From contig JAJDDY010000008.1 in assembly GCA_029260075.1 (NCBI GenBank), positions 1-41,072 of the forward strand: DNA of 41,072 nucleotides, read 5' to 3'. Within the stretch, counting starts at the first letter, position 1. Every line of letters starts with the position of its first letter. Position numbers and translations under genes: made by a program. Below, piece by piece: positions 1 to 41,072 of the stretch. The DNA comes from Phycisphaerae bacterium (GTDB lineage: Bacteria; Planctomycetota; Phycisphaerae; UBA1845). Under the pieces are notes generated by a model that saw only the letters and a program-made list of their open reading frames with translations, was not told the DNA's origin and ran no database searches.

Positions 1-203
1 GTCGCTTTGGGCTTGCCACGCTGAAAGTATGCGCCACGAACCCTGACCGCGCAAGTAAAGTGTGGCGCGAAATCCTGGCCTGCGACACACGCGGGAACCC
101 GGACATGGCAAACCGCGTGCCGAACAGGATTGGGGTGCCCCGCGCACTCTGGTGGTTCGGCCTGCGGTGTGGTCGGTTCTGCGGCAAAGTAGCTGGTTTT
201 AGA

Positions 204-232
204 TTGAATCGGGCAGACCGTCTGGGTACGAT
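204..232 (+). promoter_or_regulatory. Possible sigma-70-like promoter of the repeat-protein gene
   Basis: TTGAAT and TACGAT are separated by 17 bases, about 65 bases before the start codon of the VCBS-repeat gene. Both hexamers match only in part, so this is tentative. The first 200 bases of the window hold no gene that I can support. Confidence 0.3.
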
Positions 233-298
233 GGCGGTTGGAGGATTGATAAACGGGCAATTTCGGTTGATCGGAAACTGGAATAAGGAGACGCTAAG

Positions 299-1876
299 AT
301 GAAACACATCAGAATTAGGCCAGCATTGCTTTCGGCACTATTGAGCCCGCTTGCAGTATTGGGTTCGCTTGTGGGTATTGTCGTGAGTCTGGCGGGTGCG
401 GTCCCCGCCCTTGGCGCGGACGTGCCCTTCACCGAGAGGGTCATCTCGGCCACCGCTGACCAAGCTATTTCCGTTTTCGCGATGGACGTAGACGGCGACG
501 GGGATACCGACGTTCTCTCCGCGTCTGCACTTGACGACAAGATCGCGTGGTATGAAAACAATGGTGAGTCTCCTCTGACATTTACCGAACGCGTGATCTC
601 GATCACCGCCGACGAGGCTTTTTCCGTTTTCGCGGCAGACTTGGACGGCGACGGGGACACAGACGTACTCTCCGCGTCAACGCTCGACGACAAGGTTGCG
701 TGGTACGAAAACGTCGGCGGCTCGCCCCCGAGCTTCGTCGAGCGGGTGATCTCGAGCACCGCAAACGGAGCCCGTTCCGTCTTCGCAGTGGACGTGGACG
801 GCGACGGGGACATCGACGTCCTCTCGGCGTCGCTCGTCGATAACAAGATCGCGTGGTACGAGAACAATGGCGGCTCGCCACCGACATTCGCGGAACGGGT
901 TATCTCAACTGTCGCAATGAGCGCGCGCTCCGTGTTTGCGACGGACGTGGATGGCGATGGAGATACGGATGTTCTGTCGGCGTCGGTCGATGATGACAAG
1001 ATCGCTTGGTACGAAAACGTCGGCGGATCTCCTCCGGCCTTCGCCGAGCGGTTGATCTCGAATGCCGTTGACGGCCCACAGTCGGTTTTCGCGACGGACG
1101 TGGACGGGGACGGAGATACCGACGTACTCTCAGCGTCGTGGGTGGACGACAAAATCGCGTGGTACGAAAGCGACGGCGGCTCACCTCCCACCTTCACCCA
1201 GCATGTGGTCTCAATCGTGGCGGATCGTGTTCGATGGGTTTTCGCATCGGACGTTGACGGCGACGGGGACACCGACATCCTCTCTGCGTCCACGCTCGAC
1301 GATAAGGTCGCGTGGTACGAAAACGTCGGTGGCTCGCCCCCGGCGTTCATCGAGCGGGTGATTTCGACCACCGCCCTCCGGGCTCGCTCCGTTTTCACTA
1401 CCGATGTCGATGGCGATGGGGACATCGACGTCCTCTCCGCGTCGCTGCTTGATGACAAGATAGCATGGTACGAGAACGGGACGCCAACGTGCGGCAACGG
1501 CTTTGTCGCGGGGACGGAACAGTGCGACGACGGGAATACCAACGGCGGCGACGGTTGCTCAGCGACCTGCACGGTGGAAGAGGGATGGAACTGCGGTGGT
1601 GAGCCAAGCACCTGCACGGAGAATTGCGGCGATGGGATGATCGTCGGTTTCGAACAGTGCGACGACAGGAATACTGACGTCGGCGACGGCTGCTCGGCGA
1701 CCTGCACGGTGGAAGCCGGATGGCGGTGCGGCGGTGAGCCGACCAGTAGATGCATAGAAGACGGTATCCCCGCCGTATCCCAGTGGGGCCTGATCATCAT
1801 GTTGCTGCTGCTGTTGGCCGGAGGAACGATTCTCATCAGCCGGCGCCGCGCAAGCGGGGAAACCGCAGGCGCTTGA
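299..1876 (+). CDS. Secreted VCBS/FG-GAP repeat protein with DUF4215 repeats and IPTL-type C-terminal sorting signal
   Basis: 525 residues. An AAGGAG site lies 8 bases before the ATG. Residues 1-40 form a long signal peptide ending in an ALGA-type cleavage site. Seven tandem repeats of 51 residues follow (about 44-393), each with a DxDGDGDxD acidic loop, a VLSAS segment and an AWYEN segment; this is the FG-GAP/VCBS pattern, a calcium-binding beta-propeller. Two cysteine-rich repeats with EQCDD and GDGCSATC motifs (about 398-485) match DUF4215. The C-terminus has IPAVSQWG, a hydrophobic helix and an RRR tail, the layout of IPTL-CTERM signals that hold exported proteins in the membrane until they are processed. 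The protein is therefore probably extracellular or surface-held. Its ligand is unknown, and no enzymatic domain is seen. Confidence 0.85.
   Translation: MKHIRIRPALLSALLSPLAVLGSLVGIVVSLAGAVPALGADVPFTERVISATADQAISVFAMDVDGDGDTDVLSASALDDKIAWYENNGESPLTFTERVISITADEAFSVFAADLDGDGDTDVLSASTLDDKVAWYENVGGSPPSFVERVISSTANGARSVFAVDVDGDGDIDVLSASLVDNKIAWYENNGGSPPTFAERVISTVAMSARSVFATDVDGDGDTDVLSASVDDDKIAWYENVGGSPPAFAERLISNAVDGPQSVFATDVDGDGDTDVLSASWVDDKIAWYESDGGSPPTFTQHVVSIVADRVRWVFASDVDGDGDTDILSASTLDDKVAWYENVGGSPPAFIERVISTTALRARSVFTTDVDGDGDIDVLSASLLDDKIAWYENGTPTCGNGFVAGTEQCDDGNTNGGDGCSATCTVEEGWNCGGEPSTCTENCGDGMIVGFEQCDDRNTDVGDGCSATCTVEAGWRCGGEPTSRCIEDGIPAVSQWGLIIMLLLLLAGGTILISRRRASGETAGA
428..1475 (+). repeat. 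Seven tandem 153-bp coding repeats
   Basis: Successive copies of the segment encoding the DxDGDGDxD loop start exactly 153 bases apart (for example 485 and 638). The copies differ mostly at the surface-helix segment. The array could change copy number by recombination. Confidence 0.85.
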
Positions 1877-1901
1877 GCGGGCCTCGGTGACTACACACGC
1901 T

Positions 1902-1958
1902 GTGCGGTGAATCCTTTCTCGGCACTTGGGTTGAGGTGCGAGAAAGGATTCACGCACC
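1902..1958. repeat. Pair of inverted 24-bp hairpin repeats (family D)
   Basis: Two copies in opposite orientation (1902-1925 and 1935-1958) share a 12-base core TGAATCCTTTCT between short inverted arms, so the pair can also fold as one larger hairpin. Copies of the same unit occur at 25443-25466 and 33913-33936. The position just after the repeat-protein stop codon would also suit a transcription end, but no T-run follows. Confidence 0.7.
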
Positions 1959-1961
1959 AGC

Positions 1962-2008
1962 GACCGACTGGAAAGTCGGTCCCTTAGACTGGAAATCCGG
2001 TGCCACAG
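1962..2008 (-). repeat. Two degenerate family A repeats
   Basis: ACCGACTGGAAAGTCGGT, a perfect short hairpin, is followed by ACTGGAAATCCGGTGCCACA. Both are variants of the CACCGGCTTCCAGCCGGTG unit seen at 10342, 16391, 28717 and 33868, read on the minus strand. Confidence 0.6.
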
Positions 2009-2075
2009 GTTTGTGTCAGCCTTTTTCAACGGGCTGCTGGCGCTGTTGGTGATCCAGACAAGGAATCGTGTCACG

Positions 2076-2246
2076 GGTGCGTGACAGAATCAGCGTCGGG
2101 CATTTTTCAGAGCACCGGGGCGCAAGCCCGGTGACCCGCGGATCCAGGAGGTCCGCAGGCTTGCGCCTACGGCTCTGACTTGTCGCACTCACCTCGCCGG
2201 AAGTGTCACGGACCCTCGTGCCACTACCCGGATTCTGTCATGCACC
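2076..2246. mobile_element. MITE-like non-coding element, family E
   Basis: A 171-bp non-coding element is bounded by 16-base inverted termini, GGTGCGTGACAGAATC at the left and its complement with one mismatch at 2231-2246. Most of it (2076-2212) recurs in reverse orientation at the right edge of the window (40937-41072). It encodes no protein. Inner arms around CGCAAGCCCGG and CCGCAGGC can form hairpins. No target-site duplication is certain. Confidence 0.55.
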
Positions 2247-2361
2247 GTAGCGGTATCGCCCCGCGGCGTCCATGATTGCGTTAACCGACTTCGCCGTCCC
2301 TGGCTGCATGAACGGTTGATATACCAGCGCCGGGGGGATCGCGCAGATTGCCTATTTTAAC

Positions 2362-3707
2362 GTTCTCCTCCAAATTAGTTGTTGGAAGTACGCCCCGGTA
2401 GGGCCTGTTTGACTTTGAGGGCGAAGTAGTCGAGATCGTGAAAGCCGTAGGCGATGCGTTTGATGACTTTGATCTTGTTGTTGACCCCTTCCAGTTTGCT
2501 GGTGTGTATCTGATGCTTGCAGTGGCTGATGATTCCGTACTCGTGGCGTTCGAGCATCTCGGCGAACTTCACCAGGGCGGGATGGCCGTCCTGCCTGGCC
2601 ACCTCGCACCACTCGGCCAGCATCTTCATCGCCCAGCCGGGATAGTAGTAATCCCAGATGTGGGCCAGCAGGTCCTTGAGCCAATAGATGGTGGTGAGTC
2701 GCTCGTTGAGATTGAGGATTTCCTCCAGTTGCACCCGACCCTCACGTTTGAGGTTGCCCCAGTTCTTCAGGAACAGGTACTTGCTACCCTTGAGCAATTC
2801 CCGAAGGTCGCCGCCGGCTTTGCGGAACTCTTCGTTGCGGATGTTGTCGATCACTTTGTTGAACGCTTTGACCACATGGAACAGGTCGAAGACGACGTCG
2901 GCCTGTGGGCACCACCGTTTGACGGCGTTGATGTAGGGCTCCCACATGTCGATCGCCACGGCCGCAATGCCCTCCCGAACCTCGGTAGGCATAGCCTCAA
3001 AGAACGCATCGATGGTGGCGTTCTGGCGCCCTTTGCCCATCCAAACAACACGCCCCGTGTCGTAGTCGAGCACGACCGTCATGTAGTGGTGACCTTTCTT
3101 GACTGCGATTTCGTCGATGGCCAGACGTTTGAGGTTGTCATAGGTCGTCTGGCCGAACTCGGCTTGGAGCGCAGCCTTGTCGATGGTCTTGACCGTTTTG
3201 GGATCGAGGTCGAGGTGCCGGGCCACCACCTCCACACTCAGGCCGGCCTTGCAGAGTTGAGCGGCATAGGCGGCCAGACGGTGCGTGACGCGGGCACTGG
3301 CATCGACGAACGCCAATCCCTCGACCCGGACCTTGCGGCAATGGTGGCATCGAATCTTGCGGTGCTCGACTTGCAGGAGCATGGTGAAGCCACCGAAGCT
3401 CAGATCCCGAATGAACTTTCGCGTGTGGGCATGGATCGCACCGGGCTTCCCGCAGACATGACAGATGGGTCGGTATCGCCGGTCGGGTTCAACGCGGACG
3501 ATCGCCGAACGCGAGCCTTCGACCGTATTGGTGTACGTGATTCTCACTCGACGCCAAGGGAAAAAAGATGCTAGACTGCATGTGGACACCGCGTTCCTCC
3601 TTTCAAGGCCAAACAACGTTCGTGATCAAACGTCTGTTTAGCCCCCGGAGAACCGGTGTCCAACTCGTTTCAAGCCTTAAATCTCAACAACTTTTTTGGA
3701 GGAGAAC
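2362..3707. mobile_element. ISL3-type insertion sequence
   Basis: The element is 1346 bp. The terminal inverted repeats are 23 bases: 2362-2384 begins GTTCTCCTCCAAA and ends AGTTGTTG, and 3685-3707 is its complement with two mismatches. The left repeat overlaps the end of the transposase gene. The 8-bp target duplication usual for ISL3 is not visible, and the right end joins a 5'-truncated AlkD-like gene, so a deletion probably followed insertion. The termini were called by eye. Confidence 0.75.
2375..3589 (-). CDS. ISL3 family transposase
   Basis: 404 residues from a GTG start preceded by AAAGGAGG at 6 bases, which decides this start over an in-frame ATG at 3616. An N-terminal zinc-finger pair (CHVCGKPG, then CHHCRKV about 40 residues later) and a helix-turn-helix region precede the DDE domain. 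Its acidic residues appear in AIDEIAVKKGH, AIDMWEPYI and TSKLEGVNNKIK, the ISL3 (PF01610) pattern. The reading frame is uninterrupted, so the transposase may be active. It catalyses cut-and-paste movement of its own element. Confidence 0.9.
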   Translation of the reverse strand: MSTCSLASFFPWRRVRITYTNTVEGSRSAIVRVEPDRRYRPICHVCGKPGAIHAHTRKFIRDLSFGGFTMLLQVEHRKIRCHHCRKVRVEGLAFVDASARVTHRLAAYAAQLCKAGLSVEVVARHLDLDPKTVKTIDKAALQAEFGQTTYDNLKRLAIDEIAVKKGHHYMTVVLDYDTGRVVWMGKGRQNATIDAFFEAMPTEVREGIAAVAIDMWEPYINAVKRWCPQADVVFDLFHVVKAFNKVIDNIRNEEFRKAGGDLRELLKGSKYLFLKNWGNLKREGRVQLEEILNLNERLTTIYWLKDLLAHIWDYYYPGWAMKMLAEWCEVARQDGHPALVKFAEMLERHEYGIISHCKHQIHTSKLEGVNNKIKVIKRIAYGFHDLDYFALKVKQALPGRTSNN

Positions 3708-4288
3708 CGAAAATCAAGGGGAAGCACGAGTTGGCGTGCGAACTCTACGAAACCGGGAACTACGACGCGATGTATCTTGCGGGGCTGGTGGCTGACGGAA
3801 AACAGATGAGCAAGAAAGAGCTGGACGACTGGGCTAAGTCGGCTGCGTGGGTCTGGATCTCGGAGTACGCCGTGCCTTGGGTGGCGTCGGAGAGCCCGCA
3901 CGGGCGCGACATGGCGATGAAGTGGATCAAATTAAGGAAAAAGGAGTCCATTGCGTCGTGTGGATGGTGTACATATTCCAGCCTGGTGGCTATCACGCCA
4001 GATGAGGAGCTGAATCTGGCTGAAATCAAGGAGTTGCTACGGCACGTCGAGAAGGAGATCAATGCTTCAGCCAATCGTGTAAGATACACGATGAATGGTT
4101 TCGTTATCGCCGTGGCGGCGTATGTGACGCCGGTCTTGAGACAGGCTAAGGAGACCGCGAAGAAACTCGGCAAGGTCGACGTGGATATGGGGGATACCGC
4201 GTGCAAAGTGCCGCTGGCGTCGGAATACATCGAGAAGTTGGAGAAGGCGGGTCGGGTTGGGAAGAAACGCAAAACGACGCGGTGTTAG
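3656..4288 (+). pseudogene. AlkD-like DNA alkylation repair gene, 5' end removed by the insertion sequence
   Basis: From about residue 18 (base 3708) the translation matches the AlkD-like HEAT-repeat family (PF08713): HELACELYETGNYDA, ASCGWCTYSSLV, RVRYTMNGFVIAVAAYV and GDTACKVPLASEYI. Compared with the intact paralogue just downstream, about 50-55 N-terminal residues are missing. The first residues of the open frame, including NNFFGGEP, are encoded by the right inverted repeat of the IS, so the apparent GTG start at 3656 is IS DNA. The missing 5' part is not seen on the far side of the IS. The family removes alkylated purines from DNA; this copy is probably non-functional, though a chimeric product could be made. 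Confidence 0.8.
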
Positions 4289-4335
4289 GGACACTCTCGA
4301 TCGCAAACGGGCTCACCCACGATGGGATTACGACC

Positions 4336-5001
4336 ATGACCATCAAAGAAACACTCAAGCAGCTCAGAGCGCTCGGGAACGAGAAGATGCGGAAGCAAAA
4401 CACCAAGCACGGTGCCGGTGACAATCAGTTCGGCGTCCGACGCGGCGAGGTCCGTAAGCTGGCGAAGAAGATTACGACAAACCACGAGTTGGCTGTGGGA
4501 CTCTGGAAGACCGGGAACATCGACGCCCAGTTCTTGGCAATCCTCCTGATCGAACCAAAGTCCTTGTCAGCGGAAGAAATGGATCGGATGGTGCGGTCGG
4601 TCACGTTTGTAGAAGTAGCGGACTGGCTCAACTCTTACGTCGTCAAGCATCACCCCGACAAGGAGAAGCTTCGCCAGGGGTGGATGGCCACTGACGACCC
4701 CATGGCTGCCCGCGCCGGATGGAGCCAAACCGCCGGGCGAATCGTGAAGAGTCCAGAAGGGCTCGACCTCCCAGCGCTTCTGGATCGAATCGAGTCTGAA
4801 ATGGGCAGCGCCGCTTCAGAAGTGCAGTGGACGATGAACGGCTGTCTTGGGGAAATCGGAATCCACTTCCCCAACCACCGCAAGCGTGCCCTCGCCATCG
4901 GAGAGACGTTGGGAGTCTACCGTGACTATCCCTGTTCCAAGGGTTGCACCTCACCTTTCGCCCCGATCTGGATCAACGAGATGGTGCGGCGGCAAGGCTG
5001 A
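4336..5001 (+). CDS. AlkD-like DNA alkylation repair protein
   Basis: About 221 residues from ATG 4336. That start gives the usual family N-terminus (MTIKETLKQLRALGNEKMRK); earlier in-frame codons read through the end of the upstream pseudogene. The family signature is GDNQFGVRRGEVRKLAKKI near residue 35, followed by HEAT-like helical repeats, a VEVADW segment, QWTMNGCLGEIGI and a C-terminal SKGCTSPFAPIWI. The family (PF08713; characterised members AlkC and AlkD) excises 3- and 7-alkylated purines without base flipping. This protein lies in a different subgroup from its truncated neighbour, so the pair looks like an old duplication or a joint acquisition. Its substrate here is not known. Confidence 0.85.
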   Translation: MTIKETLKQLRALGNEKMRKQNTKHGAGDNQFGVRRGEVRKLAKKITTNHELAVGLWKTGNIDAQFLAILLIEPKSLSAEEMDRMVRSVTFVEVADWLNSYVVKHHPDKEKLRQGWMATDDPMAARAGWSQTAGRIVKSPEGLDLPALLDRIESEMGSAASEVQWTMNGCLGEIGIHFPNHRKRALAIGETLGVYRDYPCSKGCTSPFAPIWINEMVRRQG

Positions 5002-5529
5002 ACTGGCGGCTACATCTCGATACGGTCAGAGCGTCAGGTTTGCATCAGTTATCAACAGCCTGGTCGCATGGCGATCCAGCTTGAGTCCGAAGTCCCCTTG
5101 CTCGCTTCGGCGACCATCCTGACGTCGTCATTTTGAGCGTAGTGGACCGCTTCACAGACTTGATGGTCATCCACCCGGTTAGAACACGATGGAGTGATTT
5201 CAACGCTCACCTTTCGTGGGATCAGTCAGCAGTTACTTTGCGCACTTCTTCCTGCTCCGTCGGTTGATCGAGTTGTGATTCACCGTTTTCGCATAGATGA
5301 GCGAGCATCGACAATGGCGAGCCCAATGAAAGCTACACGTGCCGAAGAAATCTGTTTGCCCCTTCCACCCTGCGTGCTTGAAGCTGAGTACGCAGGCGTC
5401 TTTCTTTTCGACAATCTCAAAAATAATGTGTGTCCCCGTCCAGAGGTGATCGTCGTTGCAACACTCCTATTCCACACGTCGGCGAGGTTCAAGCTCAATA
5501 ACCTTCATCTTGTTTGTCCCGTGATCCGC
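5002..5529. other. Stretch without a recognised gene
   Basis: This is AT-richer than the housekeeping parts of the window. Open frames are present, but their translations match nothing I recognise until the transposase end at about 5530. It is probably decayed mobile DNA. Confidence 0.4.
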
Positions 5530-5703
5530 CGCTCCTCGAAGTTCAAGGCTCGACGCTGCGTGGTCGACCGGACGCGCAGTTGGATCAATCGATACCGCCG
5601 CGTTCTGATTCGATGGGAAAAGAAACCAGAAAACTATATCGGCATGCTACATCTGACCCTCGGCTGCATCGCCTATCAGGCCTCGGGACTGTTTCTGGGA
5701 TAG
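5530..5703 (+). pseudogene. C-terminal remnant of an IS5-type transposase
   Basis: The translation includes RRCVVDRTRSWINRYRRVLI and WEKKPENYIGMLHL, the conserved C-terminal end of IS5-group (IS427/IS1031-like) DDE transposases, whose usual form is RWVVERTFSWLNRFRRL. The catalytic Glu of the DDE triad lies at the usual ERT position, which here reads DRT. Nothing of the N-terminal two thirds is visible upstream. Confidence 0.7.
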
Positions 5704-5715
5704 GTTCTAAGTCTT

Positions 5716-5966
5716 CCGCGCATCTTCACGCGGACGAAACCGGATGGCGGGTCAATGGTCAGACGCATTGTTTATAGTGTTTTGCGAACGATCGGAACTG
5801 CTATTACATGATCGCCGGGGCACGCGGCAGTCCGGCGCTTCAGCAGTCTTTCCCGAGGAATTCGAGGGAGTGTTGATCACCGATTTCTGGGGTCCGTATG
5901 AATCGATGTGCGCCGAGGATCGGCAATACTGCCTGCCTGATTCATGGAACATGGCTGAAGAGTTAT
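5716..5966 (+). pseudogene. Internal remnant of an IS66-type transposase
   Basis: HADETGWRVNGQTH, YYMIAGARGSPAL and EEFEGVLITDFWGPY are central motifs of IS66 family transposases (PF03050). The frame is broken twice: a TAG at 5775-5777 where Trp is usual, and a shift between QQSF and PEEF near 5855. Both ends of the gene are missing. Confidence 0.75.
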
Positions 5967-6567
5967 GAGATCTCGAGTGAGGTTGGATTGGGCCTCACGC
6001 ATAGCAAATGTGTCGCAACTGCGACACGATCGCCGTCACTGGCGTTGCCCTATTGCCGAGCACGGTACGTTATAGACTCGCGGCGCAGGTCCATATGACC
6101 TCGCCACAAATACTACTTCATGGCTGTGCTGACGCACACTACACATCGCAGCGCTTCTGCCGGACTCACCAGGCAGCCGACCAGCCTCCGCTGTTAGAGA
6201 GTTACGAGTCACAGAGACGGTGGATCGCATGATCTCTCACGCCTTGCCCATTGTAGAAATCACGTTTCTGTCACCCAGGGAAAACACCTATACTGAATAT
6301 CCTGTACTTGGCCGATAGATGGCTTGTTCAAGTGGCACGACCCGCACCGCATTGCAACTGGTTCGGACCAGAGACTTGAGGGTACGGATTGATGACGCGT
6401 GCCGTGCTTCGTAGACGGGGCTGCGGTGCGCATGTCCTCTTGCGCGATGCAGACCGCTAGAAGCGGGGTTGAAGCAAACGGCTAGGCAATACAGACTCGC
6501 CCTGCAAGAGGGCGAAGCGCATGATGTCCGTTCCGGTATTCGACTGGTACCCTGAGGAGTGTCCAAC
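5967..6567. other. Stretch without a recognised gene
   Basis: Nothing coding is recognised. TATACT at 6290-6295 could be a -10 element for the response regulator, but no convincing -35 hexamer is seen and the leader would be about 270 bases. Confidence 0.35.
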
Positions 6568-7200
6568 ATGAATCCGAGCGTCGTAGTGTTCGTAATCGAC
6601 CACAACGTGGATAGGGTACGACATGTACATCAGTTGGTAACATCTGCGGGTCTTCCCGCCGAGTGTTATTCCTCAGCCAATTCGTTTGTGGATGATTATG
6701 CAGTTGGTCTACCGGGGTGCGTGGTCGCGAACGTTCGCATGCCGGAGATGAGCGGGGTCACACTGCTCAGGGCGCTGCGTGACGCGGGTGGAACGACACC
6801 GGTCATTCTTAGTAGCGGCTATGGCGACGTCTCGGCCGCCGTAACCGCGATGAAGCTGGGGGCGTTCGACTTTTTCGAACGACCCATCGCCGATCAATCA
6901 CTGATCGAGTGCATCAATCGCGCCATCACCGTCGACAAGGCGCGACTCATTGCCCGAGCCAAGCAGAACGAAATACGCAATCGCTTCGACCGCCTTACGC
7001 CGAGAGAACAACAGGTGATGAGCCACGTGGTCATCGGGCAACCCAACAAGACCATCGCGTACGACCTCGGCTGCAGCAGCAAAACCATTGAGGTTCACCG
7101 CGCTCGGGTTATGAGCAAGATGGAGGCGCCAAGCCTAGCGGGGCTGGTGATCATGTCCATGGCGCTCTCCAACGAACCTCGACTGGCTGTAGCCGTGTGA
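6568..7200 (+). CDS. FixJ/NarL-type response regulator with a degenerate receiver domain
   Basis: 210 residues. GAGGAG at 6554-6559 sits 8 bases before ATG 6568 and decides this start over an upstream GTG. Residues 5-120 are a receiver fold of the FixJ type (PGCVVANVRMPEMSG, SSGYGDVSAAVTAMKLGAFD). Residues 140-200 are a LuxR-type helix-turn-helix (LTPREQQVM, KTIAYDLGCSSKTIEVHR). The phospho-acceptor Asp is Asn55, the acidic pair is D11-H12-N13 instead of DDD or DDE, and the conserved Thr and Lys are Ser83 and Arg105. Phosphorylation by a kinase is therefore unlikely, and no histidine kinase gene is adjacent. It is probably a phosphorylation-independent DNA-binding regulator; targets are unknown. 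It lies among IS remnants. Confidence 0.85.
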   Translation: MNPSVVVFVIDHNVDRVRHVHQLVTSAGLPAECYSSANSFVDDYAVGLPGCVVANVRMPEMSGVTLLRALRDAGGTTPVILSSGYGDVSAAVTAMKLGAFDFFERPIADQSLIECINRAITVDKARLIARAKQNEIRNRFDRLTPREQQVMSHVVIGQPNKTIAYDLGCSSKTIEVHRARVMSKMEAPSLAGLVIMSMALSNEPRLAVAV

Positions 7201-7318
7201 TCATCCATGGAACGCCGTAGAGCCGGCCAAGCATCGCATTCCAACATGTCACGACGCGATGCATAGGCAGTGAGGCGCGGTCGGGTAGACCGCGAAGTAT
7301 GTCGAAGTGCATATAGAC

Positions 7319-7807
7319 TCAGACGCTTCCGGTTTGCTTGCTGTTGTACACCGCCCAAACGATGCGTGGGGCGACGGCGAAGAACGTACCGTCGACCGAC
7401 TGGAGTTCTTGGGCGAGCGCGTCGAGGCGTGTATCGTGCGGCACTAACTCGAGGCGTTTCTTGACCGACTCGATTAATGGCCAGACCAACTCGGGGTCGA
7501 AGAGTCGTTGGGCGTCAGCCAGTCTGCTTTTTTGTATTTTCGGCAGACTGAACCGTTGGAGCATCTTCGGAACCCGGAATACGTCTTCGATGGTCCGCAG
7601 GCTTTTCATAGCCGGGTTGAAAAACGCGAGCAAATGAGCGACGACCATTTGGTCGTAGAAAATGGTTCGGTTGGGATGGTCGCAATGCTCGCGGACCGAT
7701 CCCAGTTCGTCGTCAGTAACGCGAACGAAGCCTCGGCCGCCAACCTGGTTCTTGAACGCCGGAATCGGCTCAACGCGCGGCGCTCGATTGGCTTCTTCGG
7801 ACCGCAT
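7319..7807 (-). pseudogene. N-terminal half of an IS4-type transposase
   Basis: The translation (VGGRGFVRVTDDEL, FYDQMVVAHLLAFFNPAMKS, RLFDPELVWPLIES, QSVDGTFFAVAPRIVWAVYN) resembles the N-terminal part of IS4-like transposases I associate with planctomycete genomes, including the first catalytic Asp in VDGTFF. The frame then ends after SKQTGSV, and the other two catalytic acids are missing. The 3' part was lost. The start is placed at an ATG giving MRSEEANRAPRVEPIPAFKN; this is approximate. Confidence 0.65.
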
Positions 7808-7913
7808 GTGACGCAGTGGTACACCAAGCAATCGCCAGCGCAATTAAGAATTTGTAAGATCCGAGATTGAAAAAAATCAAAGCCCAAAGTTCCGGACAGG
7901 ATTGGATTCCTAC

Positions 7914-8020
7914 CGGTGATCCATTAGCGATTTCCGCCTTTTTGACGGGGAGAAATCCCGTTGTCACGGGAGGGTTCGCGGCGACGTGATTGAATACCAG
8001 CTTTGTTCAACAGACTGTTA
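7914..8020. repeat. Dispersed repeat, family B (copy 1)
   Basis: It begins GGTGATCCATTAGCGATTTC and ends CAGACTGTTA. The second copy is at 16411-16515, with the same order of blocks: GATTTCCGCC, a GTCACGGG arm, GTGCTTGAATAC or GTGATTGAATAC, and an end in TTCAACAG or TTCGACAG. The last three bases supply the stop codon of rdgB on the minus strand. Confidence 0.7.
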
Positions 8021-8656
8021 GGAATCATCCGGGGCCGCAACGTCGCCCCGCAGCACAGCCCGCAGTTGCGGTAGTATCGCCCGCAGCGCTTGCCCGCGAT
8101 GACTGATGCGGTTCTTGTGCTCCGGCGTCAGTTCCGCAGCCGTCTCGTTCAGTTCGGCGACGAGGAAGTGCGGGTCATATCCGAACCCGCGCTGACCACG
8201 CGGTTCGTCGATAACGCAACCTTCGAGCGTTCCGCTCGCCGTCGCGATGACTTTTCCGGACCGAGCCACAGCCACCGTACAGCAGTACCGAGCCGTTCGC
8301 GTCGCCTGCGGCACGTCGGTCAACATCTGGATGAGTTTTCGATTGTTCTCGACGTCGTCGCAAGATGGGCCGGCGAAACGCGCCGAGTATACGCCCGGCC
8401 CTCCATCCAGCGCATCGACCACGAGCCCGGAGTCATCCGTTAGTGTGATTCGACCGCTCAGCGCCGAATAGTAAATCGCCTTCTTGCGGGCGTTGTCTTC
8501 GAACGTCTCTCCGTCCTCAACCGCCGCAGGCCAGTCAGGAAAGTCGGCCAGCGTGGCGATCTCGACAGATTCTCCAGCGAGCAGCGATTGCACCTCGCGG
8601 AGCTTTCCCTTGTTCATCGTGGCGACGAGAAGTGAAACGTGGCTCAAGGCATCCAT
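8018..8656 (-). CDS. rdgB: XTP/dITP diphosphatase (RdgB/HAM1)
   Basis: 212 residues from ATG 8656; the frame is open further upstream, but this start gives the standard N-terminus with LLVATMNKGKLREV. The protein hydrolyses dITP, XTP and ITP to monophosphates plus pyrophosphate, keeping deaminated purines out of DNA. Family motifs are the TxxNxxK nucleotide-binding segment near residue 13, LTDDSGLVVDALDG with its metal-binding acidic residues, GVYSARFAG, QRGFGYDPHFL and KNRISHRGQAL. The gene overlaps the preceding lipoprotein gene by 13 bases and is third in an rph-lipoprotein-rdgB run; rph and rdgB are neighbours in many bacteria. Its TAA lies inside a dispersed repeat. Confidence 0.93.
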   Translation of the reverse strand: MDALSHVSLLVATMNKGKLREVQSLLAGESVEIATLADFPDWPAAVEDGETFEDNARKKAIYYSALSGRITLTDDSGLVVDALDGGPGVYSARFAGPSCDDVENNRKLIQMLTDVPQATRTARYCCTVAVARSGKVIATASGTLEGCVIDEPRGQRGFGYDPHFLVAELNETAAELTPEHKNRISHRGQALRAILPQLRAVLRGDVAAPDDS

Positions 8657-9432
8657 CCGCCTGCGTTTTCGGGTACGAGCACAAGCGATGACAGCACGGC
8701 GACCATCTGGCCTTCGTCGTTGCGCGCCCGACAAATGCCCCCGTTGACGAGGTTGTATTTGAGCAAGTCGTTCTCGCGAAGCGTCCGCACGTCGCGGCTA
8801 TAGTATGTATGCCCATCGGCGCGGCGCACCAGGGCATCGGGTCCGAACGCACCGACCGTGACCATGCTGGACGCATTGCCGTGGAAATAGTAGGCCTCGA
8901 ACCCCAAGGCACGCAATTCACCGCAATACTTCGACGCGATCTCTTTATAGTTCCAGACCTTTTCAGTCGGCTCGAAGACCGCGACCTGAAGGGTATACGT
9001 TGCTTCAACATTGGTCAGCGACCACGCCGGGTTACCCACGTCGGCCAGGGGCATGGGGGCAGTTCTTGCGCGCGCGAAGAATCGATGGTTCGAGTTATCC
9101 ACAAGCTCTCGAACGACCCGCAAGTCGCGCCTCATGGCTGGCGATTCCGAAAGCTTGCGCGTCTTGCGATCCCGCCGACGTGGATACACACCGTAATGCA
9201 GAACGGCTGCACCGTCTGCACCATGCGTAACCCGAACGTCCGCCGGTCGGATGCCGGGTGTCTGACGAAGCGTCGTAGCAATTCGCTCGAGCCGTATCAC
9301 ATGATCCGGCTCTGTGGCCTCCAGGCAGACGATCGTCCACGGCAATCCCTTGCGCGGCGCACCAGCGCAACCACCGACCACGATCGCGAGACCCAAGGAT
9401 ATCGCGCCGAGTTGAATACGACGTGGCTTCAT
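8644..9432 (-). CDS. Uncharacterised lipoprotein with a SPOR-like C-terminal region
   Basis: 262 residues. The N-terminus is a lipoprotein signal with the lipobox VVGGC (Cys22). Residues 30-110 ([28 protein letters not shown]) and 145-210 ([40 protein letters not shown]) each look like the short beta-alpha-beta unit of SPOR-type domains, which bind denuded peptidoglycan. That resemblance is by eye only. The ATG overlaps the rph stop codon by four bases (ATGA), and the 3' end overlaps rdgB by 13, so the three genes are translationally coupled. The function is unknown; an envelope protein is likely. Confidence 0.7.
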
Positions 9433-10169
9433 GATGCGAGTGCTGGCTGCTTCAGTCGCCGCCTAAGTGCTTGTTCCTGAATTTCCACGAGTTGCTTGAT
9501 CCCGCGACCAGCCTGTCGGATCAAGCGGTCCAACTCGTCACGCGTGAACGTGGCCCCTTCGCCGGTCCCTTGTACTTCTACGAATTGTCCGGACCCGGTC
9601 ATCACTACGTTCATGTCGACCTGAGCCCGCACGTCTTCCGTGTAATCGAGATCGAGCAGCACACGGTCGTCGACCTTGCCCACGCTGATCGCGGCCACGG
9701 GTTCACGGATCGGCGATCGTGCGATCCATTTGTTGCGCTTGGCTGTTCGAACCGCGTCACACATTGCGACGTACGCACCCGTGATGCTTGCGGTTCGCGT
9801 ACCCCCGTCGGCTTGCAGCACGTCGCAGTCGATCAAGATGGAGTTTTCACCGAGCAGATCCAGATCGACAACAGCCCGAAGCGATCGCCCGATCAACCGT
9901 TGAATCTCCTGCGTACGCCCGTCGATTTTGGTCCGGTTGCGTCGTCGACGTTCAGAGGTAGCCCCCGGGAGCATGTCGTATTCCGCCGTGACCCAACCGC
10001 CGCCCTGATCTTTCTTCCAACGAGGCACCGAGGATTCCCAGGAGGCCGTACACAGCACTACCGTATCTCCGGCTTTGATCAGAACCGATCCCGCAGTGCT
10101 CTTCGTATAGCCGCGGATAATCTCCACCGGTCGCAGTTCGTTCGCACGTCGGCCATCATGTCTAGTCAA
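9429..10169 (-). CDS. rph: Ribonuclease PH
   Basis: 246 residues. The start is TTG at 10169, preceded by GAGGA at 7 bases; it gives the canonical N-terminus [14 protein letters not shown]. The open frame extends upstream without family similarity. The enzyme is a phosphorolytic 3'-5' exoribonuclease that trims the 3' ends of tRNA precursors. Family motifs are [67 protein letters not shown] and a helical C-terminus. Length fits the family (about 240). It is first of the coupled rph-lipoprotein-rdgB run. Confidence 0.93.
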
Positions 10170-10301
10170 TGTATTGTCCTCAAGATCGAGCCATGCCCAT
10201 CGGGCACGCCGAAATCTCTTCACCGGGATGATGTCGGCTAGCCGCGGCGTTAGCCGTGGTCGTCGGGTGGCCGATGGCTTTAGCCGTGGGGAAGTCGAAT
10301 C

Positions 10302-10366
10302 GTGTGGCACCGACTTCCACCCTGTGCTTCAATAACGATTCGTGTGGCACCGGCTTCCAGCCGGTG
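10302..10366. repeat. Two tandem family A repeats
   Basis: A degenerate copy (10302-10327) and an intact one (10342-10366) of the unit GTGTGGCACCGGCTTCCAGC with CGGTG after it. The core ACCGGCT-TCC-AGCCGGT is a hairpin. They lie in the 249-base gap between tsaE and rph, upstream of the rph start. Confidence 0.75.
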
Positions 10367-10418
10367 ATCCAATAACTTCTGTTCCACGTCGCGACCATAA
10401 AGACCGCCACGATCGGTG

Positions 10419-10922
10419 TCAACGATCGCATTGCTTGCACGCGATCAAGAACCGTTCGCCCGCCGAGCCAGGGGCGCGACAACGCACGCGTCGACTTGTC
10501 GCCTGCGCGACAGCATCGCCATCAGTCGGTTCGAGTTCGATCCATACCGTCTCGACCGGAAGCGCGTACCGCACACGATCCGCCCACTCCACCACCACCA
10601 CCGCGTCCGGGCGAAGCCACTCTTCGAACCCCAATGCCGCCAGTGCCGGTGTATCGCCCAAGCGGTATACGTCGACGTGGTAAAGTGTCAGCACACCGGG
10701 ATACTCATGAACGAGCGTGAAGGTCGGGCTCGTGACGTCGGCGGTTTCGCCCGTCGCGTTGCCCGCAGCGATGCCCTTGACCAGTTGGGTCTTGCCGGCG
10801 CCCAGCGGTCCGACCAGACCGATCGTCAGCCCGCCCACCAGCGATCGGCCCATGACCTCGCCGAGTGCCCGCGTTTCCTCCGGGCTCGAAGTGCGCCATG
10901 TATGAGCATGCGTCTCGGTCAA
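10419..10922 (-). CDS. tsaE: tRNA threonylcarbamoyladenosine biosynthesis ATPase TsaE
   Basis: 167 residues. Walker A GPLGAGKT is at about 38-45. The family segments TSPTFTLVHEYPG, LYHVDVYRL, LGFEEWL and VVVVEWADR follow in order. TsaE is the P-loop ATPase partner of TsaB and TsaD that adds threonylcarbamoyl to A37 of ANN-decoding tRNAs. The start is a TTG overlapping the thiL stop codon (TTGA), which suggests translational coupling. The C-terminal 30 residues after IELEP are longer than in many homologues and are not conserved as far as I can tell. Confidence 0.92.
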   Translation of the reverse strand: MTETHAHTWRTSSPEETRALGEVMGRSLVGGLTIGLVGPLGAGKTQLVKGIAAGNATGETADVTSPTFTLVHEYPGVLTLYHVDVYRLGDTPALAALGFEEWLRPDAVVVVEWADRVRYALPVETVWIELEPTDGDAVAQATSRRVRCRAPGSAGERFLIACKQCDR

Positions 10923-11827
10923 TGCACGTACCCCTTGGGCTCAAGCGGTCCCAGGTCGCCATCCTTCCGGCGCAGCATGAACCCGGTCGATGTGAACTCG
11001 CCGACGGCATGAAGTTCGACGGGCGAGGCCGTAACCTTATCCGAAACCGCAAGCAACAGTTCGAAGTCCTCGCCGTCATGCAAGGCATGATCGAACGCCG
11101 ACCGCCCGTCGCGATCTGCAGCCCGGCGAGCCGACTCGCTTACTATAGAATCAATCGACGTTTGATCCAGCACCGCACCAACGCCCGAGGCTTGGCTGAG
11201 GCGCCATGCATCGAGCGCCAGCCCGTCCGTGACGTCAATCATCGCATGCAGACGCATGCCGAGGTGCTCAGCCAGCGAGTACGCCTCGCGCACCCGTGGC
11301 TCGAATCGCAAGTGGTGACCGAGTAGACTCCCACCGAGATGACCCGTTACGTAAAGCAGGTCACCCGCCCGACCGCCCGATCGCGTTACCGGTTTAATGC
11401 CAGCGTAAGGCAAGGCTGTCGCAGATACGTCGATCACCAGCGGCTGATCCCACCGCGTCGTATCGCCCCCGACGATTGTCACGTCATACGCCTCAGCCAT
11501 GCGCAAAGCGCCGCGGAACATGGCGTACACGTCGTCGCGCGTCATGGATCGCGGTAGCGCCACCGACACCGTTAAGGCCACGGGTCGTACAGCCATAGCG
11601 GCGCAATCACTAAGACCGCACGCGACAGCCTTGCGCCCAATGTCCGACGGCGTATCGTTGGCGCGATCAAAATGCACGCCATCGAGCAGCATGTCCGTGC
11701 TGAGCAGAATCGTGTCGTCCGGGGAGCGAACGATGGCCATATCGTCCCCAATGCCCAGCGGAATGTTTGGGCGTTCCGGTTGCCGGCGGGTCAGCCAGTC
11801 AATGAGTTCGAGTTCATCAACATCCAT
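10919..11827 (-). CDS. thiL: Thiamine-monophosphate kinase
   Basis: 302 residues, usual for the family. It phosphorylates thiamine monophosphate to thiamine diphosphate, the active cofactor. ATP- and metal-binding motifs are visible: GIGDDMAIV (about 26), STDMLLDGVHFD (43), LSDCAAMAVRP (72), GGDTTRWDQP (119), DVTDGLALDAWRLS (200) and HDGEDFELLLAV (253). The gene overlaps tsaE by four bases. The other thiamine genes, thiS and thiG, lie 12 kb away in a separate cluster. The region immediately upstream shows no obvious promoter. Confidence 0.94.
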   Translation of the reverse strand: MDVDELELIDWLTRRQPERPNIPLGIGDDMAIVRSPDDTILLSTDMLLDGVHFDRANDTPSDIGRKAVACGLSDCAAMAVRPVALTVSVALPRSMTRDDVYAMFRGALRMAEAYDVTIVGGDTTRWDQPLVIDVSATALPYAGIKPVTRSGGRAGDLLYVTGHLGGSLLGHHLRFEPRVREAYSLAEHLGMRLHAMIDVTDGLALDAWRLSQASGVGAVLDQTSIDSIVSESARRAADRDGRSAFDHALHDGEDFELLLAVSDKVTASPVELHAVGEFTSTGFMLRRKDGDLGPLEPKGYVH

Positions 11828-12161
11828 CAGTCATGTGTCCCATAGCGGTCGGCGCGTAGCATCGTCCGCGTACCAGCGTGGTAGCGTACCGCGGTCCGCG
11901 AGCTTCCGGTACACCTGAGGCGGGAACAAAGGTATCGCTGGGACGTGATTCATATCTCGTCCCGTCGCTCGCGCGGGATTCCGGCCTGCTGGACTTGTGA
12001 ATGTCCCATTCGTTAACGCGTGACGCTGCCGAAGTGCTCTGGGCAGGAACGGTACGCCCCGTTGGGGCTGTACGATGCGCGCATAGTTGCAGCGGCGACG
12101 CCTTGCGTTGGCACGCCCAACTGTCCAGCACCCTGTTCGTGATGGCTGTCCACTCCATTAC
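11828..12161. other. Intergenic stretch between divergent thiL and cdaA
   Basis: No gene is recognised. The open frames here have no resemblance to known proteins and lack ribosome-binding sites. It presumably carries the thiL promoter on the minus strand, which I could not place. Confidence 0.4.
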
Positions 12162-12190
12162 TTGCGTGAACCTGAACGTGTTTCTATACT
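12162..12190 (+). promoter_or_regulatory. Promoter upstream of cdaA
   Basis: TTGCGT and TATACT are separated by exactly 17 bases. Transcription would start near 12197, leaving a leader of about 165 bases before the cdaA start. The -10 element is strong; the -35 matches four of six. Confidence 0.5.
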
Positions 12191-12363
12191 GCCGACGGTT
12201 GCTCGGTCGTTAGGAATGAGTGGTGTGGCGCGGCGTCCCATCTTTCCGCAGACCTTAACCCCGCGCGCACCTGCGGACTGCACCAAGAGGCGACCATCGT
12301 CGTGAACACGAATGCCCCGGCTACGTGAACAGCCTTTCTGCGTCCTGTCAGGGAACGAGTCGT

Positions 12364-13263
12364 TTGAACATTTCCACACAGTTGGCTCAGATCGAACTCC
12401 GCGACATGCTCCAATCGATGATGGAGCGCATCGCCGACCGGCCGTGGGTGGCGGCCATCGAGTTCCTGCTCATCGCCTGCGTGGTCTTCTCCATTCTCCG
12501 ATTCCTACAAGGCACACGTGGCGCGCGTTTGATTCGCGCCGTGTTAATGCTCCTTGCGATAAACTTCGCTGTGGTCTGGGTCATCGCCGACCGGTTCGGA
12601 CTCGAACGAATCAACGCCCTTTATCGATTCTTCGTCCTCGGCGTCTTCCTCGTATCGCTCGTTGCTTTTCAGGCAGAGCTTCGGCGCATTTTGCTTCGCC
12701 TCGGTCAAGGTGGGTGGCTGCGACGCTGGTTTCGCACGTCCGACACGGTCGTCGGGCCGATCGTGACGGCGGTTGAACGTTTGTCGCAGAAGAAAATCGG
12801 CGCGTTGATCGCCATTGAGCGGACGGGTGAGCTTGGGGCCGTTACGGAAACCGGCGTCCGGTTAGACGCCGTCGTGTCGGCCGAACTGATCGAAACGATC
12901 TTTTGGCCGGCGACACCTTTGCACGACCTCGGCGTCGTGATTCATCAAGAGACCATTCTCGCCGCCGGTTGCCAGTTCCCGTTGGCGGAGTCGGGCGATC
13001 TCGATCGCGCACTGGGCAGTCGCCATCGGGCGGCGCTGGGGATGAGTCAGGAAGTCGACGCGGTCGTGGTCGTGGTGAGCGAGGAAACCGGGGCGATTTC
13101 CGTAGCGATCGATGGGCGCCTGCAGCGCACCGTAAGCGTGGCTACGTTGCGATCGATACTCGCTGGCGAGTTGACGACACAGAGCCCTAAGCAAGAAACC
13201 CCTGGGGCTTCAGGCAAGTTGGCGGCTCATCCCGAGAAAGTGACAATCAATGGCACTCGTTAG
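12364..13263 (+). CDS. cdaA: CdaA-type diadenylate cyclase, DGA motif altered to DLG
   Basis: 299 residues from TTG 12364, preceded by AGGGA at 9 bases; a GTG at 12325 and an ATG at 12406 are alternatives. CdaA makes cyclic di-AMP from two ATP at the membrane. Three N-terminal hydrophobic segments (about 30-105) precede a DAC domain with KKIGALIAIERTGELG, TGVRLDAVVSAELIETIF, PATPLHD, SRHRAALGMSQEVDAVVVVV and SEETGAISVAIDG. The RHR motif is intact (220-222). The catalytic DGA is Asp188-Leu-Gly190, so the Asp is kept but Gly-Ala are replaced. The gene overlaps a YbbR/CdaR gene by 14 bases, the standard partner of CdaA; glmM, often third, is not present. Confidence 0.88.
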   Translation: MNISTQLAQIELRDMLQSMMERIADRPWVAAIEFLLIACVVFSILRFLQGTRGARLIRAVLMLLAINFAVVWVIADRFGLERINALYRFFVLGVFLVSLVAFQAELRRILLRLGQGGWLRRWFRTSDTVVGPIVTAVERLSQKKIGALIAIERTGELGAVTETGVRLDAVVSAELIETIFWPATPLHDLGVVIHQETILAAGCQFPLAESGDLDRALGSRHRAALGMSQEVDAVVVVVSEETGAISVAIDGRLQRTVSVATLRSILAGELTTQSPKQETPGASGKLAAHPEKVTINGTR

Positions 13264-14281
13264 ATTACTCAGCATGACCGTGCTGCTCAGCACGTTGATC
13301 TGGGCGAGCGCAGATAGCCTCGTCAACGAAACCACGTCCGTTCGTGTTGCGATGACGTTTGTCGCGCCGCCCGACGCGCCCGACGCGATCATCGACCCGG
13401 TAGAACCGTTGACGCCGTTTGAAATACAGTTGTCCGGCCCGCGCCGCGCCATAGAGGAGATTCGCAGCCGCACGCCACTTCAGGTTCGCTTTCGTGTCAG
13501 CGACCACCCAACAGGCCGACACACGTTGCGTATCGAGCGACGCGATCTCCGAAAGCAAATGGCGGACCAGTTGAACTTGTTCAGCCGCGTATCCATCGTG
13601 TCCATCCAGCCCGAAACCGTCGACGTCAACTTCGACCAATGGGTCCGGAGAAGTGTGGAAGTCGTGTGGACCCAGTCTTCGCTCGCCTACGATCTCGACC
13701 CACGAATCGACCCCGCCAACGTTTCGGTCCGGATGCGTGACAGTGAAGCAACAACCCGAACCCAAACCGACGCGATGCGCGTGGACATTTCGACCGAGCT
13801 CGGCCGAGCACTCAGAGACTCACCGCGACCACCAGGCGAACCCGTGACCGTATCAGTGCCACTCGACCCGCGATCCTTCGGAGAGGGGGCGACGTTCACA
13901 CCCGGTGTCGTTTCCGTGACGGCTACCGTCAAATCGCGACGTGCGGTGGCGCAAATCCCAACCGTGCCCATTCTGCTCGCCGTCGCCTTCGCCAACTTGG
14001 AGCAACCGCTGCGTCCCGTGACCAGAGACGGCTTGCCCCTGCCGATCATGGCTCCGACCATCACTGTTTCCGGTCCACCCGAGGAAATTGCCCGACTGGT
14101 CCGCGGCGCCACACGGGCTTTCGGGATCATCCACCTGAAACAAAGCGACCTGGAACAGTTGGGCGTCCTGAAACTCGCCACACCGGAGTTCCACCTCCCG
14201 CCCGGCATCGAACTTGTCGGCGAAGCCAAGCCTGTCGAATTCAAGCTGATAAATGCAATTGCTACTGATCAAGGTGGCTAG
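13250..14281 (+). CDS. YbbR/CdaR-like regulator of the diadenylate cyclase
   Basis: 343 residues. The start at ATG 13250 lies inside the cdaA 3' end, with GAGAAAG just before it. One N-terminal membrane anchor (residues 4-22) is followed by an extracytoplasmic part with about three YbbR-type beta domains (about 30-120, 125-215, 230-330), seen as IQPETVDVNFDQWVRRSVEV, PGVVSVTATVKSRR and PTITVSGPPEEIARL. In Firmicutes the homologue CdaR binds CdaA and modulates its activity. The gene order cdaA-ybbR is the main support, with the domain pattern. Confidence 0.8.
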   Translation: MALVRLLSMTVLLSTLIWASADSLVNETTSVRVAMTFVAPPDAPDAIIDPVEPLTPFEIQLSGPRRAIEEIRSRTPLQVRFRVSDHPTGRHTLRIERRDLRKQMADQLNLFSRVSIVSIQPETVDVNFDQWVRRSVEVVWTQSSLAYDLDPRIDPANVSVRMRDSEATTRTQTDAMRVDISTELGRALRDSPRPPGEPVTVSVPLDPRSFGEGATFTPGVVSVTATVKSRRAVAQIPTVPILLAVAFANLEQPLRPVTRDGLPLPIMAPTITVSGPPEEIARLVRGATRAFGIIHLKQSDLEQLGVLKLATPEFHLPPGIELVGEAKPVEFKLINAIATDQGG

Positions 14282-14287
14282 CTAGTG

Positions 14288-14590
14288 CTTTGTCATAATT
14301 CAAATGACGGGTTCGCCCGAACCGAGCCGCGACCGTGAGGGAGCGTTTTCAGGTCGTTACGAGCGGATTTCAAGCCTCCGCTTCCTCACGGGCGCGGCTC
14401 GGTAAGTCCTTCATTCGCTATCTGACAGAGCACTACTACTCTGTCACAGCTAACTCTACGGGATTGCGACGACATCAAAGCCGTGGGCGCCAGCCCTCGG
14501 ACCGGTCCCACCGGTAGCGCGGCGGGCTCTGACCGACGCGGCTGCCTCCGGTGGTGCGGGCGGCGACCACCCGAAGATTCGAGACTGACC
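14288..14590. repeat. Composite dispersed repeat, family C (copy 1)
   Basis: The first part is a long hairpin: 14322-14345 pairs with 14379-14402 with two mismatches in 24. The second part (about 14442-14590) contains GCCGTGGGCGCCAGCC, GGACCGGTCCCACCGGTAGC and GTGCGGGCGGCGACCAC. The second part recurs at 38401-38632 and, reversed, at 22115-22264; the hairpin part recurs at 40819-40930. No protein is encoded. Confidence 0.8.
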
Positions 14591-14653
14591 GTACACACGG
14601 AATTATTTGGTGTGACCACTTGACAGCGCTCGCTCGATGAGCACAATGCCGCG

Positions 14654-14758
14654 TGCGGTGACAATACATGTGGGGCTACACCCGTTCCCTTTCCGAACAC
14701 GGCAGTTAAGCCCACACGGCCGATGGTAGTCGCAAGGCGAGAGTAGGTGATTGCCGCA
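14654..14758 (+). rRNA. rrf: 5S ribosomal RNA
   Basis: About 105 nt. The 5' TGCGGTGAC pairs with the 3' TGATTGCCGCA as helix I. The core reads CCGTTCCCTTTCCGAACACG, then GCAGTTAAGCCC, CGATGGTAGT and GCGAGAGTAGG, which are the conserved loop B/C and helix IV/V segments of bacterial 5S rRNA. It is somewhat shorter than the common 115-120 nt. No 23S or 16S sequence precedes it and a terminator follows at once, so it is a free-standing 5S gene. The exact ends were inferred from the pairing. Confidence 0.9.
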
Positions 14759-14765
14759 TTTTTTT

Positions 14766-14791
14766 ATACCCGCTTCGGCGGGTATTTTTTT
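14766..14791 (+). terminator. Rho-independent terminator of the 5S gene
   Basis: A perfect 8-bp stem ATACCCGC/GCGGGTAT with a TTCG tetraloop, followed by a run of T. It begins 8 bases after the 5S 3' end. Confidence 0.92.
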
Positions 14792-15008
14792 GCGCTGATT
14801 TGTTTGCGCATGCATAGCGCCGAGAGCCGTTTTGCGACCGTGGGGGCGCGCAATTCGTGCGGCGGGCGTCTTGAGCGGTTCGGTCAAAGGCGTTGTGGGT
14901 CGCGCGGCGTCCCCCTAGAATGGACCCGTCTGAACGGCGCTCGAACGAGCAGCCGCTTCGGCTCGGTGTAGCAGAGGCTCACCATAAAAACTACGGAGAT
15001 CAACGAGA

Positions 15009-15722
15009 ATGCACGAACGGTTTTCCGACCGGGCGCGGCACGCCATGGCGCTTGCCAACCTCGAAGCCACCCAACTCAAGCACGACAACTTGCGTCCCGC
15101 TCATTTGATGTTGGGCCTGATTGCCGAGGGCGAATGCATCGCGACCGAGGCGCTACGTCTTCTCAACGTCGACATCGATCGCGTTCGCGACGAGGTTCGC
15201 CGTGAACTGAATAAGAGTGGCGCCGAAGGTTCCATGAGTCGTAGGATCCACACCAAGGAACTCAAGGAGGTTATGCGCATCGCGGTTGAAGAGACGCGCA
15301 GGCTGCACCACCGCTACATCGGCACCGAGCACCTGATTCTCGGTCTGCTTTCGCAAGTCGACAGCATTCCTTCTCGTGCGCTACGAAGCCAAGGGCTTGA
15401 CCTCGACACGTTGCGCGAGAAGGCACTGGGCATGCTTCGTTCCGACGTTGACGACCTGCACGATGTGTCTCGCTCGCAGTTCGGTGATTTTGAATGGGTG
15501 CATCAGCAGGAACTGGCCAAGGCTTTTCGGTCCGACACGTTTTGGCACACCATGATCCTCGCCGTCGACTCAGCCAACCGCATGGGTTCCGGCGAGGTCC
15601 GTCCGCTACACTTATTGCTCGCGCTCTTGCGCGATAATGACAACGGTGTGTCGAATCTTCTCGCAGAAAAAGGCGTCACCGCAAACTGGGTTCGCGAGCA
15701 GCTTACGGCGGGGAACGAATAG
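15009..15722 (+). CDS. Stand-alone Clp N-domain protein (no ATPase domain)
   Basis: 237 residues; GGAG lies 10 bases before the ATG. Residues 1-145 match the double Clp_N repeat of ClpC/ClpA: RFSDRARHAMALANLEATQL, HLMLGLIAEGECIATEALRL, RIHTKELKEVMRIAVEE, HHRYIGTEHLILGLL and SQGLDLDTLREK. Residues 170-235 carry a further repeat (HTMILAVDSANRMG, VRPLHLLLALLRDND, LLAEKGVTANWVREQL), so there are about three half-repeats. There is no Walker motif and the gene ends with a normal stop, so it is not a truncated ClpC by visible frameshift. Clp_N domains bind adaptors and substrates, so a role as adaptor or competitor for ClpC is inferred. Confidence 0.82.
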   Translation: MHERFSDRARHAMALANLEATQLKHDNLRPAHLMLGLIAEGECIATEALRLLNVDIDRVRDEVRRELNKSGAEGSMSRRIHTKELKEVMRIAVEETRRLHHRYIGTEHLILGLLSQVDSIPSRALRSQGLDLDTLREKALGMLRSDVDDLHDVSRSQFGDFEWVHQQELAKAFRSDTFWHTMILAVDSANRMGSGEVRPLHLLLALLRDNDNGVSNLLAEKGVTANWVREQLTAGNE

Positions 15723-15879
15723 GCACTTGGGTCGACTACCCTCAATTGTCCCAGCGGGAGGCTCCCGATACGACGTGCCGGCGTTGCGACGAGGATGGTT
15801 CTCGGACGATTCGCCGCACAAGCGGTTTTTTCTGGCCATACGCCTACGATGTACGCTGGGATGACACGATAGATAGTTC

Positions 15880-16269
15880 ATGACTCTTAAGAAATCATTC
15901 TATTTCGTCGTCGGCATCTTGATGGTCGTGCTGGGTGCAGCCGGAATCATCTTGCCGCTGCTACCCACGACACCGTTCCTTCTGCTTGCGGCGTTGCTCT
16001 TCGCCAAGAGCAGCAAACGCTGCCACGACTGGCTGCTAAACCAGAAACACCTCGGTCCCTACATCCACGCCTGGCGCAACAAGACCGGCCTGACGGTCGC
16101 GCAGAAGAGACGCATAGGCCTGTCGTTCACCGTCATGATGGGCCTCAGCTTCTACTTCGCACCAATTCCCACGGTCAAGGCGTTCATCGCTTGCGTCTGG
16201 GTATTCTGGACGACAATGTTGCTCCGACAGAAAACCCTCGCACCGCCACAAGCCTCGACCGGCGAATAG
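15880..16269 (+). CDS. DUF454 (YbaN-like) inner-membrane protein
   Basis: 129 residues. The N-terminal signature FYFVVGILMVVLGAAGIILP, then LLPTTPFLLLAALLFAKSS and HLGPYIHAWRNKTGLT, is typical of the DUF454/YbaN family (PF04304). Two hydrophobic segments lie at about 7-42 and two at about 80-115. The function of the family is not established. It stands alone between the Clp_N gene and a repeat block, with no clear operon partner. Confidence 0.85.
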   Translation: MTLKKSFYFVVGILMVVLGAAGIILPLLPTTPFLLLAALLFAKSSKRCHDWLLNQKHLGPYIHAWRNKTGLTVAQKRRIGLSFTVMMGLSFYFAPIPTVKAFIACVWVFWTTMLLRQKTLAPPQASTGE

Positions 16270-16388
16270 TTTCGTTCGGCGCTTGAACCCGCCGACGTGC
16301 AACGCGTGACCAGCATGAGCCCGGTTGGAATCGTTTGTTCTACACGTCGTCGCTCATCGCGATCACTCCATCGAAAGCCCGTTGAAAA

Positions 16389-16515
16389 AATGTGGCACCG
16401 GCTTCCAGCCGGTGATCCATTAGCGATTTCCGCCTCCTTATCGGGATGCGGCCCGTCGTCACGGGCGAGCTTGAGGCAATGTGCTTGAATACAAGTATTA
16501 TTCGACAGGCGGTTA
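16389..16515. repeat. Family A unit fused to family B (copy 2)
   Basis: 16391-16414 is the hairpin unit TGTGGCACCGGCTTCCAGCC with GGTG after it; it runs directly into family B (16411-16515), matching 7914-8020. As in copy 1, the far end (GACAGGCGGTTA) supplies the TAA stop of the adjacent minus-strand gene. Confidence 0.75.
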
Positions 16516-18684
16516 ACTCTTGCGCTTCGCGTCGAACACGCCGTTGGGTTGATTGAACCGGGCGATCCAAGTTGCGTCGTCGTCCTTGAAGAACCTCACG
16601 CTAAAACCAGCCAGCCCCTTCAGATTGAATTCGTCCTCTCGGTCCGGCTCGAGTTCGTAGCGTGGCTGACCGGGAACATGAAGCGTCAGCACACCGCCTT
16701 TGATGCCCACGGTAACTTGCTGACCCGAAAGCTCATATTCGCCGAGAAACTTGGCCAAGTACTCCGGGTCAGACATGACCGCTTCGGGTTTTCGCGCAAA
16801 AACGATCTCGTCAGACAACAACTCGAATTGGGATACCACAGCCGACACCTCACCCTTCATGTTGCTCAGGAATCGAATTTTCTGATCCTCGAATACGCGG
16901 TCGTCCGGGTTCTCAAGCCCGTTGAACACTTCGTAATGCCAGTGCTCCAACGGCGTGTCGATGTTGTTGTACGTCATCTGCAATCGCTCGTTATCCTGCG
17001 TGATCGTAAGCGTGCCGTACCCCAAATGTTCGTACACGCCAACGTACGCGTCCAGCTCGTGCGCCGGATGCGTACCGGTCTTGCGAACGAGATCCTTCTT
17101 CTCGTCCGCCTCTTCCTGAGACGCCTTAGCCGTCGCTCGTTTCGCGAGTGCTTCGGCATACCAATTAGAATCGTCGATGCCGAAAATCTGATTCACGGCC
17201 TGGCGCGTAACCAACCCGGGCATGGCTGCCCCATTCTTGTTCGCCAGCGCGACCACACCCACCCTGTCGCGCGGGTACAACGTGACCAACGCGCTGAATC
17301 CGTCAATGTTGCCGCCGTGCAACACGCGGAAGTGTCCCCGCGATGTGTTCGTCATCCAACCGTGGGCGTAACTGCTGGGTGATTCTTCCGGCTTCGTGGG
17401 GATGCCGGTCATCACAACTTGCGGCGTATGAAGCTCTTCGAGCGCGGTGTCGCCGATAACCTGCTTGCCATCGATCTTGCCGTCGCCGAGGTGCAGCATC
17501 AGCCAGCGAGCCATATCTTCGACGTTGGAGTCGATGGATCCCGCCGGTCCGACGTTGGTGATAAGGCGATAGCTCATGCGCTCCAGCTTGTCGTCTTTCT
17601 CCTGATAACCCACCGCCCCCTCGGTCGCCTGCCCTCGTTCCAACTTGTCGAAGCTGGTTCCGTTCATTCCCAGCGGATCGAAGATTCGGGCGCGAACCGC
17701 GTGTTCCCATGTGTCACCGGTGAGTCGCTCGATCAAGTACCCGGCAGTCATGAACATGAGGTTGTTGTACTGCCACTTGGCGCGGAGTTCTTCGTTAGGT
17801 GGCAGGTAGCGCAAGCGGCGGTAAAGCTGTTCGCGTGTGGCCGAGCTGTTGTACCAGACCAGGTCGTGCCTCGGCAGTCCGGATCGATGCGTTACAAGAT
17901 CGCGCGTGGTGATGTGCTGCGTCGCGTACTCGTCGAAGAGTCGGAAGTCAGGTAGGAAGTCCATCACCGGCTTGTCCCATTCGAGTTGGCCGTCCTCAAT
18001 CAGTGTAGCCAGCACGAACGTCGTGAACGCTTTGGTCGAAGAACCAATCGAGAACAGCGTCTTCGTCGTCACGGGTAACTTCTTATTGAGGTCGCGGAAC
18101 CCGAACCCCTTAGCCAGCACAATTTCATCCTCGACCACGATCGCGATTGCCACGCCCGGCGTACGCCAATCATCGAGCGCCTTGTTGACGAAATCGTCGA
18201 ATCCTTGCAACGCATCGACGGCTTTCGCGGCGCGGTTCACCCCGCGCGTCATTGTGAAATCAAGCGCGCCGCCGCCTTGCGTGAACGTGCCGGTGATGGT
18301 CTCTCCATCCTCGGTGAACGAACCGGAAAACTTGGGATCGCCACCGACTCCGACCATAGCGAACGATACCTTGTCGCCATCGACTGCGATGTCCGCCAGC
18401 GCCAGGTTGGATGCGTTCTGTACCGGGATGGAGATGTCGCCGGACAACGTGCCGTCGCTCATCGCGAAGTCGATATCGAACTTGAGCGCGACGTTGGGTA
18501 TGTCGATCTTGCCTTCCCAGTGCCCCGCCAGTTTTCCGGGCTCGGCGCCGAAGGCGATGTTTGATGTCGTTACGGCGATGAGCCAGGCGAACTGAAGACC
18601 CGACGCACGACGAAACAGAGGGCGACGAAAACAACGCGGTATGGATTGCGGTCTACGAGTCGGGTCAAAAATCGAGGACATCAT
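16513..18684 (-). CDS. Exported serine hydrolase of the beta-lactamase/class C PBP family
   Basis: 723 residues; GGAG lies 6 bases before the ATG. An N-terminal signal sequence has a hydrophobic core around residues 31-46. Residues 50-147 form a beta-rich domain (GHWEGKIDIP, SGSFTEDGETITGTF). The catalytic domain (about 155-520) has SxxK at Ser215-Lys218 (SSTK), YxN at Tyr306-Asn308 (YNN) and HGG at 456-458, the three motifs of the beta-lactamase family PF00144. The C-terminal 190 residues include two lipocalin-like beta segments, as in DUF3471-type tails. Such proteins are peptidases or esterases; the substrate cannot be told. A true antibiotic-resistance role is not indicated. The stop codon lies in a dispersed repeat. 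Confidence 0.85.
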   Translation of the reverse strand: MMSSIFDPTRRPQSIPRCFRRPLFRRASGLQFAWLIAVTTSNIAFGAEPGKLAGHWEGKIDIPNVALKFDIDFAMSDGTLSGDISIPVQNASNLALADIAVDGDKVSFAMVGVGGDPKFSGSFTEDGETITGTFTQGGGALDFTMTRGVNRAAKAVDALQGFDDFVNKALDDWRTPGVAIAIVVEDEIVLAKGFGFRDLNKKLPVTTKTLFSIGSSTKAFTTFVLATLIEDGQLEWDKPVMDFLPDFRLFDEYATQHITTRDLVTHRSGLPRHDLVWYNSSATREQLYRRLRYLPPNEELRAKWQYNNLMFMTAGYLIERLTGDTWEHAVRARIFDPLGMNGTSFDKLERGQATEGAVGYQEKDDKLERMSYRLITNVGPAGSIDSNVEDMARWLMLHLGDGKIDGKQVIGDTALEELHTPQVVMTGIPTKPEESPSSYAHGWMTNTSRGHFRVLHGGNIDGFSALVTLYPRDRVGVVALANKNGAAMPGLVTRQAVNQIFGIDDSNWYAEALAKRATAKASQEEADEKKDLVRKTGTHPAHELDAYVGVYEHLGYGTLTITQDNERLQMTYNNIDTPLEHWHYEVFNGLENPDDRVFEDQKIRFLSNMKGEVSAVVSQFELLSDEIVFARKPEAVMSDPEYLAKFLGEYELSGQQVTVGIKGGVLTLHVPGQPRYELEPDREDEFNLKGLAGFSVRFFKDDDATWIARFNQPNGVFDAKRKS

Positions 18685-18929
18685 GAATTCTCCGTTCGCG
18701 CCCGTTATCCCCCGGCGACGTGCCGATGGGTCGTTGTCGTCGCGATAGCTATTGTCTATAAGACCACCCCGACAATCTTCAAGAGCGCGGGCGACGGCTG
18801 TACAGGATGTGACACTTCCGGAGTTGCTCGTCGGATCGTTTCTCGGCGGGGAGGCGCGGCGCGATGGGCTGCGATTCGTGAAGGGAACCGTACGATCGAA
18901 CGAGGTCGGAGGCCGTCATCGCCGCGCAT

Positions 18930-18974
18930 AAAAAAGGGGTGGAGATGCCGCCATGGCATTGGGCATCCCCACCC
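18930..18974 (-). terminator. Rho-independent terminator of the histone-like gene
   Basis: Read on the minus strand, GGGTGGGGATGCC pairs with GGCATCTCCACCCC, with TTTTTT following. It lies about 120 bases after the stop codon of the lysine-rich protein. The rest of 18685-19092 holds no gene. Confidence 0.85.
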
Positions 18975-19092
18975 GAATTCAGAGGCTTGACGCGGTCAAC
19001 GCGATTCGGTGATCCGACCGACTGCCGTGGCGAGAGCCGGTCTGGATTTTTCCGATGCGTGCTCGCATCAGCGTCTACGTCAACGTGACGCT

Positions 19093-19368
19093 CTACTTCT
19101 TTTTGCGGCGCTTCTTGCCGGCTTTTTTCTTACCACCTGTTTTTTTGGCAGCTTTCTTCTTACCGCCTTTTTTCTTGGCGGCTTTCTTTTTACCACCTTT
19201 TTTCTTGGCAGCTTTTTTCTTACCGCCTTTTTTCTTGGCGGCTTTCTTTTTACCGCCTTTCTTCTTGGCAGCTTTCTTCTTACCGCCTTTTTTCTTGGCA
19301 GCTTTTTTCTTGCCGCCTTTCTTCTTGGCGGCCTTCTTCTTCTTTGCTACTTTGCGTTTCTTTGCCAT
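19093..19368 (-). CDS. Histone H1-like lysine-rich DNA-binding protein
   Basis: 91 residues, built almost only from Lys, Ala and Gly. After MAKKRKVAKKKKAA come seven near-identical decapeptide repeats of the form KKKGGKKKAA, then a basic end (GKKRRKKK). This resembles the disordered C-terminal tail of eukaryotic H1 and bacterial Hc1/AlgP-type proteins, which bind DNA without sequence preference and compact it. No folded domain is present. The Shine-Dalgarno AAGGAGGTGAT (19374-19384) is a full-length match 5 bases before ATG, so high expression is expected. The 30-bp DNA repeats could change in number. On the plus strand the same DNA reads open as a Phe/Leu-rich frame, which is a shadow. Confidence 0.85.
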   Translation of the reverse strand: MAKKRKVAKKKKAAKKKGGKKKAAKKKGGKKKAAKKKGGKKKAAKKKGGKKKAAKKKGGKKKAAKKKGGKKKAAKKTGGKKKAGKKRRKKK

Positions 19369-19394
19369 GGAACATCACCTCCTTTCTAGACAAA

Positions 19395-19422
19395 ATCCTA
19401 CACCATCATTGCGATCTGTCAA
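19395..19422 (-). promoter_or_regulatory. Promoter of the histone-like gene
   Basis: On the minus strand a consensus TTGACA (19417-19422) is followed after 16 bases by TAGGAT (19395-19400). Transcription would start near 19388, giving a leader of about 20 bases that holds the strong ribosome-binding site. Confidence 0.75.
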
Positions 19423-19429
19423 AACTTTT

Positions 19430-20286
19430 TTCAGTATGAGCGGTTAGCATGCGAGCGCTGCGCGTTAAGAAATCGACAAGCCATGAACGCTTCTCACGAC
19501 ACGTCAGACCATCTCGGTGTGTATCGTTGAGTCTAATGCACTTGCATTTTCACTGACACGGTCGTGTCTCTCTAGGAACGGATCGCTGCCCATCGCGCGC
19601 CGCGCTGCGCCAGATGCTTCAACATCAGGCGTGCCAACGGTTCGAACGTTGCGTGATCCGTATGGCGTAGGTCAGACAAGCCGCGCAGCGCCAAAACGCC
19701 GAATATTGAGCAAAAAAACGCGATCTTGTTACGGCGTACCGTTCATACGCATAACTCACAGGGCGACGCAAGTCTGCTCAGCGATCCTTGACGATGACGT
19801 TTACGTTGCACTCGTTGATGGAGTGTTCATGCGTTTCTATCGCGAGCGGACGCGACGAAGTTATGCGCAAGAGTTCGCGCAGCGCAATGAATGGATGACG
19901 CAGAGCGAACGACGTGAACATTGCTGATCACGTCGCTTACCACCTACACGCGACGTCGCACGACGCGCAAAAAAACCTCAAATTTTTTTCAGTTTTCTCT
20001 TGCAACCGAACGCGAGAAGTACCCCGTTGAACGAATTCGGCGAGAAGTGCGCTTCGTAATCATGTGCGCGATCGTGACGATCAGCACGCGATCTGCCGCG
20101 CAGGTTCACGTTGTGATCGTCCCTTGCGCGCGTTGTCATCGCGCCCGGCGAACACCTGTTCCGTCATTCGTTGAATCATCAAAGCCATGTGTCGTTGAAG
20201 ATTCGTTCTGCTTCGATGTGTCATCCACCAACACACAAACAGCGCGCAAGCGAAGAGCCCGATCGTCAACCGGCATCTCGTATGGG
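19430..20286. other. Unexplained 860-bp stretch without a recognised gene
   Basis: The DNA is visibly less GC-rich than its neighbours, with runs of A and T (19978-19990) and many CGCG or ACGC words. Open frames of 136 and 139 codons exist on the plus strand, but their translations look random and lack ribosome-binding sites. No tRNA, 4.5S, tmRNA or RNase P signature was found, and no DnaA-box cluster. Confidence 0.4.
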
Positions 20287-22011
20287 CTAAGGAAGGAACG
20301 CGCCCTTGTATCGCCTGTAGGCGCCGCCGCCGTTGAGTAGGTCGATCAATCGGGTGATGTCGCCCGGTGCGGACGTGCCCGATCGGTCGATATCGGTTGA
20401 CCAGATCGGCTGAGGTAGGCCATCACCGCGTAGCGCGCCGATCAGTGCCACGACATCCGCTAGGTCGCTCTGACCGTCGGCGCTGGTGTCGGCTGGGAGT
20501 GATGAGAGCGTCACACTTGTGTTGCTTGGGGCGTGCGTAATCGTCGTTCGTGCGCCCTCAGTGATGTTGTGGCTGAGCACGACCCGCACGCGGTCGCCGC
20601 CCGTTCGATCAACCGTGGCCACAGTGGGCATCAGCCCCTCGCCGCCCGATCTTGTCAGGGTGAAATCGTCGGGAATAACCCCCTCAGCACAGCCGGCGAA
20701 GCGCACAAGAAGTGAGTCCCAGGCGTCGACGCCGGTGCCGTCAGGTTCCGACGGCTGACGTGCGTCGATCGCACCATCGGGCGGCACGCTACCAACTATG
20801 CCCTCAAGCCCGGACTCTATCACCGGGACGATCTTGAACACCTCGCCATCACCATAATCGCAAATGTAGACTTCGCCGGCGGCGTCTCGCCCAAACGAGG
20901 ATATCGTGCTGATGCTCAGTCCGCTCCCCGGTGCAAGATCAGCCGTCCGATCGTCAACCACAAACGCACCATCGACCTGCCGGAGGCTCCAAATGCGATT
21001 GCTGCAGAAGTCGGCGAAGAAGTATGTCCCACCGAGCGACGGAACGGCGCACCCACGGTATACCTCGCCGCCCGTAATCGAACAGTTGAACGGCACGCCC
21101 CCGTGTTCGTACTCGTGAATCGGAAGCACCCACTCCGCCTGCAGGCAACCGCAGCCGGTCAAGTTGGTGCATCTGGACGCTTCCATGCATCGCCAACCAT
21201 AGTTCTCACCACCACCGCTCGACGCCGGCTGAAAGTTAATCTCTTCCCAAAGCCGCTCACCGACGTCGGCGATGAACAGGTCGCCGGTGACGGTATCGAA
21301 GGCGCATCGCCAGGGGTTGCGAAGGCCCAGCGCCCAAATCTCAGCAGCGCCATCGGTTCCCACGAACGGGTTCGTCGGCGGGATGGCGTAGTTGCGATCG
21401 GGTTCGTCAGGAAAACCATCACCGCGCACGTCGATGCGTAAGAGCTTGCCAAGCAACACGTCGCTGTTCTGTCCATTGCTCATCGGATCTTCGCGGCCGC
21501 CGCCATCGCCGGTCGAGATGTACAGGAAGCCATCCGGTCCGAAGTCCAACCAACCGCCGTTGTGGTTCGTATCGGGCTGAACAATCGTCAGCACCATGAG
21601 TTCGCTGTTCGCGTCGGCGATGTCCGGATCGTTCGACACTTCGTATCGTGCGACGACAGTGTCGCCGACGTTGTCTGTATAGTTGACGTAGAAGAAACCG
21701 TTGTCGGCATACTGCGGATCGAACACGAGCCCAAGAAGACCGCGCTCCGATCCCAGCAGCGATATCGGATCAAGGTTGAGGAAGGGCGTCGGCAGCAGCA
21801 CGCCACCCTTGAGAATGCGAATTCGCCCCGTCTGCTCCACGATGAACAGGCGATCGAAATCTTGCGGCGCGTGCGTGACATAGACCGGCTTGTCGAATCC
21901 GCCAGCCACGAGTTCGGACGTAATCGCAGTACCGCCGTCGACACACGCCGTACCTAGGCCCAACATGGGCGCCACCATCCAAGCCTTAACTGACCACAAA
22001 CGTCTCGCCAT
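20287..22011 (-). CDS. PQQ-dependent glucose/sorbosone dehydrogenase-like exported protein with dockerin-like tail
   Basis: About 574 residues from ATG 22011; a GTG at 22041 is possible. The signal sequence ends in LGTAC, close to a lipobox. A six-bladed beta-propeller of the GSDH type (PF07995) covers about 30-400: FIVEQTGRIRILKGG, GSERGLLGLVFDPQY, DTNHNGGWLDFGPDGFLYIS with the conserved His, GLRNPWRCAFD with the conserved Arg, and YGWRCMEA. These bind pyrroloquinoline quinone and sugar in known members. Residues 410-510 are an Ig-like segment, and the C-terminus has two EF-hand-like repeats (DTSADGQSDLADVVALI, DIDRSGTSAPGDITRLIDLL), a type I dockerin-like layout common in planctomycete secreted proteins. 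It probably oxidises a sugar outside the cytoplasm. Confidence 0.85.
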   Translation of the reverse strand: MARRLWSVKAWMVAPMLGLGTACVDGGTAITSELVAGGFDKPVYVTHAPQDFDRLFIVEQTGRIRILKGGVLLPTPFLNLDPISLLGSERGLLGLVFDPQYADNGFFYVNYTDNVGDTVVARYEVSNDPDIADANSELMVLTIVQPDTNHNGGWLDFGPDGFLYISTGDGGGREDPMSNGQNSDVLLGKLLRIDVRGDGFPDEPDRNYAIPPTNPFVGTDGAAEIWALGLRNPWRCAFDTVTGDLFIADVGERLWEEINFQPASSGGGENYGWRCMEASRCTNLTGCGCLQAEWVLPIHEYEHGGVPFNCSITGGEVYRGCAVPSLGGTYFFADFCSNRIWSLRQVDGAFVVDDRTADLAPGSGLSISTISSFGRDAAGEVYICDYGDGEVFKIVPVIESGLEGIVGSVPPDGAIDARQPSEPDGTGVDAWDSLLVRFAGCAEGVIPDDFTLTRSGGEGLMPTVATVDRTGGDRVRVVLSHNITEGARTTITHAPSNTSVTLSSLPADTSADGQSDLADVVALIGALRGDGLPQPIWSTDIDRSGTSAPGDITRLIDLLNGGGAYRRYKGAFLP

Positions 22012-22114
22012 CGTCCTAACGCCCCCAGTTACATTCCACACCGCGCCGCACGTCCATGCAGTCGCGTTCGAGCAACCACTGCAAGCCCAAGTCGCACCAA
22101 ACTGTATCTAGTGT

Positions 22115-22264
22115 AGCGTCACACCTTGATCTTCGGGTTGTCGCCGCCCGCACCAGCGGAGCCCGCCGCGCCGGTCAGAGCCCTCCGCGCTAGCGGTGGG
22201 ACCGGTCCGCGGGCTGGCGCCCACGGCTCTTCTATGAAAGCCCGTAACTCCACCTGTGACGGAG
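22115..22264 (-). repeat. Family C second part (reverse copy)
   Basis: The reverse complement of 14442-14590: GTCGCCGCCCGCACCAGCGG, GGACCGGTCC-type core and GGCGCCCACGGCTC. It lies between the divergent dehydrogenase start and the efp 3' end. Confidence 0.75.
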
Positions 22265-22308
22265 CACTAGCGCCGTTTCCAATAAGATCCTGCCACATCT
22301 CGCTCCCC

Positions 22309-22385
22309 TCCTTCATACGGAGGGCCGGGGGAGGTTATTTCCACACCGAAGAACCCCCCTTGATCCCCCTTGGTAAGGGCGGAAG
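22309..22385. repeat. Degenerate G/C-run repeat
   Basis: Reads CTCCTTCATACGGAGGGCC and later CCCCCTTGATCCCCCTTGG with GTAAGGG, the form of the short dispersed repeats with CCCCCTT arms found in many bacterial genomes. Only one copy is in the window. Confidence 0.4.
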
Positions 22386-22757
22386 AAAGTAAGGCAAACT
22401 CTCTGGATACGGCACTGGTGCTTGCACGCAACGTTGTATGCGGCGTCCCTTCGAATTGCGGAACGGCTGGAGGGAGGCTCGTTGTCGAACCAAGAACCAC
22501 TTCGATCCCCGCCCTTTGGCAAGCGCGCTGCCACAACGCCCCTACGCTTGATCTTCGCGTTGAGTACCGTGGGATTCTAGGTTGGCTTATGTCCCGCGAA
22601 CAGCATCGTTTTGATAGGCGTAGGCCGATAAAGAAGGGGAAAATCAGCACGTCTCCCGGTGCTGACGTGTCGTGGCCGGTGTGGACCGCCGGATTCGTGG
22701 CCAGAGAACCAACGACGGGTGGTGGGTGGGGAAAGTAAGTGGACGGCCCACGACGGC
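22386..22757. other. Stretch without a recognised gene
   Basis: No coding similarity, RNA signature or clear terminator for efp is seen. Confidence 0.35.
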
Positions 22758-23318
22758 CTATTTGGCTCGTTCGAGGTACTCGCCCGTACGTGTGTCGACG
22801 TTAACTCGCTCGCCCGCGGAAACAAAGCCGGGTACGCGAATCTTGGTGCCGGTTTCGAGCACCACGTCTTTCGGTTGGTTCGTGACCGTAGCCCCCTTCA
22901 CGACCGGCGGCGCTTCAACCACCTCAAGCGTTACCGTGAACGGCACCTCGAAGGAAATAACCTGCTCCTGATAAATCTGGCACGTCACCTTCTGATTCGG
23001 TATCAGCCACTTAGCTGCGTCAGCCACGAGGTCTTCATGGACCGGAATCTGATCGTACGTTTCGCCGTCCATAACGATGTAGTTGTCGCCGTCCTTGTAT
23101 AGAAATTCGTATTCCTTGGAGTCCACGAACGGTATTTCGACGCGATCGGTAACGTTGAAGCGGACCTCGAACATCTTCCCCGACTTCATATTCTTCAGCT
23201 TGGTTTGCATGTAGCTGCCCTTGTTACCCTTGGCTACATGTCGAGCGTCGTGGACGATGACCAGCTCGTCATTATAGACGATGGTTTTGCCCTTCCGAAG
23301 GTCGATGGCGTTCATCAT
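22758..23318 (-). CDS. efp: Translation elongation factor P
   Basis: About 186 residues. Tandem ATG codons at 23318 and 23315 follow GGAG by about 10 bases; the frame is open upstream without similarity. The three beta-barrel domains are complete: KOW-like N-domain (GKTIVYNDELVIV, TKLKNMKSGKMFEVRFN), OB domain with SKEYEFLYKDGDNYIVMD, and C-domain with PFTVTLEVVEAPPVVKGAT and GTKIRVPGFVSAGERVNVDT. EF-P relieves ribosomes stalled at polyproline. The tip of the loop that normally carries modified Lys34 (PGKG) reads KGNKGS, so the aligned residue is Asn31 with Lys32 next to it. The modification, if any, is not the standard one by position. Confidence 0.93.
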   Translation of the reverse strand: MMNAIDLRKGKTIVYNDELVIVHDARHVAKGNKGSYMQTKLKNMKSGKMFEVRFNVTDRVEIPFVDSKEYEFLYKDGDNYIVMDGETYDQIPVHEDLVADAAKWLIPNQKVTCQIYQEQVISFEVPFTVTLEVVEAPPVVKGATVTNQPKDVVLETGTKIRVPGFVSAGERVNVDTRTGEYLERAK

Positions 23319-23878
23319 AAGCGCGGAGCTCCAATCTTGCGGTGCGTGTGATTTCCTTGCCCCTATCGTTGCACACCAGGCGCGACCGGTCAAGATAGGC
23401 GCCCGCCGATCCCAGTCACGCTTACGACGATCGAGTTTCGCCTTTCGATCGGGCGCCGGACCCGTGGGCAACGATCTTTAATTGGATCCTCTTGATCAGG
23501 TTGGCACACTGCACCAGGAAGTCGCGTATCCATGAACAGGCTGTTCGTAGTCAATAGGTGTTTGGCACTTTCCGGCGTCTCCAACCGGCGTCAGCCCCTT
23601 TCCGGGGGGGGGGGATGAAGCCGGGGGGTTTGGGGGCGAGTGGCCTCCAAGTGGTCGGAGATGGCGCACAGGTCTCCCGTGTCCTTCGTTCATGGACAGA
23701 CCGCGTTCCACACGTATTCATTCGGATTCTGCCAGACGGTCGAGACGAGCTGGCCGCGATATCGTAGCGTAGACACCTCGATCGTCGGCCGGTCCCACAA
23801 AGATAGTGCCCCAAGATCGTGCTGGAAACGACCGACTAGAGAGTCCGTCCCACGAAAATGGTGCGCCTGGGACACACC
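23319..23878. other. Gap between efp and thiG with G-tracts and a 21-bp direct repeat
   Basis: Holds runs of 11, 6 and 5 G within 33 bases (23604-23636). It also has two copies about 55 bases apart (23792 and 23847) of a unit starting GTCCCAC and containing AATAGTGC or GATAGTGC-like text. No gene is recognised. Confidence 0.45.
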
Positions 23879-24706
23879 CTACACTGCGGCCGCGATCGCT
23901 CCGTCTTCCGGTGACGATGCAGTGGCGTAACGCTTCCGCACGATTCGTCCGGCTTGATAGGCCAAGCGTCCAGACCGCACGCCGAGAGCCATCGCCCCGG
24001 CCATGCGGACCACGTCCTTCGCACCGGCGATTCCCGTATTGAGCAGCACGCCGTCGGCTCCGAGTTCCATGGCCACCGTCACGTCCGACGCGGTACCTAC
24101 GCCAGCGTCGACGATGACCGGATAGTCGGGGTCGTCCTGCTTGAGGTATTCCAGGCAAAGTCGGATGTTGTTGGGATTGAGAATGCCGAGTCCGCTGCCA
24201 ATGGGCGACCCGAGCGGCATGACGCTGGTGGCGCCCGCTTCTTTCAGCTTGTACGCAGTGATCGGGTCATCGTTGGTGTACGCCAAGACCTCCAACCCAG
24301 CGTCCACGAGTTCCTTCGTGGCTTCGATGGTGCCCACCGGATCGGGTAAGAGCGTTTTCTTATCCGCAAGCACCTCAATCTTGACCCACTTCGCGCCCGG
24401 GTTTCCGAGCCCTTCGAGCAACTCGCGGCTTAGCTTGGCCGAGCGGACGGCGTCCTTGGCGGTGAAGCACCCTGCCGTGTTGGGCAAAATCGTGTATTTC
24501 TTCAGGTCGAGATGATCGAGAATGTTGTCCGGTTTGGTACCGCCCTCGGCGGCCATCACGTCGCGACGAATCGCCACGGTCACCACTTCGCACTCCGACG
24601 CCGCCAGCGCCGCCTTCATCAGGTCGAAGGAAGCGTATTTTCCGGTTCCCACAAAAAGTCGTGCGCTTAGCTCAAAGGAGCCGACGCGGAAATGTTCGGG
24701 CTGCAT
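23879..24706 (-). CDS. thiG: Thiazole synthase
   Basis: 275 residues. ThiG forms the thiazole phosphate of thiamine from 1-deoxy-xylulose 5-phosphate, dehydroglycine and ThiS-thiocarboxylate. Visible motifs are the N-terminal [40 protein letters not shown], the Schiff-base lysine Lys109 in [44 protein letters not shown] and [13 protein letters not shown], followed by [12 protein letters not shown]. Length is usual. The start codon lies within the 3' end of thiS, a 40-base overlap, so the two are made together. thiF, thiE, thiC and thiO are not in the window. Confidence 0.95.
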
Positions 24707-24906
24707 AGTCCACCTCCAACAAACGTGACGATTTCAATCTGATCACCGTCACGAACCACGGTCTCGTCAAACGTACGCCGGGGCACGATGCACTCATTAA
24801 CCTCGACGGCAACACGGATGGGATCAAGCTGACGCAACGCCAGCAGATCAGCCACCGACACGCCATCGTCGAGCGTGGTTTCATAACCGTTGACCGTAAT
24901 CCGCAT
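24667..24906 (-). CDS. thiS: Sulfur carrier protein ThiS with a 13-residue C-terminal extension
   Basis: 79 residues. [37 protein letters not shown] and [14 protein letters not shown] give the beta-grasp fold of ThiS. The family normally ends at Gly-Gly, whose carboxylate is adenylated and thiolated to carry sulfur to ThiG. Here the frame continues 13 residues past Gly66 ([13 protein letters not shown]), overlapping thiG by 40 bases. The extension would have to be cleaved for the usual chemistry, or a base is missing in the sequence or gene. The gene lies between a small membrane protein and thiG. Confidence 0.85.
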
Positions 24907-24955
24907 GGCGTACCGAGTTATCTTGCGACAATAGCCCAGCGTCGCTCATGGCACG

Positions 24956-25402
24956 CTACGCACGCGCAGAGCCGACGACAGTCGGGACCGCAGCATCATA
25001 CTGCGCCGCCCCGGCTGGCTCAATTCGCTGCACGGGTTTCGCGTAAATCACGAGCACATAAACAATCGCTGCAGCCAACAACCCCAGACCGATCGCCACT
25101 TTCGATTGCATCCGCTGAGCCGCGATGCCCGGATCCACACCGGCCTCACCATCCGCAACCGTGCGATGTGACCAGAGCACGAGCCCGCCAAAGCAGATCG
25201 CAGCCGCCGACCCGTACAACGCGATCGGGATGGTCCAGTCGACGAACGCCGGTCGGTATAAGGCCATGGTAAGCGCGGTGGTGAGTGCGGCGAGTGATAC
25301 CCAAACGGCTAGTAGTGCAAGCATGGTTCGAATCTGCTCCGTGGATCGACCGAGAAAATCCCCGGCGTCCGGTCGACGGGTTACTGTAATGACCGCCCCC
25401 AT
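24956..25402 (-). CDS. Small integral membrane protein of unknown function
   Basis: About 148 residues from ATG 25402; the frame runs further upstream through a repeat, so that part is not counted. Three hydrophobic segments are seen: about 28-48 (LALLAVWVSLAALTTALTMA), 56-78 (IPIALYGSAAAICFGGLVLW) and 100-120 (VAIGLGLLAAAIVYVLVIYA). A cytoplasmic or exported Ala-rich tail follows. No family is recognised. It ends 49 bases before thiS and may be in one transcript with thiS-thiG. Confidence 0.55.
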   Translation of the reverse strand: MGAVITVTRRPDAGDFLGRSTEQIRTMLALLAVWVSLAALTTALTMALYRPAFVDWTIPIALYGSAAAICFGGLVLWSHRTVADGEAGVDPGIAAQRMQSKVAIGLGLLAAAIVYVLVIYAKPVQRIEPAGAAQYDAAVPTVVGSARA

Positions 25403-25442
25403 GGTTGAGCAAGCGGATTCGCTCGGATACCTTAGAAGGAAC

Positions 25443-25466
25443 GTGTCGAGAAGGGATTCACGACAC
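25443..25466 (-). repeat. Hairpin repeat, family D
   Basis: A 6-bp stem GTGTCG/CGACAC around the loop AGAAGGGATTCA. The stem differs from the copy at 33913 (GTGCCG/CGGCAC) by a compensated pair. CACGACACAGC words follow it twice more up to 25500. Confidence 0.7.
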
Positions 25467-25562
25467 AGCGGGCGCGACACAGCAGACTCACGACACAGCC
25501 CTTTGAAGGCGCAGCAGTCATCTTCGGGCATACGGAATCATCGGACCGGACAGCGAAGCACA

Positions 25563-26798
25563 ATGATCGACATCGAAGAAGCCTACGACATTCTGTTCGA
25601 CAACGTCCGCCCGGGGCCTGTGGTCGAGGTTGAGCTTCGCGATGCGCTGCATCACACCCTGGCCGAACCCATTCGCTGCGACGTCGACTACCCGCCGTTC
25701 GATCGCAGCACCATGGATGGCTACGCCGTGCGTTCGACGGACGTTCGTGATTCTCCGGTGCTGCTAACACTCGTCGGACAAATCCCAGCCGGTACGACGT
25801 GGTCCGGTTCGCTGGGCGAGGGTGAGGCGGTGCAAATCAACACCGGGGCTCCGCTGCCCGACGGAGCGGACGCCGTGGTTCGCGTCGAGGATACGCAACT
25901 TGTCGAAGACGGTGCCCGAGTACGTATCGAAACGGCGGTCGCTCCGGGGCGCTTCATCACCCGTCGCGGTACGTACATCGCCGAGGGTCAAACCGTAATC
26001 GAGCCCGGTACGCGCCTGACGGCCACCGCTATGGCAGCCGCCGCCACCGCCGGCGAATCCCGACCAAGGGTATTCGAGCGCCCGACCGTGGCGATCCTTG
26101 GCACGGGCGATGAACTCATCGCCATCAACAAGAGACCGCAGGGCGCCCAAATCCGCAATTCCAATCAATACCTCCTTGAGGCCCTCATCACGTCAGCCGA
26201 CGCGACGCCGAAACTGTTGGGCGTCGCCCGGGACGACCGGGACGCGCTTCGCGAGAAAATCACCGGCGCGCTTCAGGCCGATGCGGTATGCATCACCGGG
26301 GGCATATCGATGGGGGCGTTCGACTTTGTGCCCGAGGTGCTCGAAATGTGCGGCGCGACGATGCGCTTCCGCAAGCTGACCATTAAGCCTGGCCGGCCGA
26401 CGCTATTCGCAACCGGCCCTGACGGCACGCCAGTGTTCGCTCTTCCGGGAAATCCGGGCGGCGCCTTCGTCGCGTTCGAACTCATCGTGCGACCGGCGCT
26501 GGCGATTATGGAGGGACGACCAGCGGCTGCACCGAAAACGATTACCGCTGCGCTTTGCGGCACGCTCGCACCAACGTCCGCGCGGCGCACGTACATTCCG
26601 GCTCGCGTCACCGAGGAGACTCGGGATCACCGGGTAGAAGCCGGTGCCACGCAGCGCACCGTTACGCCGCTCTCCTGGCATGGATCGGGCGATTCGATCG
26701 GCATGACGTCCGCCACGGCGCTCGTCGTGCGACCGCCGAACGCCGCCCAAGTCGCCGACGGCGAAGATGTGGCCATACACGTACTGGAGGCGTCGTAA
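25563..26798 (+). CDS. moeA: Molybdopterin molybdenumtransferase MoeA
   Basis: 411 residues from ATG 25563, chosen because family similarity begins there. MoeA inserts molybdate into adenylated molybdopterin. Domains in order: N-terminal segment with PPFDRSTMDGYAVRS (about 42), the beta-barrel insert (INTGAPLPDGADAVVRVED, FITRRGTYIAEG), the MPT-binding domain (VAILGTGDEL, IRNSNQYLLEALI, CITGGISMGAFDFV, IKPGRPTLFATG, ALPGNPGGAFVAFEL) and the C-terminal beta domain (ARRTYIPARV). A 23-bp dispersed repeat is read in frame in domain IV. The gene is first of a tight plus-strand run; lnt starts 3 bases after its stop. Confidence 0.94.
   Translation: MIDIEEAYDILFDNVRPGPVVEVELRDALHHTLAEPIRCDVDYPPFDRSTMDGYAVRSTDVRDSPVLLTLVGQIPAGTTWSGSLGEGEAVQINTGAPLPDGADAVVRVEDTQLVEDGARVRIETAVAPGRFITRRGTYIAEGQTVIEPGTRLTATAMAAAATAGESRPRVFERPTVAILGTGDELIAINKRPQGAQIRNSNQYLLEALITSADATPKLLGVARDDRDALREKITGALQADAVCITGGISMGAFDFVPEVLEMCGATMRFRKLTIKPGRPTLFATGPDGTPVFALPGNPGGAFVAFELIVRPALAIMEGRPAAAPKTITAALCGTLAPTSARRTYIPARVTEETRDHRVEAGATQRTVTPLSWHGSGDSIGMTSATALVVRPPNAAQVADGEDVAIHVLEAS
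26628..26650 (-). repeat. Family A hairpin repeat inside moeA
   Basis: The 23 bases starting CACCGGGTAGAAGCCGGTG match the minus-strand form of the dispersed unit (compare 33871-33892) with one or two changes. They are read in frame as HRVEAGA in the C-terminal domain of MoeA. Confidence 0.65.
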
Positions 26799-26801
26799 CC
26801 C

Positions 26802-28631
26802 ATGACCGCTCGCCGTTCCGCGTCGAAACAACAATCCGCAACGCAGCGTCAATCGCGCGCCGACGAAGCGCGACGACGTCGCCTGTCAGACGTTACCGCC
26901 AATGGGTTTTCGCTAGCGACCTACCGATCCTTGTTCCTGCTCGCGGCACTGACGGTCGTGTTGAAGAGTCTGATCTTCGCGCCCGCCAGCATCTGGCCAC
27001 TGGCGTTCGTGTGCATGGTTCCGTGGTTACTGCTCATCGCAGGCGCTTCCCACGCCCCGCGTGTGTACGTGGTCAGCTATGTGATGGCGACCGCGTTCTT
27101 TCTCGTGAACATGCGCTGGCTCTATGTGGCTACGGGTGCTGGATATGTAGCGCTTTCGCTGTACCAAGCCTGCTACTTTCCCTTTGTCGCGATCGTTATC
27201 CGTCATGCCTCGCGTCGACGACATTGGCCTCTGGCGATCGTTTTTCCGTTCGTCTGGGTGGGTAGCGAATTGCTTCGGGCGGTGGTGATTTCCGGATTCC
27301 CCTGGTTTTTCCTTTCGCACAGCCAATCAAGCACGCTCACCCTCATCCAAGTCAGCGATCTGGTCGGGGCGTACGGCGTCAGTTTCCTAATTGCGGCCAT
27401 CAACGGCGCTGTAGCTGACTTTGTGCTGCGCCGCGCGGGCCGTGGCGCGTCGGCCAGCCACTCCGAGTTACCACCTCATCTTGCCCCGGTTGGTCCGCCA
27501 CAACGCACCGCCCGGATCGGTCTGGTTTTCGCATTGGCGGTCCTGCTGACGGTTGTCGCGTACGGACGATATCGACTGGCGACCAAGGCGACGACGGGAC
27601 CACTCGTCGCGATCATTCAGGGTGATTTCTTGAATTTCGTTGAGGGCGACCGGGAGACGACCGCCGAAAAGATGACCGCCTACCTGGAAATGATCGACGC
27701 CGCCGCCGAGGACAAACCCGATCTGATCGTCCTGCCGGAGTCCGCCTGGCGCATGTTCCTCAACCCCGAAGCCCGTTTTGCCTCGACGATATCACGCCGC
27801 TCCTTCGTCGCACTACAGGGACGCTCGACCAACTACGGCGCCCACATCGTGACCGGTAGCTCGTCGATCGTACGAACACCGGACGACATGATCGCGAAGT
27901 TCCGGCGGTACAACTCAGCCACAGTCTTTCACCCGGACGGGTCGGAACCCGGTCAATACAACAAACACCACCTCGTTTGGTTCGGTGAGGCCGTGCCGTT
28001 TCGGTTTGGCCGACTGCGGTTCCTGTATTTCTGGTTGAACTGGATCATGCCTTTCAGCGGGCCGGAAGGTACCGTCGAATACTCCTTCTTCCCCGGCGAC
28101 AAGTTTCAACGGTTCTCCCTCGACGCTCCCTCCGTCGGCGGCGAGACTTTTCGATTTGCGACCCCGATTTGCTACGAAGACGCCATGCCCTACCTAAGCC
28201 GCGAGTTCGTTGGGGCTGGGTCGGATGTCAAGCTCGTGGATTTCCTCGTAAACATCAGCAACGACGGTTGGTTCGGGCGCGGCGTTCAACAGCCGCAACA
28301 TCTGGCGATCTGCGTTTTTCGGGCGGTGGAAAACCGCGTCGGCATCGCCCGCGCGGTCAACACGGGTATTAGCGCCATGATCGATCCCAACGGCACGGTT
28401 CATAACGTGGTCGTCGCGGATGCGGCGCGGCGCTGGCCGGGCAAGTGCGGGTACAGCGTCGGACACGTCGGCGTCGACAACCAATTTACGCTATACTCCC
28501 GATACGGTGATTGGTTCGCCTGGGGATGTGCTCTGGTATGGCTGGTGATTTTCGTCGACTACTGGATCGTCCGAGCCCGCACCCGCGACGAACCGATACC
28601 GTCCGCACCACGCAACGGGGCTTCAGCATGA
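26802..28631 (+). CDS. lnt: Apolipoprotein N-acyltransferase
   Basis: 609 residues. GGAGG lies 12 bases before ATG. A basic N-terminus and several membrane segments (about 40-270) precede the nitrilase-type domain. The catalytic triad is visible as Glu313 (LPESAW), Lys388 (YNKHHLVWFGE) and Cys457 (TPICYEDAMP); NISNDGWFG follows. Lnt adds the third acyl chain to the N-terminal Cys of lipoproteins at the outer face of the inner membrane. The protein is longer than the E. coli enzyme (512), mostly before and within the catalytic domain. Its stop overlaps the next gene's start (ATGA), and that gene encodes a lipoprotein, a likely substrate. Confidence 0.94.
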   Translation: MTARRSASKQQSATQRQSRADEARRRRLSDVTANGFSLATYRSLFLLAALTVVLKSLIFAPASIWPLAFVCMVPWLLLIAGASHAPRVYVVSYVMATAFFLVNMRWLYVATGAGYVALSLYQACYFPFVAIVIRHASRRRHWPLAIVFPFVWVGSELLRAVVISGFPWFFLSHSQSSTLTLIQVSDLVGAYGVSFLIAAINGAVADFVLRRAGRGASASHSELPPHLAPVGPPQRTARIGLVFALAVLLTVVAYGRYRLATKATTGPLVAIIQGDFLNFVEGDRETTAEKMTAYLEMIDAAAEDKPDLIVLPESAWRMFLNPEARFASTISRRSFVALQGRSTNYGAHIVTGSSSIVRTPDDMIAKFRRYNSATVFHPDGSEPGQYNKHHLVWFGEAVPFRFGRLRFLYFWLNWIMPFSGPEGTVEYSFFPGDKFQRFSLDAPSVGGETFRFATPICYEDAMPYLSREFVGAGSDVKLVDFLVNISNDGWFGRGVQQPQHLAICVFRAVENRVGIARAVNTGISAMIDPNGTVHNVVVADAARRWPGKCGYSVGHVGVDNQFTLYSRYGDWFAWGCALVWLVIFVDYWIVRARTRDEPIPSAPRNGASA

Positions 28632-29815
28632 TCGCGCAACGCCCCGCCACAATCGCCAATCCACCTGGCACGCGCAGATGGTGTGGTACGAAACCGCAGC
28701 CGGTGAACGACAAATGGTGTGACACCGGCTTCCAGCCGGTGTCCCTACCTTCCCACCACCCCCAATCACTAATCCAAACCCTAGCCTTGCTGCTCACTAC
28801 GCTTGCGCTCACAGGTTGCGCCTCAACAGGAACGCGCGCCAGCCGATTCGATCGCGTCGAACTCAAGCAACGCTCAATACGCTGCCTCCAACAGGCGATC
28901 CAATTCGACCAGAACCCGGCCGTACGCCTGGAGGCCGTCGAGGCCTTTCAATACGTCCCGCGCGACGACGCCCTACCCTGGATTCGCACCGCCCTCGACG
29001 ACAAACACCCGGCCGTCCGTTTCGCTGCATGTGTCGCCCTAGGCCAGATGAACGACGGACTGTCCCTGCGGCGCATCGAAGCCCGCGTCGACGACGAGAA
29101 CGCCAGCGTGCAGGTCGCTGCTCTGTTCGCGCTGCACCGACTCGGCAACCGCGAGCGTTCCGGAGAGTTGCCCACGTTTCTATTGCGCCACGATGACGCC
29201 GCGGTTCGGCGAAACGCCGCGCTGCTGCTGGGCATGTTGGACGACAAGAGCGCCATCAAAATCATGGCCAGAGCGATGTCCGACTCCGACGAGGGCGTGC
29301 GTCACCATGCCCTCGAAGCTATGGCCCGCCTGGGCAACGTCGAAGCCCGCCGCGAACTGGCGCTGATGACCCGGTCCGGCGTCGGTTCAGAAGAGGTCTT
29401 CGCCATCACAGCGCTGGCGGGTGCGAAAGACCCGCGATCCATCGACACCTTCCGATACAAACTCCACAACGCCGCCCACTTGGAAACGCGCCTCGCCGCC
29501 GCCCGAGCGCTCGGCGAGATGGGCAAGCAGGATGGACTGGAAACCGCAATGCACGCCCTGACCGGGCGCCGAAAGTTGGTCAACGATCCCAACGACCCAC
29601 CCGAGCAACAGATTCTCCGTGCCCGTCAGATGGCGGCGGCCGCGATCGGCGCGATCGGAAGCGACAAAGCCCTACCCCAGTTGGTGCCCCTGTTGGATGA
29701 TTCGGTGGACCTCAGGCTTCAAGTATCAGCCGCCGCCGCCACGCTCCAAATCCTGTCGCGTACGTCTACGGTGGGTGCGACGCTCCCCGCACGTGCCACT
29801 TCAAAGGATGATTGA
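28628..29815 (+). CDS. HEAT-repeat lipoprotein
   Basis: 395 residues from ATG 28628, which overlaps the lnt stop by four bases. The lipoprotein signal comes late: a hydrophobic stretch LIQTLALLLTTLALTGC with its lipobox Cys at about residue 64. The residues before it (about 15-39) are encoded by two copies of a dispersed hairpin repeat, so a downstream start (for example GTG 28739) may be used. The rest is made of short helical repeats of the PBS-lyase/HEAT type (LPWIRTALDDKHPAVRFAA, LRRIEARVDDENASVQVAAL, LPTFLLRHDDAAVRRNAALL, HALEAMARLGNVEARRELAL). HEAT solenoids mediate protein contacts. Placement between lnt and mreD suggests an envelope role connected with growth; this is inference. Confidence 0.8.
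   Translation: MIAQRPATIANPPGTRRWCGTKPQPVNDKWCDTGFQPVSLPSHHPQSLIQTLALLLTTLALTGCASTGTRASRFDRVELKQRSIRCLQQAIQFDQNPAVRLEAVEAFQYVPRDDALPWIRTALDDKHPAVRFAACVALGQMNDGLSLRRIEARVDDENASVQVAALFALHRLGNRERSGELPTFLLRHDDAAVRRNAALLLGMLDDKSAIKIMARAMSDSDEGVRHHALEAMARLGNVEARRELALMTRSGVGSEEVFAITALAGAKDPRSIDTFRYKLHNAAHLETRLAAARALGEMGKQDGLETAMHALTGRRKLVNDPNDPPEQQILRARQMAAAAIGAIGSDKALPQLVPLLDDSVDLRLQVSAAAATLQILSRTSTVGATLPARATSKDD
28681..28741 (+). repeat. Two family A repeats inside the lipoprotein reading frame
   Basis: 28681-28705 (a variant copy) and 28717-28741 (GTGTGACACCGGCTTCCAGC with CGGTG after it) lie between the annotated ATG and the lipoprotein signal. They are read as RWCGTKPQPV and KWCDTGFQPV. Confidence 0.8.
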
Positions 29816-29821
29816 TCAACC

Positions 29822-30364
29822 ATGCGATGGCTTGCGTTTGCGATCGTCGTGGTGATCGGGCTGACCGCCCAAACGGCGCTGGCCCCGCGCGTGGCCGTCT
29901 ACTCGGTTCGACCTGACTGGCTGCTCGTTGTTGTGGTATTCCTCGCCCTATATGTCCCTTCGAAACCAGCGGTGATCGGCGCGTGGATCATCGGAATATC
30001 CGCCGACCTGATGACGGTTGAGCGCATGGGCTTCATTGCTTTGTCCTTCGCGCTCACCGCGCTGGCCATCCTTTCGATCCGGGATTACTTGTTTCGAAAT
30101 CATTGGTCCACGCAGTTGGCCATCACGCTTGTCGCGTGCGTCTCGGTTCGCGGCGTGTGGATGATCTACCAACGAACGATGTTCGAACACTCGACCGGTC
30201 TGGCGAGCAGTGTGCTGGTCGACGTCGTGCTGGTGTCGGTCTACACGGCGCTATGGGCACCACTGATACACGGCCTGTTGAACCGCATGGCCCGCCCGCT
30301 CGGTCTTGTGGTCCCACGATACAGCTACGCCGGCTTATCGCGGGCGGGGTCGACCCGTGTTTGA
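29822..30364 (+). CDS. mreD: Rod shape-determining protein MreD
   Basis: 180 residues and very hydrophobic, with about five membrane segments: LAFAIVVVIGLTAQTAL, WLLVVVVFLALYV, AVIGAWIIGISADLMTVERM, IALSFALTALAILSI and VLVDVVLVSVYTALWAPLI. The GISADLMTVERMG segment corresponds to the G-x-xxDL motif of MreD. MreD belongs to the elongasome with MreB, MreC, PBP2 and RodA. Order mreD-mrdA-rodA is the standard order, which is the main reason for the call; mreB and mreC are not in the window. It starts 6 bases after the lipoprotein stop and its 3' end overlaps mrdA by 8 bases. Confidence 0.85.
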   Translation: MRWLAFAIVVVIGLTAQTALAPRVAVYSVRPDWLLVVVVFLALYVPSKPAVIGAWIIGISADLMTVERMGFIALSFALTALAILSIRDYLFRNHWSTQLAITLVACVSVRGVWMIYQRTMFEHSTGLASSVLVDVVLVSVYTALWAPLIHGLLNRMARPLGLVVPRYSYAGLSRAGSTRV

Positions 30365-32567
30365 CCGGCGACTCAAAATGTTGCTGTGGGTGTTCGGTAT
30401 TGCCCTGTTCATCGTGGTCGTTCGACTCGGCCAACTCCAAGTCGTCAACGCCGACTACTATCGAGCCCAGGCTCGACAAGCGGTGCTACGCAAACCCAAG
30501 GCGTTGCCATTTGTTCGCGGTTCGATTCTTGACCGCACGGGCGAGCCCCTGGTCCGCGACGAACCGGGGTGGGCGCTGACGATCGACTTCGCCGTCATCG
30601 CCGCCGGCGTGAACTCGTCCGGCCCGGAAATGACCCGCCTCGTCGAACGATTTCATCGCACAGGTCGATACGTCGAAGCCACCACGATCGAAGAAACAGC
30701 CCGAGCCTTTCGCGCCGAACTGTCCACGATGTGGACCGACCTCGCATCATTTGCTTCCCTAGACAAACCTGTTTCCGCCGACGAACTACGCGATCGCGGA
30801 CAAGCCATTCACGCACGCATCAAGCGAATACGTCGCATCGTGACGGACCGCCGAGGGTTCGACGCCCCCGTCGCCGAGGAACGGCAACCGCATGGCCTCG
30901 TGACCGGGCTGGACGCGACACGTCAGATCGAAGCCCGCGAGTGGTTCCGGAAATACCCTTGGGTCCACGTACGCCCCAGCACCATTAGGCGTGTGCTCGG
31001 TTTCGGTGAAGCCATCGCCCACGTCGTCGGGCGCATGGGTCGCGTCGATGCCACAAACGTGGCAGCAGACCCCAACGCCGACGACCCCTTCGCCCGCTAT
31101 CGAGCCAACGAACGACTCGGCGTCTCCGGCGTCGAGTACGCCGCCGAGGCACGATTGCGCGGCCGGCGGGGCCGGTTGACCACGGACCGTGACGGACAGG
31201 TCGTGTCGGAAGCGACAATCGAAGCCGAAAACGGCGAAGACGTATTCGTTACGCTGAACGCCGAGTTGCAACGAAGACTGTACCGATTGCTCGGCGAAAC
31301 CGTTGATTCCATACCGAATTCGTCAGGCGGATCTTTGGTCGTGCTCGACGTCGCCACCCGCGAGGTGCTGGCTCTCGTGTCCTATCCGTCCTACGACCCC
31401 AATCGTTTCGACGAACTCTACCCCGTGCTTCGAGACGACACGGAGCGGATGGCCTTGCGATTTCGAGCTGTGTCCAATCGATACCCACCGGGATCAACCG
31501 TCAAACCGCTCACTTGCCTTACGGGCCTGATGAGCGGATTGATCACACCAAATACCCTGGAAACATGCACCGGATACCTCCTGCCCGATCATCACGATCG
31601 GTGGCGATGCTGGAAGATGCACGGCACGAACATAAGAAAAGCCCACGGTTCGATCGATGTGGTCGGCGCGCTCACCGGTAGTTGCAATGTCTTCATGTAT
31701 CGCCTGGGTGATCGCGTGGGCGTTGACCGTTTGTGCAACTCCATGGACATGGTGGGTTTTGGCCACACCACCGGACTGGGATTGCGCGAAGAAGTGAAGG
31801 GCGTAAACCCCACACCGAGCTGGCTGGCGACAAACAAAGGGACGCCCGTTTACCCCGGCCACGCCCGCAACTTCGCCATTGGTCAGGGCGAAATCCTCGT
31901 GACGCCCGTTCAACTGGCCAACCTCATGGCCATCTATGCGAGCGGGACGTTTCGAACCCTCACGCTCATCAGCCCGAACACGCCGATCGAAACACCGGAA
32001 CTCACGCTGCCCGTGTCGCCGGAAGCGTTCCTGTCGATCCGGCGAGGCATCTACGGCGTGGTCAACGACCCGAACGGCACCGCATATAACCACGCCCACT
32101 TTCTCAACGATCGATGGGCGTTGTGCGGCAAGACCGGAAGCGCCACCGCCCATCGTTGGCCCACCGCCTATCGCGTCGAATACACGGCGAAAGACGGGAG
32201 CGAGCAGGCCGTGATCGTCCAAGCCGGGGCCAAGAAACCGGCCATCGATCGGTTCGTCGCCGCTCATCCCGACGCCACGTTCGACCCGGAACACGTGACC
32301 GTATCCGCTAAGTGGCCACGCAATGCGCCGAAGGACAGCAAGTATTCACACGCCTGGTTCGGCGGCTACCTTCAGGAAATCGACGCAGGCGGAAGACCCA
32401 ACTGGACGGCCACGCCGCCGCTGGCGTTTTCCGTCATGGTGGAGTTCGGCGGAAGTGGCAGCCGCACGACCGGCCCGTTGGCCAAGCGTATCGCGCAGAC
32501 ATTGCTGGACGTGTTCGGTCCGGAACTCACCGTCGATCGCGTCGCCGCGTCAGGCGGGCCATCGTGA
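30357..32567 (+). CDS. mrdA: Penicillin-binding protein 2 (elongasome transpeptidase)
   Basis: 736 residues from GTG 30357, overlapping the mreD stop; ATG 30378 is an alternative. A single N-terminal membrane helix (LWVFGIALFIVVVRLGQLQV) is followed by the pedestal domain (LPFVRGSILDRTGEPL) and the transpeptidase domain. Active-site motifs are Ser380-x-x-Lys383 (PGSTVKPL), Ser442-Cys-Asn444 and Lys592-Thr-Gly (CGKTGSAT). NFAIGQGEILVTPVQLANLMA is the conserved stretch before the KTG motif. The enzyme cross-links peptidoglycan during side-wall growth and is a beta-lactam target. An insertion of about 40 residues after KTGSAT carries a second set of polar residues. The stop codon overlaps rodA by one base. 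Confidence 0.94.
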   Translation: MFDRRLKMLLWVFGIALFIVVVRLGQLQVVNADYYRAQARQAVLRKPKALPFVRGSILDRTGEPLVRDEPGWALTIDFAVIAAGVNSSGPEMTRLVERFHRTGRYVEATTIEETARAFRAELSTMWTDLASFASLDKPVSADELRDRGQAIHARIKRIRRIVTDRRGFDAPVAEERQPHGLVTGLDATRQIEAREWFRKYPWVHVRPSTIRRVLGFGEAIAHVVGRMGRVDATNVAADPNADDPFARYRANERLGVSGVEYAAEARLRGRRGRLTTDRDGQVVSEATIEAENGEDVFVTLNAELQRRLYRLLGETVDSIPNSSGGSLVVLDVATREVLALVSYPSYDPNRFDELYPVLRDDTERMALRFRAVSNRYPPGSTVKPLTCLTGLMSGLITPNTLETCTGYLLPDHHDRWRCWKMHGTNIRKAHGSIDVVGALTGSCNVFMYRLGDRVGVDRLCNSMDMVGFGHTTGLGLREEVKGVNPTPSWLATNKGTPVYPGHARNFAIGQGEILVTPVQLANLMAIYASGTFRTLTLISPNTPIETPELTLPVSPEAFLSIRRGIYGVVNDPNGTAYNHAHFLNDRWALCGKTGSATAHRWPTAYRVEYTAKDGSEQAVIVQAGAKKPAIDRFVAAHPDATFDPEHVTVSAKWPRNAPKDSKYSHAWFGGYLQEIDAGGRPNWTATPPLAFSVMVEFGGSGSRTTGPLAKRIAQTLLDVFGPELTVDRVAASGGPS

Positions 32568-33868
32568 TGCGCCCCACGCTCGATCTGACACGTCCCGGAT
32601 GGGTGATCGCCGCCGCCATCGCCATTCTCGTCACGATCGGCGTATCGAGCATCTACGTGACCGATACACACTACGTCGCCGGGCACGACGGTCCGCAAAA
32701 CGCCGCCAAGCAATTCATCCGCGTTCTGTTGAGTCTCGTGCTCGCCGTCGTCGTGCTTCGGGTCGGTTACCAGAACATCGCCCGTTACGCTTACGTGATT
32801 TTCTTCGCGACACTGCTGCTACTCGTGCCGCTGGTGATCGCCAACATGCTGAACACGAGCATGGGCGGACTCACCGCGCCACGCAACGGCGCCTACCGCT
32901 GGCTGCACGTGCCCGGTTTCCCACTACAACCATCCGAGCTGATGAAGGTCGCCTACGTGCTCGCCCTGGCGTGGTACCTACGCTACCGCAAGAACTACCG
33001 CCGACTCACCGGGCTGGCGGTTCCGCTGCTCGTCTCGTGTGTTCCGCTCACGTTGATTCTCCTACAGCCCGATCTTGGCACCGCACTGTTGATGGTACCG
33101 ATTCTGTTCGTCATGCTGTTCATGGCCGGTGCCAGAATGTGGCACTTGGCGTTGATTGTCCTGCTCGCCGTGGCGGCCATGCCCCCGGCGTGGGGACAGA
33201 TCAGAGGCTATCAGCGGGCCCGGGTGACGGCGGTATTCCTCCAGTCGGACCATGTACGACGGGCGGTCATCGACCAACCGGATCGATTCAAAGGCCTCGC
33301 GACGAGGCGACAGGCGATCGAATGGGCCGCGAGCTCAGGATATCAGCTCGTACATTCGAAGAACGCGATCGGCAGTGGCGGAATCCTCGGACAGGGTCTC
33401 GGGCGCGGCGTGTACATGAAAAGTGCTCGCCTTCCGGACGGCCACAACGATTTCGTCTTCTCGCTCGTCGGTCATCAGTGGGGGTTTGCGGGTTGCCTGT
33501 TGGTCTTGGCGTGCTACCTAGCGATCGTCGTGTCGGGTGCGCGCATCGCCTCAGCCACGACCGATCCGTTCGGGCGCCTCTTGGCCGTCGGTGTCGTCAC
33601 CATGATCGCCACGCAGGTGATCATCAACGTCGGCATGACCGTCGGCTTGATGCCCATCACCGGGACCACGCTCCCCTTCGTCTCGTACGGAGGTAGCAGC
33701 CTGCTGAACAATTTCGCCGCCGTCGCCCTGTTAATTAGCGTCTCGCGACACCGCCCCTATCTATTAGCCAACCGACCATTCGAATACGCCCGGCGCGGCG
33801 AGCGGATCCACCCCGTAGAACGTCGCGGATTCGGCGCGGCACGACCAACCGCAGCCCACGATCGATAG
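32567..33868 (+). CDS. rodA: RodA, SEDS-family peptidoglycan polymerase
   Basis: 433 residues from ATG 32567, whose A is the last base of the mrdA stop. The protein has about ten membrane segments. SEDS family motifs are APRNGAYRWLHVPGFPLQPS with ELMKVAYVL, LILLQPDLGTALLMVPILF and, near the end, MPITGTTLPFVSYGGSSLL. The large loop between carries the catalytic Asp in the usual QPDLGT context. RodA polymerises glycan strands with PBP2, encoded directly upstream. The last 40 residues are Arg-rich and cytoplasmic. A dispersed repeat starts at its stop codon. Confidence 0.95.
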   Translation: MRPTLDLTRPGWVIAAAIAILVTIGVSSIYVTDTHYVAGHDGPQNAAKQFIRVLLSLVLAVVVLRVGYQNIARYAYVIFFATLLLLVPLVIANMLNTSMGGLTAPRNGAYRWLHVPGFPLQPSELMKVAYVLALAWYLRYRKNYRRLTGLAVPLLVSCVPLTLILLQPDLGTALLMVPILFVMLFMAGARMWHLALIVLLAVAAMPPAWGQIRGYQRARVTAVFLQSDHVRRAVIDQPDRFKGLATRRQAIEWAASSGYQLVHSKNAIGSGGILGQGLGRGVYMKSARLPDGHNDFVFSLVGHQWGFAGCLLVLACYLAIVVSGARIASATTDPFGRLLAVGVVTMIATQVIINVGMTVGLMPITGTTLPFVSYGGSSLLNNFAAVALLISVSRHRPYLLANRPFEYARRGERIHPVERRGFGAARPTAAHDR

Positions 33869-33936
33869 TGTGGCACCGGCTGGAAGCCGGTGTGAAATCA
33901 ATCGCACATGCTGTGCCGTGAATCCCTTCTCGGCAC
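33868..33936. repeat. Family A and family D repeats after rodA
   Basis: 33868-33892 is GTGTGGCACCGGCTGGAAGC with CGGTG after it, a hairpin. 33913-33936 is the family D hairpin with a perfect GTGCCG/CGGCAC stem and the loop TGAATCCCTTCT. Together they lie between the converging rodA and glycosylase genes and may end transcription. Confidence 0.75.
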
Positions 33937-33958
33937 TACCCCGTTGTTCAACCGCCCG

Positions 33959-34927
33959 CTATTCGTGCCTCACGGCATCCAGCATCTGCCTCGCCGTCGA
34001 CCAATCCAGCCAATGCTCAAACCACCACACCTTGTTCTTCCACTTCCCATATCGCGCATAGATGCGCTCAATCTGCCGCGCCGTGGGCTTCCTGCCCTTG
34101 GTGTGCGTTCGAGCCACATGGGCCACCGTGGCCGTGTCGATCGACAGACGATCGTGGCGGCCGAGGAACGACAACAAGTAATGGGCACTGGAAGGCCCGA
34201 TCCCGTGGATCGATCTCAAAAGTGCCAAGATGTCGTCACTTTCTACATCGTCATCGACAGCCATGCGGTCGAGCGCCTCCAAATCAAATCGCCCTTCGCA
34301 CACGTCGGTACAAAACGTAAGTATGGACGACGAACGATAACCGACGCGGGCCACCTCGATCAGATATTTCTCGCCCGCACGAAGTATCTCGCGAGACGTA
34401 GGCCATGCGTTGAGGTTTCGAAGTTCCGGCAGCGCCGGACCCAACTGCCCGATGCGGTTGATCGACTTCACCGCCTGCGTCCACGTCGTGTTGGTTCCAC
34501 ACAAGGCCTTAACAACGTTCTCCGCCATACACGCCGAGCGTAAGCTTCGACCGGCACCGATCGAAGGCAACACCGCAAGCGTTGGATGATCGTGACACAG
34601 CTCGAAGAAACCCGTCAAGTCCTGCCGACAACCGAGCACGAGTTCGATACGCTCGCGCATCGTTTCGACGACCGCGCGTGTCACTTCCGCGCCTTCGATC
34701 GTTAAGGAAAGCGTAACCGATCGTTTCGCGCTACGACTTTCCAAGACTGAAACGCGGTAGACGTCATGGCCAATTCGATCCATCACCTGAAAACACCGAC
34801 CCCCTTCGCTCCAACCCATCGGGGCGCACTCATGCCAGCCATGACTCAGGGCGGTCGCTTTCAACGAGAAGGGTTTCGGCACGCTAAGGGTTGCGCTATC
34901 CGCCAACATTGGTGTCATTTGCCGCAC
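33959..34927 (-). CDS. HhH-GPD family DNA glycosylase
   Basis: 322 residues from GTG 34927, with GGAG at 8 bases; ATG 34918 is an alternative. Residues 230-275 hold the helix-hairpin-helix LLRSIHGIGPSSAHYLLSFL and the conserved Asp in LSIDTATVAHV. The C-terminus (YARYGKWKNKVWWFEHWLDW) matches the AlkA/OGG side of the superfamily. The position of the catalytic Lys of bifunctional enzymes, next to the GxG, is Ser here, so a monofunctional glycosylase is expected. The first 110 residues form a beta-rich domain as in AlkA. It excises a damaged base; the substrate cannot be told. The gene converges on rodA. Confidence 0.85.
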   Translation of the reverse strand: MRQMTPMLADSATLSVPKPFSLKATALSHGWHECAPMGWSEGGRCFQVMDRIGHDVYRVSVLESRSAKRSVTLSLTIEGAEVTRAVVETMRERIELVLGCRQDLTGFFELCHDHPTLAVLPSIGAGRSLRSACMAENVVKALCGTNTTWTQAVKSINRIGQLGPALPELRNLNAWPTSREILRAGEKYLIEVARVGYRSSSILTFCTDVCEGRFDLEALDRMAVDDDVESDDILALLRSIHGIGPSSAHYLLSFLGRHDRLSIDTATVAHVARTHTKGRKPTARQIERIYARYGKWKNKVWWFEHWLDWSTARQMLDAVRHE

Positions 34928-35183
34928 TCATATTGCTCCCAAACCACACGCATAGCGTCGGACGACAGGCAGCCCGTCGATCCATACCACACGCTCTCTT
35001 TTCATCACCTATGCCAGCCCTTGCAACAGGCACAGGTGGATCGATATCGGACGTTCCGGACCGCTTGTCGCAGGTGGCATGTTACCAAGAATGTTAGTTT
35101 GCCGATAACCTTCTCCGGGCCAGTAAGTTACCGATTTACCGCTAGAAAAAACACAGTTCGCGTCAATATATGGGGTTTTATTC
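34928..35183. other. Intergenic stretch between divergent glycosylase and nrdJ
   Basis: AT-rich towards nrdJ. No gene was found. CAATATATGG at 35164-35173 is weakly like half of an NrdR box, but its partner is not convincing. Confidence 0.35.
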
Positions 35184-35211
35184 TTGACACCACCACCACA
35201 TAGAGTAGGAT
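35184..35211 (+). promoter_or_regulatory. Promoter of nrdJ
   Basis: Consensus TTGACA (35184-35189), 16 bases, then TAGGAT (35206-35211). Both hexamers and spacer length are identical to those of the histone-like gene promoter. Transcription would start near 35218, leaving a leader of about 200 bases. The B12-box elements of a cobalamin riboswitch were not found in it. Confidence 0.65.
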
Positions 35212-35425
35212 TGCAAATTGCCCGTTTAGTCTAGGTCGAGCCATAATGTCGACCGAGACGAGCCGAAATATGGCGTCCTCGCGTCGCCACAGAGTCGACA
35301 GCACACCATCGTCACGCACGCCTTTGGGCTGTGACGTGGGCGGCAGCGTCGTACCGGTCTTGACGGAAATCTTAAACACTTAGCCTGGCGTCATTACGGT
35401 CGTCAGCGGAGGCATGGTAGCCAAT

Positions 35426-38062
35426 ATGTCGGATGTGGTGGTTAGCAATCGTATCGGTCTGGTCAAGGAAGACATTCGAGACGCGCAGCCTGAGTTGGCG
35501 GAGAACGCCCTGCGTGTGCTCAAGGCGCGGTACCTGAAAAAGGACGAGAAGGGGCGGGTGACAGAATCGCCAGCCGACCTGTTACGGCGAGTGGCCAAGT
35601 CCATCGCCGAGGTCGAGTTGCTGCACGATTCCGACGACGAAAACCGCCGCGATTGGGAAGACCGCTTCTACTCGTTGATGGCTACCGGGCGGTTCATGCC
35701 CAACAGTCCTACGCTGATGAACGCCGGGCGCGAGATGGGCATGCTCAGTGCGTGCTTCGTGCTGCCGGTCGGCGACAGCATCGACGAGATTTTCGACTCG
35801 ATCAAATACACCGCCCTGATTCAAAAGGCGGGCGGCGGAACCGGCTTCGCCTTCGACGAGCTACGACCGACGGGTGACTACATCTCCACGTCGGGCGGTA
35901 CGACGAGCGGTCCGATTTCCTTCTGGCGTGCGTTTAGTGAAGCCACGAACGCCATTCAGCAAGGTGCGTTCCGACGCGGCGCCAACATGGGCATGATGAA
36001 CATTCATCACCCCGACATCCTGAAATTCCTCCACGCCAAGGAAAACCTCGACCAGTTCAACAACTACAACATCTCCGTCAAGATATCGGATGAGTGGATG
36101 GAGCAGTTCCTGAGCGATCCGGACGGCGACCACGTGGTCGTCAATCCGCGTACGGGGCTGCGCTACACCATGCCGAAGGATTTGGACATTTGGAAATACG
36201 ACCTGCGCACGCTCATTCCGCTCGATGCGGTAGAGGCGTCCGGTCAAGACTGTGCTGATTCCGAGGCAGCGCCGGCCGGCGAGGCGAAGAACGCCGACGT
36301 CGCCGTCTATTCACGCCGCGACCTCTGGACCATTATCATCACCAACGCGCACCGGACGGGCGAGCCCGGTGTGGCGTTTATGGATCGCATCAACGCCAAC
36401 AACCCCACGCCGCACATCGGACGGATGGAGGCGACCAACCCTTGTGGCGAACAGCCGCTGCTTCCGTTTGAAGCGTGTAATCTAGGCAGTATCAACCTTG
36501 CCCTCTTCGTCGTCGACGGCGACACCGGAAGCCCGCCGCATGTCGATTGGGACGCGTTGCGCACGACGGTCCACGAGAGCACGCGGTTCCTCGACAATGT
36601 GATCGACGCCAACAAGTACCCCCTCCCGCAGATCGACCGGATCTGCAAATCCAACCGCAAGATCGGTTTGGGCGTCATGGGGTTTGCGGACGCGCTGTTC
36701 AAGCTTGGCGTAGCCTACGACAGCGAAGCCGGCGTCGAATGGGGCGAGCGGTTCATGCGGTTCCTCGACGAAGAGTCGCACCGCTGCAGCGAGCAACTCG
36801 CCGCGCGGCGAGGCCCATTTCCGAACTGGAAGGGCAGTATCTGGGATACGAAGTTTCACCGGCCGATGCGCAACGCAACCTGTACGACCGTTGCGCCGAC
36901 CGGAACGATCAGCATTATCGCCAGCTGTTCCGGCGGCATCGAGCCGCTGTACAGTTTGGCCTTTTATCGCAACGTTCTTCGCGGCCAAGATGAAGGTCGG
37001 GCACCGATGATTGAGGTCAACCCGATTTTCAAAAAGGTCGCAGAAGATCAGGGGTTCATGAGCGAGGGTATGATGGAGCGCGTTGCCACGGACGGCACCC
37101 TCGCGCACCTTGACGACGTCCCGGACAACGTCAAGCGTCTCTTCGTGTGTGCCCACGACATCGCACCCGAATGGCACATGCGTATGCAGGCCGCGTTCCA
37201 GAAAACATGCGACGCCTCGATCTCCAAGACCATCAACTTTCCGAACGAATCCGCCGTCGACGACGTCGACAAGATTTATAGATTGGCCTACGAGTTGAAC
37301 TGCAAGGGTGTCACCGTGTACCGAGATGGCTGCCGCGCCCACCAGCCCATGGCCCTCAAGAAGCAAGACGCCGCAAAGACGGACTCGACAGCGTCGGCTG
37401 ACGAAACACCATCGCCGCCCGTAACGCTCAAACCGGCTGCACTTCCAGATATTCAAAGCGCCATTCGCGTCAGGCAGTTGACGCCCTTCGGCAACATGCA
37501 CATCAACATCACCGTCGATCCCCGTACCGAGCAAGAGCTGGAAGTGTTCGCTCAGCTTGGCAAGGGCGGCGACCTGGCCAACAGCGACCTCGAAGCCATC
37601 TGCCGCATGATCAGCCTCTGGTTGCGATCCGGCGGAGAGTTGCTACTGGTCATTCGGCAGCTTCACTCCATCGGTTCCAGCCTGCAGGTGCAGACCCGCG
37701 AGGGGAAAATCATGAGCCTCGGCGATGGTCTCGCCCGTGGCCTTCGCAAGTACCTAGACGTCAAGAACGAATGCGGGCTAGGCGTTCTGCTCGCTGGCAA
37801 GTTTGACCTTGAGACCTTGCGGCAAAAGATCGGTGGTAACGGCAACGGCAGGAACGGGAACGGGAACGGTCACAGCGGCACTTCGGCGTCGCGAACCGGC
37901 GTTTCTTCGAAATCTTCCGCTCGCGTGGCGAATAGACTCGACGCCGGAGGAATTCAGTGGCAACAGGCCCAATACAAGGTAATTTGCCCAGAATGCCAGA
38001 ATGCACTCCGTTTTAGTGAGGGCTGCGTGACTTGCGACTCTTGTGGGTTTTCGAAATGCTGA
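35426..38062 (+). CDS. nrdJ: Vitamin B12-dependent (class II) ribonucleotide reductase
   Basis: 878 residues from ATG 35426, with GGAGG at 13 bases; ATG 35414 in the same frame lies only one base after that site. The enzyme reduces ribonucleotides to deoxyribonucleotides with adenosylcobalamin and needs no oxygen. Motifs are Cys110 (LSACFVLPVGDS) and Cys340 (NPCGEQPLLPFE), Cys351 as the thiyl-radical residue (ACNLGSINL), APTGTISIIASCSGGIEP, and the NFPNESAVDDV segment. The C-terminus has a GN-rich linker (GGNGNGRNGNGNGHSG) and a zinc-ribbon-like end (CPECQNALRFSEGCVTCDSC) carrying the redox cysteines. It has its own promoter and terminator. Confidence 0.96.
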   Translation: MSDVVVSNRIGLVKEDIRDAQPELAENALRVLKARYLKKDEKGRVTESPADLLRRVAKSIAEVELLHDSDDENRRDWEDRFYSLMATGRFMPNSPTLMNAGREMGMLSACFVLPVGDSIDEIFDSIKYTALIQKAGGGTGFAFDELRPTGDYISTSGGTTSGPISFWRAFSEATNAIQQGAFRRGANMGMMNIHHPDILKFLHAKENLDQFNNYNISVKISDEWMEQFLSDPDGDHVVVNPRTGLRYTMPKDLDIWKYDLRTLIPLDAVEASGQDCADSEAAPAGEAKNADVAVYSRRDLWTIIITNAHRTGEPGVAFMDRINANNPTPHIGRMEATNPCGEQPLLPFEACNLGSINLALFVVDGDTGSPPHVDWDALRTTVHESTRFLDNVIDANKYPLPQIDRICKSNRKIGLGVMGFADALFKLGVAYDSEAGVEWGERFMRFLDEESHRCSEQLAARRGPFPNWKGSIWDTKFHRPMRNATCTTVAPTGTISIIASCSGGIEPLYSLAFYRNVLRGQDEGRAPMIEVNPIFKKVAEDQGFMSEGMMERVATDGTLAHLDDVPDNVKRLFVCAHDIAPEWHMRMQAAFQKTCDASISKTINFPNESAVDDVDKIYRLAYELNCKGVTVYRDGCRAHQPMALKKQDAAKTDSTASADETPSPPVTLKPAALPDIQSAIRVRQLTPFGNMHINITVDPRTEQELEVFAQLGKGGDLANSDLEAICRMISLWLRSGGELLLVIRQLHSIGSSLQVQTREGKIMSLGDGLARGLRKYLDVKNECGLGVLLAGKFDLETLRQKIGGNGNGRNGNGNGHSGTSASRTGVSSKSSARVANRLDAGGIQWQQAQYKVICPECQNALRFSEGCVTCDSCGFSKC

Positions 38063-38063
38063 A

Positions 38064-38098
38064 ACGCCCGATATTATTCGTAAGATTGGGTGTTTTTT
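38064..38098 (+). terminator. Rho-independent terminator of nrdJ
   Basis: ACGCCCGAT pairs with ATTGGGTGT (nine pairs, two of them G-U) around a 12-base loop, followed by T residues. It begins right after the nrdJ stop. Confidence 0.8.
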
Positions 38099-38133
38099 GC
38101 TGACTTTTCCGGTCGTTGTGCTAGAATAAATTG

Positions 38134-38345
38134 ACGAAGAACGAAAGCTTGACACGTATTTGTGTCGATAGAAGGTGGCGGAACGGCGCGGCTGGCAGGC
38201 AACGTTGAATTGGCCACGGCGTTCCGTATAAGACGACGATCATAATCCGGAGGTTGTCAAGTAGTGGTTTGATAATGACGTACCCGGCTTCTTTCCCCTC
38301 CGGAAAGCACCGTTCCGCCTTCGGGCGGGCGGTGCTTTCTTTTTT
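38134..38345 (+). ncRNA. Candidate structured small RNA of about 210 nt, unassigned
   Basis: The segment lies between the nrdJ terminator and a second strong terminator, so it should be a separate unit. TAGAAT at 38122-38127 could be its -10 element; the -35 is unclear. Local hairpins are visible: GACAC-GTATTT-GTGTC and CGGAACG/CGTTCCG enclosing TGGC/GCCA. No open frame with a ribosome-binding site fits. It matches none of tmRNA, SRP RNA, RNase P RNA, 6S RNA or the common riboswitches as far as I can judge. Confidence 0.4.
38304..38345 (+). terminator. Strong rho-independent terminator
   Basis: AAAGCACCG pairs with CGGTGCTTT, with an inner CCGCC-TTCG-GGCGG hairpin, followed by CTTTTTT. No gene ends directly before it, which points to a transcript starting after nrdJ. 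Confidence 0.88.
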
Positions 38346-38400
38346 GGATTTCCTCTCAAACACAGACGCCAAAGCTCTGTCACAGACAAGTGGGGCTGCG

Positions 38401-38632
38401 TTTATCCAATCAGGGCCGCGACCGTGAGGGAGCGGATTTCTCGAACTCCAAATCTGAGGCGTGACAAGGCACTGGTGTAGCGTCACAGCCAAATCTACGG
38501 GTCTGCGACGGAATCAGAGCCGTGGGCGCCAGCCAACGGACCGGTCCCACCGCCAGCGCGGCGGGCTCTGACCGGCGCGCCTGGCTCCGCTGGTGCGGGC
38601 GGCGACAACGCCCAGATTAGGGTGTGACGCTA
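38401..38632 (+). repeat. Composite family C repeat (copy with second part)
   Basis: GGGCCGCGACCGTGAGGGAG is a piece of the hairpin part. Then, from about 38475, the block GCCGTGGGCGCCAGCC with GGACCGGTCCCACCGCCAGC and GTGCGGGCGGCGACAAC matches 14442-14590. The remainder up to the rpsP promoter (38633-38885) has no recognised content. Confidence 0.78.
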
Positions 38633-38885
38633 CATTCGGCTCTGTCATTGCGGCATGGAAGCGCACGAATATACGTCGGACCAGGCTCAATTGGGGACTT
38701 TCGCACGGCGCGGCGCGGATGTCAGGGCGAGCGCATTCTAACTCTTGCGGTGTCGGGCTCGGCCGCGGGCTTCTTGTCCACCCGCTTCATGCGGCTGAAA
38801 ACTCGGATGGTACGCGGCGCGGGAGCCGAGACAGCAGGAGACTTCTTAGAATGCGGTTGCCATGGCGCGGATGTGGCCAGCCCTC

Positions 38886-38913
38886 TTGTCATGTCGAGAT
38901 TCCACGCTATACT
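38886..38913 (+). promoter_or_regulatory. Promoter of the rpsP operon
   Basis: TTGTCA and TATACT are separated by 16 bases, giving a start near 38920 and a leader of about 60 bases before rpsP. Confidence 0.65.
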
Positions 38914-38981
38914 CGCTGGGCTCCACCCGTGTGGGGTAGGTCGGATTGGCCGAAAATTGGCGTTGCGATTGGGAGCTCCCA

Positions 38982-39239
38982 GTGTCCGTTCGAATCAGGT
39001 TGAAACGTATTGGTCGTCGTCACCGCCCCTGCTACCGCCTCACGGTGGTGGACGGTCGTCGACCGCTTAACAGTAAGGTCATTGAAGAGCTAGGCCGCTA
39101 CGACCCGATCGAGCCGATCCAAGATCGCCAGCTTGAACTCAATCAAGATCGCATTGAGTACTGGCTCGGCGTTGGCGCAACACCAAGCGACACGGTCCGC
39201 CGGCTCCTCACCAGGGGCGGCATGACGGTGAAGACGTAA
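38982..39239 (+). CDS. rpsP: 30S ribosomal protein S16
   Basis: 85 residues from GTG 38982; GGGAG lies 6 bases upstream. SVRIRLKRIGRRHRPCYRLT is the invariant S16 N-terminus, followed by VVDGRRPLNSKVIEELGRYD and LELNQDRIEYWLGVGATPSD, ending RRLLTRGG. S16 binds 16S rRNA early in small-subunit assembly. It leads rpsP-trmD-rplS. The usual second gene, rimM, is absent from the 24-base gap to trmD. Confidence 0.97.
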   Translation: MSVRIRLKRIGRRHRPCYRLTVVDGRRPLNSKVIEELGRYDPIEPIQDRQLELNQDRIEYWLGVGATPSDTVRRLLTRGGMTVKT

Positions 39240-39263
39240 GGTAAGGATTGCGGATGTTGTCCG

Positions 39264-39977
39264 ATGCATATCGACGTGCTGACACTATTCCCGGAAGTGT
39301 TCGACCCGTACCTGTCGACGAGCATCGTCGGCCGGGCGGTCGAGGGCGGATTGGCGTCGATCGATTGCACGTCGTTTCGCGACTTCGCGCATGACAAGCA
39401 CCGCAGCGTAGACGATAGACCGTTCGGTGGCGGCCCGGGCATGCTCCTGATGTGCGGGCCGATTTTCGATACACTCGAAGACGTCGAGTCGCGCCGGACG
39501 GGCGAGCCCGTAAGAATTCTGCTCACCCCGCAGGGCGAGCCGCTCACGCAGCGCGTCGTGGCTGAGTTGGCCACCGCCCCGTGGCTGGTCATGCTTTGCG
39601 GTCACTACGAGGGATTCGACGAACGCATACGGACCGGAATTCCCGTCCGAGAGATTTCCATCGGAGACTACGTACTCTCCGGCGGTGAGCCAGCCGCCAT
39701 GGTGCTGATCGACGCGATCGTGCGATTGCTCCCCGGAGCGTTGGGTGCTGAGCACGCCGCAGCCGACGACTCGTTTTCGTCCGGTGTGTTGGAGCACCCG
39801 CAGTATACTCGGCCACGTGATTTCCGAGGCATGACCGTCCCCGACGTTCTGCTCTCCGGCGATCATGGAAAAATAGCAGGGTGGCGTAGTGAGCAGGCGA
39901 TTCAGCGAACGCATCGGCGTCGACCCGACTTGGCGATAGATAAACCGAACAGCCTCAGGCCTACCGCGTCTGGGTAA
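39264..39977 (+). CDS. trmD: tRNA (guanine-N1)-methyltransferase
   Basis: 237 residues. It methylates G37 of tRNAs that read CNN codons, preventing frameshifts, with S-adenosylmethionine bound in a trefoil knot. Motifs are [76 protein letters not shown] and [13 protein letters not shown]. The catalytic Asp lies in the C-terminal helical domain segment [10 protein letters not shown]. Length is normal. No strong ribosome-binding site is seen before the ATG; the ATG is fixed by the family N-terminus. Confidence 0.96.
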
Positions 39978-40052
39978 GTGAACACAGTGGAAACTCGGCT
40001 GCATGGGCCACCGATGGTACGGTAGGCCGCAACCGATTTTCGGAGCAACGCG

Positions 40053-40448
40053 ATGAGACAACCGTTAATCGAGCTTGTGGAAAAGCCCTTCCTCAAGTCG
40101 AAGACCCCCGAGTTCCACGTCGGTGACACCGTCGATGTCCTTTGCCGGATCGTCGAAGGTGAAAAAGAACGCATCCAAAACTTCAACGGCACGGTCATCG
40201 CCCGGCGTGGTGCGGGGATGAACAAGCACTTCACCGTGCGCCGCATCGTCGGCAGTGAAGGTGTTGAGCGGATGTTCATGCTCCATTCACCCAACGTGGT
40301 CGACGTAAAGGTCCGCCGGCGGGGCAAGGTCCGTCGCGCCAAGCTGTACTATCTGCGTTACCGGATCGGCAAGGCCCGCAAGGTTCGTGAACTTCGCATC
40401 CATCATAAGAAGGTGTCTGCCAAGCCTGAGTTGGCTGCGGCGTCTTGA
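40053..40448 (+). CDS. rplS: 50S ribosomal protein L19
   Basis: 131 residues. GGAGCAACGCG directly precedes the ATG. L19 sits at the subunit interface. Conserved segments are PEFHVGDTVDVLCRIVEGEK, RIQNFNGTVIARRGAGMNKH, FTVRRIVGSEGVERMFMLHS, PNVVDVKVRRRGKVRRAKLY and YLRYRIGKARKVREL. The C-terminal HHKKVSAKPELAAAS tail is longer than in E. coli (115 residues). The 3' end overlaps yraN. Confidence 0.97.
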   Translation: MRQPLIELVEKPFLKSKTPEFHVGDTVDVLCRIVEGEKERIQNFNGTVIARRGAGMNKHFTVRRIVGSEGVERMFMLHSPNVVDVKVRRRGKVRRAKLYYLRYRIGKARKVRELRIHHKKVSAKPELAAAS

Positions 40449-40815
40449 CCGTAGGCAGGCGCTGGGGCGTCGAGGCGAACGGGCCGCGGCGCGCCACCTG
40501 AAGCGCCGCCGCCTGCGCATCATCGCCCGAAACTACCGCTGCCCCGCGGGCGAAGTCGATCTGATCTGCACCGATCAGGAAACCGTCGTGTTCGTCGAGG
40601 TCAAGACCCGCACGTCCGACGACGCACAAGACCCCCAAGACGCCGTATCCAACACTCAGCGCCGACGCCAATTCCAAGCCGCTCGGTTTTTTCTGAACGA
40701 AGCAACCGCTTCGCATCGCCCGGCACGTTTCGACATGGTGACGGTCCTGTGGCCGAAGCACGGCCGAGCCGACATCGAACACTTCGAAGACGCCTATCGC
40801 CCGGATCGCGACTGA
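40387..40815 (+). CDS. YraN/UPF0102 family endonuclease-like protein
   Basis: 142 residues from GTG 40387, which overlaps rplS by 62 bases; no other standard start codon lies between there and the conserved region, so this start is uncertain. The family motifs are GRRGERAAARHLKRRRLRII, NYRCPAGEVDLICTD with the conserved Glu and Asp, and VVFVEVKTR with the Glu-x-Lys of restriction-endonuclease-like folds (PF02021). The family has a Holliday-junction-resolvase-like fold; its cellular role is not settled. Genomic placement after rplS is common. Confidence 0.88.
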   Translation: MNFASIIRRCLPSLSWLRRLDRRQALGRRGERAAARHLKRRRLRIIARNYRCPAGEVDLICTDQETVVFVEVKTRTSDDAQDPQDAVSNTQRRRQFQAARFFLNEATASHRPARFDMVTVLWPKHGRADIEHFEDAYRPDRD

Positions 40816-40818
40816 CGC

Positions 40819-40930
40819 TTTGTCATGCCTCGAACGAGGAGTCAACCGAGCCGCGACGGTAACGGAGCGGAGGTTTGAGATCCGCCGAGATAGTTTCAAG
40901 ACACTCCCTTACGGTCGCGGCTCGGTTCGG
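40819..40930. repeat. Family C hairpin part (copy 3)
   Basis: Starts TTTGTCAT as at 14290. Arms around 40846-40869 and 40902-40925 (CCGAGCCGCGAC ... GTCGCGGCTCGG) pair as in 14322-14402. Confidence 0.7.
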
Positions 40931-40936
40931 ACGGGG

Positions 40937-41072
40937 TCCGTGACACTTCCGGCGGGAGGGGTGCGCCGAGTCAGAGCCGCAGGCGCCAGCCTGCGGACTC
41001 CCTGCGTCAGCATGTCACCGGGCTTGCGCCCGGTGCTCTGAAAAGCGCCCGACGCCGATTCTGTCACGCACC
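40937..41072 (-). mobile_element. MITE-like family E element, reverse copy, running off the window
   Basis: The reverse complement of 2076-2212, ending with the terminal sequence GATTCTGTCACGCACC at the last base. Differences are scattered over its length. The other inverted terminus is not visible at 40902-40936, where family C sits instead. Confidence 0.6.

Follow-up and report, generated by a model that had tools for sequence, protein, structure and literature searches.

A FixJ-type response regulator with an aspartate-less receiver in a Phycisphaerae genome

The window analysed here, a stretch of 41,072 nucleotides from contig JAJDDY010000008.1 of a Phycisphaerae bacterium, contains a response regulator gene of the FixJ type (positions 6568..7200, plus strand; 210 amino acids) whose product has no aspartate at the phosphorylation site of its receiver. 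The locus raises the question of whether the protein is still a working DNA-binding regulator and, if so, what controls it in place of a kinase. A review of 2025 (PMC12632262), drawn upon here together with PMC4395418, describes the on and off switching of such pseudo-receivers as a mystery.

The gene and the catalytic residues of its receiver

The gene was identified from its open frame, Pfam and NCBIfam matches, likeness to PDB entries and an AlphaFold model. The ATG at 6568 was favoured as the start over a GTG at 6559, because a Shine-Dalgarno-like GAGGAG (6554..6559, plus strand) lies 8 nt upstream of the former. The receiver domain (residues 7-116; 6586..6915, plus strand) matched Response_reg, PF00072, at 60.7 bits (cut-off 30.2), and the GerE/LuxR-type helix-turn-helix (residues 142-196; 6991..7155, plus strand) scored 70.3 bits against a cut-off of 23.5. 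By sequence, the nearest solved proteins were FixJ (5xso, 5xt2) and StyR (1yio), and the same entries, with FixJ in full length, were the best PDB folds for the AlphaFold model (mean pLDDT 93.3; alignment of 42 sequences). The protein has its length, domain order and predicted fold in common with FixJ and StyR and, with a FixJ-type receiver followed by GerE/LuxR and FixJ as the nearest solved relative, it shows the architecture of the FixJ family. However, the NCBIfam FixJ model NF006900 gave 203.3 bits, which is under its equivalog cut-off of 255. The G+C content by codon position resembled that of the neighbouring genes.

The receiver was compared with 99 other FixJ-like sequences from the same family and order, giving an alignment of 100 rows with the window sequence included. 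The first acidic residue, D11 (codon 6598-6600), is kept. The second one (DD2) is replaced by His12 (6601..6603, plus strand); Asp stands there in 86 of the 89 Asp55 rows that have a residue at this position, and the 98 rows with a residue comprise 88 with Asp and 3 with Glu. The phospho-acceptor itself is replaced by Asn55 (codon AAC, 6730..6732, plus strand), at a position where the 99 other rows have Asp (90), Gly (6) or Glu (3) and never Asn. Similarly, Arg105 (codon CGA, 6880..6882, plus strand) takes the place of the catalytic Lys, which is found in 89 of the 90 Asp55 rows and in 93 of all 99, with Arg in a single one. At each of these three positions, the catalytic residue is present in at least 88 of the 99 relatives. 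Ser83 (codon AGC, 6814..6816, plus strand), by contrast, is an ordinary variant of the Thr/Ser position rather than a loss: the 90 Asp55 rows have Thr in 57 cases, Ser in 32 and Ala in 1, and the equivalent position is named Ser/Thr in PMC12632262. Asn13 is also present and lies outside the five catalytic residues. The sequence-only reading had listed D11, H12, N13, N55, S83 and R105, all of which are present exactly as read, and had counted four of the five key positions as changed. Since Ser83 is ordinary, this count comes down to three of five: H12, N55 and R105. Among hits from named genomes, which were 29-34% identical and look like more distant or other receiver types, His12 occurred in 3 of 72 and Arg105 in 3 of 80, with Asp55 in all 80; position 12 of these hits possibly stands in a different alignment register. 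As His12 or Arg105 can thus occur singly in receivers that keep the Asp, it is their combination with N55 that carries weight.

According to PMC12632262, a pseudo-receiver is a recognised receiver domain in which one or more of DD, D, T and K are missing, a description that fits the window protein with its three lost residues; N55, which leaves no Asp at the phosphorylation site, also makes it an aspartate-less receiver in the sense of PMC4395418. Aspartate-less receivers make up about 4% of all receivers and pseudo-receivers about 6%, for which an earlier estimate was 13% (PMC12632262); the groups rich in aspartate-less receivers include a planctomycete class (PMC4395418). Asn is the second commonest replacement of the Asp, accounting for 16% of aspartate-less receivers, in which the first acidic residue is mostly kept and the second is acidic in only 29% (PMC4395418); a change of Lys to Arg is common in pseudo-receivers (PMC12632262). 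Taken alone, the window gene is an ordinary member of this well-described class. In contrast to FixJ and StyR, its product has no phospho-acceptor, no DD2 and no catalytic Lys, and no neighbouring kinase was found, as described below. The coupling residues F102, as read from the protein, and S83 are kept. Judged from its sequence, the protein is a FixJ paralogue by descent and not a functional FixJ.

Divergence, kinase neighbourhood and surroundings

To read the divergence of the receiver correctly, it should be considered that the 87 canonical rows of the alignment were picked for intact catalytic residues, and the catalytic columns are therefore invariant in them by construction. We recounted the conserved columns with the six key columns left out. 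With columns picked from the 90 Asp rows, the window receiver departs at 7 of 29, and 5 of the 90 Asp rows are as high; with columns picked from all 99, it departs at 3 of 22, and 19 of 89 Asp rows are as high. Outside the catalytic columns, the receiver is thus at the high end of, or within, the normal range of the Asp rows, and because the recount gives near-normal divergence, it is mainly the catalytic site that has changed. The idea that the window receiver as a whole lies beyond any canonical one was dropped for the same reason. Residues absent from all 87 canonical rows number 12 in the window protein, compared with a mean of 5.7 and a maximum of 18 in canonical rows and with 16-41 in the other damaged proteins. 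The DNA-binding domain, described as intact in the sequence-only reading, indeed keeps 16 of 16 conserved columns (and all 17 under the other choice of columns), although a domain without mismatches is also common among the Asp rows (38 of 90 with 16 columns, 35 of 90 with 17).

Three further positions of the receiver stand out. The residue at K+2 is Ile107, where the 90 Asp rows have Phe or Tyr in 70 cases and Ile in 1; the residue at T-1 is Ser82, with Ser in none of the 99 other rows; and position 16, taken to be DD+4 when counted from the second acidic residue, is an Arg, a residue missing from those listed for the 99 other rows. Along the allosteric alpha1-alpha5 pathway, receivers and pseudo-receivers are least alike at DD+4, T-1 and K+2, and Ala, Ile, Leu or Val at K+2 move CheY towards active forms (PMC12632262). 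Given these published data on CheY and on pseudo-receivers, Ile107, Ser82 and possibly Arg16 would fit a receiver shifted to an active or differently coupled state.

The kinase neighbourhood was examined with a profile for which the kinase adjoining a paralogue in the same genome (L002) and the hits of that kinase were used, a design that unusual kinases would escape. With this profile no histidine kinase was found in the 41-kb window, and no kinase was present among the 30 window proteins scanned with Pfam (the window has 108 ORFs of at least 100 amino acids). The FixL-like neighbour that would make up a FixLJ pair is thus missing from the searched window. A decayed kinase gene just upstream was also considered and discarded, as kinase proteins compared with positions 4901-8000 matched either the regulator itself (E values down to 3e-11) or only weakly (E of at least 0.02). 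In contrast, the Asp-bearing FixJ-like relatives of the same family mostly lie beside a FixL-like kinase: counting rows with a kinase found or with both flanks of at least 1.5 kb, which excluded 7 short-flank Asp rows without a kinase, 58 of 83 Asp rows had a kinase ORF at a distance of 2 kb or less, compared with 0 of 10 Asp-less rows (Fisher p of 2.3e-5, with rows treated as independent). When corrected for the tree, this comparison retains 3-4 independent pairs on supported branches, in which the kinase state differs in 0.7 on average and never in the opposite direction, and it has no power. The Asp-less gene of one locus (L228) has a kinase some 3 kb upstream. A missing kinase is in itself nothing unusual, because 22 of 80 canonical rows also have none nearby and most orphan regulators are typical ones (PMC12632262). 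It is the loss of the acceptor Asp, the second acidic residue and the catalytic Lys, together with the failure to find a kinase or a kinase remnant, that makes independence of the window regulator from a kinase a well-supported prediction. The earlier suggestion of a regulator locked in one state, or controlled by a ligand or partner instead of a kinase, is supported as far as the kinase is concerned; either a locked state or control by a ligand or partner would fit the sequence.

The surroundings of the gene add several observations. The region of the regulator is flanked by an ISL3-family transposase (PF01610; 2375-3616) and by a short IS4-like fragment (7319-7843) whose transposase match is weak (25 bits, cut-off 115). 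A search of positions 6200-7400 found no sigma-70-like promoter (0.7 expected by chance). Since insertion sequence remains lie on both sides and no such promoter was found, recent decay or lack of expression is possible. Positions 3656-5001 hold two adjacent genes that look like diverged copies of each other (27% identity over 177 amino acids, E value of 2e-19); the second matches the DNA-alkylation-repair family PF08713, and the first has no Pfam match. The adjoining 5002-6567, a stretch of about 1.5 kb upstream of the regulator, contains no recognised gene, and one ORF in it has no Pfam match; 87 bases of this stretch have a second copy of 86% identity in another part of the genome (C33:106030-106116). 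The genome also gave one match to PF07596, a family that had none in 14 control genomes, which is a hint of a planctomycete.

Relatives of the regulator in the family, order and phylum

No orthologue of the regulator was found in 51 genomes of the family, 114 of the order and 392 of the phylum, which were drawn evenly from a larger group, when the best first-look candidates of each genome were scored (7 in the phylum search, 27 in the order search); the best relative listed was 48% identical. The 51 family genomes examined included no second genome of the same genus. The relatives mostly carry Asp at position 55, as do all six further ones from the order and phylum searches and a fragment from a viral contig, which was the one partial match among viral contigs. 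Plasmid records gave 1283 with a match, all below 60% identity (best listed, 47%). The sequence-only reading had proposed that Asp-bearing orthologues together with a broken frame or relaxed selection in this copy would point to gene decay; this is not what was seen, since the frame is open and the conserved columns of the DNA-binding domain are all kept.

The Asp is absent from 10 of the 100 FixJ-like rows: besides Asn in the window, Glu is found in L149, L161 and L183 and Gly in L148, L170, L176, L185, L197 and L222. Three more (L162, L172 and L187) keep the Asp and have lost other catalytic residues. The 100 rows came from 104 ORFs, from which the short L178, L196 and L202, the additional short frame found for L185, and L001, which equals the window gene, were left out and to which the window row was added. 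The tree was computed with the key columns removed; on it, the Asp-less rows require five changes, four of which are forced by starred branches, and a single origin of the ten proteins was rejected (AU p of 8.5e-5 for one clade). Of the inner branches, 38 of 97 are starred; the bootstrap is unsettled, branches are long, and the place of the window row, with an end branch of 1.2 compared with a median of 0.47, is not fixed by the tree. Because the tree is weak at depth and has long branches, the number of losses is only rough. One of the Glu-bearing genes, L183, and another gene for a receiver-LuxR regulator are arranged tail to tail (locus L224; 5824-6600, plus strand, and 6678-7496, minus strand), and the two regulators possibly form a partner pair.

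In genus g10, three species (G009, G067 and G068) have an Asp-less FixJ-like regulator in common. Its DNA-binding domain is 87-98% identical and its receiver 45-54% identical between species, with NG86 dN/dS values of 0.005-0.033 and 0.13-0.27, respectively, at a high, near-saturated dS. In G009, the adjoining gene on the same strand encodes a product that matches phosphofructokinase (PF00365, 156 bits); Pfam was run on this copy only (L225), and the neighbours in G067 and G068 are 86-91% identical to it. In G012, which belongs to another genus, a gene 73% identical to the G009 neighbour adjoins the degenerate regulator L172, in which the Asp is still aligned at the site and DD and T are lost. 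The same-strand arrangement of a FixJ-like pseudo-receiver and a phosphofructokinase-like gene thus occurs at L225, L231 and L232 in g10 and at L233 in G012, four species from two genera. L172 ends the longest branch of the tree and does not join the three g10 regulators, and because the tree keeps them apart, its orthology with them rests on the shared neighbour. These data suggest that a FixJ-like regulator without a kinase is tied to sugar metabolism in g10 and G012, and that kinase-free FixJ-like regulators of the family can be maintained, a statement that concerns genes of the g10 type and not the window gene. In the comparison of gene neighbours, none common to the window gene and other Asp-less genes was found. 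The search of open-licence papers returned none joining pseudo-receiver, LuxR and phosphofructokinase and, by title or abstract among the matches listed, none on FixJ-type planctomycete pseudo-receivers or a phosphofructokinase-linked one.

Control of the regulator

The gene probably encodes a functional, phosphorylation-independent DNA-binding regulator that is controlled by its amount or by a partner. It would represent a FixJ-family transcription factor that left two-component signalling: other residues stand where Mg would be bound directly (DD2), the phosphoryl group accepted (D) and that group coordinated (K), and the predicted fold and the DNA-binding domain are kept. The receiver would not be phosphorylatable, and the protein may bind DNA sites of the FixJ type in its unphosphorylated form. 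It would probably do so as a dimer, either with itself or with a FixJ-like protein that is kinase-competent, for which the one encoded on contig C6 of the same genome is an example, so that its output would be set by the amount made or by the partner and not by a histidine kinase. WhiI and BldM are LuxR-type regulators of Streptomyces. Both are orphans, and BldM works without phosphorylation while WhiI acts as a heterodimer with BldM (PMC12632262; the pair also figures in PMC4125116); compared with this pair, the FixJ-like protein on C6 is a candidate partner only. Only two of the 20 atypical regulators covered by the review are not orphans, several of the 20 form dimers in the absence of phosphate, and the models drawn from such pseudo-receivers comprise intrinsic dimers, heterodimers of the WhiI/BldM kind, thiol switches and ligands (PMC12632262).

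It appears unlikely that the gene is instead a decaying paralogue that lost its kinase partner and came under relaxed selection with the frame not yet broken. The long end branch, the insertion sequence remains on both sides, the failure to find an orthologue in the genomes searched, and the 7 departures at 29 non-catalytic columns, reached or exceeded by only 5 Asp rows, would all be expected of such a gene; however, its frame and DNA-binding domain are intact, its codon-position G+C is like that of its neighbours, the 3 departures at 22 columns are matched or exceeded by 19 Asp rows, and its 12 never-seen residues stay within the canonical range. A pseudo-receiver switched by a small molecule or through the redox state of Cys33, which sits at beta2, seems improbable. 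Precedents exist in JadR1 and RedZ, which are switched by pathway end products, and in HP1021, which is switched by thiol oxidation (PMC12632262), and most canonical relatives have Thr at position 33 (46 of 87), yet 5 of the 87 also have Cys there and no biosynthetic cluster was recognised among the window ORFs scanned with Pfam. RitR, the Asn case studied in PMC4395418 and PMC12632262, uses a linker Cys for redox dimerisation (PMC12632262) and has an OmpR-type effector; in contrast, the window protein has a LuxR/GerE effector of the FixJ type, and its only cysteines, at 33, 51, 115 and 169, leave the linker (residues 116-141) without one. Finally, there is very little likelihood that a weak phospho-acceptor remains, either by deamidation of Asn55 to Asp or by another residue taking the phosphate, because DD2 and K are lost as well as the Asp and because Asn-Val sequences deamidate slowly, even though PMC4395418 cites a report of an Asn to Asp reversion in a receiver and phosphorylation can survive a change confined to DD, T or K (PMC12632262).

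Beyond the probable phosphorylation-independent regulator of the window, it is quite possible, though we would stop short of calling it probable, that FixJ-like regulators of this family and order have been uncoupled repeatedly, some 4-5 times, with the DNA-binding domain kept each time, and that at least one of them is now conserved and linked to phosphofructokinase. The window gene would be the mildly changed case, and the group would for this reason present a graded series, with intact receivers at one end, fully degenerate ones at the other and partly lost ones in between. With ten FixJ-like cases from about 4-5 separate losses, receivers changed to differing extents, and kinase-coupled relatives that have a similar DNA-binding domain, the family and its order offer a natural series that could test whether the loss of the receiver frees DNA binding or replaces its control.
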